Source of the DNA: Gammaproteobacteria bacterium
Lineage (GTDB): Bacteria > Pseudomonadota > Gammaproteobacteria > UBA6429 > Thiohalophilaceae
Reading direction: 5' to 3'
DNA length: 64,000 nt
Assembly: GCA_016194635.1 (NCBI GenBank)
Contig: JACQBC010000026.1
Coordinates: 62,001-126,000, forward strand
Shown: positions 1 to 64,000 of the stretch, piece after piece
How the letters are laid out: every line of letters starts with the position of its first letter
Numbering within the stretch: the first letter of the stretch is position 1
Translations under genes and position numbers: made by a program
Notes under the pieces: model-generated
The model's database searches: none
What the model was told of the DNA's origin: nothing
What the model saw: the letters and a program-made list of their open reading frames with translations, nothing else

Positions 1-1
1 G

Positions 2-883
2 AACCTGATCCAAGGCAACAATGCCGGCGCCGGTATGGGTGCCGGTATTGCACTGCATTACATCAACGGTACGGATGCTGCTCGTGCTTTCGGTCAATGG
101 TGGAACATTGACATCATTAATAACATGATCGTCAATAACGTGGCCGGTTACACCGGTGGTGGTATTAGCCTGCAGGACGCCCTCAAGGTACGCCTAATTA
201 ACAACACGATTGCGCGCAATGAGAGCACGGCGACCTCGGGTAATACCTTCTGCAATACCCTAGTGGTTCCAGCCGTGTGTGACCCGAACACCTCCACGCC
301 ATACGCGGCCGGGGTTGTGTCCTTTAAACATGCCCAAGCCTTCGTATTGGGTGGTAATGCCAATCAAAGGGCACGCTACGGGGTGTTCTCTAACCCGACC
401 ATGATCAATAACATCCTCTGGGAAAATCGTATGTCGCACTTTGCCATCGACAATACGATTGATCCACCCACCTATGGCCTGTTTACGGATGCGGTGGGTG
501 GTGTGGGTGTTGATACACGGGTGTATGGCACGCCTGGGGTATTGGCCGGTCCGGGTACCGATTCATCCAACAACCTCTACACCGGTGCCAATGTGAACTT
601 TGTCTTACCGTATTTCAATGCGAATCCGGGTGAGACGATCAATCAGAACGAGTTCACCACCACCATCCAGGCCAATCCGGCCTTTGATGAAGGCGGCAAC
701 TTTATCAACGTTCGCTACGGTCCGCTGTACATGTACGGTGACTACCATCTGCAAGCCGGTAGTGCGGCGATCAACACGGGTAACAATGCCGTATTAGGCG
801 AGTATCCCGCGACAAGCTTGGATTTCGACGGCCAAATCCGTCCACGTAATCTGCTTGTGGATGTCGGTGCGGATGAGTTCTAA
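2..883 (+). CDS. Right-handed beta-helix / choice-of-anchor protein, 5'-truncated
   Basis: The reading frame is open from base 2, so the N-terminus lies outside the window; 293 residues are visible. The visible part is rich in short Asn/Ile/Gly turns typical of right-handed parallel beta-helix repeats (for example MINNILWEN and VRLINNTIARN). It ends in GSAAINTGNN, then FDGQIRPR and VDVGADEF, the usual C-terminal signature of choice-of-anchor-Q/beta-helix exported proteins. Such proteins are normally secreted or on the cell surface; no catalytic motif is visible. It precedes three cupredoxin-family genes on the same strand, and a strong hairpin separates it from the next gene. Its role next to the copper proteins is unknown; a scaffold or matrix role is only a guess. 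Confidence 0.75.
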   Translation, partial: NLIQGNNAGAGMGAGIALHYINGTDAARAFGQWWNIDIINNMIVNNVAGYTGGGISLQDALKVRLINNTIARNESTATSGNTFCNTLVVPAVCDPNTSTPYAAGVVSFKHAQAFVLGGNANQRARYGVFSNPTMINNILWENRMSHFAIDNTIDPPTYGLFTDAVGGVGVDTRVYGTPGVLAGPGTDSSNNLYTGANVNFVLPYFNANPGETINQNEFTTTIQANPAFDEGGNFINVRYGPLYMYGDYHLQAGSAAINTGNNAVLGEYPATSLDFDGQIRPRNLLVDVGADEF

Positions 884-895
884 ACCAGCGTGACT

Positions 896-920
896 CCCTG
901 GACCCACGGTGGGTCCAGGG
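896..920 (+). terminator. Perfect 10-bp stem-loop without U-tract
   Basis: CCCTGGACCC (896-905) pairs perfectly with GGGTCCAGGG (911-920) around a 5-nt loop. It starts 12 bases after the stop of the beta-helix gene and ends just before the ribosome binding site of the next gene. No run of T follows, so it may slow or process the transcript rather than act as a classical intrinsic terminator. Confidence 0.45.
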
Positions 921-938
921 CCAACGGGAGGAAATGTT

Positions 939-2156
939 ATGCAAACTAAATTTTTAGCCACAATTCCGGCGGCCATCCTCGGCGCGCTGCTTGGAGTCTC
1001 TAACAATGTTAACGCTGCGGCGTTTGTGCAGTGTCCAAATGACGCGAATAACGACGCGGTGCCCGAAGTACCCGGTAATTTCACCTGCATGCATTTAAGT
1101 GGCGGTGATGGTTTTATCAAAATGGCCGATGGCCGGGTGTTATACAACTTTGGTTTTTCCAACCTGACGGGTATTCCAGAAGCTAACGCGATTGGAGCTG
1201 GAATTCTGGCGGCCGCATCACCTGCACCTACGATTGAATTGGACGAGGGTAAAGATTTCTACTTGACCCTGACCAACGTGGGTATGATTATGCGCCCAGA
1301 TTTGTTTGACCCACACTCGGTACACTTCCATGGTTTTGCCAATGCCAGCAGTATATTTGACGGCGTACCCGACGGCAGTATTTCAATCAATCCCGGCGCG
1401 AGTTTGACCTATTACTACAACATCGCGCGCCCTGGCACCTATATGTATCACTGTCACGTGGAAGCCGCTGAGCATATGCAAATGGGCATGTTAGGTAATC
1501 TGTACGTGCATCCCGCTCAAGACGTGAGTGGTTTTGGCGGCAATCCCGCCACTGTCGCGCGTCGTGCGGGCAACACAGATCCCGCCGCACCGCTGGGATA
1601 TACCTATAACGATGGTGATGGCAGTTCCGCGTTTGATGTGGAATATCCGTTGCAAATTGGTTCGTTCGACCATGTCTTCCACGAGAAACACATTGCCGTA
1701 CAACCCCTGCCGTTCGCGGAAATGAAGGACACTTATCCGATCTTAAACGGCCGCGGCTATCCCGATACCGTGGATCCCAATCCGCTGGTACCGCCGGCTG
1801 AAAATGGCGGTATTCCTTCGCAAGTTGTCAGTGCGTTGATCACGGCCAGCGCGGGTCAGAAGATCTTATTACGCATCTCCAACCTTAACGTGACGCGCTT
1901 TTACACCTTGGCGACCACCGGCTTGACGATGAAAGTGATCGGCACGGGTGCGGAATTATTACGCGGCCCGGACGGTAAGAATCTTTTCTACAACACCAAT
2001 TCCGTAACCCTGGGTGGTGGTGAAGCCAAAGATGTGATTATCGATACCACCGGTATCGCACCCGGTACCTATTTCTTGTACACCTCTAACCTAAATTATC
2101 TCAGCAATAACGACGAGGATTTCGGCGGCATGATGACCGAAATTCGCATCAACTAA
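939..2156 (+). CDS. Multicopper oxidase-like protein A (ligands kept in domain 1 only)
   Basis: A 405-residue exported protein with two cupredoxin-like domains. ATG 939 follows GGGAGG and begins a signal peptide ending near VNAAA at residue 28. Domain 1 has HxxHxH (H126, H129, H131) and YHCHVEAAEHMQMGM (H171, C172, H173, H179, M184), giving one type 1 copper site plus four trinuclear-type histidines. The spacing after HCH is five residues to the next His, not the usual three. The second domain (about 230-405) keeps the fold pattern but has YTSN where the neighbour B has WHSH, so its copper ligands are gone. B follows after 25 bases and C after that, so the three are probably co-transcribed. 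Family membership is clear; substrate is unknown. It could also be a simple blue copper electron carrier. Confidence 0.85.
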   Translation: MQTKFLATIPAAILGALLGVSNNVNAAAFVQCPNDANNDAVPEVPGNFTCMHLSGGDGFIKMADGRVLYNFGFSNLTGIPEANAIGAGILAAASPAPTIELDEGKDFYLTLTNVGMIMRPDLFDPHSVHFHGFANASSIFDGVPDGSISINPGASLTYYYNIARPGTYMYHCHVEAAEHMQMGMLGNLYVHPAQDVSGFGGNPATVARRAGNTDPAAPLGYTYNDGDGSSAFDVEYPLQIGSFDHVFHEKHIAVQPLPFAEMKDTYPILNGRGYPDTVDPNPLVPPAENGGIPSQVVSALITASAGQKILLRISNLNVTRFYTLATTGLTMKVIGTGAELLRGPDGKNLFYNTNSVTLGGGEAKDVIIDTTGIAPGTYFLYTSNLNYLSNNDEDFGGMMTEIRIN

Positions 2157-2181
2157 TGGCTGCGCTAACAGGAGCACAATC

Positions 2182-3522
2182 ATGAACAGTATTAAGATTA
2201 TCAAGAAATGTTGGGCGGGATTGATCCTGTCCATCATGCTGGGCTCGGCGGTGGTAGCACAAGCGCAGGTCCTGGGTACTACTGGTACGACTTTTAATTT
2301 AACCGCACAACCCGGTTATATCTACACGCCGGACGGTAGTGCCTTGTTAGTCTGGGGGTATGCGCTTAATGGTGGCCAGATGTCTTATCCCGGTCCAACC
2401 TTAATCGTCAATCAAGGTGATACGATTACGATCAGCCTGGCAAGCCAATTGACCCAGGCCGATGGTATTACACCGGTTCCAGTCTCCATGATCTTCCCCG
2501 GACAAGAAGCCGTGTCCGCAACTGGCGGCACCGCAGGTGTATTCACCCAAGAGAGCACGGGTGCGGCGGATACGGTGACCTACACCTTTACCGCCAGCAA
2601 TGCCGGGACTTATTACTATCAAAGCGGTACCAACATGGAGCTGCAAACCGAGATGGGATTATTCGGTGCCATCGTGGTACGGCCACCCGTGGCCAAACAA
2701 GCGTATAACCATGCCGCGACCCGCTACGATTATGAGTATCTGTTGGTGCTGTCGGAAATGGACCCCAAGGTGCATGACGCCGTTGATGCCGGTTTAACCG
2801 CCACCATCGATAATACCACCTACGCACCGGTGTACTGGTTTATCAACGGTCGTAACGGCCCGGACACCATGAGTGACGCCAACGTGCCGTGGATGCCGAA
2901 CCAACCTTATAACGCCTTGCCGCGGGTCACCCCCGGCAAGACCGCCTTGGTGCGCTTCATCAACATGAGTCGCGATATGCATCCTTTCCATACCCATGGC
3001 AACGACTTTTTGCAAATTGCGCGTGATGGTCATTTGTTGGAAAGTATTAGCGGTGCAGGCCCTGATCTGGGCGTAAAAGATTACACCTTGTCTTCTGTTC
3101 CGGGCGCGACCTTTGACGTGTTGTGGGCTTGGACCGGTGAAAAACTCGGTTGGGATGTGTTTGGTACCAATGCCCAACTCGCGGCAACGGATCATATGTA
3201 TAACCATCAATGCAACGGTTTAGATGTCGCATCCCCAGGATTCGATCCGGTTACCAAGGAGTATTGCCCGGATCACGGCAAGCCACTGCCCGTTACCCTA
3301 CCGGGTCTACAAGATCTCACCTTCGGCGGTTTCTATAGCGGCAGCCCCTTCCTCGGATCGTTTGGCTCTTTACCACCAGGTGAAGGTGGACTGAACTTGA
3401 ACGCAGGCATGTTCTATATGTGGCACTCACATACCGAACGCGAAATTACCAACAACGATATTTATCCAGGCGGCATGCTCACCATGATGATTGTTGAGCC
3501 ACCTTGGGTAACCATTCCGTAA
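2182..3522 (+). CDS. Multicopper oxidase-like protein B (ligands kept in domain 2 only)
   Basis: A 446-residue exported protein; ATG 2182 follows AGGAG and the signal peptide ends near VVAQAQ (residue 29). It is a paralogue of A. In domain 1 the ligand loop reads YQSGTNMELQTEMGLFG, the same length as the A loop, but with Q147, S148, G149 and Q155 in place of His-Cys-His and His. In domain 2 HPFHTHG (H267, H270, H272) and MWHSHTE (H415, H417) are intact, with Ser416 where a type 1 site would have Cys. It therefore has four trinuclear-type histidines and no type 1 copper site. A roughly 140-residue stretch with three cysteines separates the two His motifs. Co-expression with A would supply one complete set of copper ligands. 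Substrate is unknown. Confidence 0.85.
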   Translation: MNSIKIIKKCWAGLILSIMLGSAVVAQAQVLGTTGTTFNLTAQPGYIYTPDGSALLVWGYALNGGQMSYPGPTLIVNQGDTITISLASQLTQADGITPVPVSMIFPGQEAVSATGGTAGVFTQESTGAADTVTYTFTASNAGTYYYQSGTNMELQTEMGLFGAIVVRPPVAKQAYNHAATRYDYEYLLVLSEMDPKVHDAVDAGLTATIDNTTYAPVYWFINGRNGPDTMSDANVPWMPNQPYNALPRVTPGKTALVRFINMSRDMHPFHTHGNDFLQIARDGHLLESISGAGPDLGVKDYTLSSVPGATFDVLWAWTGEKLGWDVFGTNAQLAATDHMYNHQCNGLDVASPGFDPVTKEYCPDHGKPLPVTLPGLQDLTFGGFYSGSPFLGSFGSLPPGEGGLNLNAGMFYMWHSHTEREITNNDIYPGGMLTMMIVEPPWVTIP

Positions 3523-3540
3523 GCGGTCGGGAGAGAAAAT

Positions 3541-5436
3541 ATGAAACAGCAACGTAAAATAATCACGGTATTTACACGCAGTGTGATCGCCACCGCTTTA
3601 TTGACTGCACTGGGTCAAGCAAATGCGGTGACCTATAACTTGTGTACTGGAACCACCACCAAGACCATGCCCGATGGCACCGTCGTAACCCTGTGGGGGT
3701 ATGGGGACGATAGCGTCGCGGGTTGTCCGGTCAGCGTGCCGGGTCCGCAGTTAACGATTCCTGTGGGTGACCCGAGTTTAACCATCAACTTGCGTAATAC
3801 GTTAAGTGAAGCGGCCTCGGTGATCGTACCGGGGTTAACTTCGCCAACAGCCCCCGCGCCGGTATTTTTTACCGATGCGCAGGGACGGCAACGGGCGCGC
3901 TCGTTAGTGGCCGAAGCCGCCGCTAACGGTGGTATCCAGAGCTACACCTATAACGCACGGCCGGGTACATTCTTGTATCAAAGCGGCAGCCATCCGGCGG
4001 TGACCGTGCAAATGGGATTATACGGTGCCGTTACCGGCGATACCCTTCTGGGTGAAGTCTATCCTGGGGTGCTCTATGACAACGAAGTGGTGTTGGTGTA
4101 TAGCGAGATCGATCCTGCTTTACACACCGCCGTAGCTGCCGGTACGTATGGAACGGTAGCTTATCCCAGTACCTTGAATTTCGCGCCGAAGTATTATTTG
4201 GTGAACGGTGCTCCCTATGCGACCGGAGCGGCGGATTTAACCGCGGGCGCGGTGGGTCAACGTACCTTATTACGTTTACTCAACGCCGGTATCGAAAGCC
4301 ATTTTCCAACCTTGGTCGGTTCAAGTGTTGCATTGGTGGCCGAATATGGAAATCCCTACCCCTATGCACGTAACCAGTTTTCAACCATGTTAGCGGCCGG
4401 GATGACCCAAGATGCGATTCTGGAGCCCAAGGCCGAAGGGCGTTTGGCTTTATTTGATCGGCATCTGCGTATCACCAACAACACTATGCCAGGCGCAGGT
4501 GGTTTAATCAGCTTCCTTGCAATTGGTGCGGGTACGGGGGGTGGTCCAACCAATACGGCTCCTGTTGCGGTGAATGACGCGTCAACCACGGCCGAAGATA
4601 CCGCCGTGATCATAGATGTCGCTATCAATGACACCGATGTGGACGCTAATTTGAATCCGTTGTCGGCGGCGGTGCAGGCGCAACCGCTGCATGGTGTGGT
4701 AGTAAAGAATGCCGATGGAACCGTGACCTACACACCAACCTCGAATTACAACGGCGTTGATAGCTTCACCTATAACATCCGTGATGCCCTCAATCTGGCG
4801 TCCAATACCGCTACCGTTGCAGTAACCGTTACACCGGTAAATGATGCACCGGTTGCCGCGAGCGAGGCCTATACCATGACTGGCGGTAGCACCTTAAACG
4901 TAGCGGCTCCAGGCGTATTGTCGAACGATACCGACATCGACGGTCCTGCCTTATCCGCGGTGTTACAAACCACCGCGGCCAATGGCGCGTTAACCTTAAA
5001 TGCGGACGGTTCGTTTAGCTTTACACCGAGCGTTGGGTTTGCCGGAACCAGCAGCTTTACCTATGCGGCCAATGACAGCTTCCTCACTAGCAATGTGGCA
5101 ACCGTGACCATTACGGTAAAAGCACCGGTCAATGTTGCGCCGGTGGCCAAAGACGACGCGGGATCGGTACGACGTAACAGCCGCACCACCAATCCGAAAA
5201 ATACGGTGATCGTCAATGTCATCGGCAACGACACGGATGCCGACGGTACCATCGCACCTGCAACGGTAGCCGTGCAAACGGCCCCGAAGAAGGGTACCGT
5301 GGTCGTCAATGCCAATGGCACGGTGACTTATACACCGAGCGACGGTAAATCAGGGGCCGACACCTTCAGTTACCGCGTGCGCGATAATGCCGGTGCCTTG
5401 TCCAATACCGCGACGGTGCGTATCAATATCTTGTAA
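3541..5436 (+). CDS. Multicopper oxidase-like protein C, ligand-less, with Ig-like tail
   Basis: A 631-residue exported protein; ATG 3541 follows GGGAGAG and the signal peptide ends near GQANA (residue 29). Residues 30-330 match B in layout (VPGPQLTIPVGD, GTFLYQSGS, VQMGLYGAV, LRITNN), but neither domain keeps copper-binding histidines: the HPFHTHG site of B aligns with SHFPTLVG and the HSH site is lost. Residues 339-432, 433-526 and 532-631 are three Ig/cadherin-like repeats of the tandem-95 type, each with NDTD near the start and TYTP or SFTP in the middle. The last repeat closely resembles the end of the protease at 6002-8266. The protein is probably structural, an adaptor or anchor for A and B. 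This role is inferred from ligand loss and the added repeats. Confidence 0.8.
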   Translation: MKQQRKIITVFTRSVIATALLTALGQANAVTYNLCTGTTTKTMPDGTVVTLWGYGDDSVAGCPVSVPGPQLTIPVGDPSLTINLRNTLSEAASVIVPGLTSPTAPAPVFFTDAQGRQRARSLVAEAAANGGIQSYTYNARPGTFLYQSGSHPAVTVQMGLYGAVTGDTLLGEVYPGVLYDNEVVLVYSEIDPALHTAVAAGTYGTVAYPSTLNFAPKYYLVNGAPYATGAADLTAGAVGQRTLLRLLNAGIESHFPTLVGSSVALVAEYGNPYPYARNQFSTMLAAGMTQDAILEPKAEGRLALFDRHLRITNNTMPGAGGLISFLAIGAGTGGGPTNTAPVAVNDASTTAEDTAVIIDVAINDTDVDANLNPLSAAVQAQPLHGVVVKNADGTVTYTPTSNYNGVDSFTYNIRDALNLASNTATVAVTVTPVNDAPVAASEAYTMTGGSTLNVAAPGVLSNDTDIDGPALSAVLQTTAANGALTLNADGSFSFTPSVGFAGTSSFTYAANDSFLTSNVATVTITVKAPVNVAPVAKDDAGSVRRNSRTTNPKNTVIVNVIGNDTDADGTIAPATVAVQTAPKKGTVVVNANGTVTYTPSDGKSGADTFSYRVRDNAGALSNTATVRINIL

Positions 5437-5450
5437 TGTGATGGGTGATT

Positions 5451-5515
5451 GTCGGCCTGAAGACCAACCTACAATGTAGGTCGGATTTATACCCCTCAGG
5501 GAACTTCAGGCCGAC
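5451..5515. repeat. Inverted repeat with nested hairpin (REP-like or terminator)
   Basis: GTCGGCCTGAAG (5451-5462) is the exact reverse complement of CTTCAGGCCGAC (5504-5515). Between them lies a smaller hairpin, CCTAC-AAT-GTAGG (5468-5480), followed by TCGGATT. No T-run follows. The element sits between gene C and a lipoprotein gene. It could be a transcript-end structure or a palindromic intergenic repeat; no second copy is visible in this window. Confidence 0.5.
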
Positions 5516-5547
5516 ATCGTTAGATAGTTTGCATAGAGGTTATCGTT

Positions 5548-5979
5548 ATGTTGAAAGTCGGATCTGCCCTTGGCCTAGTATTGTTGCTCAGTGCCTGCGC
5601 GACGGTCTCCACGGACAATCCGCAAGACGCCGCATTTACCAAACAATTTGAGGACCAGTGGGGCGTGAAATTTTTATCCTTACGTCCTTCCGCGGAAGGT
5701 TATTTGTTGGATCTCCGTTACCGGGTGATTAACGCGGAAAAAGCCGCGCCCTTATTGGATCGCAGTATTAAACCGTATTTGATTGCGGAAAAAGATAACA
5801 GCAAGTTGTTTGTTCCAGTATCGCCTAAATTGGGCGCATTACGCACTAATACCAAATTCGTGAAAGAAAATCGCAATTACTTCATGTTCTTTGCCAACCC
5901 CGGCAAACACATCAACCGTGGCGATACGGTGACGATCGTGGTGGGGGATTACAAAGCAGAACATGTGGTGGTTAATTAA
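5548..5979 (+). CDS. Small lipoprotein of unknown function
   Basis: A 143-residue protein starting at ATG 5548, with a short lipoprotein signal ending in a lipobox, LLLSAC, with lipidation Cys at residue 17. The mature part is charged and includes FLSLRPSAEGYLLDLRYRV and YKAEHVVVN at the end, suggesting a small beta-sandwich domain. I do not recognise the family. It lies between the three-gene copper cluster and the secreted protease, all on the same strand, so it may belong to the same surface-protein group. Outer membrane or inner-membrane anchoring cannot be decided: the residue after Cys is Ala, which by the usual rule favours the outer membrane. Confidence 0.75.
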   Translation: MLKVGSALGLVLLLSACATVSTDNPQDAAFTKQFEDQWGVKFLSLRPSAEGYLLDLRYRVINAEKAAPLLDRSIKPYLIAEKDNSKLFVPVSPKLGALRTNTKFVKENRNYFMFFANPGKHINRGDTVTIVVGDYKAEHVVVN

Positions 5980-6001
5980 TTCTTGGGAGTGGCATTTAAT
6001 C

Positions 6002-8266
6002 ATGAAATCCGTATTTAGAAGCACTGGCATCCTGGTTGGAATGGCGATCATGCTTGAATCGCAAGCAGGTTCGATTGATCCTGAGTTAGCCTCGCTGCTA
6101 GCACAAAGCCGACCGGATGAAACCGTCGCGGTGATCATCGATTTTTCCAATAAATATTCGATGCAATCGCAGTCGCATAAACGCCGTGATGCCAAACACC
6201 GTGAGGCGGTGTTGCGTGGACTGCGCGGCCATGCCGAAACCGAACAGGGCGAAATCAAAAATCTTCTGAAGCAACAACGCATCACCCAACATAAACAATT
6301 GTGGCTGAACAATGCCTTGGCGGTAGAAGTGCCCGCCAAACTTGTTAAAGAACTTGCCGCCGCGCGCCGCGTCTCGAGTGTGCGGCTGGATAAGAAAATT
6401 AACATCCAGGCAGCCTTGGCCGGTAGCCCTGCAGCCGCGGAATGGAATATCAGTGCGCTACATGCCGACACACTTTGGACTGCTGGCTATACAGGCCAAG
6501 GCGTGGTGGTGGGTTCGATGGATACCGGGGTTGATTATCAACATCCGGATCTGTCCGCGCGCTGGCGCGGTGGTAGTAATAGCTGGTTTGACCCGTACGG
6601 ACAACATGCCTTACCGCATGATGTCGATGGACACGGTACCCAATCCACCAGTCTGATCGTGGGCGGAGATGCAGGGGGTACCTCGATAGGTGTTGCCCCG
6701 GGTGCGCAATGGATCGCCGCCAAAATATTTAATGACGCGGGCGTGGCGAGTTTAAGTGCGATCCACGCAGGCTTCCAGTGGATGCTCGATCCGGATAACA
6801 ATCCCGCCACCGATGATAGTGCCGATATTGTCAACAACTCCTGGGATTTGACCAGCGCGGTGAATCTATGTGATGCGGAATTTCAGGCCGATATTAATAC
6901 CTTGCGCGCCGCGGGTGTGGCCGTCGTCTTCGCAGCGGGTAATACCGGTTCAGCGGTCTCCACGAGCATGAGTCCGGCTAATAATGCCGGTGCCTTAGCC
7001 GTTGGCGCGGTGGATACAACGTTGAACGTCGCTTATTTTAGCAGCCGCGGTCCCTCGGCCTGTAACGGCAATATCTATCCGCAACTGGTAGCGCCTGGCA
7101 TGGATGTGCTGGCGGCGGATTTGACCTTTGGGGGTGTCGTACCCAATTCGTATTACTATGTCAGTGGCACATCGTTTTCGGCCCCGCATGTCGCGGGGGC
7201 GTTGGCCTTATTACAGAGTGCATTTCCCGCCAGTTCACTGCAAGACCGGGAAACCGCGCTGCAACAAACCGCGGTTGATTTAGACACGGCGGGCGCCGAT
7301 AACGCCACCGGGTATGGTCTGGCCGATGTGGCCGCAGCCTATAATCAACTGGCGGGTACCACTCCGCCACCACCTGCGAGTAATTCCCCGCCGGTGGCAG
7401 TGGCGGATAGTGCAAGCACCAATGAAGATAATACGGTCGTGATTAGCCTGGTTGCAAATGATACGGACGCGGACGGTGATTTAGTTGCAACTTCGGTAAT
7501 CCTGGCCAGTACCCCCACCCATGGCAGTGCCGGGGTGAATGTGGATGGTAGTGTTAGCTATACCCCTAGCGCGAATTATTCCGGCGCGGACAGTTTCAGC
7601 TACCGTGTCAGCGATCTTGCCGGTAATAGCTCGAATCCCGCCACGGTTTCGATCACGGTAAGCCCCGTTAATGATGCCCCCGTGGCGGGCAACGATGCCT
7701 ACAGTGTGGTGGGTGGCACTACACTCAGCGTCGCGGCCGCTGGGGTGCTGAGTAATGACACGGATATTGATAGCGCTGGTTTGTCCGCAATAGTGTCCAC
7801 CGCGCCCAACCAGGGATCACTGACTTTAAACACTAACGGTTCTTTCAGTTATATCCCCTCGGTGGGTTATGTCGGCACGGATAGTTTTAGCTATGTTGCC
7901 AGCGATGGTGTCACCAGTAGCAATCCCGCGACGGTTACGATAACGGTGACCGCACCACCTGTTGCTAACAAAACCCCTGTTGCCAATCCCGACAGCGCCA
8001 GCGTCAAAAAGAATACACGTACGACGGCCTATAACGTTACGATCACCGTGCTTGCCAATGATACCGATGCGGACGGCACGCTCAATCCGGCGAGCGTGAA
8101 AATAACCAGGACACCTAGCAAAGGCACGCTAGTGGTGAACGCCGATGGCACGGTCAAGTACACGCCAGCGGCGGGTAAGTCAGGTTCTGATTCGTTTACG
8201 TATACCGTGAAAGATAATGTCGGCGCGGTATCAAACAAAGCCAGCGTTTCAATCAGCATTCTATAA
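6002..8266 (+). CDS. Subtilisin-family (S8) serine protease with three Ig-like repeats
   Basis: A 754-residue secreted protease. ATG 6002 was chosen because GGGAG lies upstream and a signal peptide follows; an upstream in-frame ATG at 5963 overlaps the previous gene. Residues 35-135 look like an inhibitory propeptide. The catalytic triad is visible: D174 in VGSMDTGVD, H211 in DVDGHGTQ, S391 in SGTSFSAPHVAG, with oxyanion Asn314 in AAGNTG. After a short Pro-rich linker (TTPPPP, about 453), three tandem-95/Ig-like repeats run 463-553, 554-650 and 655-754. The last one matches the C-terminus of protein C in motif order (KKNTRTT, NDTDADGTL, VVNADGT, SGSDSFTY, VSISIL). It may process the neighbouring surface proteins, or simply share their attachment module; both are inference. 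Confidence 0.92.
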   Translation: MKSVFRSTGILVGMAIMLESQAGSIDPELASLLAQSRPDETVAVIIDFSNKYSMQSQSHKRRDAKHREAVLRGLRGHAETEQGEIKNLLKQQRITQHKQLWLNNALAVEVPAKLVKELAAARRVSSVRLDKKINIQAALAGSPAAAEWNISALHADTLWTAGYTGQGVVVGSMDTGVDYQHPDLSARWRGGSNSWFDPYGQHALPHDVDGHGTQSTSLIVGGDAGGTSIGVAPGAQWIAAKIFNDAGVASLSAIHAGFQWMLDPDNNPATDDSADIVNNSWDLTSAVNLCDAEFQADINTLRAAGVAVVFAAGNTGSAVSTSMSPANNAGALAVGAVDTTLNVAYFSSRGPSACNGNIYPQLVAPGMDVLAADLTFGGVVPNSYYYVSGTSFSAPHVAGALALLQSAFPASSLQDRETALQQTAVDLDTAGADNATGYGLADVAAAYNQLAGTTPPPPASNSPPVAVADSASTNEDNTVVISLVANDTDADGDLVATSVILASTPTHGSAGVNVDGSVSYTPSANYSGADSFSYRVSDLAGNSSNPATVSITVSPVNDAPVAGNDAYSVVGGTTLSVAAAGVLSNDTDIDSAGLSAIVSTAPNQGSLTLNTNGSFSYIPSVGYVGTDSFSYVASDGVTSSNPATVTITVTAPPVANKTPVANPDSASVKKNTRTTAYNVTITVLANDTDADGTLNPASVKITRTPSKGTLVVNADGTVKYTPAAGKSGSDSFTYTVKDNVGAVSNKASVSISIL

Positions 8267-8273
8267 TCTATCA

Positions 8274-8321
8274 CGACAACCACCCACATCATCTCATTCG
8301 AGCTGATGTGGGTGGTTGTCG
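8274..8321 (+). terminator. Perfect 18-bp stem-loop after the protease gene
   Basis: Bases 8274-8291 pair perfectly with 8304-8321 around a 12-nt loop, 7 bases after the protease stop codon. Only a weak T-rich stretch (GGTTGTCTTGG) follows. It probably ends or protects the protease transcript. The following bases up to 8503 contain no gene that I can support. Confidence 0.65.
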
Positions 8322-8503
8322 GTTGTCTTGGCCCAGGGCAGTAGATTCGCGATTTTTTGGCCGCTGCCGACCCAAACGATTCGCAAAGTGCGGTAAGACA
8401 AAACCTCGCAACAACTCCAAGCTAACCTTACAATAGGGTGACAGCTCAAGCATAATTCGCGTGACACTATGCCCAGGGCGGATAACAAAATAGGAGGGTG
8501 TGG

Positions 8504-9421
8504 GTGTTTAGTGTGTTGGTACAAATGGCTGGGTTGATTCTGTGTGGTGTGGTCTGGCGGCGGATTCAACCGGCCGGTTTAACCCATCAACATACCCGCA
8601 AGGTTTTAACCTCACTGGTGTATTATCTGTTGCTACCGGCGTTGGTGCTGACGGTGTTGTGGCAAGCACCCTTGGGAAGCACCACGCTATTAATTGCGCT
8701 CAGCGCGGCCGCGGGTGTACTGCTGGGTTTGCTGGGTGCACAGCTAACCTGCCGTCTCTGCAAACAGGCCCCCGCGCAAAGCGGTGCCATGATCCTGGCG
8801 GTGGCTTTCCCCAACGTGACCTATCTGGGTTTACCCGTGTTGGAAGCAACCTTCGGTCCCTGGGCGCGCAGTTTAGCGATCCAGTACGATTTATTTGCCT
8901 GTACTCCCTTATTGTTTACCGTGGGCATGCTGCTGGCAGCGCGTTACGGTCAAGGCGAGCCCAAGGCATTCAATATCTGCAGCGAGTTAGTGCGCATTCC
9001 GGCATTATGGGCTGCCGTGGCCGCGACGTGTTTGAATCTGTTGGCGGTACCTTTTCCGCCGCTGCTGGCCGGGTTATTGGAACTGCTGGGGCGTGGCGTG
9101 GTGCCATTGATGTTATTTTCGATCGGGTTGAGTTTAGCGTGGGATGCGCAAAGTCTACGCCGCTTACCGCCGTTGGCGATGGTCGCAACCTGGCGTTTGT
9201 TATTGGTACCATTATTGGTGTTAGTAGTGGCGACGCTACTGGGACTGCAGGGCGAACAGCGCGTCGCGGTGGTCATGGAAGCGGGTATGCCGAGTATGGT
9301 GCTGGGTATTATGGTATGTGATCGGTTTAATCTGGATGTGGATCTGTACGCCAGCGCCGTGACCGTGACCACGGGGTTGAGTGTGTTTACATTACCGTTG
9401 TGGCATCAGATTATTTTGTGA
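8504..9421 (+). CDS. AEC-family (auxin efflux carrier-like) transporter
   Basis: A 305-residue integral membrane protein with about ten hydrophobic segments in the AEC pattern, including VLTSLVYYLLLPALVLTVL near the start and AVVMEAGMPSMVLGIMV in the second half. GTG 8504 was preferred to GTG 8498 because AGGAGG ends at 8497, too close to the first but correctly spaced for the second. AEC carriers move small organic anions or amino acids across the inner membrane; the substrate here is unknown. It stands alone between the protease and a DUF4149 gene, after about 180 bases of non-coding DNA. Confidence 0.82.
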   Translation: MFSVLVQMAGLILCGVVWRRIQPAGLTHQHTRKVLTSLVYYLLLPALVLTVLWQAPLGSTTLLIALSAAAGVLLGLLGAQLTCRLCKQAPAQSGAMILAVAFPNVTYLGLPVLEATFGPWARSLAIQYDLFACTPLLFTVGMLLAARYGQGEPKAFNICSELVRIPALWAAVAATCLNLLAVPFPPLLAGLLELLGRGVVPLMLFSIGLSLAWDAQSLRRLPPLAMVATWRLLLVPLLVLVVATLLGLQGEQRVAVVMEAGMPSMVLGIMVCDRFNLDVDLYASAVTVTTGLSVFTLPLWHQIIL

Positions 9422-9525
9422 GGGATTACTCCGCAACGCGCTGTATCACGTGGATTGTAGATAGTGCTCGTTAAAATTGTGCAATACGGATCAATTGTCC
9501 CCAGTCTTTTGTTACGATCACGCGC

Positions 9526-9972
9526 ATGGCGAAATTCTATTTAGGACTCGAACGTATCCTACTCACCCTCTGGATAGGCGGGAGCTGGGTAGTGGGCTAT
9601 ATCGTAGCCCCGGTCTTATTTTCCATGCTCGCAGACAGGAACACGGCGGCTCTGGTGGCGGGCAAGTTGTTTAATCTCATGAGTTTAATCGGTTTTGCCT
9701 GCGGTGCGGGATTATTGGCCCTGTTGTTCCGCCAATCCGGGGTTGGCGTTTGGAAACGCTGGCAAACGTGGTTACTTACGCTGTTATTACTGAGCGCGGC
9801 GCTTGGCTATTTTTATTTTTCCCCGGCTATCGAGGCCATGCGTCAATCGGGCGAGGCCGCCCGAGCCAGCCGTGAATTTAAATGGCTGCACGGCCTGTCC
9901 GCCATATTGTATTTGTTGAGCAGTGTTGCAGGAGGGGTCCTGGTGTTGGGGGGAATACAACGCCGCGAATAG
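9526..9972 (+). CDS. DUF4149 membrane protein
   Basis: A 148-residue protein with four predicted transmembrane helices, beginning at ATG 9526 with RILLTLWIGGSWVVGYIVAP, a hallmark of DUF4149. The conserved polar stretch between helices 3 and 4 contains REFKWLHGLSAILYL. In many gammaproteobacteria a DUF4149 gene sits beside yhbY, rlmE and ftsH, exactly as here, which supports the call. Its function is not known. It converges with yhbY, with only 31 bases between the two stop codons. Confidence 0.85.
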   Translation: MAKFYLGLERILLTLWIGGSWVVGYIVAPVLFSMLADRNTAALVAGKLFNLMSLIGFACGAGLLALLFRQSGVGVWKRWQTWLLTLLLLSAALGYFYFSPAIEAMRQSGEAARASREFKWLHGLSAILYLLSSVAGGVLVLGGIQRRE

Positions 9973-10003
9973 TACTGGGGGTGCGCTTTTGGGCAGATCC
10001 ACC

Positions 10004-10297
10004 TCATGGGGGTAAGACTATGGTGGGTTTCTCGGCGCGGCGATAAAACACCCCCAGGTGGCCAATCTGTTGAATGACCTCCCCGCCGCTATCGGTTGCA
10101 ATTTGTGCGATTAATTCGCGCCGCTGCTCGCGTTCGCTGACATTGATCCGTACCTTGATCAACTCGTGGTGAGCGAGCGCCAAATCGATTTCGTGCAGGA
10201 CGTTTTGGGTCAACCCGTGTTGCCCTAGAATGACCGTGACCTTGCGCGGATGCGCCATCTTGCGTAAATACAAGCGTTGTTTTGCGGTGATTTTCAT
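10004..10297 (-). CDS. yhbY: Ribosome assembly RNA-binding protein YhbY
   Basis: A 97-residue CRS1/YhbY-domain protein that binds pre-50S ribosomal particles. ATG 10297 gives the typical N-terminus MKITAKQRLYLRKMAHPRK; the longer frame upstream adds a non-conserved tail. The conserved stretch VILGQHGLTQNVLHEID and the later LIKVRINV are visible. It is divergent from rlmE, whose start is 63 bases away, so the two genes share a promoter region containing a TATACT on the plus strand. Confidence 0.93.
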   Translation of the reverse strand: MKITAKQRLYLRKMAHPRKVTVILGQHGLTQNVLHEIDLALAHHELIKVRINVSEREQRRELIAQIATDSGGEVIQQIGHLGVFYRRAEKPTIVLPP

Positions 10298-10360
10298 GCT
10301 GGTATACTCTAGTGATATTGCTGTTGCGACAGTGTAACGCATCAAGGCTGTTTTTCACCC

Positions 10361-10984
10361 ATGTCCCGTTCTAAATCGAGCCAGCGCTGGCTGCATGCGC
10401 ATTTCAAAGACCCTTACGTGAAGCTGGCCCATGCCGCGGGGTTACGTTCCCGGGCGATCTTTAAGCTTAAAGAGATCGATCACAAGTATAACCTCATTAA
10501 ACCAACGGGAACTATTATTGATTTAGGGGCTGCCCCAGGCGGCTGGTCCGAATATGCCGCCCAGCAAGCAGGAGCGCGTGGTACGGTAATTGCTTTGGAT
10601 ATTCTACCCATGCAGACCCTGCCCGGGGTCGGTTTTATCTTGGGAGATTTTACCCAAGCCGCAGTGTTGGAACAGTTAGTGGCAGCTTTACAAGGCCGTC
10701 GGGTTGACCTTGTAATGTCAGACATGGCGCCCAATATGAGTGGAATAAAGGGTGTAGACCAACTTAAAAGCATTTACTTGGCGGAATTAGCGTTAGAGTT
10801 CGCCACGGGGGTATTAAACCAGGGCGGCCATTACTTGGTTAAACTGTTTCATGGTGAAGGTTTTGACACGTATGTGAAGTCGGTACGCGGGTTGTTTGAC
10901 AAGGTTCAGGTGATAAAACCCGAGGCTTCCCGTGCCAAATCGAGTGAAGTTTATCTACTGGCCAGGCACTACTCGAAGACCTGA
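10361..10984 (+). CDS. rlmE: 23S rRNA 2'-O-ribose methyltransferase RlmE
   Basis: A 207-residue SAM-dependent methyltransferase (FtsJ/RrmJ) that modifies U2552 of 23S rRNA, a late step of 50S maturation. The SAM loop is DLGAAPGGWSEYA (54-66). The K-D-K-E catalytic set is visible as a Lys in FKLKEID (35/37), D121 in MSDMAP, K161 in LVKLFHGEGF and E196 in SSEVYLLAR. Length matches the family. It precedes ftsH, the same arrangement as in Escherichia coli, where the pair responds to heat shock; no heat-shock promoter was identified here. Confidence 0.96.
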   Translation: MSRSKSSQRWLHAHFKDPYVKLAHAAGLRSRAIFKLKEIDHKYNLIKPTGTIIDLGAAPGGWSEYAAQQAGARGTVIALDILPMQTLPGVGFILGDFTQAAVLEQLVAALQGRRVDLVMSDMAPNMSGIKGVDQLKSIYLAELALEFATGVLNQGGHYLVKLFHGEGFDTYVKSVRGLFDKVQVIKPEASRAKSSEVYLLARHYSKT

Positions 10985-11043
10985 CTATACTATAATCTAT
11001 GCCCTTGACGCTGAATTACTGTATTTAACGAAGAGGTAACATC

Positions 11044-12969
11044 TTGAGCGACTTAGCAAAAAATATCATCCTGTGGGTCATCATCGCCTTTATCCTGATG
11101 ACGGTGTTCAAGCAATTAAGCGTCACGAGCAATCAACTTGAATTGACGTACTCAAGTTTTTATGAGGAAGTTATCAAGCAGCAGATCCGTGAAGTTACCA
11201 TCACCGGCCGTTCGATCAGCGGGGTGCGCAATGACGGCAGCCGATTCACAACCTACAGTCCCGAAACCGATAATCATAAATTAATTACCGATTTATTAAA
11301 TAACAAAGTCACGATCAAGGGCGAAGATCCACAGCAAAGCGTGTGGATGCAAATGTTGATCTCGTGGTTCCCGATCTTTTTGATTGTGGGGTTATGGATT
11401 TTCTTTATGCGTCAAATGCAAGGCGGCGGCGGCGGCCGTGGTGCATTGTCATTTGGCAAGAGCCGGGCGCGAATGTTGGGCGAGGATCAGGTCAAGATCA
11501 CGTTCAACGACGTGGCCGGAGTGGATGAAGCCAAGGAAGAAGTCGGTGAGCTGGTGGAGTTCTTGCGCGACCCCGGCAAGTTCCAAAAGCTCGGCGGCAA
11601 GATCCCGCGCGGGGTGTTGATGGTAGGTCCCCCCGGAACCGGTAAGACTCTATTAGCCAAGGCTATCGCGGGCGAAGCCAAGGTACCGTTTTTCACCATC
11701 TCGGGCTCGGATTTCGTCGAAATGTTTGTCGGCGTGGGCGCCTCGCGGGTACGTGACATGTTTGAGCAGGCCAAGAAACATGCCCCTTGTATTATTTTCA
11801 TTGACGAAATCGATGCTGTCGGGCGCCATCGCGGCGCGGGCCTGGGCGGTGGTCATGATGAACGTGAACAAACCCTCAACCAATTATTAGTCGAAATGGA
11901 CGGTTTTGAAGGTAACGAAGGCGTGATCGTGATCGCCGCGACCAACCGTCCCGATGTATTAGATCCGGCCTTATTACGCCCCGGCCGTTTTGACCGTCAG
12001 GTGGTGGTGCCCTTACCCGATTTGCGTGGGCGTGAGCAGATCCTCAAAGTACATATGCGTAAAGTGCCCTTGGGCGATAATGTTGAACCCAAGGTAATTG
12101 CGCGCGGTACCCCAGGATTTTCCGGCGCGGATTTGGCGAATATAGTCAACGAAGCCGCTTTGTTTGCGGCGCGTGCCAATAAACGCCTGGTCGGTATGGA
12201 GGAGTTTGATAAAGCCAAAGACAAGATCATGATGGGCGCGGAACGTAAATCCATGGTGATGAGCGAGAAGGAAAAGAAATTGACTGCCTATCATGAGGCC
12301 GGGCATGCGATTGTGGGTCGCATGGTGCCGTCGCATGATCCAGTGTACAAAGTCAGCATTATCCCGCGCGGGCGTGCCCTGGGTATTACGATGTTTTTAC
12401 CTGAAGAGGATCGCTATAGCTATAGCAAAGAACGCCTCGAAAGCAGTATTTCCAGCTTGTTTGGCGGGCGCATTGCTGAAGAATTGATTTTTGGAGCGGA
12501 GAATGTTACCACCGGTGCGTCGAACGACATTCAACGTACTACCGATTTAGCGCGGAACATGGTGACCAAGTGGGGTTTGTCCGAAAAACTTGGGCCCCTG
12601 ACCTACAGCGAGGAAGACGGTGAAGTGTTTCTGGGACACTCTGTGACTAAACACAAAAATCTTTCCGATGAGACCGCGAATCTGATCGATGCGGAAGTAC
12701 GTAACATCATTGATCGCAATTACGAACGCGCCAAGAATATTTTGGTTGCGCAATTAGATAAACTGCACGCTATGGCGGATGCCTTAATCAAATACGAAAC
12801 CATCGACGGTGAACAGATCGAGGCCATTATGGCGGGGCGTAGCCCACACCCACCCGAAGGTTGGGATGACCACGATCCCACTCCTAGCGGTGACCTCAGC
12901 GAAGGTAAGAGCGCCGGTGATGATAAAAAAGGCGGTGGCCAAATTGGCCGTCCTGCAAGCGAACATTAA
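11044..12969 (+). CDS. ftsH: ATP-dependent zinc metalloprotease FtsH
   Basis: A 641-residue membrane AAA+ protease that degrades misfolded membrane proteins and short-lived regulators. The start is TTG 11044, supported by AGAGG at 11032-11036 and by the first transmembrane segment [13 protein letters not shown] directly after it. A second transmembrane helix lies near residues 100-122, followed by a Gly-rich linker. Walker A GPPGTGKT is at 195-202 and Walker B is FIDEID. The zinc site HEAGH is at 417-421. The C-terminal tail is polar. It is followed by an intrinsic terminator, so ftsH ends its own unit before folP. TATAAT at 10991-10996 is a possible -10 box, but no good -35 accompanies it. 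Confidence 0.97.
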
Positions 12970-13053
12970 GCGGTCTATACCACGGGGTGGTGTAGCGAAC
13001 GGATGTCTAAAGCAGCGTCACGATCGGTGGGTTTAACGGCTGATCTACCTAAC

Positions 13054-13085
13054 AACGGCGGTTACTAATACCGCCGTTTTTTATT
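13054..13085 (+). terminator. Intrinsic terminator after ftsH
   Basis: AACGGCGGT (13054-13062) pairs with ACCGCCGTT (13070-13078) around a 7-nt loop and is followed by TTTTTT. This is a classical Rho-independent terminator, 85 bases after the ftsH stop and just ahead of folP. Confidence 0.88.
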
Positions 13086-13100
13086 ATTCATTAATTTTCT

Positions 13101-13928
13101 ATGCGATTAACCTGTCGAGACAAAATATTGGATTTGTCGCGCGCTTGCGTGATGGGGATTTTGAATGTAACCCCGGATTCATTTTTTGATGGGGGCAGTT
13201 TTACCACACCCGATGCCGCGTTAGCCCAAGCGCGCCGTATGCTGGAACAGGGTGCCGGGATTATTGATGTGGGCGGCGAATCGACCCGGCCAGGGGCGCA
13301 AACCATCAGCGTACAACAAGAACTAGACCGGGTAATCCCGGTTATCGAGGCACTTTGTAGTGAATTGGATGTGATCATTTCCATCGATACCCAGAAGCCC
13401 GAGGTGATGCGCGCGGCGGTGCAGGCTGGCGCCGGCATGATCAACGATGTGTATGCGCTGCGTAATACCCAAGCCCTGGTGACGGCCGCCGCCCTTGAGG
13501 TGCCGGTGTGTGTCATGCACATGCAAGGTGAGCCGCGTAGCATGCAACACCAGCCCCACTATGGCGATGTGCTGGGGGAGGTAAAAACTTTTTTGGTTCA
13601 ACGCCGTGAGGCGTGCCGTACGGCGGGTATACCTGATGAGCGGATCATTTTTGATCCTGGGTTTGGATTTGGTAAACAGTTGGCGCACAATCTGCGGCTA
13701 TTTAAACACTTGGGTGAATTCGCCGCTCTTGGTCAACCGCTGTTAGTGGGGGTGTCACGTAAATCGATGCTCGGCGCAATCTTGGATTTACCGGTGCAAC
13801 AGCGGCTGCAGGGGAGCACGGCCTTGGCGGCGTTGGCGATATGGTTGGGTGCGCGTATTATACGCGCCCATGATGTCGCGGCGACCTTGCAGGCAATCCG
13901 CGTGATTGAAGCTGTACAACAGGCTTAG
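13101..13928 (+). CDS. folP: Dihydropteroate synthase
   Basis: A 275-residue TIM-barrel enzyme that joins dihydropterin pyrophosphate with p-aminobenzoate in folate synthesis. Signatures seen are [14 protein letters not shown] (loop 1), [12 protein letters not shown] (loop 2), IDPGFGFGK-like DPGFGFGKQ, and GVSRKSMLG near the phosphate site. Length is normal. No clear ribosome binding site precedes ATG 13101. It lies 16 bases upstream of glmM, the common ftsH-folP-glmM order, and is probably co-transcribed with it. Confidence 0.96.
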
Positions 13929-13944
13929 CACAAAGGACATAACG

Positions 13945-15288
13945 ATGGCACGAAAATATTTTGGCACAGACGGCATTCGCGGCCGGGTCGGCGAAGCGCC
14001 GATCACGCCGGATTTTATGATGCGCCTTGGCTGGGCGGCGGGCAAAGTGTTTGCCAGTCACAGCGGTGATAGCAGAGTATTGATCGGTAAGGATACACGT
14101 ATTTCCGGTTATATGTTTGAGTCCGCCTTGGAAGCGGGTTTGTCCGCCGCGGGGGCGGATGTGATGTTGCTGGGCCCAATGCCGACACCGGGCATTGCTT
14201 ATTTAACCCGAACCCTACATTGCAACGCCGGTATTGTTATCAGCGCCTCGCACAATCCGTTTGATGACAACGGTATTAAATTCTTTTCGGCCGAAGGCAC
14301 TAAATTACCCGATGAGGTTGAACAGCAGATCGAAACGGTCATCGATACCCCGATGGTGACCAATACCTCCGCGCAACTGGGCAAGGCGATGCGCGTAAAA
14401 GACGCCGATGGACGTTATATTGAATTCTGCAAGAGCTCGGTGCCGTTTAGTTTAACCTTGAATGGATTGCGCATTATTTTAGATTGCGCCAACGGCGCGA
14501 CCTACCATGTCGCTCCTAGCGTTTATACTGAATTAGGGGCCAGTGTCACCCCCATAGGGATACAGCCGGATGGATTAAATATTAATTTGAATTGCGGCTC
14601 GACCAAACCCACTATCTTGCAACAAGCGGTCAAGAGCCAACAAGCTGATCTTGGCATTGCCCTAGACGGAGATGGTGATCGGGTCATCATGGTGGATCAC
14701 ACGGGTGAGCTTGTTGATGGCGATGAATTGCTGTTTATCATCGCCAATGAGCGGATCCGCAACGGCAGTATGCACGGAGGCGTGGTGGGAACCTTGATGA
14801 GTAATTTGGGTTTGGAACATGCCTTGTCGGCGGCCAACATTCCCTTTGCGCGTGCCAAAGTGGGCGATCGCTACGTGATGGAACTGATGCAATCCCGACA
14901 ATGGCAGATCGGTGGAGAATCGTCCGGGCATATCATCTGTTTAGATCGCACCACCACCGGTGACGGGATTATTTCTTCCCTGCAAATTCTGGCGGCGATG
15001 GTCACTTCAGGTAAATCGTTATACGAATTACGTTCGGCGATGCACAAATACCCGCAAACATTGTTGAATGTCAGAATGGTCAAACCGATTGATGTCCAGA
15101 TTCATCCACGGGTGCAACAGGCGGTGCGTGCCGCCGAGACTTGCCTGGCTGACCACGGTCGTGTGTTGTTGCGGCCCTCGGGAACCGAGCCGGTGGTGCG
15201 GGTGATGGTCGAGGGCCGCGATGCGGCTCAGGTGCAGCAATTAGCGACGGAGATCGCCGCCGCCGTCAAAGCCGCCGTCGTTGGCTAG
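13945..15288 (+). CDS. glmM: Phosphoglucosamine mutase
   Basis: A 447-residue enzyme converting glucosamine 6-phosphate to glucosamine 1-phosphate for cell wall precursors. ATG 13945, preceded by AAAGGA, gives the canonical start [13 protein letters not shown]. The phosphorylated serine is S102 in [12 protein letters not shown]. The metal loop is DGDGDR and the phosphate loop RPSGTEP lies near the C-terminus. All four expected motifs are intact and the length is typical. Confidence 0.97.
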
Positions 15289-15389
15289 GCGTCGAGGCTT
15301 AACCCCTTGGTTTTTACATTGATTTCTAAGGCTTATAACGGTAAGCTTTCGCGCTCTTTTTTGTCCTTTGATGTTGGGAGCTATAACGC

Positions 15390-16145
15390 ATGCGTACCCC
15401 TCTAATAGCGGGTAATTGGAAAATGAACGGCTCCCGCGCCAGTGTGAAGGAATTATTAAACGGGGTGGTGGCAGGAATAACCGAGGTGAAGCGTGCGGCG
15501 GTGGCGGTATGTGTACCTTATATATATATTCCAGAGGTCGCCAGCCGCCTGCAGGGCACGCCGGTTGCGTGGGGTGCCCAGAATGTCAGTACCGAGTCCA
15601 AGGGCGCGTATACGGGCGAAATTGCCGCTGCCATGCTGATGGATTTTGGCTGCCGTTACGTGATTGTCGGCCATTCCGAGCGGCGCACCCTTTACGCCGA
15701 GACGGATGCCGGCGTCGCCAAGAAATATGGGATGGTTACCGCTGCGGGTATGACGCCTATTTTTTGCCTGGGCGAGACGTTGGAAGAACGCGAGCGTGGG
15801 GTCACCGAACAGGTAGTGACACGCCAGCTCAAAGCGGTAATCGATATGCACGGGGTTAAAGCCTTGCAAGTGGGTGTGATAGCCTATGAACCGGTTTGGG
15901 CGATTGGCACCGGCAAAACCGCCACACCGCAACAGGCGCAAGCGGTCCATGCTTATATCCGTGGCCGCATCGCCGAATATGACAAGACGGTTGCCGCGGC
16001 GGTGTTGATTCAATACGGCGGCAGTATGAATGCACAAAACGCCGAAGAATTATTGGCCATGCCCGATATCGACGGTGGTCTGATTGGGGGCGCTTCACTC
16101 AAGGCGGATGATTTCTTAACAATTTGTAAGGCAGCAAATCGCTGA
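15390..16145 (+). CDS. tpiA: Triosephosphate isomerase
   Basis: A 251-residue glycolytic enzyme interconverting dihydroxyacetone phosphate and glyceraldehyde 3-phosphate. The catalytic residues are visible: K11 in GNWKMNG, H95 in VGHSERR and E167 in AYEPVWAIGTG. It lies about 100 bases after glmM; a weak TTTACA/TATAAC pair with a short 15-nt spacer (15313-15339) could be its own promoter. secG follows after 10 bases, the usual tpiA-secG pair. Confidence 0.97.
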   Translation: MRTPLIAGNWKMNGSRASVKELLNGVVAGITEVKRAAVAVCVPYIYIPEVASRLQGTPVAWGAQNVSTESKGAYTGEIAAAMLMDFGCRYVIVGHSERRTLYAETDAGVAKKYGMVTAAGMTPIFCLGETLEERERGVTEQVVTRQLKAVIDMHGVKALQVGVIAYEPVWAIGTGKTATPQQAQAVHAYIRGRIAEYDKTVAAAVLIQYGGSMNAQNAEELLAMPDIDGGLIGGASLKADDFLTICKAANR

Positions 16146-16155
16146 AGGTTGATCC

Positions 16156-16527
16156 ATGTTACACAATATCTTATTAGTGGTCCATGTCATGCTGGCCTTG
16201 GGTATGGTCGGTTTGATTCTATTGCAACAAGGCAAGGGTGCCGACGCCGGCGCGGCGTTTGGCAGCGGTGCTTCAAGCACGGTATTTGGCGCGCGTGGTT
16301 CGGCTTCGTTCCTAAGCCGTACGACCGGGTTACTGGCGGCATTATTTTTTATAACTAGTTTAAGTCTGGCCTATTTGGCCCGGCAAGATGTCAAACCCAG
16401 CAGTGTTACCGATATAAAGCAAACCCAAGTTGAAACGCCCGCGTCGGCTGCGGCGAGTAAGACAACCGGTTTGCCGGTCGAAGCGCCGCCGCCCACCGCG
16501 GCGCCGAATAACCTGCCGGTAAATTGA
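16156..16527 (+). CDS. secG: Preprotein translocase subunit SecG
   Basis: A 123-residue inner-membrane subunit of the SecYEG channel. Two transmembrane helices (about 2-24 and 52-72) flank the conserved cytoplasmic loop [20 protein letters not shown]. The C-terminal tail is rich in Ala, Pro and Thr. It follows tpiA by 10 bases and precedes a leucine tRNA by 18, the conserved tpiA-secG-tRNA-Leu arrangement of proteobacteria. Confidence 0.96.
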
Positions 16528-16545
16528 GGGGTGCTAGATTTTTTT

Positions 16546-16630
16546 GCCGAAGTGGTGGAATTGGTAGACACGCTATCTTGAGGGGGTAGTGGCGTAAGCT
16601 GTGTGGGTTCGAGTCCCACCTTCGGCACCA
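16546..16630 (+). tRNA. tRNA-Leu (GAG anticodon)
   Basis: The 85-nt gene has acceptor GCCGAAG pairing with CTTCGGC, discriminator A, and an encoded CCA. The anticodon stem CTATC/GGTAG encloses the loop TTGAGGG, so the anticodon is GAG, read as leucine (CUC/CUU). A long variable arm of the class II type and the T-arm GTGGG-TTCGAGT-CCCAC are present. It lies just downstream of secG. Confidence 0.96.
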
Positions 16631-16682
16631 ATATTAGTTTTTTTATTCACGGCGGCAGCTGGATGTATTAGCAAGTTTTACT

Positions 16683-17318
16683 ATGACAATCGAGCAGTTT
16701 GTTACTGACTATGGCTATCTCGCTATCCTGCTGTGGACCTTTGTCGAAGGGGAAACGGTTGTGATTGTGGCAGGCTTTTTTGCCCATTTGGGGCTGTTGA
16801 ATATTGAGCTGGTCATCTTAACCGCGTTGCTGGGCAGTTTTAGTGGCGATCAACTCTATTATTATATTGGCCGTCATGGCGGCGCCAAGTATATCGCCAA
16901 GCGCAAGTCTTGGCAGATGAAAGCCGAATGTGTTTACCGTATTTTACGCCGCCATCAAAATTTGCTGATTGTGAGTTTTCGTTTTTATTACGGGGTGCGC
17001 AATATCACACCCTTTGCGATTGGCGCCGCCAATATCCCACGGTTGCGGTTTTTTATCTTGAATTTTATCGGTGCCACGGTGTGGGCGGTAGTTTTTAGTT
17101 ACGGCGGTTATTTTCTAGGGAAAACACTCAAACAATTTATTGACGATTATCACCACTATGCATTGCTTATATTAGGGGGATTAATCGCCATTGTAATGTT
17201 GGCGAGTCTGGTGAGGAAACTCTGTCAATCACGCGCCAGCAAAATTTCGCTAGACGATAGCAAGGCGGTTGTCACACCTACCTGTATGGATACCCCTCCA
17301 CCCGCGGATCCTCCCTAA
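16683..17318 (+). CDS. DedA-family membrane protein
   Basis: A 211-residue protein of the DedA/VTT family, thought to act in membrane lipid transport and envelope homeostasis. Family motifs seen are EGETVVIVAGFFAHLG near residue 22, GDQLYYYIGRHGG, and FRFYYGVRNITPFAIGAANIP, followed by two further transmembrane segments. The C-terminus ends in a Pro-rich tail. It is inserted between the tRNA-Leu and the complex I operon, transcribed in the same direction, and has no obvious terminator after it. Confidence 0.88.
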   Translation: MTIEQFVTDYGYLAILLWTFVEGETVVIVAGFFAHLGLLNIELVILTALLGSFSGDQLYYYIGRHGGAKYIAKRKSWQMKAECVYRILRRHQNLLIVSFRFYYGVRNITPFAIGAANIPRLRFFILNFIGATVWAVVFSYGGYFLGKTLKQFIDDYHHYALLILGGLIAIVMLASLVRKLCQSRASKISLDDSKAVVTPTCMDTPPPADPP

Positions 17319-17417
17319 GTGAGTAGCCGACGTGAATTATCATCAGCGATTTTTTTTATACCCCCTAAAATTCATTTAACTAGCTGTAATACCAAGCGAT
17401 TTTTCCAAATCGCGCGC

Positions 17418-17446
17418 TTGACCTCATTATCCGTCTGACCTAGACT
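17418..17446 (+). promoter_or_regulatory. Candidate sigma-70 promoter of the nuo operon
   Basis: TTGACC (17418-17423) and TAGACT (17441-17446) are separated by 17 bases, about 90 bases before nuoA. A small hairpin, GCGATTT-TTCC-AAATCGC, lies immediately upstream (17396-17413). This is sequence resemblance only. Confidence 0.5.
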
Positions 17447-17533
17447 CACCAGCACTTTTCTGTAAGCACTAAATTTCAGTGCGTGAGCCGCCGCAGGTGG
17501 CGATAAAAACAAAGATGAGGTAGGACGCCATTC

Positions 17534-17890
17534 ATGTTAGAGAACTACCTGCCAGTATTGTTGTTCATGAGCGTGGGACTTATTATCGGTGTTGTAATGA
17601 TTGCCCTGGGATTTGTGCTTGGGCCGCAGCGACCTGACAGTGAGAAACTTTCCGCCTACGAATGCGGTTTTGAGGCCTTCGAGGATTCCCGCATGAAGTT
17701 CGATGTACGTTACTACTTAGTAGCCATCTTATTTATTCTCTTCGATTTAGAAATCGCCTTTTTATTTCCGTGGGCAGTAGTGTTGGAAAAGATCGGCATC
17801 TTTGGGTGGGTGGCGATGCTGGTTTTTCTCGCCATCCTGGTGGTGGGATTTATTTACGAATGGAAAAAAGGAGCGTTAGAATGGGAATAG
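17534..17890 (+). CDS. nuoA: NADH-quinone oxidoreductase subunit A
   Basis: A 118-residue membrane subunit of complex I with three transmembrane helices. The conserved [23 protein letters not shown] loop lies between helices 1 and 2 (shown here as YECGFEAFE and FDVRYYLVA), followed by [12 protein letters not shown]. It is the first gene of a complete 14-gene nuo operon and overlaps nuoB by 10 bases. Confidence 0.97.
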
Positions 17891-18360
17891 AAGGTGTCCT
17901 CAATAAAGGTTACGCCACCACCACGCTCGATAGTTTAATCAACTGGGCGCGAACCGGATCGATGTGGCCCATGACCTTCGGGCTCGCCTGTTGTGCGGTT
18001 GAGATGATGCACGCCGCCGCGGCGCGTTACGATTTGGATCGTCTGGGCATGGTGTTCCGGCCCAGTCCGCGACAATCCGATGTGATGATCGTGGCCGGTA
18101 CCTTGGTGAATAAAATGGCTCCGGCGTTACGTAAGGTCTACGACCAGATGCCGGAACCGCGCTGGGTGATCTCCATGGGCTCCTGCGCCAATGGCGGTGG
18201 TTATTACCACTATTCCTATTCGGTGGTGCGTGGTTGTGATCGCATTGTCCCCGTCGATGTGTACGTGCCCGGTTGTCCGCCCACGGCGGAAGCCCTGATC
18301 TATGGCATCATGCAGTTGCAAAATAAAATCCGGCGTACCAATACGATCGCCCGGGTATAA
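17881..18360 (+). CDS. nuoB: NADH-quinone oxidoreductase subunit B
   Basis: A 159-residue peripheral subunit carrying iron-sulfur cluster N2. Ligand cysteines are seen in [22 protein letters not shown] and [15 protein letters not shown] 17881 with AGGAG upstream gives the standard N-terminus; longer frames read into nuoA. Length and motifs are typical of short-form bacterial NuoB. Confidence 0.97.
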
Positions 18361-18380
18361 CCACGACTGGAAAATCCCGC

Positions 18381-18995
18381 ATGTCGACCTATTACAAGCA
18401 ACTGGCGCAACGTATTCAAGAACGTTTTGGTGATCGTATCTCCAGCGCCGGTATCAGTTTAGGCGAACTCACGATTACCATTGATAAGGGTTGTCTTTTA
18501 TCGATCGCAGAAATTTTGCGTGATGAAGCCGATTTTGCGTTCGAACAACTGATCGATCTGTGCGGGGTTGATTATTCCGATTATGGCAACGGTCGTTGGG
18601 AAGGTCCACGTTTTGCAGTGGTGTATCACTTGTTGTCGGTCACCCTCAATCATCGCTTGCGTTTAAAGGTGTTTGTCGATGGTGAGCCGCCGCTGGTGGA
18701 CTCGGTAAATGGGATCTGGGCGTCCGCCAATTGGTTTGAGCGCGAGGCCTTCGATTTATTCGGGATTTTGTTCAGCGGTCACCCGGACCTGCGGCGTATC
18801 TTGACCGACTATGGTTTTATCGGTCACCCGTTTCGTAAGGACTTCCCCTTGATCGGCACCGTCGAAATGCGTTACGACCCGGAGCAAGGCCGTGTGGTCT
18901 ATCAGCCGGTGAGTATCGAACCGCGGGTGAATCAACCGCGCGTGGTGCGCGACGATCACCGTTATGTCGACCGTGAATTACCCGCCGAGAAGTAA
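18381..18995 (+). CDS. nuoC: NADH-quinone oxidoreductase subunit C
   Basis: A 204-residue connecting subunit (30-kDa family) with the signature [20 protein letters not shown] and RKDFPL. It is a separate gene from nuoD, unlike the fused NuoCD of enteric bacteria. It stands 20 bases after nuoB and 2 bases before nuoD. Confidence 0.97.
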
Positions 18996-18997
18996 TC

Positions 18998-20251
18998 ATG
19001 CCTGAAATCCGTAATTACACTTTGAATTTTGGACCACAACATCCCGCCGCGCACGGGGTGTTGCGTTTAGTGCTGGAAATGGACGGCGAGGTGATTCAAC
19101 GCGCCGATCCGCACATCGGTTTATTACACCGCGCGACCGAGAAACTTGCCGAGAGTAAACCCTATAACCAAACCATCCCCTACATGGATCGCTTGGATTA
19201 CGTCTCGATGATGGTGAATGAACATGGCTATGTACTGGCCTTGGAACGGATGTTGGGGATTACCCCGCCGCTACGAGCGCAATACATCCGCGTCATGTTC
19301 GACGAGATCACCCGGGTGTTAAACCACCTGATGTGGTTGGGCACCCACGCCCTCGACGTCGGCGCCATGACGGTATTTTTGTATTGTTTTCGTGAGCGTG
19401 AAGATTTAATGGATATGTACGAGGCCGTTTCCGGTGCGCGCATGCATGCGGCGTATTACCGTCCTGGCGGAGTGTATCGTGATTTACCTGAGCACATGCC
19501 GCAGTATGGGCACACCCGTTATCGCGGTGAATCGGGCACTCAACGCATGAACGCGAATCGTAGCGGCTCTTTGTTGGATTACATCGATGATTTTACCCAA
19601 CGTTTTCCCGGCTATGTGGATGAATACGAAACCTTGCTGACGGATAATCGCATTTGGAAACAACGTACCGTGGGTATCGGTGTGGTGACCCCGGAGCGCG
19701 CCAAGCAACTGGGATTCACCGGTCCAATGTTGCGTGGCTCGGGAATCGCCTGGGATCTACGCAAGAAACAGCCGTATGAAGTGTATGACAAAATGAGTTT
19801 TAATATTCCATTGGGAACCAACGGCGATTGTTATGATCGGTATTTGGTGCGGGTGGAAGAGATGCGCCAGTCCAATCACATCATTCGCCAATGTATCGAA
19901 TGGTTGCGAGCGAACCCCGGTCCGGTGATGTTAGAAGATCATAAGCTATCACCGCCGCGCCGCGAAGAAATGAAGGGTGATATGGAAGCCTTGATTCATC
20001 ACTTTAAATTATTTACCGAAGGTTATACCCTGCCCGCGGGGGAGGTATACGCCGCGGTGGAGCATCCAAAAGGGGAGTTTGGCGTGTATTTAGTCTCAGA
20101 CGGCGCCAATAAACCCTATCGGTTGAAGATTCGGCCTCCTGGCTTTCCTCACCTGGCCGCCATGCACGAAATGTCCAATGGCCACATGCTGGCGGACGTG
20201 GTGGCGATTATCGGTACCATGGATATCGTCTTTGGGGAGATCGACCGCTAA
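18998..20251 (+). CDS. nuoD: NADH-quinone oxidoreductase subunit D
   Basis: A 417-residue 49-kDa subunit that forms the quinone-binding site with NuoB. The N-terminal [21 protein letters not shown] and [12 protein letters not shown] signatures are present (given here in part: [20 protein letters not shown]), and the C-terminus ends VFGEIDR as usual. Its stop overlaps the nuoE start by one base (TAATG). Confidence 0.97.
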
Positions 20252-20763
20252 TGTTCGCACAGCGCAACAAAAACCAAACCAAACTGGATCGGATTACTGC
20301 CGCGGCGCGCGCCGAGATTGATCGCTGGATCGCTAAGTATCCGCCCGAGCGCAAGAGTTCCGCGGTAATGGCGGCGTTACGCATCGTACAAGATCAAAAC
20401 GGCGGGCATCTCAGCCACGAGTTGATCGAAGCAGTGGCGGAGTATTTGGACATGGAAACCATCGCGGTATACGAGGTTGCCACCTTTTATTCCATGTATG
20501 AACTCGCGCCCGTGGGTAAGTATAAAATCTGCGTCTGCACCAATATCTCCTGTATGTTGTGTGGTTCCGACCAGATCGTGCAACACCTGGAAGCTAAACT
20601 GGGCATTAAACTGGGTCAGACCCGCCGCGACGGAAAATTTACCCTTAAAGAAGTCGAATGTTTAGGCGCCTGTGTAAACGCTCCGATGCTGCAAATTGGC
20701 AATGACTATTATGAAAAGCTTACTCCCGCATCGATTGATAAGATTTTGGCGGGGCTCAAATAA
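20251..20763 (+). CDS. nuoE: NADH-quinone oxidoreductase subunit E
   Basis: A 170-residue 24-kDa subunit with a 2Fe-2S cluster (N1a). The ligand cysteines occur in [10 protein letters not shown] and [11 protein letters not shown], of which the first, C-x4-C pair and the later CLGAC set are the family pattern. The helical N-terminal half includes [10 protein letters not shown]. It begins inside the nuoD stop codon and precedes nuoF by 2 bases. Confidence 0.96.
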
Positions 20764-20765
20764 CC

Positions 20766-22031
20766 ATGGGTAACGAAGTTTGTTTCCGCACCCTGCAATT
20801 TGACCAGCCCTACACGCTGGAAAATTATCGACGCGTCGGCGGCTATGCGGTATGGAAAAAGATCCTGCAGGAAAAAACCCCCGCTGAAAAGATCATTGAA
20901 GAAATAAAAACCTCGGCGTTGCGTGGCCGGGGTGGGGCGGGATTTCCTACCGGCTTAAAGTGGAGTTTCATGCCACGTAATGCCCCCGGACAGAAATACA
21001 TTGTATGCAATTCCGATGAAGGCGAGCCGGGAACTTGTAAAGATCGCGATATCCTGCGTTATAACCCCCATCAACTCATTGAGGGCATGGCGATTGCGGG
21101 TTATACCATCGGCGCCACGGTCGGTTACAATTATATTCGCGGTGAATTTTGGGAGCCCTACGAACGGTTCGAGGCTGCCTTGGCCGAAGCCTATGCGGCG
21201 GGATTGCTCGGCAAAGACGTCTTTGGTTCCGGGGTTGATTTTGACCTCTATAGCCATTTGGGCGCGGGCGCCTACATTTGCGGCGAAGAAACCGCATTAT
21301 TGGAATCGTTAGAAGGTAAAAAAGGCCAGCCGCGTTTTAAACCGCCGTTTCCAGCCGGTTATGGTTTGTACGGCCGTCCCACCACCATCAATAATACCGA
21401 AAGCCTGGCGTCGATCCCGGTTATTTTACAACACGGCGGCAAGTGGTTTTTAGAGTTGGGAAAACCCAATAATGGCGGCAGCAAAATTTTCTGTGTGAGC
21501 GGGCATGTCAACAATCCTGGAAATTTTGAAATTCCATTAGGCACACCGTTCGCTAAATTATTGGAAATGGCCGGTGGGGTACGTACCGGTCACCAACTCA
21601 AGGCCGTGATCCCCGGCGGCTCATCCGTACCGGTGTTACCCGCCGACATCATTATGCAGACCGCGATGGATTATGACGCCCTGGCCAAGGCCGGCAGTAT
21701 GCTCGGCGCGGGTTCGGTGATCGTGATGGACGATTCCACCTGTATGGTGCGCGCCCTCGCGCGTTTGTCGCACTTTTATTACGAAGAATCGTGCGGGCAA
21801 TGTACTCCCTGCCGTGAAGGCACCGGTTGGCTGTCGCGGGTGTTACATCGGCTTGAACATGGGCAAGGCCAGGCGGGGGATTTGGCCTTATTAGATGACG
21901 TGGCGATTCGTATCGGTGGACGCACGATTTGCGCCTTGGGTGACGCGGCGGCCATGCCGGTGACCAGTTTCTTAAAACATTTTCGTAAGGAATTTGAATA
22001 CCATATCAGCCACCAGCGCTGTATGGTGTGA
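20766..22031 (+). CDS. nuoF: NADH-quinone oxidoreductase subunit F
   Basis: A 421-residue 51-kDa subunit that oxidises NADH through FMN. The dinucleotide site is [15 protein letters not shown], the FMN region includes [14 protein letters not shown] and [13 protein letters not shown], and the N3 cluster cysteines lie in [12 protein letters not shown] with a last Cys near ICALGD. All are intact and the length is typical. Confidence 0.97.
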
Positions 22032-22048
22032 GCGGTGTTATTCAATCT

Positions 22049-24424
22049 ATGACGGATTTATTAAACATTGAAATTAACGGCGTCCGTTTGCAGGTCAAAC
22101 CGGGCACGATGGTGATCGAAGCGGCGGATGACGCGGGGTTCGTGATTCCGCGCTTTTGTTACCACAAAAAGTTATCGATTGCGGCCAATTGCCGGATGTG
22201 CCTGGTGGACGTGGAGAAGGCAGCCAAACCGGTACCGGCCTGTGCCACGCCCGTGACCGAAGGGATGAAGGTTTATACCAAATCCGTCAAGGCCATCGAA
22301 GCGCAAAAAAGTGTCATGGAATTTTTGTTGATCAATCACCCCTTGGATTGTCCGATTTGCGATCAAGGTGGGGAGTGTGAATTGCAAGACATCGCAATGG
22401 GTTTTGGTAAAGACGCCTCACGGTTTCGCGAAACCAAACGCGTGGTACGTGAAAAATACTTAGGTCCGTTGATCTCCACCGACATGACCCGCTGTATCCA
22501 TTGCACACGTTGTGTGCGGTTTGGCCGCGAGATCGCCGGGGTCATGGAATTAGGCGCGCCGGGCCGTGGGGAACACATGGCGATCGAAACCTACATGGAA
22601 AGCGCGGTGGGTTCGGAATTGTCGGGCAATGTAATCGATTTATGTCCGGTCGGCGCGTTAACCTCTAAACCCTATCGTTACACCGGCCGGCCTTGGGAAA
22701 ACACCGCCGCGACGGCGATTTCACCGCACGATTGCGTGGGCTCCAATCTTAAAGTAGAAGTGCGGCGCAATCAGGTGATGCGGGTATTGCCGCACGAGAA
22801 TGAAGCGATCAATGAAGTATGGTTGGCGGATCGCGACCGTTATAGTTATACCGGTTTACACACGGCTGATCGTTTGCAACAGCCCATGATCAAACAGGGT
22901 GAGACCTGGCGTGAGGTGGATTGGGAAACCGCATTGACCTATGCCAGCGAAGGCATGCGTAGAGTGATCGCGAGCCATGGCGCGGCGCAACTGGGTGCTT
23001 TGTCGAATCCCAACGCAACGCTGGAAGAATTTTATTTATTGCAAAAATTGGTGCGCGGTTTGGGTAGCCATAATATCGATCATCGTTTGCGGCAGCTGGA
23101 TTTTTCCGATCAAGCCCATGCGCCGGTGTATCCCCATTTGGGTCAATCGATCGCCGCATTAGAAGAACTGCAAGCGGGTTTATTGATTGGCGCCTATCCA
23201 CGCAAAGACCAACCCTTGATCAATCATCGTTTACGTAAAGCCGCAAAACGTGGCGCCAAGATCAGCGCGGTGAATACGATTGATTATGATGTTAATTTCA
23301 CGTTGACGAATACAGTGGTGACTCACCCCTTCGATATGCCGTTGCATCTGGCCGCGATCGCCAAGGTGCTGGCGGAACAGACAGGTAAAACTCCTCCGGC
23401 CGCGGTGCAAACATTACTCGCGGCGGCCAAGGTTGAAGAGCTTCATCGGCAGATCGCAACTCAATTAACCCAAGCGGAACGTTCCACCGTATTGATTGGA
23501 ACCCAAGCCCTAGCCCAGCCAAATTTGGCGGTGTTGCGTAACCTGGCCAACGTGATTGCGGATTTATCCAATTCAAGCCTCGGCTATTTACCCGAAGGGG
23601 CTAATGCCGCGGGGGCGTGGTTGGCCGGCGCCGTGCCACACCGTACAACCGCGGGGCGAACGGTACCGGCGGCGGGTAAATCCGCTTTACAGATGTTGGA
23701 TACCTCTTGTAAGGCATTGGTATTGTGGAATGTAGAGCCAGAATACGATTGTGCCGATCCCGCTACCGCTATGACGGCGCTACAGGCGGCGGAGTTTGTC
23801 GTGGCCTTAACACCGTTTGTGACCGATACCATGCGCGGTTATGCCGATGTAATATTGCCGATTAGTCCCTTCGCTGAAACCTCGGGCACGTTTGTTAATG
23901 TCGAAGGACGTTGGCAAAGCTTTACCGCCAGCGTTAAATCCCTTGCCGAATCACGTCCAGGCTGGAAGGTATTACGGGTCCTAGGCAACTTTTTTAAACT
24001 CGATGGCTTTGAATATTTATCCTCGGAAGAGGTGCGCAGCGAGATCGACACTCTTACGGTAGGCATCATCCCGCAAACCCGCAGCGAGGTCCAAGCGCCG
24101 AGTAATACCCCGCAACGTCCGAGTTTGTTGCGTATCGGGCATGTGCCGATCTACGCGGTGGATAACCTGGTACGTCGTGCCCAGCCGCTGCAACAAAGTA
24201 ATGATGCGCTGCAAGCCATGGTGGCCATGAACGCCCACACCGCGGATAAGCTGGGTGTGCGCCACGCGACCCAGGTCCGTGTGTCGCAAGCTGGGCAGAG
24301 CGTCACGTTACCGTTATATATTGAAGCCTCGGTCGCGGATGACTGCGCCGTGATTCCCGCCGGGGTGGTCGGTAGCGAGCGCCTGGGCACAGGTTATGGC
24401 AGTATCGACGTGAAGGCCGTGTAG
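22049..24424 (+). CDS. nuoG: NADH-quinone oxidoreductase subunit G
   Basis: A 791-residue iron-sulfur subunit. The N-terminal ferredoxin-like domain contains [10 protein letters not shown] and [10 protein letters not shown], then the HxxxCxxC region [16 protein letters not shown] and the cluster site [15 protein letters not shown] molybdopterin-oxidoreductase-like domain fills the rest. The region after YTGRPW lacks the extra cysteine set for cluster N7, as in most proteobacterial NuoG outside the enterics. ATG 22049 gives [14 protein letters not shown] 22028, overlapping the nuoF stop, is an alternative start seven residues earlier. Confidence 0.95.
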
Positions 24425-24432
24425 AGAACGAC

Positions 24433-25512
24433 ATGTTGCAGTGGTTAATATCAACATATGAAAACTGGCAACCGGTATCCGGTTATCTAGTGCATATAGT
24501 GGCCATTACCGTCCCCTTGTTTGTATGCGTGGCCTACCTCACCTATGTCGAGCGCAAGATCATCGGTTATATGCAAGTGCGCATGGGGCCAACCCGGGTG
24601 GGCTGGAAGGGATTGTTACAGCCCTGGGCGGACATGTTCAAATTGCTCTTCAAAGAGATCATTATCCCCAGCGGCGCCAACAAAATTTTATTTTTACTGG
24701 CGCCGATCCTGGCTTTAGCGCCCGCATTGGCCGCATGGGCTGTTATCCCTTTAAATGCAACCACGGTGTTGGCGGATTTAAACGCCGGGTTATTGTATGT
24801 GCTGGCGGTGACTTCAATTGGCGTCTACGGTGTGATCATCGCGGGTTGGTCCTCGAATTCAAAATACGCGCTGTTGGGTGCGATGCGGTCTTCAGCGCAG
24901 ATCGTCGCGTACGAAATCGCGATGGGATTCGCCCTGGTGGGGGTATTGATCGCCGCCAAGAGTATGAACCTTGGCGATATCATCGTTAGTCAAGCCGGGC
25001 AGCATGGTTTTCTGGATTGGTTTTGGCTGCCGTTATTGCCGTTGTTTATTATTTATTTTATTTCCGGCGTGGCCGAAACCAATCGCGCACCGTTTGACGT
25101 GGCCGAAGGAGAATCGGAAATCGTCGCGGGATTTCACGTGGAATATTCCGGCATGGCCTTCGCGGTGTTTTTCCTGGCGGAATACGCCAACATGATTTTG
25201 ATCTCCGCCTTGGCCGCGATCATGTTTTTGGGGGGCTGGTTATCCCCCGTGCAAGGCTGGGTATCCGCTACGTGGTTGGCAACGCCTTATATCGGCTGGA
25301 TACTCGACGATGGATTTCACTGGTTGTTGATTAAAATCGCGTTTTTCTTGTTTTGGTATTTATGGTTCCGCGCCACGTTCCCGCGTTATCGATATGACCA
25401 GATCATGCGGCTGGGTTGGAAGGTGTTTATTCCAATTACCATTGTCTGGATCGTTGTGGTGAGCGCCATGGTATTAGCCCAGGTGGGCCCGTGGTGGGAT
25501 CGTCCGAGTTAA
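24433..25512 (+). CDS. nuoH: NADH-quinone oxidoreductase subunit H
   Basis: A 359-residue eight-helix membrane subunit at the quinone entry channel. Signatures seen are [16 protein letters not shown] near the N-terminus and the conserved acidic loop [18 protein letters not shown] followed by VEYSGMAF. The length is typical. It follows nuoG by 8 bases. Confidence 0.97.
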
Positions 25513-25524
25513 TGGGAGCCCTAT

Positions 25525-26016
25525 ATGAGTAATACCGCGCGTTTTGTTCGCAGTTTATTCTTGCTTGAGTTATTCAAGGGTCTGTCGGTGACCCTGCGGC
25601 ATATGTTATTTGTGCGCAAGGTGACCCTGCAATACCCCGAGGAAAAAGCCCCGATCTCACCGCGGTTTCGTGGCTTACACGCCTTACGGCGTTATCCCAA
25701 CGGCGAGGAGCGTTGTATTGCGTGTAAATTGTGTGAGGTGGTGTGCCCGGCATTGGCCATTACGATTGAATCCGAGCAACGCGCCGACGGTACCCGCCGT
25801 ACCACGCGTTACGATATCGACCTCACTAAATGTATTTTTTGCGGTTATTGTGAAGAATCCTGTCCAGTGGATTCCATTGTCGAGACCCATATTTACGAAT
25901 ACCATGGCGAACAACGCGGTGACTTAATGATGACCAAGGAAAAATTGCTGGCCGTGGGTGATAAATACGAAGCACAAATCGCCGCGGCGCGCAGCCAAGA
26001 CGCGCGCTACCGTTAA
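25525..26016 (+). CDS. nuoI: NADH-quinone oxidoreductase subunit I
   Basis: A 163-residue subunit with two 4Fe-4S ferredoxin motifs: [12 protein letters not shown] and [12 protein letters not shown]. These carry clusters N6a and N6b between NuoG and NuoB. The N-terminal amphipathic helix and the conserved [16 protein letters not shown] lead-in are present. Length is typical. Confidence 0.97.
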
Positions 26017-26039
26017 CAATCAATAAAGATAATAAACTC

Positions 26040-26645
26040 ATGGGAATAGAACCAATACTATTTTATAGCTTTGCAACCGTCTTATTGGTCAGTGCCAGCG
26101 CCGTTATCACGGTGCGCAATCCGGTACGCGCCGCCTTGTTTTTGGTATTGACCTTTTTTGCCAGCGCGGCCTTATGGTTATTGCTAGAAGCTGAATTTCT
26201 CGCCGTGGCCCTGGTGCTGGTGTATGTCGGCGCGGTTATGGTGTTGTTCCTCTTCGTGGTGATGATGTTGGATATTAACCTGGCGCGCTTGCGCGAGGGG
26301 TTTATTAAATTCTTGCCGGTTGGCCTGCTGATCGCTGTCGTCATGGTGGCCGTGCTGGTATTGGTGGTTGGGCCGGAACAATTTGGCTTGGCGAAATTTG
26401 CCGAGCCGGCACGGCATAACGCCGACTACAGCAATAGCCGTGAATTAGGGCTTATCTTATATACAGTCTACGTGTACCCGTTTGAAATCGCGGCGGTGAT
26501 TCTACTGGTAGCCATCGTTGCGGCCATTGCTTTAACCCTGCGTCATCGCCCTACGACTAAATACCAAAATTCCACAGAGCAGATCGCCGTGCAACGTAAT
26601 CAACGCTTGCGTATTGTCGAAATGCCTTCGGAGGAGCGTAAATAA
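26040..26645 (+). CDS. nuoJ: NADH-quinone oxidoreductase subunit J
   Basis: A 201-residue membrane subunit with five transmembrane helices. The conserved [20 protein letters not shown] segment (helix 3) is seen and the [18 protein letters not shown] helix lies near the C-terminus. The C-terminal tail is charged. Its stop overlaps the nuoK start by one base. Confidence 0.96.
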
Positions 26646-26959
26646 TGGCAAACGAAATTGCGCTATCGCATTATTTGATCCTCGGGGCGATTCTGTTCGG
26701 CCTGAGTATCGCGGGGATTTTTATTAACCGTAAAAACGTCATTATATTATTGATGGCGATTGAATTAATGTTATTGGCGGTGAATATGAATTTTATCGCG
26801 TTCGCACGTTATCTGGGGGATAGCGCCGGGCAGGTGTTCGTGTTTTTTATTCTTACCGTGGCCGCGGCTGAGTCCGCGATTGGTTTGGCGATCTTGGTGG
26901 TATTATTCCGCAATAAACGCACGATCAATGTTGACGATCTCAACCAGATGAAGGGTTAA
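26645..26959 (+). CDS. nuoK: NADH-quinone oxidoreductase subunit K
   Basis: A 104-residue membrane subunit of the proton-pumping arm with three helices. Conserved acidic residues are visible in [12 protein letters not shown] and [11 protein letters not shown]. The TAATG overlap with nuoJ suggests translational coupling. Confidence 0.97.
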
Positions 26960-26962
26960 TCC

Positions 26963-28957
26963 ATGCTGGACAACATGCCCACGGTATATTTAACCATCGT
27001 ACTTGCGCCATTAATGGGGGCGATTATTGCTGGATTGTTCGGTAAAACCATCGGTCGCGGCGGCGCGCACTGGATAACCATCCTGGGCGTGGCGATTGCC
27101 ACTGTCTTGTCGTTGTATGTGTTCAAATACCATGTCATGGACAGTCATGCTATTTATAATGGCTCGGTATACACCTGGCTGGTGAGCGATGGCATCAAAT
27201 TGGAAGTGGGATTTCTGGTGGATAACCTCACCGCGGTGATGTTAGTGGTGGTGAGCTTTGTTTCCCTCATGGTCCATGTTTATACCGTTGGCTACATGCA
27301 TGACGATCCGGGGTATCAACGTTTTTTCAGTTATATATCCTTGTTCACTTTCTCTATGTTGATGTTGGTAATGTCCAATAACTTCATGCAATTATTCTTT
27401 GGTTGGGAAGCGGTTGGTTTAGTTTCGTATCTATTAATTGGTTTCTGGTTTACCCGGGAATCGGCGATCTTCGCCAATCTTAAAGCCTTTTTAGTGAACC
27501 GGGTGGGTGATTTTGGTTTTGTATTGGGGATCGCAGCGGTGTTGTTGTATTTTGGCAGCGTCGATTACGCCACGGTATTCGCTTCGACCGCCAAGGTTAG
27601 CGGGCAGACCCTGCAAATTTTTCCGGGTCACCCCTGGTCCGTACTGACAGTGATTTGTATTTTATTATTCATCGGCGCCATGGGTAAGTCCGCGCAGTTT
27701 CCCTTGCACGTCTGGTTACCCGATTCGATGGAAGGCCCAACCCCGATCTCCGCCTTGATCCATGCCGCGACCATGGTAACGGCGGGAATTTTTATGGTCG
27801 CGCGCATGTCGCCTCTGTTTGAATTATCTGAAACCGCGCTGAGCGTTGTAATGGTTATTGGCACGATCACGGCGTTATTCATGGGGTTGCTCGGACTGGT
27901 GCAAAACGATATCAAGCGCGTGGTGGCCTATTCGACCTTGTCACAATTAGGCTATATGACGGTTGCCTTGGGCGCCTCGGCCTATGCCGCCAGCATTTTC
28001 CACTTGATGACCCATGCCTTTTTTAAAGCCTTGTTATTCTTAGCGGCGGGATCGGTGATCATCGCGATGCATCACCAGCAAGACATGCGCTACATGGGCG
28101 GCCTGCGCAAATATATGAAGATTACCTGGTTGACATCCTTGGTGGGCAGTTTGGCATTGATCGGCACACCGTTTTTCTCGGGCTTTTATTCCAAGGATTC
28201 GATTATCGAGGCGGTGGCGCATTCGCATACCCCAGGGGCGAGCTACGCCTATGTCGCCGTGTTGGCCGGTGTGTTCGTGACCGCGTTGTATAGTTTTCGG
28301 ATGTATTTCTTGGTGTTTCACGGTGAAGAACGCATGGACCAGCATACCCGTGAACATTTACATGAATCACCCTGGGTTGTCACCTTGCCGTTGATTGCCC
28401 TGGCGATCCCGTCGGTGATCATCGGTGGGTTCTTTGTGGAGCCGATGATTTTCGGCAAGTTCTTTGGTCCGGCGATTTTTGTATTGCCCGCGCACGACGT
28501 GTTGGCGCATTTACATGCCCACGATTGGAAAGAAATGGCCTTGCATGCGCTGGGCACCGCCCCCTTTCTGCTGGCCTTGGGAGGAGTACTGACCGCCTGG
28601 TACTGTTATAGGATTAATCCCAAGGTGCCCGCATGGTGCGCGCGTAAATTATCCTGGCCGTATAAAACCTTGCTGGAGAAATACTGGTTTGATCACTTAT
28701 ATCAATACGTGTTTGCGGCATTGGGGCGGTGGCTGGGTAAAGTCATATGGCAGCTGGGCGATGTACGCTTGATTGACGGGGTGATCATCAATGGCTCGGC
28801 AAATAGCGTCGGCAGGTTGGCGCGTTGGGCGCGCCAAGTCCAGTCGGGGTATTTATACCACTATGCGTTCGCCATGATCCTCGGGCTGATTATTTTATTG
28901 GTGGTTTTTGTGCCGGGTCTATCCGGTAAAATGTTGGCGTTAATAAAAATTTCATAA
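26963..28957 (+). CDS. nuoL: NADH-quinone oxidoreductase subunit L
   Basis: A 664-residue antiporter-like subunit that pumps protons and carries the long lateral helix. Typical motifs include FFGWEAVGLVSYLLIGFW, QFPLHVWLPDSMEGPTP and LIHAATMVTAGIF. Length fits the family. It follows nuoK by 3 bases. Confidence 0.97.
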   Translation: MLDNMPTVYLTIVLAPLMGAIIAGLFGKTIGRGGAHWITILGVAIATVLSLYVFKYHVMDSHAIYNGSVYTWLVSDGIKLEVGFLVDNLTAVMLVVVSFVSLMVHVYTVGYMHDDPGYQRFFSYISLFTFSMLMLVMSNNFMQLFFGWEAVGLVSYLLIGFWFTRESAIFANLKAFLVNRVGDFGFVLGIAAVLLYFGSVDYATVFASTAKVSGQTLQIFPGHPWSVLTVICILLFIGAMGKSAQFPLHVWLPDSMEGPTPISALIHAATMVTAGIFMVARMSPLFELSETALSVVMVIGTITALFMGLLGLVQNDIKRVVAYSTLSQLGYMTVALGASAYAASIFHLMTHAFFKALLFLAAGSVIIAMHHQQDMRYMGGLRKYMKITWLTSLVGSLALIGTPFFSGFYSKDSIIEAVAHSHTPGASYAYVAVLAGVFVTALYSFRMYFLVFHGEERMDQHTREHLHESPWVVTLPLIALAIPSVIIGGFFVEPMIFGKFFGPAIFVLPAHDVLAHLHAHDWKEMALHALGTAPFLLALGGVLTAWYCYRINPKVPAWCARKLSWPYKTLLEKYWFDHLYQYVFAALGRWLGKVIWQLGDVRLIDGVIINGSANSVGRLARWARQVQSGYLYHYAFAMILGLIILLVVFVPGLSGKMLALIKIS

Positions 28958-28970
28958 CAAGGTTATCTGA

Positions 28971-30503
28971 ATGTTGGATTCGCACTTGCTGAGTTTATTG
29001 ATCGGCTTGCCGCTGCTAGGGGGTATGCTGGTGCTGGCGACGGGGGGAGATAAAAATGCCCCCGAAGCGCGGGTATTGGCCTTGGTATGCAGCTTGGTGG
29101 TATTGGGCTTGTCGGTGGTGTTATACCAAAAATTTGCGCTTGGTACCTCCAAGATGCAATTCGTGGAATTATATGATTGGATTCGGGTCGGTTCGCTGCG
29201 CGCGAATTATCACCTTGGGGTGGATGGCATCTCCATGCCATTAATCGTATTGACCAGTTTCATGACCCTGATCGTGGTGATCGCCGGCTGGGAAGTCATT
29301 CAATATAAAGTCGCTCAATACATGGCGTCTTTTTTATTCATGCAGGGCTTGATGAACGGCGTGTTCGCGGCCTTGGACGCCGCGTTGTTCTATGTGTTTT
29401 GGGAAGCGATGTTGATCCCGATGTTTATTGTGATCGGTGTCTGGGGCGGTCCGCGCCGGGTCTACGCCACCATCAAGTTCTTTTTGTATACTTTTTTCGG
29501 CTCGGTCTTCATGCTGATTGCATTATTATATTTGGCGATCCAGATCGGCGGTTTTGATATTTTACAAATGCACAGCGTAAAACTGAGCATGCAAGAACAA
29601 GTGTTGATCTTTATTGCATTCTTATTGGCCTTTGCGGTCAAGGTTCCGATGTGGCCGGTGCACACCTGGTTGCCAGATGCCCACGTCGAGGCTCCCACCG
29701 GCGGCTCGGTAATATTGGCCGCTATCATGCTGAAATTAGGCGCCTATGGGTTTTTGCGGTTTTCATTACCTATCACGCCCGACGCCAGCCAGGCGCTGGA
29801 TGGGTTGATGATCAGCCTATCGCTGATCGCCGTGGTGTACATTGGTTTTGTCGCCCTGGCGCAGCAAGATATGAAAAAACTCATCGCCTATTCCTCGATT
29901 TCACACATGGGTTTTGTCACCCTGGGATTTTTTATTGTCTGGTCGATCGGCCGGTCACAAGGAAATTACCACGGTGCCGTGATGGGGATCGAAGGGGCGA
30001 TGGTGCAAATGATCTCCCACGGGTTTGTGTCCGGTGCAATGTTTTTATGCGTGGGGGTTATGTACGACCGTATGCACAGCCGTATGATCAACGACTACGG
30101 CGGGGTGGTGAATACCATGCCGGTCTTTGCCGCGTTTGCGGTATTGTTCGCGATGGCCAACGCGGGATTACCCGGTACCTCGGGGTTTGTGGGCGAGTTC
30201 ATGGTGATCCTCAGCAGCTTTAAAGCCAATTTCTGGTATGCGTTTGCCGCCGCCAGTACCTTGGTGTTAGGCGCGGCCTATACCCTGTGGATGGTCAAAC
30301 GGGTTATCTTTGGTGCGGTTGCCAACGATCGCGTCGCCAAACTTTCCGACATCAATTCGCGCGAATTCTTCTTTTTGGGTTTGCTCAGCCTCATGGTTTT
30401 CGTCTTTGGTCTATACCCAGCGCCACTATTAGATGCGATGGACGCAACGGTCACCGATCTGGTGCGCCACATCACACAAAGTAAATTACTCCCCGGTGGA
30501 TAA
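28971..30503 (+). CDS. nuoM: NADH-quinone oxidoreductase subunit M
   Basis: A 510-residue antiporter-like proton-pumping subunit. Signatures seen are FYVFWEAMLIPMFIVIGVWG, VKVPMWPVHTWLPDAHVEAP and LIAYSSISHMGFV. It has about 14 transmembrane helices and normal length, and sits between nuoL and nuoN. Confidence 0.97.
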   Translation: MLDSHLLSLLIGLPLLGGMLVLATGGDKNAPEARVLALVCSLVVLGLSVVLYQKFALGTSKMQFVELYDWIRVGSLRANYHLGVDGISMPLIVLTSFMTLIVVIAGWEVIQYKVAQYMASFLFMQGLMNGVFAALDAALFYVFWEAMLIPMFIVIGVWGGPRRVYATIKFFLYTFFGSVFMLIALLYLAIQIGGFDILQMHSVKLSMQEQVLIFIAFLLAFAVKVPMWPVHTWLPDAHVEAPTGGSVILAAIMLKLGAYGFLRFSLPITPDASQALDGLMISLSLIAVVYIGFVALAQQDMKKLIAYSSISHMGFVTLGFFIVWSIGRSQGNYHGAVMGIEGAMVQMISHGFVSGAMFLCVGVMYDRMHSRMINDYGGVVNTMPVFAAFAVLFAMANAGLPGTSGFVGEFMVILSSFKANFWYAFAAASTLVLGAAYTLWMVKRVIFGAVANDRVAKLSDINSREFFFLGLLSLMVFVFGLYPAPLLDAMDATVTDLVRHITQSKLLPGG

Positions 30504-30504
30504 C

Positions 30505-31944
30505 ATGCCCTTAATATTCACACAGCTGCAGCTGGCCTTACCCGAAATCGTATTGCTGGGTTCGACCTGTTTGGTGTTGATCGTCGATCTGTTCGTCTCC
30601 GAGCGTAGCCGTGGTATTACCTATATACTCGCGCAGATGGCGTTGTTAGCGGTCTTCATTACACTGCTCGCCACGAGTGTCGGTAAAACCAGCGACGCCT
30701 TTAGCCATACTTTTGTTCGTGACGCGCTTGGGGATACGCTAAAATTATTTGTTGCCCTAAGCTGCAGTGTCGTGTTTTTGTATGCCAAGAATTATTTAAA
30801 AACCCGCGACATTCCCTTCGGCGAGTTTTACGTACTGGGTTTGTTCGGGGTATTGGGGATGATGATACTCATCTCCGCCGCGAGTTTGTTGACGGTCTAT
30901 CTGGGTTTAGAATTATTGTCTTTATCCATGTACGCGATGGTGGCCTTGCAGCGCGATTCGGTTACTGCTTCCGAGTCCGCGATGAAATATTTTGTACTGG
31001 GGGCGATCGCCTCCGGCATGTTGTTATACGGCATGTCGATGATCTATGGCATGACCGGTAGCTTAGAACTGGCAACCATTAACACCAAGGTGCTCGAACA
31101 CCAGCACGATATCGTCATGATGTTTGGCTTGGTATTCGTGTTGGTAGGCATTGCGTTTAAATTCGGTGCCGTGCCTTTCCACATGTGGGTGCCGGATGTG
31201 TATCAAGGTTCAGCCACCGCAGTCACCCTATATATTGGTACCGCACCCAAGATCGCGGCGTTCGCCATGTTAATCCGTTTATTGGTGGACGGATTATTAG
31301 GGTTACAATCCGAGTGGCGTGACATTGTGATTGTGATTGCAATCGCCTCGATGGCCATCGGTAATGTCGTGGCCATTGCCCAGTCGAATATTAAACGCAT
31401 GTTGGCGTATTCAACCATTTCACACGTCGGTTTTTTGATGCTCGGTGTGCTCGCGGGAACCCCAGAGGGTTTTGCCAGTGCCATGTTTTATACCCTGGTG
31501 TATACCCTGACCGCCTTGGGAAGCTTCGGAATGGTCATCCTCATGAGCGGTTACGGCTTTGAAGCCGAACACCTGGACAGTTTCAAAGGTTTGAATCAAC
31601 GCAGCCCCTGGTTTGCTTTTATCATGTTGATCCTGATGTTTTCCATGGCCGGTGTACCGCCGTTTCTGGGATTTTTTGCGAAATTCATGGTACTCAAATC
31701 GGTGGTGGCGATAGACCTGGTGTGGTTAGCCGCGCTGGCGGTGGTGTTCTCTATCGTGGGTGCTTTTTATTACTTGCGCATCGTCAAGCTGATGTATTTT
31801 GATACCGCGCAAGACAGCCACTCGCTGGAGATCAGTACCGATATGCGGCTGCTGATGAGTGTAAATGGTTTACTCGTGCTGTTACTGGGATTAAAACCGG
31901 ATTGGATATTAGATCTGTGTATCCGCGTGTTCCCGCTCGCATAG
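30505..31944 (+). CDS. nuoN: NADH-quinone oxidoreductase subunit N
   Basis: A 479-residue antiporter-like subunit that closes the operon. ATG 30505 starts one base after the nuoM stop; longer frames read back into nuoM. Typical motifs are LGLELLSLSMYAMVAL, FKFGAVPFHMWVPDVYQG and MLAYSTISHVGFLML. No clear intrinsic terminator follows in the next 150 bases. Confidence 0.97.
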   Translation: MPLIFTQLQLALPEIVLLGSTCLVLIVDLFVSERSRGITYILAQMALLAVFITLLATSVGKTSDAFSHTFVRDALGDTLKLFVALSCSVVFLYAKNYLKTRDIPFGEFYVLGLFGVLGMMILISAASLLTVYLGLELLSLSMYAMVALQRDSVTASESAMKYFVLGAIASGMLLYGMSMIYGMTGSLELATINTKVLEHQHDIVMMFGLVFVLVGIAFKFGAVPFHMWVPDVYQGSATAVTLYIGTAPKIAAFAMLIRLLVDGLLGLQSEWRDIVIVIAIASMAIGNVVAIAQSNIKRMLAYSTISHVGFLMLGVLAGTPEGFASAMFYTLVYTLTALGSFGMVILMSGYGFEAEHLDSFKGLNQRSPWFAFIMLILMFSMAGVPPFLGFFAKFMVLKSVVAIDLVWLAALAVVFSIVGAFYYLRIVKLMYFDTAQDSHSLEISTDMRLLMSVNGLLVLLLGLKPDWILDLCIRVFPLA

Positions 31945-32101
31945 GGGGTTGATGGCAGTTTGGGTTCATGCCGAAATACCTGAAATTTAGAACATTCATA
32001 TATTCTAATTAACTGTCTGTGTTAGGCCGATAAATTTCCTTATTTTTATTGAAGTTCTACCTTGATTGCTGCAAACTGCAATACGGTCAGGGTGGATGGC
32101 T

Positions 32102-34066
32102 ATGTTGCTACGTCACAAACTTTTTATCATTCTAACATTCCTCAGTGTTATCCCCCTATTGGTGTTGTTATTTGGACTGGTGAGTCGTCTCGAATCTGAA
32201 ATTCGTAGCCGAACCCAAAAAGAATTGCATGTTACCTTAGGAAAAATGTCCGGGGAGCTAAAACTGATCATTGAAAATCAGCAGTCCATCGCCCTGGGGT
32301 TGGCGCAAGATTTGGCGGTGCAGCAGTTTGCAGGTGTGGTTAACCAGCCGGTGGGTCGTGGCTTAAGCCCGCGCGACTATCAACAGCGCGCCAGCCGTTT
32401 AGAGCAATTCTTTCTTAATTATCAGCGTGCGGTGCCGGATATTCAGGCCTTGCGTTATATGGACCGCAGCGGCAAAACCTTGGTGAAAGTCAAAGAAGGC
32501 AAACCGGTGGTGCCCAAGCAAGTGGATGAAGATTACCACCGCCAGTTCGAGTCGGATCAATCCAATAAAGCGTTTTTCAAGCAAGCCCTGACACACAATG
32601 CCAAAGTCATCATGTCGGATTTTGAAATGGGGCAGGCCGAGGCTGGGGCGGAGTTTTGTCCTGCGATGGTGCGTTATACGGTGCGCGTCAAGGCGGCGGA
32701 TCACGACGAGGGCCTGTTGGTGGTAAATATGTGGGGGAAGCGTTTGGACTCCAGCATCGAAGCTTCCATGGGCGGTTATCCTGGACAGGCTTATCTGGTG
32801 GAAATGAACCCCGATCCGATCCGCGATGGGATTTATCTTTACCATAAAGATCCAAACATGCGGTTTGGTGATCAACTACGGACTGAACACCGTTTTACGC
32901 ACGAGGTAACGCCCACGGAATGGCGCTCGATAAAAACCGGTAAAACCGAAGGTTGGTTCAGCCACACCGACGGCAAGATGTTTTTTTACCGGGTACTAAA
33001 GCCTTTTATTACTCGCCCGCAAGTGGGATGGTTATTGGTGATCAGCGCGGATACCTCGACGGTACTGGCGCCGGTCGCGAGCTTACGCCAATCGATTTGG
33101 TGGTTAGTGGCTATACTGTTGGTGTTATGTTTGGCCAGCGCGGTATGGGTGGCGTGGCGCTTGACGCAGCCGGTGCATGCCTTGGCGGCGGCGATGAAGC
33201 GTTATGCCGATGGTGATGTCAACAGCACATATAGCGATCATCGCAAAGATGAAATCGGCGTGGCGGCACAAGCCTTTCATTATTTAACCTCGCGACTACG
33301 TGCTACCGAGTTGGAGCGTGATAAGGCTATTAAGCTCGCCTGTCAGGCGGAAAAATTGGCCTCGGTGGGACAGCTCGCCGCCGGTATAGGGCACGAAATT
33401 AATAATCCATTGATGAACATCATGGCATTGGCCGCCTTGGTTGAAGCCGAGGTACAACATACGGCGCCGCAGGCGCTGGGCGATATTCAGCTTCTGCAAA
33501 ACGAAGGTAAACGTTGTGCGCGCATCGTGCAGGGAATTTTAAGCTTCGCCAGGGAGCAACCACCGGTATATCGTGAATTTGACCTGGCAGAACTGATTCG
33601 CGAAACTTTGTATTTATTGCACCATCGCATGATGGCTTCCAATATTCAAACCGTTCTAAACTTAGAAAGCAAACTGTTGATGCGTGGTGACCCAAGCCAA
33701 CTGCAACAGGTATTAGTGAATATTATTTTGAACGCCGTTCAAGCCACCCCTGAGGGAGGTGAGATCGGCCTACACGCGCGTAAAAATCTCGAATACTTGG
33801 CGGTTGAGATCACCGACAATGGTCCGGGTATTGATCAGGCGCAGCTAAGCAAAGTATTCGATCCCTTTTTCACTACTAAAACCGAAGGCGAGGGGACCGG
33901 TTTGGGATTATCGGTGAGTTATGGCATTGTGAAACGCCATGGAGGGGTTATTTACCTGGAGAATACCTACAAACCCGGTTTGCGGGTGGTCATTTTATTA
34001 CCCGCGGATGCCCGCGTGGACGCATTACCGATCTTGTCAGAACAGGAGATTATGTATGTTGCTTAA
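32102..34066 (+). CDS. Membrane-bound sensor histidine kinase
   Basis: A 654-residue two-component kinase. Starts at ATG 32102, with AGGGTGG in front; ATG 32096 is nearly as good. A transmembrane helix (about 9-29) is followed by a large periplasmic sensor domain, probably of the double-Cache type (30-335), a second helix (338-358) and a HAMP linker. The phospho-acceptor is H431 in GIGHEINNPLMNI, and the ATPase domain shows DNGPGID and GEGTGLGLSVSYGIV. It overlaps the response regulator gene by 11 bases, so the two form a pair. The signal sensed is unknown; the sulfur genes downstream make a sulfur-related ligand possible but unproven. Confidence 0.93.
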   Translation: MLLRHKLFIILTFLSVIPLLVLLFGLVSRLESEIRSRTQKELHVTLGKMSGELKLIIENQQSIALGLAQDLAVQQFAGVVNQPVGRGLSPRDYQQRASRLEQFFLNYQRAVPDIQALRYMDRSGKTLVKVKEGKPVVPKQVDEDYHRQFESDQSNKAFFKQALTHNAKVIMSDFEMGQAEAGAEFCPAMVRYTVRVKAADHDEGLLVVNMWGKRLDSSIEASMGGYPGQAYLVEMNPDPIRDGIYLYHKDPNMRFGDQLRTEHRFTHEVTPTEWRSIKTGKTEGWFSHTDGKMFFYRVLKPFITRPQVGWLLVISADTSTVLAPVASLRQSIWWLVAILLVLCLASAVWVAWRLTQPVHALAAAMKRYADGDVNSTYSDHRKDEIGVAAQAFHYLTSRLRATELERDKAIKLACQAEKLASVGQLAAGIGHEINNPLMNIMALAALVEAEVQHTAPQALGDIQLLQNEGKRCARIVQGILSFAREQPPVYREFDLAELIRETLYLLHHRMMASNIQTVLNLESKLLMRGDPSQLQQVLVNIILNAVQATPEGGEIGLHARKNLEYLAVEITDNGPGIDQAQLSKVFDPFFTTKTEGEGTGLGLSVSYGIVKRHGGVIYLENTYKPGLRVVILLPADARVDALPILSEQEIMYVA

Positions 34067-35432
34067 TAAACCCCGGGTGATGTTCGTCGATGATGACAGG
34101 GTGACATGCCGAGTAATGCAACGCAATTGCGATGTCAACCATTATCAGTGTTCAATCTTCCAAGAGGGACGGGGATGTCTAGAAGCGTTTAAACGCGAAG
34201 GCGCCGATGTGATCGTCAGCGATCTGCGTATGCCTGGGATGAACGGTTTTGAACTATTGAGCGCGTTACGCAGTATCGATCGGGACGTACCCGTGCTGGT
34301 GATGACCGGATATTCTTCCGTCGAGAATGCGGTCGAGGCCATGAAACGCGGCGCCAACGATTTTATTAAAAAACCGTTTGAGTTTCCCGAATTAAAAGTC
34401 ATGATCGAACGGGTATTAAAGCTCGCCAAAGCAAAGCGCGAAAATGCACTGTTAAAACGCCGTTTGCTACAGGACAATCATCGCCACGGCATGATCGGCG
34501 TAAGCCCAGTCATGCAGTCGTTGTTTACCACCATCGAAAAAGTAGCGGCCGTAACCTGCAACGCTATTATTACCGGTGAATCGGGCAGCGGTAAAGAATT
34601 GGTCGCACGGGCCCTACATGATTTTAGTCCACGTCGGGAAAAACCCTTTGTGGCGATTGATTGCGGCGCGCTGAGCGATAATTTATTGGAAAGCGAATTG
34701 TTTGGTCACGAAAAAGGTTCGTTCACCGGCGCGATACAACGCAAATACGGGTTAATGGAACAGGCCAACGGCGGGACGCTGTTTTTGGATGAGATCTGCA
34801 ATATTTCCGATGCCATGCAAGTGAAATTAATGCGCGCTATCGAGGATAAACGCATTATCCGTGTCGGCAGCACCCTGCCCATCCCAGTGGATGTCAGGGT
34901 GGTGGCCGCCAGTCATCAGCACCTTGAAACCATGGTGGCCAGCGGGCGCCTACGTCATGATTTTTACCACCGGCTCAACGTCGTCACCTTGCGGGTACCG
35001 TCTTTAGCGGAACGGCGCGCGGATATCCCGGCGTTGGTTAACCATTATCTAGGCGAATTCAGTCAACGCTATCAGCGTGAAATACAAGGATTTGATCCGG
35101 CCTCGCTACAGCGATTATGCGCTGCCCAATGGCAAGGTAATATTCGTGAATTACGCAATACCATCGAGCGCTGTGTTATCCTTGCCGATGGCCCAGTGTT
35201 ACACTGGCACACCACCTCTACCGAACCTACTGCGCCTTCTTTGTCGCAACCCACACGATTTTCTGAACAAGCGTTTGTGTCATTAACCGAATTGGAATAT
35301 GAATACATCAGTCATGTACTTAAATGTACCCGGGGTAAAAAAACTCAGGCGGCTAAGATACTCGGGATTGATAAAACCACGTTGTGGCGCAAGCTACGGC
35401 GTCTGGATTCCGAGGCGGGTAACGTGGTGTAA
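34056..35432 (+). CDS. NtrC-family sigma-54 response regulator
   Basis: A 458-residue activator of sigma-54 promoters. The receiver domain has the acidic pocket VDDD (11-14) and phospho-acceptor D56 in VSDLRMPGMNG. The AAA+ domain has GESGSGKE, the sigma-54 contact loop EKGSFTGA (Ser in place of the common Ala in GAFTGA), and GGTLFLDEI. A Fis-type helix-turn-helix near the C-terminus reads KKTQAAKILGIDKTTLWRKL. ATG 34056 has AGGAG upstream and overlaps the kinase gene. No sigma-54 promoter with correct GG/GC spacing was found next to it, so its targets are unknown. Confidence 0.94.
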   Translation: MLLNKPRVMFVDDDRVTCRVMQRNCDVNHYQCSIFQEGRGCLEAFKREGADVIVSDLRMPGMNGFELLSALRSIDRDVPVLVMTGYSSVENAVEAMKRGANDFIKKPFEFPELKVMIERVLKLAKAKRENALLKRRLLQDNHRHGMIGVSPVMQSLFTTIEKVAAVTCNAIITGESGSGKELVARALHDFSPRREKPFVAIDCGALSDNLLESELFGHEKGSFTGAIQRKYGLMEQANGGTLFLDEICNISDAMQVKLMRAIEDKRIIRVGSTLPIPVDVRVVAASHQHLETMVASGRLRHDFYHRLNVVTLRVPSLAERRADIPALVNHYLGEFSQRYQREIQGFDPASLQRLCAAQWQGNIRELRNTIERCVILADGPVLHWHTTSTEPTAPSLSQPTRFSEQAFVSLTELEYEYISHVLKCTRGKKTQAAKILGIDKTTLWRKLRRLDSEAGNVV

Positions 35433-35490
35433 ATTACCACGGTTATTTGTGCTGAACGGTGCAAATTGCATATGTCCCGCGGTGTAAATT
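35426..35490 (+). promoter_or_regulatory. Three direct repeats GGTGYAAATT upstream of the dsrE-like gene
   Basis: GGTGTAAATT occurs at 35426-35435 and 35481-35490, and GGTGCAAATT at 35458-35467. The last copy overlaps the -35 box of the promoter at 35489. Repeats placed this way often bind a transcription factor; which one is unknown. Confidence 0.45.
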
Positions 35491-35517
35491 GACATGAATA
35501 GCGACATGCGTTATATA
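35489..35517 (+). promoter_or_regulatory. Strong sigma-70 promoter for the dsrE-like gene
   Basis: A consensus TTGACA (35489-35494) is followed after exactly 17 bases by TATATA (35512-35517). The expected start near 35524 leaves a leader of about 110 bases before the gene at 35636. Confidence 0.7.
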
Positions 35518-35635
35518 ACTTACTAGAATTGTTGGATTGGTTTTGTAGTTTAACGCTGGACTATTTATTGTTTTGTTGTATAACTGATTTGATTGCAACA
35601 CTGTGTTTATAACCGAAAATTCAGAGGAGTCATAC

Positions 35636-36130
35636 ATGAAAGTATCCATCAGCACGCTGGTTGTAGCTGGGTTATTAGCGATATTAGCGATGAATCTATC
35701 CACATCCCTGGCCGCTAATAAAAGTTTCGACGCCAAGAAAGAGGCTAAGAATGGCTACCACCAACAACGCGTGGTCTATCACATCAGTGATATTAAAAAC
35801 GCGGCCGACGCACTGCGTAACGCCAAGAATCATTTGGACGCCGTTGGTGACGAAAATATTGAAATCGTTGTTGTAACCCATAGTTCGGGTGCCTTCGCGT
35901 TGGTCGATGGCGCTATGGGAGAGAAAGACAAAGAAGGCAAACCCATGGATTTTCGCGATGAGGTTGCAGGATTGGCCAACCGTGGTGTGAAGTTCCAAAT
36001 CTGCGCCAACACCATTAAAGGCAAGAAGATCCCCAAGGAAAAGATCAGTGAATTTGCTGAGATCGTTCCCTCGGGTGTTGCTCAAGTGGCGGAGTTGGAA
36101 GAACACGGTTACGTCTACGTAAAACCATAA
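35636..36130 (+). CDS. Exported DsrE-family protein
   Basis: A 164-residue protein with an N-terminal signal peptide (SISTLVVAGLLAILAM, cleavage near SLAAN) and a DsrE-like domain. The conserved features are RVVYHISD near the start, IEIVVVTHSSGAF, and FQICANTIKGK with a single conserved Cys. ATG 35636 has GAGGAG upstream. DsrE-type proteins handle sulfur as persulfides in sulfur oxidisers, normally in the cytoplasm; this one is predicted periplasmic, where the Sox system works. soxYZ converge on it from the other side, which supports a sulfur role. Its exact reaction is unknown. Confidence 0.85.
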   Translation: MKVSISTLVVAGLLAILAMNLSTSLAANKSFDAKKEAKNGYHQQRVVYHISDIKNAADALRNAKNHLDAVGDENIEIVVVTHSSGAFALVDGAMGEKDKEGKPMDFRDEVAGLANRGVKFQICANTIKGKKIPKEKISEFAEIVPSGVAQVAELEEHGYVYVKP

Positions 36131-36146
36131 TTTACAACCTCACACC

Positions 36147-36175
36147 AAAACGGGCGCCAAGGCGCCCGTTTTTTT
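36147..36175. terminator. Bidirectional intrinsic terminator between dsrE-like gene and soxZ
   Basis: AAAACGGGCGCC and GGCGCCCGTTTT flank a two-base centre, so the practical loop is CCAAGG, with T-runs on both strands. It can end transcription of the plus-strand dsrE-like gene and of the minus-strand soxYZ. Confidence 0.88.
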
Positions 36176-36193
36176 GAAAGTAGTTAGATGAAA

Positions 36194-36526
36194 TTATTCA
36201 ACCTTGGATTCACCGGTTTCTTTATCACCTTTATTATCAACCCAGCTGAGTTTTATCAGGTCGCCTTTCTTGACGTTTTTTACCCGGAAGGCGAGAAACG
36301 GATTTTTCGATATAGCCGGACCCCATAAGCAGGTCAGCACGGTCTTACCGTTATGTTCACAGGCCAGTTCGGTGATGTATTGCGCCGGAACAACTTGTCC
36401 GGAGGCCTTATCCTTGCGCAGGCCGGATTCCATTTCATGGAAAATAATAACCTTGACCGAGGCCATGGTTGGTGTGGCGTCATCGATCCAAGCACGGATT
36501 TTCATGGGTTTGGTTGGCATAGCCAT
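36194..36526 (-). CDS. soxZ: Thiosulfate oxidation carrier complex protein SoxZ
   Basis: A 110-residue partner of SoxY in the periplasmic sulfur-carrier complex. Family features are KIRAWIDD near the N-terminus, ITELACEHNGKTVL, and NPFLAFRVKNVKKGD. Start ATG 36526 suits GAGG at 8 bases; ATG 36532 is too close. It has no signal peptide, as usual: SoxZ is exported in complex with SoxY, whose Tat signal carries both. It lies 34 bases after soxY. Confidence 0.95.
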   Translation of the reverse strand: MAMPTKPMKIRAWIDDATPTMASVKVIIFHEMESGLRKDKASGQVVPAQYITELACEHNGKTVLTCLWGPAISKNPFLAFRVKNVKKGDLIKLSWVDNKGDKETGESKVE

Positions 36527-36560
36527 AATCATATCCTCATCATTTCATTCGTTACCGCGA

Positions 36561-37031
36561 TTAACCACCGCAACCGCCCAGGGTTACTTTGACGGGTTTC
36601 TTCGCACTGAACAGTTTGTTGCCGGATTTAACCACCGCAATGACATCCGAGGTTTCGCGCATTTTGATGCGGCTGGTAACAAAACCATCGGTATTGCTGG
36701 TCAGGATGTAACTGGCAATGAGTGGGGTGGTATTTTTGGGGACCAACAGCGAAATTTGTTCAACATTGGCCAGCTTGGTGGTGATTGTTACCGTCACCAC
36801 GGCACCGTTTTCGGCGATATCCGGCGCTTCCACTATGATATCAGCGCTTTCTGGGGCACTGGTCGCACCCGCGATGTCTTTCATCGCCTCATCCATGGTT
36901 TTAGCTTCAAAGGCATTTTTCGGCCAGGCTGCTAAAACGCTACGGGGTATCAACAAGCCAGCGCCGGTTGCGATAGCTACAGTACCTGCGGCCAAACTGG
37001 CGCGCAGAAAGCTACGTCTTGTGTAATTCAT
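36561..37031 (-). CDS. soxY: Thiosulfate oxidation carrier protein SoxY
   Basis: A 156-residue sulfur carrier. The N-terminus has a twin-arginine signal TRRSFLRASL and the C-terminus ends LGGCGG, where the Cys is the site that binds thiosulfate and intermediates. AAGGAG lies 8 bases before ATG 37031. soxZ follows. No soxAX, soxB or soxCD occur in this window; they may lie elsewhere or be absent. Confidence 0.96.
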   Translation of the reverse strand: MNYTRRSFLRASLAAGTVAIATGAGLLIPRSVLAAWPKNAFEAKTMDEAMKDIAGATSAPESADIIVEAPDIAENGAVVTVTITTKLANVEQISLLVPKNTTPLIASYILTSNTDGFVTSRIKMRETSDVIAVVKSGNKLFSAKKPVKVTLGGCGG

Positions 37032-37054
37032 CGATCACGCTCCTTAAATATAAT

Positions 37055-37086
37055 CATCTAAAAGCATCTAAAAAATTTGTCGTCAA
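37055..37086 (-). promoter_or_regulatory. Upstream region of soxY with 10-bp-spaced direct repeats
   Basis: On the minus strand TTTTAGATG occurs twice (plus-strand 37055-37063 and 37065-37073), spaced by one helical turn. TTGACG at 37081-37086 could be a -35 box, with a poor -10 (TTTTAG) overlapping the repeats after 17 bases. The repeats may be an operator controlling soxYZ; this is inference. Confidence 0.35.
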
Positions 37087-37310
37087 TTCCCATACTATAT
37101 GAGAGTGCTATTTAAAAACAACAATAGCATTGAGGTCGGGGTTCACCTCGGCGATGCGCTATTGCAAGTTGCAGTATTTCGCCGAATAGCAAGGTTATCG
37201 TCACACGGTCCCAATACTTCAATGCAATCTGTACCAGGTCACATATTCCACATCAAATTGCGCCAAAACGCTGTAAAACTAAAATAATTCAATACCTTAC
37301 AATTGTTTTA

Positions 37311-37338
37311 TTGTAAATCTCTGGACTTCTGTTAATAT
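37311..37338 (+). promoter_or_regulatory. Candidate promoter of the initiator tRNA
   Basis: TTGTAA (37311-37316) and TAATAT (37333-37338) are 16 bases apart and lie 13 bases before the tRNA. The -35 box is the right half of a perfect inverted repeat, TTACAAT-6-ATTGTAA (37297-37316). The remaining bases 37087-37296, between soxY and this promoter, show nothing I can support. Confidence 0.5.
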
Positions 37339-37351
37339 GCGCGGTCTTCGA

Positions 37352-37428
<77 letters not shown>

Positions 37429-37482
37429 ATTTCTCTTAAGGGATCTATAAAGTATTTTGTTAAGCCCAGGCCCTGACTAAGA

Positions 37483-37511
37483 TTGGTGTCTTGAGGGGGG
37501 CATGCTATAAT
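37483..37511 (+). promoter_or_regulatory. Extended -10 promoter ahead of rimP
   Basis: TATAAT (37506-37511) is preceded by TGC, giving an extended -10, with a weak TTGGTG (37483-37488) 17 bases upstream. It lies between the tRNA and rimP. Confidence 0.6.
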
Positions 37512-37536
37512 GCCTTGCAATTTAGTGGTTTAGAAG

Positions 37537-37560
37537 AAGTGGGCCTTGAGCCCACTTTTT
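37537..37560 (+). terminator. Leader attenuator/terminator before rimP
   Basis: AAGTGGGC (37537-37544) pairs with GCCCACTT (37550-37557) around a 5-nt loop, followed by TTTTTG. It lies 20 bases before rimP, between the promoter at 37483 and the gene, so it would control entry into the operon. The enteric nusA operon also has leader terminators at this place. Confidence 0.75.
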
Positions 37561-37579
37561 GTTTCCGGGGTAGAAAACT

Positions 37580-38044
37580 ATGGTGATAGGCCCACTGACC
37601 CAACGTCTGCAGGCATTATTGGAGCCAACGGTTGAATCCTTGGGTTGTGAGTTAGTCGGAGTGGAATTCACCGGACAAGGCGCGCATTCGCGGCTGCGTT
37701 TGTTTATCGACAAACCTGCCGGCATTACACTGCAGGATTGCGAACAGGTGAGCCGCCAGGCCAGCGCCCTGTTAGACGTGGAAGATCCGATCCAGGGTCA
37801 TTATGCTCTGGAAGTGTCTTCCCCCGGACTGGATCGGCCCTTATTTAAGCTGGCGGACTACAACCGTTTTGTTGGCCAGCAAGTGAAGTTACGCTTACAC
37901 CAGGCGCACGCCGGACAACGGAATTTTAAAGGCCGAATCGCTGCGGTGTTAGCTACCAACATTGAGTTAACCACCGAGGAAGGCGTGGCGATCGTACTGG
38001 CATACAGTAATATTGAGAAAGCCAACCTGATTCCAGATTTTTAA
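37580..38044 (+). CDS. rimP: Ribosome maturation factor RimP
   Basis: A 154-residue protein needed for 30S subunit maturation. The N-terminal alpha/beta domain includes LEPTVESLGCELVGVEF and the conserved LEVSSPGLDRPL leads into the C-terminal Sm-like barrel. Length is typical. It is the first protein gene of the nusA-infB operon. Confidence 0.95.
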   Translation: MVIGPLTQRLQALLEPTVESLGCELVGVEFTGQGAHSRLRLFIDKPAGITLQDCEQVSRQASALLDVEDPIQGHYALEVSSPGLDRPLFKLADYNRFVGQQVKLRLHQAHAGQRNFKGRIAAVLATNIELTTEEGVAIVLAYSNIEKANLIPDF

Positions 38045-38117
38045 TTGGTTAGGTTGCAAGGAGAACATATCACGCCGTGTTTTGAGTGTGTGATGTTACA
38101 TTGAGTGAGGCAGAGTT

Positions 38118-39611
38118 ATGAATAAAGAGATTTTGTTAGTTGTTGACGCCGTATCGAATGAAAAAGGCGTCAACAAAGACATCATTTTCGGAGCGATTGA
38201 AGCCGCGTTGGAAATGGCAACCAAAAAACGTTATCACAATGACGTTGATGTGCGCGTTATGATTGATCGTAGCAGCGGTGATTACGATACCTTTCGACGT
38301 TGGGAAGTGGTTGCCGATGACGCGATGGAGCACCCCGAGCGTCAAACAACCCTCAGCGCCGCGGAGCTGGATAACCCGCAGGTCCAAGTGGGCCAGTTTG
38401 TTGAAGAGCAAATCGAATCCGTCGAGTTTGGCCGGATCGCCGCGCAGACCGCTAAACAAGTGATTGTGCAAAAAGTCCGTGAGGCGGAGCGCGCCCAGGT
38501 ATTCGATGAATATAAAGATCGCCTTGGCCAATTGGTGATGGGCATTGTCAAACGGATTGAACGCGGCAATATCTATGTTGACCTGGGTAATAATACCGAT
38601 GCGATTATTCCCCGTGAAGAAATGATCCCGCGCGAATCGGTGCGTTCAGGGGATCGAGTCCGTGGCTTACTCAAAGAGGTACGCCCCGAGGCACGCGGCC
38701 CACAGTTGTTAGTGAGTCGAACCGATCCGCGGTTTCTAAAAGAATTATTCAAGATCGAAGTTCCCGAGATTGGCGAAGGGCTGATCGATATACTGGGCGC
38801 CGCGCGCGACCCAGGCTCGCGCGCGAAAATCGCGGTTAAGAGTATGGATAAACGCATCGATCCGGTCGGCGCGTGTGTGGGTATGCGCGGCTCGCGGGTG
38901 CAGGCGGTGTCGAATGAATTGGCGGGCGAACGCATTGATATCGTGTTGTGGGACGAAAATCCGGCGCAGTTTGTTATCAATGCCATGTCACCCGCGGAAG
39001 TCGAATCGATCGTGGTCGATGAGGAATCCAACAGCATGGATATCGCGGTGAAAGAAGACCAGCTCTCCCAGGCCATCGGCCGGGGTGGGCAAAATGTCCG
39101 TCTGGCGAGCGAATTAACCGGTTGGGAGCTCAATGTCATGTCGGTGAATGACGCCGAGGCCAAGAGCGACGCGGAAAACGAAAAAACTCAAAAGATGTTT
39201 ATGGAAACCCTAGATGTCGACGAAGAGGTGGCGCAGATCCTTGTGCAGGAAGGTTTTTCCAGTATCGACGAAGTGGCCTATGTGCCCAAATCGGAAATGT
39301 TATCCATCGAAGAATTTGACGAAGCCATGGTTGAAGAATTGCGCGGCCGGGCCAAAGACGTGTTATTAACCCGAGCGATTACCACGGCGGAAACCGGCGG
39401 GCATAAACCGGCGGAAGACTTGGTGAATATGAAAGGCATGACACGCGAACTCGCGAATAAATTGGCGCAACACGGGATTACCACCATGGAAGAACTGGCC
39501 GAGCAATCGGTTGATGATCTGTTAGGGGTGGATGGGATTAGCGCGGATCAAGCGGCGGTGTTGATCATGACGGCACGTGAGCCTTGGTTTGCAACCGAGC
39601 GGATAAGTTAA
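38118..39611 (+). CDS. nusA: Transcription termination/antitermination factor NusA
   Basis: A 497-residue RNA polymerase-associated factor. In order it has the N-terminal polymerase-binding domain, an S1 domain (about 135-200, with [16 protein letters not shown]), two KH domains ([15 protein letters not shown] and [11 protein letters not shown]) and two C-terminal acidic helix-hairpin-helix repeats, as in long-form gammaproteobacterial NusA. It lies between rimP and infB, and all three probably share one transcript. Confidence 0.97.
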
Positions 39612-39644
39612 TTTAGCAACAGGCGTAAAAGGTATAGTGACACT

Positions 39645-42200
39645 ATGGCCGAAGTAACGGTAAGACAGTTTGCAGAAGTTGTCGGTATCTCGATCGATCG
39701 GCTGTTAGAACAGCTGCATCAGGCCGGGGTGCAGGTGAAGGATCCGGATGCAACCATCTCCGATGATGAAAAAATGGAGTTGCTCGGGCATCTACGCAGT
39801 AAACAAAGTCCCGTGGATCAGAATGAAGGGACCGAGACGAAGAAAATCACTTTAAAACGTAAGACCTCGAGCGAGCTAAAACTGGCCAATTCGCAAGGCA
39901 AGACTAAATCGGTGACAGTCGAGGTGCGCCAGAAAAAAACCTATATTAAACGCAGCGTGGTCGTCGAGGAAGAGACTAAACGGATTGAAGAAGCCAAGGC
40001 CAAACGCGCGCAGCAGCAGGCGGAACAGGAAAATCAAGAACGTGAGACCAAGCGTAAAATCGAAGAGCTTGAGAGTAAAAAGAATGTCGAAGAAACTACC
40101 CGGCAACGCAGCATTGAAGACGCGCGTTTAGAAAAAGAACGTGCCCTACAAGAGGTGAAACGTCTCGCTGAACAAGAGTTGACTAAACAGCGGGTGGTTA
40201 CTGAAACCGATGACAGCAGTGATACCCGCAAGGGCAAACGTGGGCGGCGCAAAGAACATTTTGATGACAAGGATATTGTGGAAGCGGAACTGACGCTCAT
40301 CGAAACCGGGACTGAAGAAGCCCCGGTGGTGCGCGAAGAATTGCATGTAAGCGCGGATAAATCCGGCCGCCGTAAACGCAAACCCAAGCAGAAAAAGGTC
40401 CAGGTACAAAGTGCCGAGGGGCATGGTTTTAATCTGCCTACTACCCCGGTAGTGCGTGAGGTGGCCATTGGCGAAACCGTTACCGTGGGAGAGCTTGCCC
40501 AGAAGATGTCGGTGAAGGCTGCCGAAGTGATCAAAATCTTAATGGGTCTAGGGACCATGGCTACCATTAACCAAGTTCTCGATCAAGACACCGCCACGAT
40601 TGTGGTGGAAGACATGGGCCACAAGATTAAGCTGATCAAGGCCGATGCCATTGAAGACTTTATCGTTGAAGAAGAATCCCAAGGTGATGTGCAACCGCGT
40701 CCACCGGTGGTTACCATCATGGGCCATGTTGATCACGGCAAGACTTCCTTGCTGGATTATATTCGAAGCACCCGTGTTGCCGCCGGTGAGGCCGGGGGTA
40801 TCACCCAACATATAGGCGCGTACCACGTAGAAACCAGCAACGGTGTTATCACCTTTCTTGATACCCCCGGCCACGAAGCTTTCACCGCGATGCGCGCGCG
40901 TGGGGCCAAGGCCACGGATATTGTGGTGCTGGTGGTGGCGGCCGATGACGGTGTCATGCCGCAAACCCGCGAAGCGATTCAGCATGCCAAGGCAGGGAAT
41001 GTACCCATGATTGTCGCGATTAATAAAGTGGATAAACCGGATGCGGATCCGGAACGGGTGCGCACCGCCCTGACGCAAGAAAACGTGATCCCCGATGATT
41101 GGGGCGGTGACACCATGTTTGTTAATGTCTCGGCAAAAACCGGTCAGGGGGTCGACAAACTCTTAGAAGCGATTCTCTTGCAGGCCGAGGTATTGCAACT
41201 GACCGCGGTTGCCGACGGTCCAGCCCGTGGGGTGATCATCGAATCGCGCCTAGACAAGGGCCGGGGTCCGGTGGCCACTGTATTAGTGCAGCGCGGTACC
41301 TTGAATAAAGGCGACATCCTCTTGGCCGGTCTGGAACATGGCCGGGTGCGCGCCTTGTTGGATGAAAGTGGTAAGCAGGTCGACCAGGCCGGTCCCTCCA
41401 TGCCGGTGGAAGTCTTAGGGTTATCCAATGTACCCAATGCCGGGGATGAGGCCACCGTCGTGAGTGATGAGCGCAAGGCACGTGAAGTTGCCTTGTTTCG
41501 CCAAGGCAGATTCCGCGACAGTAAAATTGCGCGTCAACATGCCACTAAACTCGAGAATATGTTCTCACAGATGGAAGAAGGCGAGGTACGTACCCTGTAC
41601 GTGGTTCTGAAGTCCGACGTGCAGGGCTCGATGGAAGCGATTACCGATGCCTTGTTGAAATTGTCCACCGATGAGGTCAAGGTCAAGATCGTATCCAGCG
41701 GCGTGGGGGGTATCACCGAGTCGGACGCCAATCTGGCGATGGCCTCACACGCGATTATACTTGGGTTTAATGTCCGCGCCGATGCCAGCGCTAAGCGTAT
41801 TATCGAAGACGAGGGCATCGAATTACGTTATTACAGTATTATTTATGAATTGCTGGATCACATAAAGCAATCGATGAGCGGCATGTTAACCCCGCAGTTC
41901 AAGGAACAGATTATTGGAATTGCCGAGGTGCGCGACGTATTCCGTTCGCCGAAGTTTGGCAATATCGCCGGTTGTATGGTTACGCAAGGCGTGGTGAAAC
42001 GTAATAATCCGATCCGTGTGTTGCGTGATAATGTGGTGATCTATCAGGGCGAACTCGAATCACTGCGGCGCTTTAAAGACGATGCCGGAGAGGTCAAACA
42101 GGGATTGGAATGTGGTATTGGCGTGAAGAATTACAATGACGTCAAGGTCGGAGATCAGATCGAAGTCTTTGAACGCGTACAGATCCAACGCACGATTTGA
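39645..42200 (+). CDS. infB: Translation initiation factor IF-2
   Basis: An 851-residue GTPase that places initiator tRNA on the ribosome. The N-terminal IF2-associated domain is followed by a long Lys/Glu/Arg-rich coiled-coil linker (about 95-260). The G domain begins near residue 360 with [12 protein letters not shown], then DTPGHEAF and NKVDKPD; domains II to IV follow. Length is typical for a long-linker form. It lies in the operon that starts with the initiator tRNA. Confidence 0.97.
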
Positions 42201-42256
42201 CGCCCGATCTGGTTAGGGTTACCTCAAGCGATTGTGGTTTAGAGTAGTGTAGCGTC

Positions 42257-42655
42257 ATGCCCAAAGAATTTGATCGTAGCCGCCGGGTGGCGGAGCAAAT
42301 CCAGCGTGAGTTAGCGCAGTTGATTCAGCTGCAACTCAAAGATCCGCGGCTTGGAATGGTAACGGTCTCCGCGGTCGAACTCAGCCGCGACTTTTCCAAT
42401 GCCAAGGTTTTTGTCACCGTTTTTAATCAAACCGATAATCCACAGCAATCCCTGCAGGTGTTGCAACACGCGGCGGGTTTCTTACGCCACGCCCTAGGTC
42501 AGGCATTACGCTTACGCACCCTCCCGCAATTGCATTTTTATTACGACAAGTCCATCGCACGCGGCGCGCAACTTTCGGCGCTGATTCACCAAGCCATGGC
42601 ATCGGTTCCGGCCGATCCACAGTCTCAGGATACCGGCGACCATGAAGAAAAATAA
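42257..42655 (+). CDS. rbfA: 30S ribosome-binding factor RbfA
   Basis: A 132-residue KH-type ribosome assembly factor acting on the 5' end of 16S rRNA. The conserved features are RVAEQIQRELAQLIQ and DPRLGMVTVSAVELSRD, and the late LHFYYDKS. It overlaps truB by 14 bases, which suggests coupled translation. Confidence 0.96.
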   Translation: MPKEFDRSRRVAEQIQRELAQLIQLQLKDPRLGMVTVSAVELSRDFSNAKVFVTVFNQTDNPQQSLQVLQHAAGFLRHALGQALRLRTLPQLHFYYDKSIARGAQLSALIHQAMASVPADPQSQDTGDHEEK

Positions 42656-43556
42656 AGGTCGGCGTGTGGATGGCATCTTGTTGTTGGATAAACCCCTTGG
42701 CTTAACCTCCAACGCGGCCTTACAACAGGTCAAACGTTATTTCCAAGCTAATAAGGTTGGCCATACCGGTAGCCTCGATCCCCTTGCCAGTGGGTTATTG
42801 CCGCTGTGCCTGGGCGAGGCCACCAAATTTTCCGGGTTTTTACTCGATGCTGACAAGGCGTACACGGGGGTCTGCCAATTAGGCAAACGCACGACCACGG
42901 CCGATGCGGAAGGTGCGGTTATTGAAGAGTTACCGGTTCCGGATCTAACCCCGGCCCAACTCACCCAGGTGCTACAGCAATTTGTGGGCACCATCAACCA
43001 AATACCGCCGATGCATTCAGCGCTCAAGGTGCAAGGCCAGCCACTGTATAAATTGGCCCATCAGGGCATGGAAGTCGAGCGTCAACCCCGCCAGGTGACG
43101 ATCCATGAACTTGCTCTCGTGGCCTACGGCAAGACCGAGTTTCAATTTCTTTTGCACTGTTCCAAAGGTACCTATGTGCGTACCCTGGCCGAAGACATCG
43201 GCCGGGTGATCGGCTGTGGTGCCTATTTAAGTGGTCTACGCCGTACCCAGGTTGGACCTTTTTATTTGGGCACGGCCATTACGCTTGATCACATTGCCAC
43301 TACCTCTCGGCAGGGGGTTGAGGCATTAGATGCCTTGCTCTTACCCATGCAAGCGGCCCTCGACCACTGGCCAGCCGTGTTATTAACCGACCATTCTGCG
43401 TATTATGTCCGTCAAGGCCAGCCGGTACAGGTACAACGGACACCGACCAGCGGAATGGTGCGGTTATTTACCCAGGATGAGCAATTTCTTGGGGTGGGTG
43501 AAATCCTCGATGATGGCCGGGTAGCCCCGCGCCGCCTCGTCGATACCCCGTCATAA
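42642..43556 (+). CDS. truB: tRNA pseudouridine(55) synthase TruB
   Basis: A 304-residue enzyme that makes pseudouridine 55 in the T-loop of tRNAs. The catalytic Asp lies in HTGSLDPLASGLLPLC. CSKGTYVRTLAEDIG is the RNA-binding strand, and a C-terminal PUA-like domain follows. Start and overlap with rbfA are normal for this operon. Confidence 0.96.
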   Translation: MKKNKGRRVDGILLLDKPLGLTSNAALQQVKRYFQANKVGHTGSLDPLASGLLPLCLGEATKFSGFLLDADKAYTGVCQLGKRTTTADAEGAVIEELPVPDLTPAQLTQVLQQFVGTINQIPPMHSALKVQGQPLYKLAHQGMEVERQPRQVTIHELALVAYGKTEFQFLLHCSKGTYVRTLAEDIGRVIGCGAYLSGLRRTQVGPFYLGTAITLDHIATTSRQGVEALDALLLPMQAALDHWPAVLLTDHSAYYVRQGQPVQVQRTPTSGMVRLFTQDEQFLGVGEILDDGRVAPRRLVDTPS

Positions 43557-43570
43557 GGTGGTAATTTTCC

Positions 43571-43600
43571 TTGTAACCTGGGCCACTGCGCAGGTAAAAT
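43571..43600 (+). promoter_or_regulatory. Candidate promoter of rpsO
   Basis: TTGTAA (43571-43576) and TAAAAT (43595-43600) are 18 bases apart, about 50 bases before rpsO. A separate promoter here matches the arrangement known in Escherichia coli. Confidence 0.45.
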
Positions 43601-43648
43601 ACGGCCTCTTTTTTTCGATCCGATCGCACTAGCTAACAGGAGTTTAGA

Positions 43649-43918
43649 ATGACGCTGAGCGCCGCAACCAAGGCCCAGATTATGCAAGATTACCAGCGCG
43701 ATGCGAAAGATACGGGTTCGCCCGAGGTTCAAATCGCCTTGCTCTCCGCCCGCATTAATGAATTATCTGAGCACTTCAAGAACCACGTTAAAGACCATCA
43801 CTCGCGTCAAGGTTTGCTAGCCATGGTTAGCCAACGCCGCAAACTGCTGGATTATCTGAAATCTGAAGACATCGAGCGTTATCGCACGATTATCACCCGG
43901 CTTGGTCTACGTAAGTAA
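43649..43918 (+). CDS. rpsO: 30S ribosomal protein S15
   Basis: An 89-residue primary rRNA-binding protein. Conserved segments [16 protein letters not shown] and [20 protein letters not shown] are present, and the end KxGLRK appears as RLGLRK. Length is exactly normal. pnp follows after 19 bases. Confidence 0.97.
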
Positions 43919-43937
43919 CGCGGTTCACGAGGTACTG

Positions 43938-46022
43938 ATGACAATTCCCACTACGAAAGAATTTAAATATGGACAACACACGATTCGCATTGAGACGGGG
44001 GAAATAGCCCGCCAGGCCACCGCCGCCGTGCTGGTGAGCATGGGTGAAACCATGGTACTGGTCACCGCGGTAGTGGAGAAAAGCCCCGATGAAGTTCGCG
44101 ACTTTTTCCCGCTTACCGTTAATTACCAAGAAAAAACCTATGCCGCTGGACGTATCCCCGGGGGGTATTTCCGCCGCGAAGGCAAACCCACCGAAAAAGA
44201 AACCCTCACCAGCCGGCTGATCGATCGCCCCTTGCGGCCGCTGTTTCCCGAAGGTTTTACCAATGAAATCCAAGTTGTCGCCACGGTGTTGTCAATGGAT
44301 CCTGAAATCGATCCTGATATACCCTCGATGATCGGTGCCTCGGCCGCCATGGCGTTATCAGGCGCGCCGTTTGCCGGCCCGATAGGAGCGGCGCGGGTGG
44401 GTTTTAAAGACGGCCACTATATATTGAATCCTTCCGCCACTGAATTGGAGACCTCGGATTTAAACTTAGTGGTCGCCGGTACGGCCAAGGCGGTACTGAT
44501 GGTGGAATCCGAAGCGGCGCTGTTGTCCGAAGAAGTGATGTTGGGCGCGGTGGTGTTCGGCCATGATCAGATGCAAGTTGTCATCCAAGCAATTAATGAA
44601 CTGACCAAACAATTCGGTGTGACCCCGATCCCCTGGGCACCTGCCAAACACGACGAGAGCTTTAAACAAGCTGTGTTGAAAGAATGCACGCCTGGGCTGC
44701 AAGCGGCCTATGCGATCAGTGAAAAACAAGCACGTTACGCAAGTATCGATGCAACCACCAAGGCCACCTTGGCAAAATTGCGCAAAGACGACGGTAGCAA
44801 TGAGCAGACTATCCTGAGTATTATCGAAGCGGCCAAGAGCAGCATTGTGCGTGGCCGTATCATCACTGGGCAAGCCCGTATTGACGGCCGGGATAATAAA
44901 ACGGTTCGACCCATTACAATTCGGGTGGGTGTCCTACCCCGTACCCATGGCTCGGCCTTGTTTACCCGCGGTGAGACCCAGGCCCTGGTGGTCACCACCC
45001 TGGGTACCGAGCGTGATGCCCAGCTCATCGATGCCCTCGAAGGGGTCTACAAAGAACCCTTCATGCTGCAATACAACTTCCCACCGTATTGTGTGGGTGA
45101 GATCGGCCAAGTCGGTTCGCCCAAGCGCCGTGAAATTGGCCATGGCCGTCTAGCCAAACGCGGTGTGGCCGCGGTGATGCCGGAGCAAAAATCCTTTCCG
45201 TATAGCGTACGCGTGGTGTCTGAAATCACCGAATCCAATGGCTCCAGCTCCATGGCCAGTGTCTGCGGCAGTAGCCTATCGCTCATGGATGCGGGTGTGC
45301 CGCTCAAGGCCCCGGTTGCGGGTATTGCCATGGGGTTGATTAAGGAAGGCGATAAGTTCGCGGTGATTACCGATATCTTAGGGGATGAAGATCACCTGGG
45401 CGATATGGATTTTAAAGTGGCGGGGAGTAAAGACGGTGTCAGCGCCCTACAGATGGATATCAAGATCGATGGCATCACCAAGGAAATCATGAAACTGGCC
45501 CTGGAACAGGCCAAGGCCGGGCGCCTGCACATTCTTGAAAAAATGAATGCCGTGATCAGTACCCCGCGCGAGACCATGTCCAAGTTCGCACCGCGCTACG
45601 TCACCTTGAAGATCCACCCGGATAAGATCCGCGATGTGATCGGCAAAGGTGGCGCCACGATCCGGGCGATTACCGAGGAAACCGGCTGTTCGATCGATAT
45701 CGACAACGATGGTACGGTTAAAATTGCCTCCAACGATGTCCAAGCGGCCGATGCGGCACGGCGCCAGATCGAACAGTTAACCGCGGATGTGGAAGTAGGC
45801 CGTGTCTACGATGGCAAGGTGTCAAAACTGATGGACTTCGGAGCTTTTGTCACCATCCTCCCAGGACGGGACGGCTTGGTACACGTATCGCAGATATCCC
45901 ATGAGCGAGTGGAAAATGTCAGCGACAAACTCAGCGAAGGCGATATGGTGCGTGTCAAAGTTCTGGAAATCGATAAACAAGGCCGGATCCGCCTTAGCAT
46001 GAAAGCAGTAGCTGAAAACTAA
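43938..46022 (+). CDS. pnp: Polyribonucleotide nucleotidyltransferase
   Basis: A 694-residue phosphorolytic 3'-5' exoribonuclease of the RNA degradosome. It has two RNase PH-like domains (the second with [16 protein letters not shown] and [18 protein letters not shown]), then a KH domain ([16 protein letters not shown]) and a C-terminal S1 domain ([15 protein letters not shown]). ATG 43938 has GAGG upstream; the longer frame begins inside rpsO. It closes the operon before an intrinsic terminator. Confidence 0.97.
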
Positions 46023-46049
46023 TAAAAACAACGAGATAGCAATCCCTCA

Positions 46050-46076
46050 AGGGTCCGTTAAGGACCCTATTTTTTT
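46050..46076 (+). terminator. Intrinsic terminator after pnp
   Basis: AGGGTCC (46050-46056) pairs with GGACCCT (46062-46068) around a 5-nt loop, followed by a run of seven T. It ends the rimP-pnp operon. Confidence 0.9.
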
Positions 46077-46154
46077 GCACGTTCTTTGCATCTTCCTCCC
46101 CTATCGGGTGGCCTCGTGGCCATCAACCCTATTTAGTTTAAGGATGGATAGAGC

Positions 46155-46697
46155 ATGGCCCCATGTTGGCATCGAATTCTTGCGGTTATTTCGCTCAGCG
46201 TCGTTGGCTGTACAACCACAGCCCCTCCAGATGATATTAAAACCGCGCCGTCGGGAATGATCTTCGGTTATGTCGAAGCCAATAATGAAGCGATCGAACA
46301 GGTGGACATTTTTGAATACGGTCAGGTGTACATGCCACCGCTACGTCGTCCACCGCGGGTATTGGTATTCGATAATGGGGTATTCATGGCCGAGAACCTC
46401 AAGCCAGGAAAGTACATCATTGCCGGATTTCGTTCCGAGAAAAACAACTACACCATGGCGCGAAGCGCACGCCAAATGTACCAGCGCATATTGCAGCTAA
46501 AACCTGGCGAGATACTCTACGCCGGCGCATTTCAACTGCTGATTACCCAACGCGGCAAATTCGATTACGGTAATTTTGAAGTAAACCAGCTGCAACGCCC
46601 CGGTGAACGCGACGTCCTTAAACATCTCTACGACGTCACCAGCAGCACCGGCTGGCAGAACAAGATTGAACGGCGGTTGAAGGAGTTATGGCAGTAA
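46155..46697 (+). CDS. Predicted lipoprotein, unknown function
   Basis: A 180-residue protein with a short signal ending in the lipobox VVGC (Cys at about residue 19), started by ATG 46155 behind AAGGATGG. The mature part has a possible small beta-sandwich (SGMIFGYVEANNEAIEQVDI, then FDNGVFMAENLKPGKYII), reminiscent of carboxypeptidase-regulatory-like domains. A charged helical end follows. I cannot name the family. It stands alone between the pnp terminator and a degenerate stretch. Confidence 0.72.
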   Translation: MAPCWHRILAVISLSVVGCTTTAPPDDIKTAPSGMIFGYVEANNEAIEQVDIFEYGQVYMPPLRRPPRVLVFDNGVFMAENLKPGKYIIAGFRSEKNNYTMARSARQMYQRILQLKPGEILYAGAFQLLITQRGKFDYGNFEVNQLQRPGERDVLKHLYDVTSSTGWQNKIERRLKELWQ

Positions 46698-46783
46698 TGT
46701 GCGTGGATTAAAAACAAACATCGGGATGGCAGCTGAAATTATTTGCTGGGATTGACTCATATAAGGTGTATCCTACGTGACGA

Positions 46784-46881
46784 TCATGACTGTCCACCGG
46801 TTGAGCTGTTACCGCTACCACCCCCACCGCAGGCGCTAACCACGGCGCTTAGTACGATGCGAGAAGTTGTGTATGTTTCAT
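46784..46881 (-). pseudogene. Relic of a lipoprotein gene start
   Basis: On the minus strand ATG 46881, behind AAAAGG, encodes MKHTQLLA, then hits a stop. One frame over, the sequence continues as IVLSAVVSACGGGGSGNSSTGG, ending at 46784 (lipobox LSAVVSAC in part). Together these look like a lipoprotein signal with lipobox broken by a single frameshift. A very short or disrupted gene is the simplest reading; it could be chance. Confidence 0.3.
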
Positions 46882-46960
46882 CCTTTTCCCCTTAAATCAT
46901 TGGCTGTTAGGGAATCCCAGTCCATTCTTCATGAGCAACCCGGGTTCCCGCTGAGTAATA

Positions 46961-47287
46961 TTAATAAAGTCTAATAGACCCTGCGGAAATTATACTGCAT
47001 GGCATTTTGCAGGTGAAGTGCAACCAAGCTACATATACCCCAAACATAGCGTCTTTATCATTTTTTCTTTTTCCGGGTTGCGACCGTTCTGCTCTGGGGA
47101 GGTGATCAAATCTTGCTGCCAGACGGCGAGGGCGGTGATTTTTACGGATACCCGCGAACATGGCACTGTATTGGTGCTTGGCAAGGTAGGCGTTCACGGG
47201 TATAACTTTGCCTTGTTCAATATCGAGTACCCGAGGTAGGTCGAGGCAGCGTCGCACACATAGAGTGCGAATCAGACTAGGTAACAT
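46961..47287 (-). CDS. Unassigned open frame of 108 codons
   Basis: A minus-strand frame from ATG 47287, with AAGGA just upstream, encodes a basic protein including LPRVLDIEQGKVIPVNAYL and RRLAARFDHLP. I do not recognise it and cannot confirm that it is expressed. It lies in the degenerate stretch between 46698 and 47795, where remnants of other genes are seen, so it may itself be a remnant. Confidence 0.25.
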   Translation of the reverse strand: MLPSLIRTLCVRRCLDLPRVLDIEQGKVIPVNAYLAKHQYSAMFAGIRKNHRPRRLAARFDHLPRAERSQPGKRKNDKDAMFGVYVAWLHFTCKMPCSIISAGSIRLY

Positions 47288-47373
47288 GCTGTCCTTATCC
47301 CCCGCTCCTGGCGAGAATCATTTCCTTTGGGGGGATGGTATCAAATACCCCTTCGATCACTCTGCGGTTTTGA

Positions 47374-47646
47374 TCCCGGTTTTTGGCTTTGGAAAGACGC
47401 CAGCCATTATCTCCCACTGGGAGGGACGTAAAGGTTCCGGTGTTATGGCATGAAGTGGCTAGGGGCCATATGATCGATTTCGTGTGGCAGACCCACTAGG
47501 TTTGGAGTGATGCCATTGTCTACACACCGTTCCGGACGCGTCCTGATTACCAGCCTATGATCTGGGATGTGTTACCCACGGTGTTGCAACATATGGGTAT
47601 TACGTTGCCTGTTCATGTCGATGGGGTGAGTTTGGCCCTGCTGTGA
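47374..47646 (+). pseudogene. C-terminal relic of an alkaline-phosphatase-superfamily (sulfatase-like) gene
   Basis: In one frame ending at TGA 47644-47646 the sequence reads GRDVKVPVLWH, then stop TAG at 47497-47499, then TRPDYQPMIWDVLPTVLQ and HMGITLPVHVDGVSLALL. The pattern xVPxxW ... WDxLPTxxxxxGIxxPxxxDGxSL is the C-terminal signature of sulfatases and related phosphodiesterases. There is no start codon or N-terminal catalytic part, and another stop (47371-47373) closes the frame upstream. It is therefore an eroded fragment. Whether the parent was a sulfatase or a phosphodiesterase cannot be told. Confidence 0.5.
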
Positions 47647-47732
47647 GGCGAGAAATAGAACCGACGGTGGTTCCCCTTTGGGCATAAATTCTTTACTATA
47701 CTACCCATCAGGCAACGCTAGCATGCTGCATT

Positions 47733-47741
47733 TGTTATAAT
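47733..47741 (+). promoter_or_regulatory. Extended -10 element before the repeat protein
   Basis: TGT-TATAAT (47733-47741) is an extended -10 motif 55 bases before the gene at 47796. No convincing -35 box accompanies it. Confidence 0.4.
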
Positions 47742-47795
47742 GACGTTTTGCTACGCCACTGCCGGTAAAACAACAACTCACCTAACGAGGGCGCT

Positions 47796-48503
47796 ATGGC
47801 AGCAAAATCCACACCATCTCGACGCACCAAACCCCAGCAGCGCAAGGCGAGCGCTGATTTTATTGCCAAGATGGCGATGCGTGGGAAATTCCGCTCATTC
47901 AATCAGGCACGGGCCTTTGTACGTAAACTTAAACTAGGGTCATATCAAGAATGGTTGCAGTATTGCCGTGGCGAGTTGACGGGCAAGCGCAACAAGCCCA
48001 GGGATATCCCCCAAAACCCGCGTGACACCTACCGCGATAAGGGTTGGAAGGGGTTTGCCGATTGGTTGGGCACGGGTAATATTGCCTACCGTCAACATGA
48101 ATGGCGGAGTTTTAACGCGGCGCGGGCCTTCGTGCGTCGTTTGAAATTGGCGACGAATAAAGAATGGCGTGCCTATGTACGCGGGGACATGGCCAAAACT
48201 AAATTACCGGTGGATATTCCCACCAACCCGCAGTTTGTGTATAAGGATAAGGGTTGGCAAGGCTATGGGGACTGGCTGGGTAACGATAACGTATCGTACA
48301 ATGATTTTACCTGGCGTGCTTTCACCACGGCCCGCACCTTTGTACGTAAATTAAAGTTAGACAATGAAGATGCCTGGCGCGATTATTGCCGCGGTAGAAT
48401 AAAAAATAAGAAACCCAAACCACGCGATATCCCCGCCACGCCGGAACGGGTGTATCAAGGCCAAGGCTGGAAGGGCATGGCGGATTGGCTGGGAAAGAAA
48501 TGA
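47796..48503 (+). CDS. Protein of three integrase-type repeats (INT_rpt-like)
   Basis: A 235-residue basic protein made of three tandem units of about 68 residues, beginning near residues 32, 100 and 167. Each follows the pattern F..AR.FVR.LKL....W..Y.RG, then P.DIP..P...Y...GW.G..DWLG. These units resemble the repeats found beside some phage-type integrases (Pfam INT_rpt), but no tyrosine recombinase domain is present here. The units may bind DNA; this is not shown. ATG 47796 has GAGGG upstream. It lies next to degenerate DNA, so it may be a leftover of a mobile element, yet all three repeats are intact. Confidence 0.78.
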   Translation: MAAKSTPSRRTKPQQRKASADFIAKMAMRGKFRSFNQARAFVRKLKLGSYQEWLQYCRGELTGKRNKPRDIPQNPRDTYRDKGWKGFADWLGTGNIAYRQHEWRSFNAARAFVRRLKLATNKEWRAYVRGDMAKTKLPVDIPTNPQFVYKDKGWQGYGDWLGNDNVSYNDFTWRAFTTARTFVRKLKLDNEDAWRDYCRGRIKNKKPKPRDIPATPERVYQGQGWKGMADWLGKK

Positions 48504-48849
48504 CATAGACTCGACCGTTTCAGTTGTGTCCAGGATTTTTCGCTTTTATTTTTCAGGCAGTGCTCCCGGGTGGATTAAGCCATTTGCTTGGTAAGTCCAT
48601 GTTCATGTAACGCTTAGTACCCCATTGGATGGGGTTGATATGATGTTACCGGCGGCGGCGAACATCCAAGCCGATTGCCCGTCGGGAAACGCACCGGCCG
48701 CGCGCGCATCGACGAATTTTCCGCATCAGTCACTCTAAGGGATTATGGGTAGGCCGTCGTATCCAATGCGATTAATGAGCTGTATTCCGCTCAAGCCGCA
48801 TTGTTTTAGGTGTGCCAGAAAGGTAGGCGCCTTCGTTATATAGACCAAC
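48504..48849. other. Intergenic stretch without a supported gene
   Basis: About 346 bases between two convergent genes. A short open stretch near 48752-48809 reads as VVSNAINELYSAQAALF before a stop but has no start or recognisable family. No tRNA, terminator with a T-run or repeat was seen. Confidence 0.5.
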
Positions 48850-50523
48850 TTATTTTATAGAAGTCGAAAGTATATCCTCGTTTGTCGTCCGTTGCACCGG
48901 GTAGCGCGGAATGATCCAGTGTGCGGTATTCGGTTCTGGGGCGGTGTCGTCTAACGGCACTACATACCCTCCCTGCGAGGCGATGTGTTGCCGAGTACCG
49001 AGGCTGAACTGCGGGTAGAACGCTGGCCAGGCGTTACTATTTATTTGTATATGTTCCAGGCGTTCGATGAGGTATTCGCGCGAGATGTCTTCGCTAGGCA
49101 GATGTTCTAGCGCTTGGTTAACCCAGGCTAATAACCACGTGGTGTTGGCCTGTAGCGGAGTGTGTTGGGGTTCGAGTTGGTGTTTCTGCAGCCAGGCATC
49201 CAGGGGTTTACGTTGTTGTTGCCAGGTTTGGGCAAGGGTATGCAATTGCACCAGTTGAGTGTGTGCACGCCAGGCAGGGCTCAGGGGTGGAGGTGCATCG
49301 AGTAATTCACTGGCGAGGTATAGTTGAGAAATATTGCTTGGCATTGTTTCTGGCAATGTCGTCAGATCGTCGTCCCCTAACCACAACACATAGGTGTCAC
49401 TGGACTGCAAAAAAATTGCTTGCCACCAGGTGGGGGTGAGTGTGGTGGTTGCGCTGATGGCCTGTTGCTGTAGATAGAGCGTGGGTTGGCCAGCGAGATC
49501 CTGTTGCAGCCGCTGCGTGGCCGCCTGACCAGGGCTGCCTTCACGGTATACCTGGGTAATATGCCGTGGTAGCGCGCGAACAGCTTCGCGCAGGTGGCTG
49601 GCGAGTACATCGGCAGCTTGTATTACTCCGCGGGTGAAGTAGATCGAGTAAAAATCCCCTGGGTTGTCGTAGGGCTCATTAGTGTTGGGCAATAAACATG
49701 GAAGCGCAAGTTTTTCGCAGCCGTGGTGGATTTCTTGCCACGCGCCATGTCCGATGCCACCTAACAGAGCAAATACCGGTTGTTGTCGGTAGTGATCCTC
49801 CAGTTGTCGACCCCAGCTGTTGGCGGGTCCGTGTAAGTCCCAGACATGCAAGCGCCAGTGCCGCAGTGATTTACCGTGTGAGAATCCTCGATCTTGTAAT
49901 AAACGTAGGTCATTATTCTTATCGATGAAATATCTATCGAACACTTCGAGCAGCGCCTTACGTTGGTTTGCGGGCACATTGTCGGTTAGGATCGTGGCAA
50001 AGTGTATGTCCTGCGCGCTAATACCCGGTGAGGGCGAGGCAGATAGGGTTTTTAAATAACACAGCAATGCCTGTGTTTCATTTTCAGTTAAGGAATAACG
50101 CGGCATGGGGGCACGTAAGTCCCGACCACTGGCATGAATACCCTGCACTAAAGCTTGCCGCAATCCTACGTCGGTATAGGCGGAGCGTTCCGCCCCCGTC
50201 CATGGCCCACTGTTCGGTCGAGGTTGAAACAGTGCACGCGCTGTGATGGGCGGCACTGTCTGATTGGCTTCTTGTGTACCGTAGCCACTGCGTCGATGGC
50301 AATTCACACAGGCTGCTTGCGCGCCGCGCAATACAAGGTCACCCTGAACAATGCCCAGTAACGCACGGTTGTTAGGCAAGATACCATCGCGATAAATACG
50401 CTGTCCTATCAGGATAGGATCATCTTGTGTACTTGCAGGCGTGCTGTACGGTAATGGCGCGGTTATAACTAACAGGGAGATCGCGGCTATCCTTACAATG
50501 CGACTGCGATCTAAATCGACCAC
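48850..50523 (-). CDS. Cytochrome c fused to a periplasmic-binding-like domain
   Basis: A 557-residue exported protein. GTG 50523 starts one base after the stop of the upstream SCO gene, with GGGAGG in front. After a signal peptide a c-type cytochrome domain (about 35-163) has the heme site CVNCH (72-76) and a likely axial Met140 in APMPRYSLTENE. Residues 170-557 resemble a type 1 periplasmic-binding fold of the branched-chain amino acid receptor kind (GGIGHGAWQEIHHGCEKL and FYSIYFTRGV). The pairing suggests a ligand-sensing or electron-accepting partner of the copper oxidase encoded upstream. Redox partner and ligand are unknown. Confidence 0.82.
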   Translation of the reverse strand: MVDLDRSRIVRIAAISLLVITAPLPYSTPASTQDDPILIGQRIYRDGILPNNRALLGIVQGDLVLRGAQAACVNCHRRSGYGTQEANQTVPPITARALFQPRPNSGPWTGAERSAYTDVGLRQALVQGIHASGRDLRAPMPRYSLTENETQALLCYLKTLSASPSPGISAQDIHFATILTDNVPANQRKALLEVFDRYFIDKNNDLRLLQDRGFSHGKSLRHWRLHVWDLHGPANSWGRQLEDHYRQQPVFALLGGIGHGAWQEIHHGCEKLALPCLLPNTNEPYDNPGDFYSIYFTRGVIQAADVLASHLREAVRALPRHITQVYREGSPGQAATQRLQQDLAGQPTLYLQQQAISATTTLTPTWWQAIFLQSSDTYVLWLGDDDLTTLPETMPSNISQLYLASELLDAPPPLSPAWRAHTQLVQLHTLAQTWQQQRKPLDAWLQKHQLEPQHTPLQANTTWLLAWVNQALEHLPSEDISREYLIERLEHIQINSNAWPAFYPQFSLGTRQHIASQGGYVVPLDDTAPEPNTAHWIIPRYPVQRTTNEDILSTSIK

Positions 50524-50524
50524 T

Positions 50525-51406
50525 TCAACCTCCCGGCGCGGTACGTAGTTCTTTCACCAGGGTTTCAACACTGGTGAATCCCTCCAGGCGCACCCACTGG
50601 GATTGACCGGCCGGACGAATCAAGGCGATCGGCGCATGATTATTTTTATCGCCACGATCCACATCGAAGGCCTGCTGTAGCGCCAGGATGGCGGTCGGTT
50701 CGCCGGTGAGAAATCGCCAGTCACCCTGCGCCTTGAAACGCTGCGCGTAGTCCTGCAAACGTTGTGGCGAGTCATAGGTGGGGTCGATGCTGATCGATAC
50801 GATACGCAGGTTGTCTGCCTCAGGACCAAGTTGCTCTTGGGTTTGAGCCAATGTGGTGGTGAGGATAGGACAGATGGCGCTGCAACTGGTGAAGATGAAG
50901 CTCACAATCACCGCTTTGTTGGTGTTAAATAAACTACGCGTATTGATCCCGGTACCATTCATTTGGATGACCTCGACCTCCGGAACACGGTACGCGTGTA
51001 GGCTGCGGGTAAATCCCGCCGCTAGGGAACGGTGCTGTGCGTGAGGATCGGGTGAGAGCGCTTGTTTTTCGATCCGCACGATCTCGATAGCCTTGCCCCA
51101 CATTTGTACCGGGCGTTTTTTGCTTAGCCGTGCTTCGATCTGCACCTTGAGGTCCGTCTGCTGAAATTCTTTGGGTAATAATCCGGGGTGATAACGCTGG
51201 CCCCGATCATCGACTATCCCCCAAAAATTACCTTGGGCAACCTGCACCACCGTGCCGGTAATGATCAGCTTATGCACGGGGGTAGGGTTGTCTGATTCCG
51301 CTGTACTGGCCTGCGAAAGGGGCGTGATCATGCCCAGCGTCACGGTGATCACGGTTAGCAGCCCGGTGATGTGGGTGAGTGGATTCATCTGCAAGTGCAA
51401 GTTCAT
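50525..51406 (-). CDS. SCO-family copper chaperone/thiol protein with N-terminal extension
   Basis: A 293-residue exported protein. ATG 51406 overlaps the stop of the oxidase gene (TGATG). The thioredoxin-like SCO domain has the copper-binding CxxxC as C175 and C179 in TSCSAICP, and a conserved His257 in NNHAPIAL. Residues 45-112 form an extra small beta-rich domain (ITGTVVQVAQGNFWGIVDD and QMWGKAIEIV) that I cannot assign, possibly an OB-like fold. SCO proteins deliver copper to oxidases, so it probably serves the multicopper oxidase in the same operon. Confidence 0.88.
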   Translation of the reverse strand: MNLHLQMNPLTHITGLLTVITVTLGMITPLSQASTAESDNPTPVHKLIITGTVVQVAQGNFWGIVDDRGQRYHPGLLPKEFQQTDLKVQIEARLSKKRPVQMWGKAIEIVRIEKQALSPDPHAQHRSLAAGFTRSLHAYRVPEVEVIQMNGTGINTRSLFNTNKAVIVSFIFTSCSAICPILTTTLAQTQEQLGPEADNLRIVSISIDPTYDSPQRLQDYAQRFKAQGDWRFLTGEPTAILALQQAFDVDRGDKNNHAPIALIRPAGQSQWVRLEGFTSVETLVKELRTAPGG

Positions 51407-53685
51407 CAGAGGCCCCCCGCGATGGGATGCGGACAAAGGGTACTGTCACCAATACAATACGGCAGCATCATCTCGTTGTCTTCGTGTTCAAGAATATGAC
51501 AATGCCAGACGAATAACCCCGGCACATCGAAACTGGCTTGCAGGCGAGTGATTTCACCAGGATAGGCGATTACCGTGTCTTTCCAACCTTGTTCGGTGGG
51601 TTGTGCGCTGCGTATCGAGGGTGTGTTCAAGGGGCCACGACTGAGCACGCGGAATTTCACCAGGTGGATATGCAGGGGATGAGCGTCATTAGTGTAATTA
51701 TGTAGCTCCCAGGTTTCAGTGGTGCCCAAGGTGGGATTTTGGGTAATGGGCTCCATCCACATACGCGGGACTGGCAGCGCTGCTACCGGATCATAACTGC
51801 CGAGCAATCCAGCGCGCGGGCCCATCGGAATACCACCGGCGGCAAAACAGGCATTGTTGGGATCCATCGGATCAAAGCTCGCCCCGTTTAAATTAACGTA
51901 GTTGATCGTGCCACTGGGACTGATCGATACGCACACCGAGGCGGATTCGTCCTCGTTTATCGACACGTGTCGAACCGGTGTGTTGGGATTAATCGCTGGC
52001 ATGGCGGCGAGTTGTAAACTGCGCGGTGCCGTGCTGTTGTCTACCGTAGCAGGATTATTGGCGACGAGCACAAACTGCATCACTTGACCGGTACTGGAAG
52101 GATCCGCGGGAATAACCGGAAAACCACCGAAGGGTGAGTCGGGTCCGGTATTGAGCATCTGTACTCGCGCGGTACCCGCGGGTAATGCAGAAAAGTCTAC
52201 GATAACATCGGCACGTTCGGCAGGGGACATTAGCAAGGCAGCGGCATCTCCTGCCACGGGAAACGTGGTAGGTAGTGGAGCTTCCGTTCCATCCCCGTTT
52301 AACACCAAGGTTTCGCCACTGACAATCCGTACGACCTTGGGTAGTAACCCTTGATCAGCCCCGATTTGGTAAAAGGGTACTTCCCCCAGGAAATTACCGT
52401 TGGCGCCTAGGGCCTGTAGACTTAGGTTGAGAAAACGCGAATTACATCCGTTGAGCAAACGGAAGCGATAGCGCTGTGGTTCAACATTAAGAAAGGGCCA
52501 ACTCGATCCATTAACCACCATGACGTTAAAAAACGCCTCCGGGTTCCAGACCGCGGAAATATCGGACGGATGTTGTGTATCGCCGATAAAGGGGATCTGC
52601 AGTTGGCTTTTCATCACGCCCTCAAAAAAAGCGCGCGCGTCAGGATAAAAAAGTTGGCCGTTTTTATTGAAGGAACGGTCTTGAATGATTATCGGGATTT
52701 CAAAATAGGCGGTGGTGGTTGCGTTGGCTTGCTTGGGGGCCGGACCGGGAAGTGTCCCGGCTACCAAACCGGATTCTCCACCGTTACTCTCGCGGATTAA
52801 CCACATGCCTACTGGGCCGGCATAGAGATTCAAACGGGTGATGCCCAGGGTATGGTCGTGGTACCACAGGGTGGACGAAGGCTGATCGTTGAGGTAACTA
52901 AACGTGGCGTAACCCGGGTAGGTGTTAGTGACGGGATTGCCGCTGCGGTCAGTGAGTAGGTTGGCTTTAGCACCGGTGCAGGCAAATTTCTTACAATGGT
53001 TTCCCGCCGGTAAGAACCAGGCTTCGGGATAACCGTCGCTCATCGGTGCGGTGTGTGCACCGTGCACGTGTGTTACGATGGGAACCGGACCGGTGTAAGG
53101 GTCCTGGAGTACCATCCCGTTGATCCGTGGATCGGGACGGCAGTCGGTACTGCCATTGGTATTGTTGTTAGCGGTGGTGGTGACCACGCAGGGGAGTCGC
53201 TCAGGGTTGGCCCAGTGCAAACTACGATCAATCGTGAATAGATGGGGCAGGGGTTTACCACTGTTGTCAAGTAAGTTATTGCGCCAGGTTACATTGCTGA
53301 TGACATTGCGCGTGGCCTCGACGGTAAAGGCAGGGTAGCTGCGCGTGGCGGGAAAACCGGTGGCGGCATAACCCCACAGCGTTGTCATGCTCAATTTGTT
53401 ATTGGCGATATCTTTAGGGGGTAGGACTTGTTGTTGAAACTGCACCACTTCGATCTCGTAAGATTTTTCACCCGTCGTGGTATTGGTGCTCTTTGGGGGC
53501 ATCGTGGCGGGAATTCTTAATGGGGTTACGTATTTAGGGATACTCAGTGGATTTAATGTACCACCGGGCAGGGGCGCTGCTGTCCCCGCGGTCATAATAC
53601 CTGCCAGGATGATGCCGCCTATTGACTGAGCACAGCGGATATCTGTGGTAGACTTGGAATGTATTGTTGAATCAGACGTTAACAT
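51406..53685 (-). CDS. Three-domain multicopper oxidase (CotA/bilirubin-oxidase-like)
   Basis: A 759-residue exported oxidase starting at ATG 53685 behind AGGAG. All four copper motifs are intact: HVHG (H206, H208), WYHDH (H276, H278), HPLHIH (about H669, H672, H674) and HCHILEHEDNEMM (H728, C729, H730, H734, M739). Such enzymes oxidise phenols, metals or bilirubin with reduction of oxygen to water. The protein has an extended N-terminus and several insertions compared with CotA. It heads an operon with a SCO protein and a cytochrome c fusion, which suggests copper loading and electron transfer. The substrate cannot be read from the sequence; metal oxidation is one possibility. Confidence 0.92.
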   Translation of the reverse strand: MLTSDSTIHSKSTTDIRCAQSIGGIILAGIMTAGTAAPLPGGTLNPLSIPKYVTPLRIPATMPPKSTNTTTGEKSYEIEVVQFQQQVLPPKDIANNKLSMTTLWGYAATGFPATRSYPAFTVEATRNVISNVTWRNNLLDNSGKPLPHLFTIDRSLHWANPERLPCVVTTTANNNTNGSTDCRPDPRINGMVLQDPYTGPVPIVTHVHGAHTAPMSDGYPEAWFLPAGNHCKKFACTGAKANLLTDRSGNPVTNTYPGYATFSYLNDQPSSTLWYHDHTLGITRLNLYAGPVGMWLIRESNGGESGLVAGTLPGPAPKQANATTTAYFEIPIIIQDRSFNKNGQLFYPDARAFFEGVMKSQLQIPFIGDTQHPSDISAVWNPEAFFNVMVVNGSSWPFLNVEPQRYRFRLLNGCNSRFLNLSLQALGANGNFLGEVPFYQIGADQGLLPKVVRIVSGETLVLNGDGTEAPLPTTFPVAGDAAALLMSPAERADVIVDFSALPAGTARVQMLNTGPDSPFGGFPVIPADPSSTGQVMQFVLVANNPATVDNSTAPRSLQLAAMPAINPNTPVRHVSINEDESASVCVSISPSGTINYVNLNGASFDPMDPNNACFAAGGIPMGPRAGLLGSYDPVAALPVPRMWMEPITQNPTLGTTETWELHNYTNDAHPLHIHLVKFRVLSRGPLNTPSIRSAQPTEQGWKDTVIAYPGEITRLQASFDVPGLFVWHCHILEHEDNEMMLPYCIGDSTLCPHPIAGGL

Positions 53686-54169
53686 AAGAAACTCCTATTG
53701 TTGCTATATGCGCATGCTACGCGTAGTTACTTAACGGCTGACTCATCCGGTGTAACCGTTGCTTCATGTCACGTCGGCATCGTTTCCGGGCGTGCAACAA
53801 CATCTGCGGCTACTTGTAGCCGTCCGTGCGTGGCACGCGCGTTATCGAGTGGTGAACTTGCTCACAAATCTAGACGTAGAACAAAAAAGATCAATGCGTT
53901 TGTAAGGTAAATTTTTTTTACAAAATGACGAAAATTATGCTTGGTAATTTTTCTACGATTTGTGTGTCCGTTTAATTACACAATTGTGGAAGCAGAGGTA
54001 GAATCAAATTACGCTAATGCCAAATGTATTTTGGTATTTTTGTCGGCTTTGCCACAAAAAAAATTACTGATGAATGGCACGGATTTTGTTTTTAGTGTTA
54101 AGCGGGGTCTGTGCAGTTTGTTACACCGTGGTACTATGGGATTCTCAGATGATGTTGAGAACAACAATA
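53686..54169. other. Divergent intergenic region between the copper operon and the M28 peptidase
   Basis: About 480 bases without a supported gene. It is AT-rich near 53890-54060 and includes an inverted repeat TTTGTAA-12-TTACAAA (53899-53924). Promoters for both flanking genes must lie here, but I saw no clear consensus pair. A frame open from ATG 54074 is an unlikely N-terminal extension of the peptidase. Confidence 0.45.
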
Positions 54170-55135
54170 ATGAATACACTATTGTTTAGCTTGCTCGTGG
54201 TTAGTGTTTTTATCATGGGAGTTGTCTACCTTGTGAGACAACCGCTATGGGTAACGCCGCAGAAAGTTGATCCCGGTGTAACCGTGCAGCCAGCGCAGCT
54301 GCGACGTGATATTGAATATATGGTGAAGGCTTTTGTGCCGCGCGATGCCTATTACCCGCACAACCTGCATTCCATGGCGTTGTACCTACAGCAGCAGTTT
54401 GCGGCGGCGGGGGCGCGTGTGGTTTTGCAGAAATACGCTATCGATGACCGCACCTACTACAATGTGATCGCCAGTTATGGACCGCAGACGGGGCCGCGTC
54501 TGGTGGTGGGCGCGCATTACGATACCTGCTGTGAGTTGCCCGGTGCGGACGACAATACCAGCGGGGTGGCGGGGTTGCTGGCCTTAGCGCCGCTATTGGC
54601 CAGAGTTGAATTGCAACAACGTATTGATTTGGTCGCGTTCACGCTGGAAGAGCCTCCGTATTTTCGCACCGAAGGCATGGGCAGCGCGCAGCATGCGGCG
54701 CTGTTGGTGGAGGAAAAGGCCGAGATTCGCTTGATGATCGCGCTGGAAATGATCGGATATTTCTCCGATGTGCCGGATTCACAGGATTATCCTGTGCCGC
54801 TGATGAAAACACTCTATCCGACCACCGGCAACTTCCTGGCGGTGGTGGGTAAAACCGGCGAGGGGCGTATCGCTAAAACCGTTAAATCGAAATTACTCGC
54901 GAGTACCCGCCTACCGATTTATTCAATTAACGCCCCCAGTTTTATTCCCGGGGTGGATTTCTCCGATCATTTGAATTACTGGCAGCGTGGATTTCCGGCC
55001 GTGATGTTGACCGATACGGCGTTTTACCGCAATAAAAACTACCATACGGCGGCGGATACTCCCGAGAAACTCGACTACGAGCGGATGGCCGAGGTGATTC
55101 GAGGCGTGTATTATTTGATTACGACTTATCATTGA
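54170..55135 (+). CDS. M28-family metallopeptidase, membrane-anchored
   Basis: A 321-residue zinc aminopeptidase-type protein. Metal-binding motifs appear in order: GAHYDT, GADDNTSG, FTLEEPP and, near the end, NYHTAADTPEKLDY. ATG 54170 gives MNTLLFSLLVVSVFIMGVVYL, a clean N-terminal membrane anchor, so the active domain should face the periplasm. ATG 54074 would add a second hydrophobic stretch but has no ribosome binding site. No operon partner is seen. Substrate is unknown. Confidence 0.86.
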   Translation: MNTLLFSLLVVSVFIMGVVYLVRQPLWVTPQKVDPGVTVQPAQLRRDIEYMVKAFVPRDAYYPHNLHSMALYLQQQFAAAGARVVLQKYAIDDRTYYNVIASYGPQTGPRLVVGAHYDTCCELPGADDNTSGVAGLLALAPLLARVELQQRIDLVAFTLEEPPYFRTEGMGSAQHAALLVEEKAEIRLMIALEMIGYFSDVPDSQDYPVPLMKTLYPTTGNFLAVVGKTGEGRIAKTVKSKLLASTRLPIYSINAPSFIPGVDFSDHLNYWQRGFPAVMLTDTAFYRNKNYHTAADTPEKLDYERMAEVIRGVYYLITTYH

Positions 55136-55340
55136 GACGCACTGTTTAAATTTATCGTAATTAAAATTATCACTGTCGGATAAGTTGAAACCGGTGATTC
55201 AGTGTAATGGGGGTAAGAGTATTTAGCGCTAACCAACCATCCAACCGTTCCAAAACAGCGCGCTGTAATACACTTTCTTTCGCTGGGAGAAAGCCGCGAC
55301 GATGGGTTGTATAATCCTGTAGTTTGTATTTCTACATCTA

Positions 55341-56153
55341 TTACGCTGTAGGCATTGACGTTGCGGCGGGCAAGGGGGTGACTTTGACTGTTTTACCCCA
55401 CAACTGCGTGATAACCGCTTGTACTTGTTGTGGTGAACCGCTGCTCCAGAACTGTTCGGTTCCCAGTTGATTTTTAATCGCCACTAATTCGCTACTCATC
55501 AAACGACGGCGCAGTTCGCGCGCGACAGCGGCAGAAGGATCAACTACGGCTATGCTCGGTCCGGCGATTGATTTAATCAGTGGGCTTAAAAACGGGTAAT
55601 GCGTGCACCCTAGGACCAGGGTGTCTGCGCCTTGCTCTACTAATGGCGCGACGTAACGTGTTATCAATGCTTGTGTCGCGGGACTGCTAAGCTCGGCCTT
55701 TTCGACTTGTTCTACCCAGCCAGGGCAGGGTTGCAACAGCACTTGTATTCCCTTGCCGTGTTTCTGTGCCAGTCGCGAGAAGCTTTCACTCGCCAAGGTC
55801 CGATGCGTCGCCAAGATGGCGATAATACCCGATTGGGTAATCTCGGCGGCGGGTTTCAACGCCGGTTCCATCGCAACAATGGGTAAGGCATAGTGTGATC
55901 GCAGTGAACGAACCGCCACCGCCGTGGCGGTGTTGCACGCGACAACCATGGTTTTTACGCCCTGGTGGACAAAGAACCCGGTGATCGCCTCAGCGCGTTG
56001 TTGAATAAATTCATTTGAGCCCTCGCCATACGGTGCAAAACCAGAATCGGCGACATAGAGTAAATCTTCCTGCGGTAAGGCCTTGCGAATTTCGTGCAGC
56101 ACCGACAAGCCGCCGACGCCAGAATCAAATACACCGATGGGAGTGTTTTTCAT
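55341..56153 (-). CDS. murI: Glutamate racemase
   Basis: A 270-residue enzyme making D-glutamate for peptidoglycan. The catalytic set is visible: D10 and S11 in GVFDSGVGGLSV, Cys in VVACNTATA, and the second Cys in LGCTHYPFL. ATG 56153 is preferred to GTG 56159. Length is typical. It may be co-transcribed with acs and the small frame at 56210. Confidence 0.95.
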   Translation of the reverse strand: MKNTPIGVFDSGVGGLSVLHEIRKALPQEDLLYVADSGFAPYGEGSNEFIQQRAEAITGFFVHQGVKTMVVACNTATAVAVRSLRSHYALPIVAMEPALKPAAEITQSGIIAILATHRTLASESFSRLAQKHGKGIQVLLQPCPGWVEQVEKAELSSPATQALITRYVAPLVEQGADTLVLGCTHYPFLSPLIKSIAGPSIAVVDPSAAVARELRRRLMSSELVAIKNQLGTEQFWSSGSPQQVQAVITQLWGKTVKVTPLPAATSMPTA

Positions 56154-56209
56154 CGACACACGACTTGGTTGGCAGAGAATTTAATCGGCCGCATCATTGT
56201 AACCGCAAA

Positions 56210-56368
56210 TTAGGATCGTCGCAGCTGCGCATAGGCCGACAGCGATTGCAGGCGGCTGTCGGCGAGTGCACCACCTACGGTGAAGCGATACATACTTTGT
56301 AACAGCTGGCTTTTAATTCCCACTACCTCGTGTACTGCGTCATCTAGGCCGACGAGTAAACTATTCAC
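56210..56368 (-). CDS. Small ORF of 52 codons between acs and murI
   Basis: From GTG 56368 a frame encodes an amphipathic, mostly helical peptide (VGLDDAVHEVVGIKSQLL and LADSRLQSLSAYAQLRRS) ending at 56210. It lies 15 bases after the acs stop and 56 bases before murI on the same strand. No strong ribosome binding site is visible and I do not recognise a family. Its residue pattern looks protein-like, so it may be a real small protein; it might also be chance. Confidence 0.35.
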   Translation of the reverse strand: MNSLLVGLDDAVHEVVGIKSQLLQSMYRFTVGGALADSRLQSLSAYAQLRRS

Positions 56369-56383
56369 CGGACATGTGTTGAT

Positions 56384-58336
56384 TTATTTGTTGACTCGAT
56401 TATCAACCAACTCTTGTACCACGCCGGGATCGGCGAGGGTGCTGGTATCGCCCAGATTGCTCAAGTCATTTTCGGCGATCTTGCGCAGAATCCGCCGCAT
56501 GATCTTTCCCGAGCGGGTCTTGGGTAAGGCCGGCGCGAATTGAATAATATCGGGTTTGGCGAACGCGCCGATTTCCTTGCGGATCATGTCGGTCAATTCG
56601 GCCGTGAGTATCGCGGTGGGTTCGATACTTTTTATTAAGGTGACATAGGCATAAATGCCTTGTCCTTTTATGGGATGCGGGTAACCGACCACCGCGGCCT
56701 CGGCTACCGCAGGGTGTAATACCAGGGCGCTTTCCACTTCCGCCGTGCCGATGCGATGGCCGGAGACGTTGAGCACATCGTCCATGCGCCCGGTGATCCA
56801 ATAATACCCATCCGCATCACGTTTTGCACCATCGCCGGTAAAATAATGACCGGGGTATTGTTTGAAATAGGTATCAACAAAACGTTGATGATCGCCGTAC
56901 ACCGTACGCATTTGGCCCGGCCAGGAACGGGAGATCACTAGGGCACCCGAAGCCTCACTCGTGGCTTCGATGATTTTATGCGTGGTGGTATCGATGATGT
57001 TGGGTACGATTCCAAAAAACGGCCGTGTCGCGGAGCCGGGTTTTAACGCCGTGGCGCCGGGTAAGGGGGTGAGCAGGTGTCCGCCGGTTTCGGTTTGCCA
57101 CCAGGTATCGACGATCGGGCAGCGCGCATTTCCCACCACGTTGTAATACCACTCCCAGGCTTCGGGATTGATCGGTTCACCGACCGTACCCAAGATACGC
57201 AGGGATTGGCGCGAGGTTTTTTTTACCGGCGCGTCCCCTTCGCGCATCAAGGCGCGGATCGCGGTGGGGGCGGTATAAAACACGCTAACCTTGTGTTTGT
57301 CGATCACCTGCCAAAACCGCGAGGCATCAGGATAGTTTGGCATACCTTCAAAAAACACTGTCGTGAAGCCGTTGGCTAAGGGCCCATATAATAAGTAGCT
57401 GTGGCCCGTGACCCAGCCCACATCGGCGGTACACCAATAGATATCCTCGTCATGCAGATCAAAGGTGTATGTGGTGGTCATGGCGACGTACACTAAATAG
57501 CCACCGGTGGTATGTAACACTCCTTTGGGTTTACCGGTGGAACCGGAGGTGTATAAAATAAATAACGGATCTTCGGCGTCCATGGATTCGGGTTCGCAGA
57601 CATCGCTCGCCGTGGCCATAACCTCGTGATACCAAACATCCCGATCCTTCACCCAGTGGATGGCGTTCCCCGTGTGTTTGACGGTGATCACGCTATGCAC
57701 CTTTGGGCAGTGGCGCAGGGCTTCATCGGTGTTGGCCTTGAGCGGAATTTTTTTATTGCCACGCACACCTTCATCGGCGGTGATCAGCACACGGCAATCC
57801 GAGTCGAGAATACGATCTTTCAAGGATTCAGGCGAAAATCCGCCGAAGACCACCGAATGGACGGCGCCAATGCGTGTGCAGGCCAACATGGCGTAACCGG
57901 CCTCGGGGATCATCGGCATGTAAATACAGACCCGGTCACCTTTTTTAACCCCGCAACGTTTCAAGACGTTGGCGAGTTTACACACCTGGGCATGCAGCTC
58001 CCGGTAAGTAATTTTTTTGGAATCGCGGGGATTGTCGCCCTCCCAGATAATCGCGGTTTTATCGGCCTTGGTAGCGAGATGGCGGTCGATGCAGTTATAA
58101 CTGACGTTGAGCTTAGCCCCTTCAAACCATTTGATATACACATGCTTGAGGTCGTAACTCCAATCAGAAACCCTGTCCCAGGTTTTATACCAAGTGACGA
58201 ACTGCTGGGCTTGTTTCGCCCAGAATCGATTCGGATCTTGGATCGATTCTTGATACAGGGCGGTATAGTCTTGAGCGGTAATATGAGTATGACGTTGAAT
58301 ATTTTCAGGGACAGGGTAAAGTTTGCTCTCTGACAT
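56384..58336 (-). CDS. acs: Acetyl-coenzyme A synthetase
   Basis: A 650-residue AMP-forming ligase that activates acetate. The nucleotide loop is [12 protein letters not shown], the substrate motif includes [11 protein letters not shown], and the C-terminal [11 protein letters not shown] contains the Lys (about 611) that is commonly acetylated. Start ATG 58336 gives the usual N-terminus with YPVPENI. Length is typical. Confidence 0.97.
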
Positions 58337-58416
58337 AGGGGCTCCGCGTGGATTTTATTGTACCCATTGTGCAAGATTATAGTTATGCGACTCAAGGGCT
58401 AAGTTACAAATTGGGA

Positions 58417-59175
58417 TCAATCGTCGGTGCGCTTGCGTAAGGTTTCAATGGAATGAATATAACGTTGAATGTTGGCCCTATCGCTGATCCCCATCCGGTG
58501 GTAGGCACAGCCCATGCGTTGACCGGTTGAAGGATCACGTTTATTGATCGGAAAACGGTTCCTTACTTGCAAATCGAGCGTCAATCGACCGCTGCCGGGT
58601 AATTCCAGCGCGCAGCGCTCGAGTACACCGCCGTTTTCAACCTGAATCAAGGTATCTTCATCGTAAAGTGACAAACCTCCGCCGCTGATGTCATGCAATT
58701 TTAATCGTAATACGGTGTTTTCCTGATATGGAACCTCGCAAAACAGCGGTATTCCTAGGGGGATCCGCACCCGATACGCCTGCCGACGTTGCAGCCACAA
58801 CAGGGTTTCGGGAATCGGCACGGCAATCACCGGCTCATTTTGGTATTTGGCCTTGGTGAGTGAGTGCGCGGAGAATTGTGCGGTAACCCCCGCGTGCTGC
58901 GATTTGAACATTACCCGATTCGATTGCAATAATTGTTGCACGAGTTTTTCATCAATGCCGTAATCCAGGACGACCAATTCCATTTCGCTAATAATGTCGA
59001 TCACCGAGGTATTCAGGGTTACGCCGTTATCGCCGTGGGCGGTCACCATGTTTTTACCCTTGGCCAATTGTTTTAAGCGTTGCACAATCTCACCGCTATG
59101 GTGCAGCATGAAATCGTCGAGGTTTTCGACGTTGTCGGTGCGTTGGGGGGAGGGGGTTTCTTCGCGGCTGGTCAT
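58417..59175 (-). CDS. PilZ-domain cyclic-di-GMP receptor (YcgR-like)
   Basis: A 252-residue protein with an N-terminal YcgR-like barrel (GKNMVTAHGDNGVTL to about 130) and a C-terminal PilZ domain. The binding motifs RRQAYRVRIP (RxxxR) and DISGGGLSLYD (DxSxxG) are intact. YcgR slows flagellar motors in response to cyclic-di-GMP, but no flagellar gene is in this window, so the target is open. It is on the minus strand between acs and a nitroreductase gene. Confidence 0.88.
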   Translation of the reverse strand: MTSREETPSPQRTDNVENLDDFMLHHSGEIVQRLKQLAKGKNMVTAHGDNGVTLNTSVIDIISEMELVVLDYGIDEKLVQQLLQSNRVMFKSQHAGVTAQFSAHSLTKAKYQNEPVIAVPIPETLLWLQRRQAYRVRIPLGIPLFCEVPYQENTVLRLKLHDISGGGLSLYDEDTLIQVENGGVLERCALELPGSGRLTLDLQVRNRFPINKRDPSTGQRMGCAYHRMGISDRANIQRYIHSIETLRKRTDD

Positions 59176-59233
59176 GGAACGCCCGTGTTCGGTAGCGGAA
59201 CGGTTAGCAGATTATATCGGCCGTCACGGGCAA

Positions 59234-59902
59234 TTATTCATACCAGCGGGTAAATTCACTCACTTCGGCGCGGGGAAGGCGGTACTGATTTACCGGCTGG
59301 GCGGTGTCGGCATAGCCTAACGCCATGCCACAGATCACCGCCAGCTGGGTCGGCAGGGCCAGGTGCTGACGCACGATCTCGGGGTATTCGGCCAACGCGG
59401 CTTGCGGACAGGTGTCTAGACCGAAACCGCGCGCGGCCAACATGACATTTTCAATAAACATCCCCATGTCAACCCAGGAGCCGCGTTCTAAGCCCTTATC
59501 AATCAGAAAGAAGAGTCCAACCGGCGCGCCAAAGAACCGGTAATTATTGGCCCAGGCCTGCATTTGGCGGGTTTTATCTTGGCGGGTGATTCCCAAGGCG
59601 TCGTAAAGGGCTTTACCCGTCGCTATGCGGCGAGAACGGTAAGGTTCTGTCCAATGGGTGGGATAATACTGGTAGTCGGGGTTTGCTTCTTGTTGGGTTT
59701 CCCGTGCGGTTAGGAGCCGCTGACTGAGCGTGTCTTTGCTTTGTCCCTGCACCACACAGACTTGCCAAGGCTGGCCATTGACCCCGGAGGGAGCCCAGCG
59801 CGCGGCTTCTAAAATAGCCTCGAGGGTTGCGTGTGGAACAGGACGGGGTGTGAAGGCGCGAGTGGATTTGCGTTCGCGCATGGCGTCGATAACCGTGAGC
59901 AT
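59234..59902 (-). CDS. Nitroreductase-family protein
   Basis: A 222-residue FMN-dependent oxidoreductase. The N-terminal RKSTRAFTPRPVP and the FMN-binding ARWAPSGVNGQPWQV are clear. A middle GMFIENVMLAARGFGLDTCP segment and C-terminal GMALGYAD complete the family pattern. Family members reduce nitroaromatics or quinones with NAD(P)H; the natural substrate is unknown. Confidence 0.92.
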   Translation of the reverse strand: MLTVIDAMRERKSTRAFTPRPVPHATLEAILEAARWAPSGVNGQPWQVCVVQGQSKDTLSQRLLTARETQQEANPDYQYYPTHWTEPYRSRRIATGKALYDALGITRQDKTRQMQAWANNYRFFGAPVGLFFLIDKGLERGSWVDMGMFIENVMLAARGFGLDTCPQAALAEYPEIVRQHLALPTQLAVICGMALGYADTAQPVNQYRLPRAEVSEFTRWYE

Positions 59903-59998
59903 AAGTATCCTTTAGTATATTCGCAGATGCTAATTTAAAGAAAATACGCTGCCTGCCGAAGTCATGGCAAGCGTTTTCATTCTAGCCATAGGTAAAGC

Positions 59999-60325
59999 AT
60001 GACGGTATCGGGAGACTATCTGGTGATTTCGGGGGTGCGCGAAGACGGTAAAACCCTTCGGCCCACGGATTGGATCGAGCGCATATCGTCTACCTTGGCG
60101 AGTTTTGACGAGGATCGCCGCCTGCGTTATTCCCTCAGCGTTAAACCCTGCATTATCGAGGGAGAGAAATGCCTGATCGTGGCCCGTTGTTTGGCACAGG
60201 TGAATCCCGCCGCCTATCACTTCGTCATGGATTTCGCCAGCAGTAACCGTCTCAAGGTCTATATCGACCGGCGTTTGGATGAGCGCGCCATGGGTTGTGA
60301 GTTACCGCCCGCGACAGCGGTTTAA
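59999..60325 (+). CDS. DUF3579-family protein
   Basis: A 108-residue protein from ATG 59999. It shows the DUF3579 pattern: ISGVREDGKTLRPTDWIERI, RLRYSLSVKP, and AAYHFVMDFASSNRLKVY. These small proteins are common in beta- and gammaproteobacteria and have no known function. Its stop codon overlaps the stop of the convergent DksA-like gene by a few bases. Confidence 0.82.
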   Translation: MTVSGDYLVISGVREDGKTLRPTDWIERISSTLASFDEDRRLRYSLSVKPCIIEGEKCLIVARCLAQVNPAAYHFVMDFASSNRLKVYIDRRLDERAMGCELPPATAV

Positions 60326-60954
60326 CCCCGTTGTTTTTCGCGGATTTCATCCAGGCTTTTGCAATCGATGCACAGGGTAGCGGTTGGGCGAGCCTCTAAC
60401 CGGCGTAAGCCGATATCCACCCCGCACTGTTCGCAATAACCGTATTCGCCGGTGTCGAGTTTTTCCAGGGATTCATCGATTTTTTTGATTAGCTTGCGTT
60501 CGCGATCGCGGGCGCGCAGCTCCATGGTGAATTCCGACTCTTGGGTGGCGCGGTCATTGGGGTCGGGAAAATTCGCCGCCTCGTCCTGCATATGATGCAC
60601 GGTGCGGTCGACTTCCTGCATCAATACCACTTTCCAGCCTTCGAGAATATTCCGGAAATGCTCCCGCTGAGTGTCATTCATATATTCCTCGCCCTTTTTA
60701 ATGGTATAGGGCGTGAAATTCTTGAATTCGGTGACATCGGCATTTTTATCGCGCGGGCGCGGCACGGCGACGGCCTTGACAGGAGCTTTCTTGGGCGGCG
60801 GGGCCTTTTTCGCGGGGCTGGCCGCCAGGGGTTTTTTTACCGCAACCGGGGCCGCTTTTTTCGGCGCCGGTTTCAAGGCCGGTTTTGCGGATTTCTCAGC
60901 TTTTACCTTGGGCGGTGGGGATTTCTTTGCAGGGGGTTTTTTCTTCACAGGCAT
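60322..60954 (-). CDS. DksA/TraR-family protein with long Lys/Pro/Ala-rich N-terminus
   Basis: A 210-residue regulator. The C-terminal half is DksA-like: a coiled coil with NFPDPNDRATQESE, then a C4 zinc finger of CEQCG and CIDCK. Residues 1-75 are almost only Lys, Ala and Pro, unusual for DksA itself but seen in some DksA-like paralogues. ATG 60954 is chosen because GGAG lies upstream; ATG 60975 is possible. DksA works with ppGpp at RNA polymerase; whether this paralogue does is unknown. It converges with DUF3579, the two stops overlapping. Confidence 0.88.
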   Translation of the reverse strand: MPVKKKPPAKKSPPPKVKAEKSAKPALKPAPKKAAPVAVKKPLAASPAKKAPPPKKAPVKAVAVPRPRDKNADVTEFKNFTPYTIKKGEEYMNDTQREHFRNILEGWKVVLMQEVDRTVHHMQDEAANFPDPNDRATQESEFTMELRARDRERKLIKKIDESLEKLDTGEYGYCEQCGVDIGLRRLEARPTATLCIDCKSLDEIREKQRG

Positions 60955-61163
60955 TCTCGTTTCTCCAGCCATCACTCAATACGACGCGCTTCTATAGCAA
61001 AATCAGATGACGGGTGCAATCGTTTTACTCCAGCCTCTATCTAGAATGCTAAGAAGGGGGCATATCTTAAAGAAATTTTGCTAAAAATCTAGCCCATCGG
61101 GCGGAGTGAGTAACAAGGAACAATACGTTACCCTAGCAAAAAATCTTGCCGTGAGGTGGTGTG

Positions 61164-61934
61164 ATGTCGTTGCAGGCCTTGTTATTCGATGTGGACGGTA
61201 CCTTGGCGGATACCGAACGGGACGGTCACCGGGTCGCGTTTAATCGGGCCTTTGCCCAGGCGGGTTTGGATTGGGACTGGTCGGTACCGCTATACGGTCA
61301 GTTATTGCAGATTACCGGTGGCAAGGAGCGGATCCGCCATTACCTGGATTGTTTCAATACGCAATTTCAACGGCCGACAAACCTAGAGGAATTTATCGCC
61401 ACCTTGCACAAAGCCAAAACCGCGATCTATGTTGAAATGCTCCAGGGCGGTGCTATTCCACTGCGGCCCGGTGTGAAGCGTTTACTTACCGAAGCACGCC
61501 AGGCCGGATTGCGCCTGGCCATTGCGACCACCACCACCCCTGACAATGTCACGGCCCTACTCCAAAGTACCTTGGGGCAGGAGGGGATTTCGTGGTTTGA
61601 ATGTATCGCGGCGGGGGATGTGGTGCCGGCCAAGAAACCCGCGGCCGATATTTACCGTTATGTCTTGCAACGCATGGATTTGCAACCCACGCAGTGTATT
61701 GCGTTCGAGGATTCCGAAAATGGGGCGAAATCCAGTGCTGCGGCCCGTATCCCCACCGTGATCACAACCAACGAATACACCCGCAACCAGCATTTCAACG
61801 GTGCGCTCCTGGTCGTAGATCAACTCGGTGAACCGCAGCAACCTTTTAGTCTCAAGCAGGGGGAGGCGAGTGGGTATCGCTGCGTCAACCTGGCGTTGCT
61901 GCGCGAACTGCAACTGCGGTATCCGGTCCGTTGA
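61164..61934 (+). CDS. HAD-superfamily hydrolase (CbbY-like)
   Basis: A 256-residue phosphatase-type enzyme. The nucleophile motif is FDVDGTLADTE (Asp9), with ATTTTPDN (motif II), AKKPAADIY (motif III Lys) and FEDSENG (motif IV). ATG 61164 has GAGG seven bases upstream. It resembles CbbY, a sugar-phosphate phosphatase often found near Calvin cycle genes; no Calvin cycle genes are in this window. The next gene starts inside its stop codon. Confidence 0.88.
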   Translation: MSLQALLFDVDGTLADTERDGHRVAFNRAFAQAGLDWDWSVPLYGQLLQITGGKERIRHYLDCFNTQFQRPTNLEEFIATLHKAKTAIYVEMLQGGAIPLRPGVKRLLTEARQAGLRLAIATTTTPDNVTALLQSTLGQEGISWFECIAAGDVVPAKKPAADIYRYVLQRMDLQPTQCIAFEDSENGAKSSAAARIPTVITTNEYTRNQHFNGALLVVDQLGEPQQPFSLKQGEASGYRCVNLALLRELQLRYPVR

Positions 61935-63103
61935 GCCCTGCGAGTAACCATCGCGCGGACTCGATCACGCCGTTTCATGTGATGCGGCTACTGGCGCGCG
62001 CCAAGCAGCTGGAGGCGGAAGGCCGCGATATTATTCACCTGGAAATTGGCGAACCGGATTTTCCTACCCCGCAACCTATCGTTGCAGCGGCGCACGCCGC
62101 GCTGGCGAACAACCCCATGCACTACACGGCCGCGACGGGTTTACCGGCATTAAAAGCCCGGATCGCAGCGTATTACCAGCAACGCTATCACGTTAGCGTT
62201 GCGCCGCAGCGGATCGTGATAACCGCCGGGGCTTCGGCCGCATTACTGTTAGCCTTGGCAGCCGTGTTGGATCTGGGACAGGAAATTTTACTCACCGATC
62301 CTGGTTACCCCTGCAATGCCAATATGGTGAATTTTCTTGGGGCGCGCGTACGTCGTATACCCGTGGGGGCAGACAATGCTTATCAATTTACCGCGGCCCT
62401 TATTCAGCAGCACTGGTCGACGGCGACCAAGGCGGTGCTATTGGCGTCTCCCTCCAACCCTACCGGTACCCTGATCCCAGAAGCGGAATTAGTGGCGGTT
62501 GTGGAACAGGTGACCCGCCGCGGCGGGGTTGTGATTGTGGATGAGATTTACCACGGTTTGGTGTATGGCCAACCACCGCCCTCGGTATTGAACATCACCG
62601 ATCACGCATTTGTGATTAATAGTTTCTCCAAGTATTTCGGCATGACCGGTTGGCGCTTGGGCTGGTTAATCCTACCGGAAAAATATTCCGATGTTATTGA
62701 TCGCTTCGCGCAAAATATCTATCTGGCCGCTTCTACTCCGGCGCAATACGCCGCATTGGCCGCCTTTGATCCCGCGACGCTCGCACTGTTGGAAACCCGC
62801 CGCGAGGAATTTCAGCAACGACGCGATGTGCTGCTGCCCGCGCTGATCGCGATGGGATTTGATGTGGCGCTAGCCCCACAAGGGGCTTTCTATATTTATG
62901 CCTCCTGCGCACGATTTACGCGCGATAGCCTGTACTGGTGTGAAGCTGTGCTGGAAAATGCGGGGGTGGCGATTGCGCCTGGGGTGGATTTTGGGGCATA
63001 CCGAGCGCAGAGCCACGTGCGTTTTGCCTATACCACGGGCATGGATAAATTACACCAAGGGTTGGCGCGTTTACGTGACTATATTCAGCCCGTGTTTAAA
63101 TAA
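61931..63103 (+). CDS. Pyridoxal-phosphate aminotransferase, class I/II
   Basis: A 390-residue transaminase. The PLP lysine is in NSFSKYFGMTGWRLGW, with EIGEPDFPTP near the start and SPSNPTGTL before it. The start is TTG 61931, which overlaps the stop of the HAD gene; the next in-frame ATG (61982) would cut into the conserved N-terminal arm. It probably is an aspartate/aromatic-type transaminase; the substrate is not clear. Confidence 0.9.
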   Translation: MSPASNHRADSITPFHVMRLLARAKQLEAEGRDIIHLEIGEPDFPTPQPIVAAAHAALANNPMHYTAATGLPALKARIAAYYQQRYHVSVAPQRIVITAGASAALLLALAAVLDLGQEILLTDPGYPCNANMVNFLGARVRRIPVGADNAYQFTAALIQQHWSTATKAVLLASPSNPTGTLIPEAELVAVVEQVTRRGGVVIVDEIYHGLVYGQPPPSVLNITDHAFVINSFSKYFGMTGWRLGWLILPEKYSDVIDRFAQNIYLAASTPAQYAALAAFDPATLALLETRREEFQQRRDVLLPALIAMGFDVALAPQGAFYIYASCARFTRDSLYWCEAVLENAGVAIAPGVDFGAYRAQSHVRFAYTTGMDKLHQGLARLRDYIQPVFK

Positions 63104-63216
63104 ATTCGTATACTTCGTGGCAGGCATTGATTTTCTAAGCCAAAACTAATTGAGTGTATACAAGTCGTATTAGCTAACCCCCCTGGCGCCTCAGGGGAGT
63201 CCGCAGGAGGATGTTT

Positions 63217-64000
63217 ATGAATATCCAAATCGTGTCGCTTCGGAAATTCGGGGCAATTTTGGGGTTAACACTGATGTTATTAAGCCCCGGGGTGAAGGCC
63301 CATGCCGACATTGATATACAAGTTTTTTATGATGAATTGGCCCCGTACGGTACTTGGATCGATCATCCGCGTTATCACTGGGTATGGTCTCCAAGTGACA
63401 TGCCCACCGATTGGCGCCCCTACAGTCAGGGGCATTGGGCAAATACCCTGGATCACGGTTGGGTATGGGTTTCCGATCAACAATGGGGCTGGGCGCCGTT
63501 TCATTACGGCCGCTGGTTTTTCGATACCGATTACGGCGGTTGGCTGTGGGTTCCAGGGCGGGTGTGGGGGCCCGGGTGGGTGGCCTGGCGCAGCGGCGGG
63601 GAATATATCGGTTGGGCGCCGTTGCCGCCCGAGGCCGAGTGGGATGAGGAACGCGGTTTAGTCACGGATGATTTGGATGACTATTACGGCGTCGAGCCCG
63701 ATCATTGGGTATTTATCGAAGAGCGTTATTTCCTTGCCCCGCGGTTGTACCGGTATGAGTATTTACCCCCGCGTAATCTGTCTATTATCCAGATTACCAA
63801 CAATATCACTAACTTTACGGTTGTTGATCACCGCATTGTCAATCATTGTGTTGATGTCCGGCACATTGAGCACATCACGCGACAACCGGTGCGGGTATGG
63901 AATGTTAATGAGGTGAGCGATATACAGCGGGTGCGTCATACCCATTATGATGTCAACACTATTCCAGTATACCGCCCTGGCGTAAAGGAAATACGCCGGC
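63217..64000 (+). CDS. DUF6600-type exported protein, 3'-truncated by the window
   Basis: The frame runs from ATG 63217 to the window end without a stop (261 codons seen). AGGAGG at 63205-63210 sits at the right distance. A signal peptide (LTLMLLSPGVKAHA) is followed by a Trp-rich region with repeated WVWVS, WGWAPFHYGRW, WLWVPGRVWGPGWV and YIGWAPLPPEA, the hallmark of DUF6600. Its function is unknown. A small hairpin, CCCCTG-GCGCCT-CAGGGG, lies just upstream. Confidence 0.85.
   Translation, partial: MNIQIVSLRKFGAILGLTLMLLSPGVKAHADIDIQVFYDELAPYGTWIDHPRYHWVWSPSDMPTDWRPYSQGHWANTLDHGWVWVSDQQWGWAPFHYGRWFFDTDYGGWLWVPGRVWGPGWVAWRSGGEYIGWAPLPPEAEWDEERGLVTDDLDDYYGVEPDHWVFIEERYFLAPRLYRYEYLPPRNLSIIQITNNITNFTVVDHRIVNHCVDVRHIEHITRQPVRVWNVNEVSDIQRVRHTHYDVNTIPVYRPGVKEIRR

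Follow-up and report, generated by a model that had tools for sequence, protein, structure and literature searches.

The window analysed here (the whole stretch of DNA, 64,000 nucleotides long) contains three consecutive genes, A, B and C, that, according to the analysis of ORFs and Pfam domains, encode secreted proteins with two cupredoxin domains each (Table 1). The question raised by this locus is whether A and B, each of which holds only half of the ligands of a multicopper oxidase copper site, are two separate proteins, remnants of oxidases or parts of one enzyme. A first-pass annotation, made from the sequence alone, had proposed that A and B are paralogs with reciprocal losses of copper ligands that together form one split oxidase, with the active site at the subunit interface. 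Gene linkage, structural models, paralogous pairs, the pattern of export signals and domain fusions all support this proposal. A and B are very likely (with a probability of about 0.87) subunits of one heteromeric multicopper oxidase with a single site at their interface; copper binding and O2 reduction by this complex are inferred, in the absence of biochemistry.

Table 1. Features of the A-B-C locus and their positions in the window (T1, type-1 copper site; TNC, trinuclear cluster)
Feature	Positions	Strand	Properties
Scaffold gene, 3' end	2..883	+	giant beta-helix protein with SdrD_B, fn3_3 and choice-of-anchor Q; 1673 aa in total, start upstream of the window
Protein A	939..2156	+	405 aa; Sec-type signal peptide; two cupredoxin domains
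Domains of A	939..2156	+	by ligands, T1 copper and one TNC half in domain 1, no copper in domain 2
A loop 1, H126-x-x-H129-x-H131	1314..1331	+	H126 T1; H129, H131 TNC; conserved in 80/80
A loop 2, H171-C172-H173...H179...M184	1449..1490	+	conserved in 80-81/81
A domain-2 loop YTSN	2079..2090	+	site of lost HxH; His absent in 83/83
Protein B	2182..3522	+	446 aa; Sec-type signal peptide; two cupredoxin domains
Domains of B	2182..3522	+	by ligands, domain 1 is copper-free, domain 2 is the other TNC half
B domain-1 loop YQSG	2617..2628	+	site of lost HxH
B domain-2 loop 1, H267-P-F-H270-T-H272	2980..2997	+	H270, H272 TNC; conserved in 84/84
B domain-2 loop 2, H415-S416-H417-T-E419-R-E421	3424..3444	+	H415, H417 TNC; without T1 Cys; 84/84
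Protein C	3541..5436	+	631 aa; copper ligands absent from both cupredoxin domains, which are followed by three Big_9/cadherin-like repeats
Small lipoprotein downstream of C	5548..5979	+	conserved, 46 loci

Opposite halves of a copper site in A and B

Numbered from the ATG at position 939, protein A has H126-S-V-H129-F-H131 and H171-C172-H173...H179...M182-G-M184 in domain 1, and the loops of its domain 2 (TRFYTL... and YTSN) are devoid of histidines. Protein B, numbered from the ATG at position 2182, has the domain-1 loops SMIFPG and YQSG and retains H267-P-F-H270-T-H272 and W-H415-S-H417 in domain 2. In A, we take H171 and H173 to be ligands of the trinuclear cluster, and C172, H179 and M184 or M182 to be ligands of the type-1 copper. 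By the standards of the multicopper oxidase family, the ligand set of A makes up one complete type-1 site plus four histidines of the trinuclear cluster, and that of B the other four; neither half is present in C. Both A and B have a pair of cupredoxin domains arranged as in 2dMCO/NirK proteins, as indicated by fold matches and Pfam Cu-oxidase families. The type-1 ligands in the N-terminal domain are confined to A, being absent from B and C, and the four histidine pairs of the trinuclear cluster are not united on one chain, with the domain-1 pairs on A, the domain-2 pairs on B and none on C.

The reciprocal absence of ligands claimed by the first-pass annotation thus held, being read directly from both sequences, and the eight histidines it had numbered (H129, H131, H171 and H173 in A; H270, H272, H415 and H417 in B) are exact. 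Its picture of two paralogs was incomplete because the third one, C, was missed, and the pattern in B need not be one of loss throughout. The cysteine that is missing from domain 2 of B is missing also from an intact type-C two-domain oxidase (L143, with the motif MHDHVE), the domain-2 loops of which closely resemble those of B, but with HDH. Because this intact oxidase lacks the cysteine as well, its absence in B is likely to be ancestral and need not be a loss. The L143 oxidase (85-2094, minus strand), which has an extra C-terminal cupredoxin-like domain, is a useful unsplit comparison for A and B. Four further residues of B are invariant, namely, H365 and, at the place in domain 2 where a type-1 site would be, S416, E419 and E421; it is conceivable that these residues form a different metal site.

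Conservation and linkage of the genes

A scan with the B profile, using one genome per species, yielded 370 relatives, from which 80 loci were kept; with the loci of the window's family added, the set comprises 84 loci. The titles of the 80 loci name Pseudomonadota, delta-proteobacterial groups, Nitrospirota, Acidobacteriota, Planctomycetota, Hydrogenedentes, Myxococcota and others. Throughout this set, the ligands H126, H129, H131, H171, C172, H173, H179 and M184 are invariant in the 80-81 A proteins that could be scored, and so are H267, H270, H272, H415 and H417 in all B proteins (84/84). The count for H415 and H417 is partly so by construction, WHSH being among the patterns used to fetch relatives; the A ligands and the remaining B ligands were absent from the search patterns. 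The missing parts are equally consistent: histidine occurs in loop 2 of A domain 2 in none of the 83 proteins, and loop 2 of B domain 1 usually reads Y[QYH]SG. The first histidine is retained there (YHSG) in about half of the B proteins, the second is never present, and the HxH is complete in none. Because the ligands of both A and B are invariant across the scorable relatives, the pattern is not due to chance.

The linkage of the genes is nearly constant. The order A-B-C on a single strand is observed in 81 of the 84 loci, the three exceptions being two contig ends (L096 and L121) and an artefact of an open frame (L136). The lone homologs that would have spoken against a split oxidase have so far not appeared: wherever enough sequence was present among the 84 loci, no B without its partner was found. 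Among 397 evenly sampled Pseudomonadota genomes, two have A, and exactly these two have B, with the two genes adjacent in both. Protein C is encoded in essentially every ABC locus, in several of them with only ∼330 aa and no extra domain. The genome that contains the window has three further pairs with the same reciprocal ligand pattern: one belongs to a second ABC operon (L011), and the other two (L009 and L010) are of the compact kind described below.

In the loci examined, A, B and C are separate genes rather than parts of a single polypeptide. An apparent natural A-B fusion in L098 (an 844-aa frame) was rejected as spurious, being merely a long open frame of GC-rich DNA, and two proteins considered as B-A fusions (647 aa in Rhizobium and 669 aa in genome G368) turned out to be ordinary oxidases with both halves present. 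At G243:C1:270908-272098, the match to A is in two pieces with a change of frame, a frameshift or a sequencing error, in an otherwise adjacent A-B pair.

These observations bear on the possibility that A and B are decaying copies of an ordinary two-domain oxidase, with the enzymatic function gone. In favor of decay, half of the canonical ligands are lost in each protein. However, the remaining ligands are invariant over many phyla, the losses are complementary and never overlap, the operon is kept in every scorable locus, and the tree described below agrees with one ancient origin. Decay can be dismissed almost entirely.

Predicted structure of the complex

For structural modeling, we used operons with A, B and C in one frame and read them through the stop codons, so that the chains are joined by natural linkers. 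The AlphaFold2 model of the A-B-C read-through from L092 (1160 aa, 74 rows) has a pLDDT of 87 and a pTM of 0.88, with only the two linkers disordered, and that of the A-B read-through from L061 (808 aa, 66 rows) has a pLDDT of 88 and a pTM of 0.88. The three-domain oxidase 6vow was superposed with VIA-align on the A-B-C model over 379 of 409 residues at 2.7 Å (model range 23-828) and on the A-B model over 375 of 409 residues at 2.6 Å (range 22-801). A alone accounts for only ∼270 of the ∼375 superposed residues, so that domain 2 of B must occupy the place of domain 3 of 6vow. Three-domain oxidases hold the trinuclear cluster between domains 1 and 3. Two ring-type interfaces are possible in the two-protein model, and the one that is predicted is the one that would complete the cluster. 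Thus, in both models, from two species, domain 1 of A is predicted to face domain 2 of B, as expected of a split oxidase; the convergence of the eight histidines is itself inferred from the superposition.

In both modeling tests, the chains were joined by the read-through linker and there was no mis-paired control. Furthermore, because AlphaFold2 knows cupredoxin rings, the high pTM is weaker evidence than it would be for a novel fold. The best fold matches of A are 3g5w and 2zwn (Z of ∼30-31, rmsd of 1.6-2.5 Å), and B matches 3wia and 5zl1 (Z of ∼27). For the A-B-C model, the top Foldseek matches by E-value are ceruloplasmin, factor V/VIII and MnxG. The TM-scores to ceruloplasmin are low (0.2-0.3) and the rmsd is large, as expected of a sequence-ordered alignment if the order in the ring differs, which is not positive evidence. 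Ceruloplasmin is absent from the 50 VIA-align rows of either model, and this is no evidence against the likeness.

Compact pairs and export signals

Most of the searched genomes of the window's family have a compact pair; the pairs at L009 and L010 consist of proteins of ∼350-390 aa encoded in the order B-A. About 20 such A3/B3 pairs and five to six A4/B4 pairs in this family show the same complementary split of the ligands: compact A has H-x-x-H-x-H and HCH...H..MG in domain 1, compact B has HxH and MHxH in domain 2, and the opposite halves are without such histidine pairs. Genome scans (E of 1e-30) of 397 species revealed no compact pairs outside the window's family. The compact B3 of L009 (5489-6529) has HCH in domain 2, with the cysteine present, compared with MH[LF]H in most other B3 proteins.

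The export signals of the compact pairs are unevenly distributed. In the A3/B3 pairs (L009, L019-L031 and L050-L057), all 21 B3 proteins start with a Tat signal, RRxF[LM]K, and the 20 A3 proteins have mostly Gly/Met-rich or polar starts without a hydrophobic segment, so that a signal peptide is apparently absent. This absence was judged by a hydropathy scan and by reading, without a dedicated predictor; the sole exception in the scan, the A3 of L055, comes from an over-extended frame in which the extension precedes the likely start. Known hitchhiker subunits are exported by the Tat pathway in the folded state, bound to a signal-bearing partner. By analogy, and as an inference from sequence alone, A3 is likely to be exported as a folded complex with B3. 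Because B3 carries the Tat signal and A3 apparently has none, a physical A-B complex is suggested independently of the models.

With these data, an alternative can be considered whereby A is merely an electron-transfer cupredoxin with a type-1 site and B is a copper chaperone or another metal-binding protein, encoded in the same operon without any shared cluster. In support of this view, the type-1 site of A is complete, SCO1 and NosL are encoded nearby, and the invariant H365, E419 and E421 of B could bind metal. Against it, H129, H131, H171 and H173 of A and H270 and H272 of B are invariant although they have no type-1 role, the halves missing from A and B complement each other exactly in each of three subfamilies, and both models set domain 1 of A against domain 2 of B. 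We consider this alternative highly improbable.

The compact pairs have no C, and this leaves room for another arrangement, in which A and B do share the cluster, as a plain heterodimer or an A3B3-type assembly, and C is only a surface anchor rather than the third member of a ring. Apart from the pairs without C, the A-B model, which already reaches a pTM of 0.88, favors this possibility. Against it, C is encoded in essentially every ABC locus and in several of these has only the ∼330 aa without an extra domain, and the A-B-C model holds its pTM over all three units. This arrangement remains possible; in either case, A and B would form one split oxidase.

Origin of the split

In the maximum likelihood tree of 71 sequences, all A-type proteins form one clade (support of 98/93), and the B-type proteins and C form another one (98/90), in which C is the sister group of B (100/95). 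The split between A and B is thus consistent with a single ancient event that likely predates the separation of the compact and ABC lineages, and C arose later as a copy of B. Before the duplication, the ancestral enzyme was probably a type-C two-domain oxidase with three identical chains and three identical interfaces. Afterwards, the half in domain 1 would have been retained by A and that in domain 2 by B, and in the ABC operons, a further copy of B, having lost both halves, would have become C.

Genomic neighborhood: scaffold, copper delivery and an iron-oxidizer cluster

In most loci, a gene for a giant protein with SdrD_B, fn3_3 and beta-helix domains lies upstream of A. It is a separate gene in some loci, including the window; in others, the scaffold is apparently fused to A (L105, L111, L129 and L137, with a Pfam check in L105) or to C (L047 and L048, with which L139 and L140 are grouped, as well as Cupriavidus and Paraburkholderia). 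The recurring neighbors include genes for SCO1/SenC (16 loci), a cytochrome c protein (18 loci) and NosL (7 loci). This neighborhood agrees with a copper enzyme that is exported and mounted on a scaffold at the surface, an arrangement that we regard as likely, surface display being an inference; the copper-delivery genes and the scaffold fusions count in favor of the split oxidase. The original proposal of a split oxidase can be extended accordingly to a system that includes a non-catalytic paralog, C, and a giant scaffold.

Directly downstream in the window, a subtilase gene (5963-8266) encodes three Big_9 repeats that resemble those of C, and a genome of the same genus (L046) has a gene of similar size at this position. 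The subtilase might be a processing protease or might share anchoring repeats with C. Near two ABC operons (L106:15077-17518 and L087:16840-19335, the latter on the minus strand), there is a CopA-type three-domain oxidase with a C-terminal segment that resembles the CopB outer-membrane barrel.

A comparable cluster has been described in the iron oxidizer Sideroxydans lithotrophicus ES-1, where the expression of Slit_1812-1818 is higher in late magnetite cultures than in late Fe(II)-citrate cultures, with similar clusters reported in Paraburkholderia and Ralstonia (PMC12016527). Like the ABC loci, Slit_1812-1818 includes a row of three cupredoxin genes, of which two encode proteins with oxidase motifs and the third a large protein without them, along with SCO1 and a cytochrome (PMC12016527). 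The neighborhood in the window genome and the Paraburkholderia locus match the published Slit_1816-1818 type of cluster in gene composition, which is not a sequence comparison. Unlike our reading, the published study calls both motif-bearing Slit proteins canonical, and its relevant sections mention no split site (PMC12016527).

Relationship to known oxidases

The closest relatives by structure are the type-C two-domain oxidases, such as the blue copper oxidase of N. europaea (3g5w) and a metagenome laccase (2zwn), which are the best fold matches of A and likewise have the type-1 site in domain 1. In these oxidases, the ligands of the trinuclear cluster come from two protomers (PMC13151041). 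Type-C enzymes are homotrimers with both halves on each chain, whereas here the halves are on different paralogous genes and a third paralog has none. The A-B oxidase is thus type-C-like but not a standard member because no chain carries the full ligand set, and the models together with the co-occurrence of A and B favor a heteromer over a homotrimer. Copper nitrite reductase (NirK) is similar in having two cupredoxin domains and, as a trimer, an active site between subunits. At the position of His129 of A, which is the type-2 position of domain 1, NirK has Asp, and its type-2 copper is single. A NirK-like function was rejected given the histidine at this position (80/80 A proteins) and the eight trinuclear-cluster histidines across A and B.

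Ceruloplasmin, factor V/VIII and MnxG are six-domain proteins and, like A, B and C together, consist of three two-domain units; ceruloplasmin has one trinuclear cluster per six domains and type-1 sites in the even-numbered domains. Unlike these proteins, which are single chains (later cleaved in the factors), the ABC system is encoded by three genes, and the TM-scores are low. The fungal POXA3 is a heterodimeric laccase with two different subunits (PMC3129051). Its large subunit is a complete laccase by itself and the small subunit lacks a cupredoxin half-site, so that, unlike A and B, POXA3 pairs a laccase with another, small protein. A search of the open-access literature for heteromeric or split multicopper oxidases returned nothing but fungal laccases that have an additional small subunit, and no published description of the A/B arrangement with an inactive C was found in the same literature. 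To our knowledge, no multicopper oxidase has a trinuclear cluster built from two different gene products.

Proposed mechanism and implications

In the proposed split oxidase, domain 1 of A would provide one half of the trinuclear cluster along with the type-1 copper, through which electrons would be taken from the substrate. Domain 2 of B would give the remaining four histidines, such that the cluster that reduces O2 to water would form only at the interface between these two domains. C would probably complete a pseudo-threefold heterotrimer with the ring order A-C-B, comparable to the six domains of ceruloplasmin and with one active site instead of three; both the stoichiometry and the ring order are inferred, and the trimer cannot be general because the compact pairs are without C. 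The complex would act outside the cytoplasm, tethered through C and/or A to the giant beta-helix/Ig scaffold.

A bolder reading, for which the balance of the evidence currently falls slightly short, is that ABC constitutes a metallo-oxidase similar to ceruloplasmin, a heterotrimer encoded by three genes that has only one trinuclear site and is placed on a giant cell-surface beta-helix scaffold. It would oxidize extracellular metal or mineral donors, such as Fe(II), and would have been born by division of labor once the subunit of a homotrimeric oxidase had been duplicated. The substrate, in particular, is inferred without any biochemical evidence.

Gene-by-gene annotation calls A and B separate oxidases or misses them. 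Once the split is recognized, the annotation and the expression of such genes change: A or B alone should be inactive. The split oxidase is a testable candidate for the unexplained magnetite-induced cupredoxin cluster of an iron oxidizer. It also offers a clean natural case of the transition from a homo-oligomer to a hetero-oligomer with one surviving active site, a step that has been proposed for ceruloplasmin-type proteins.
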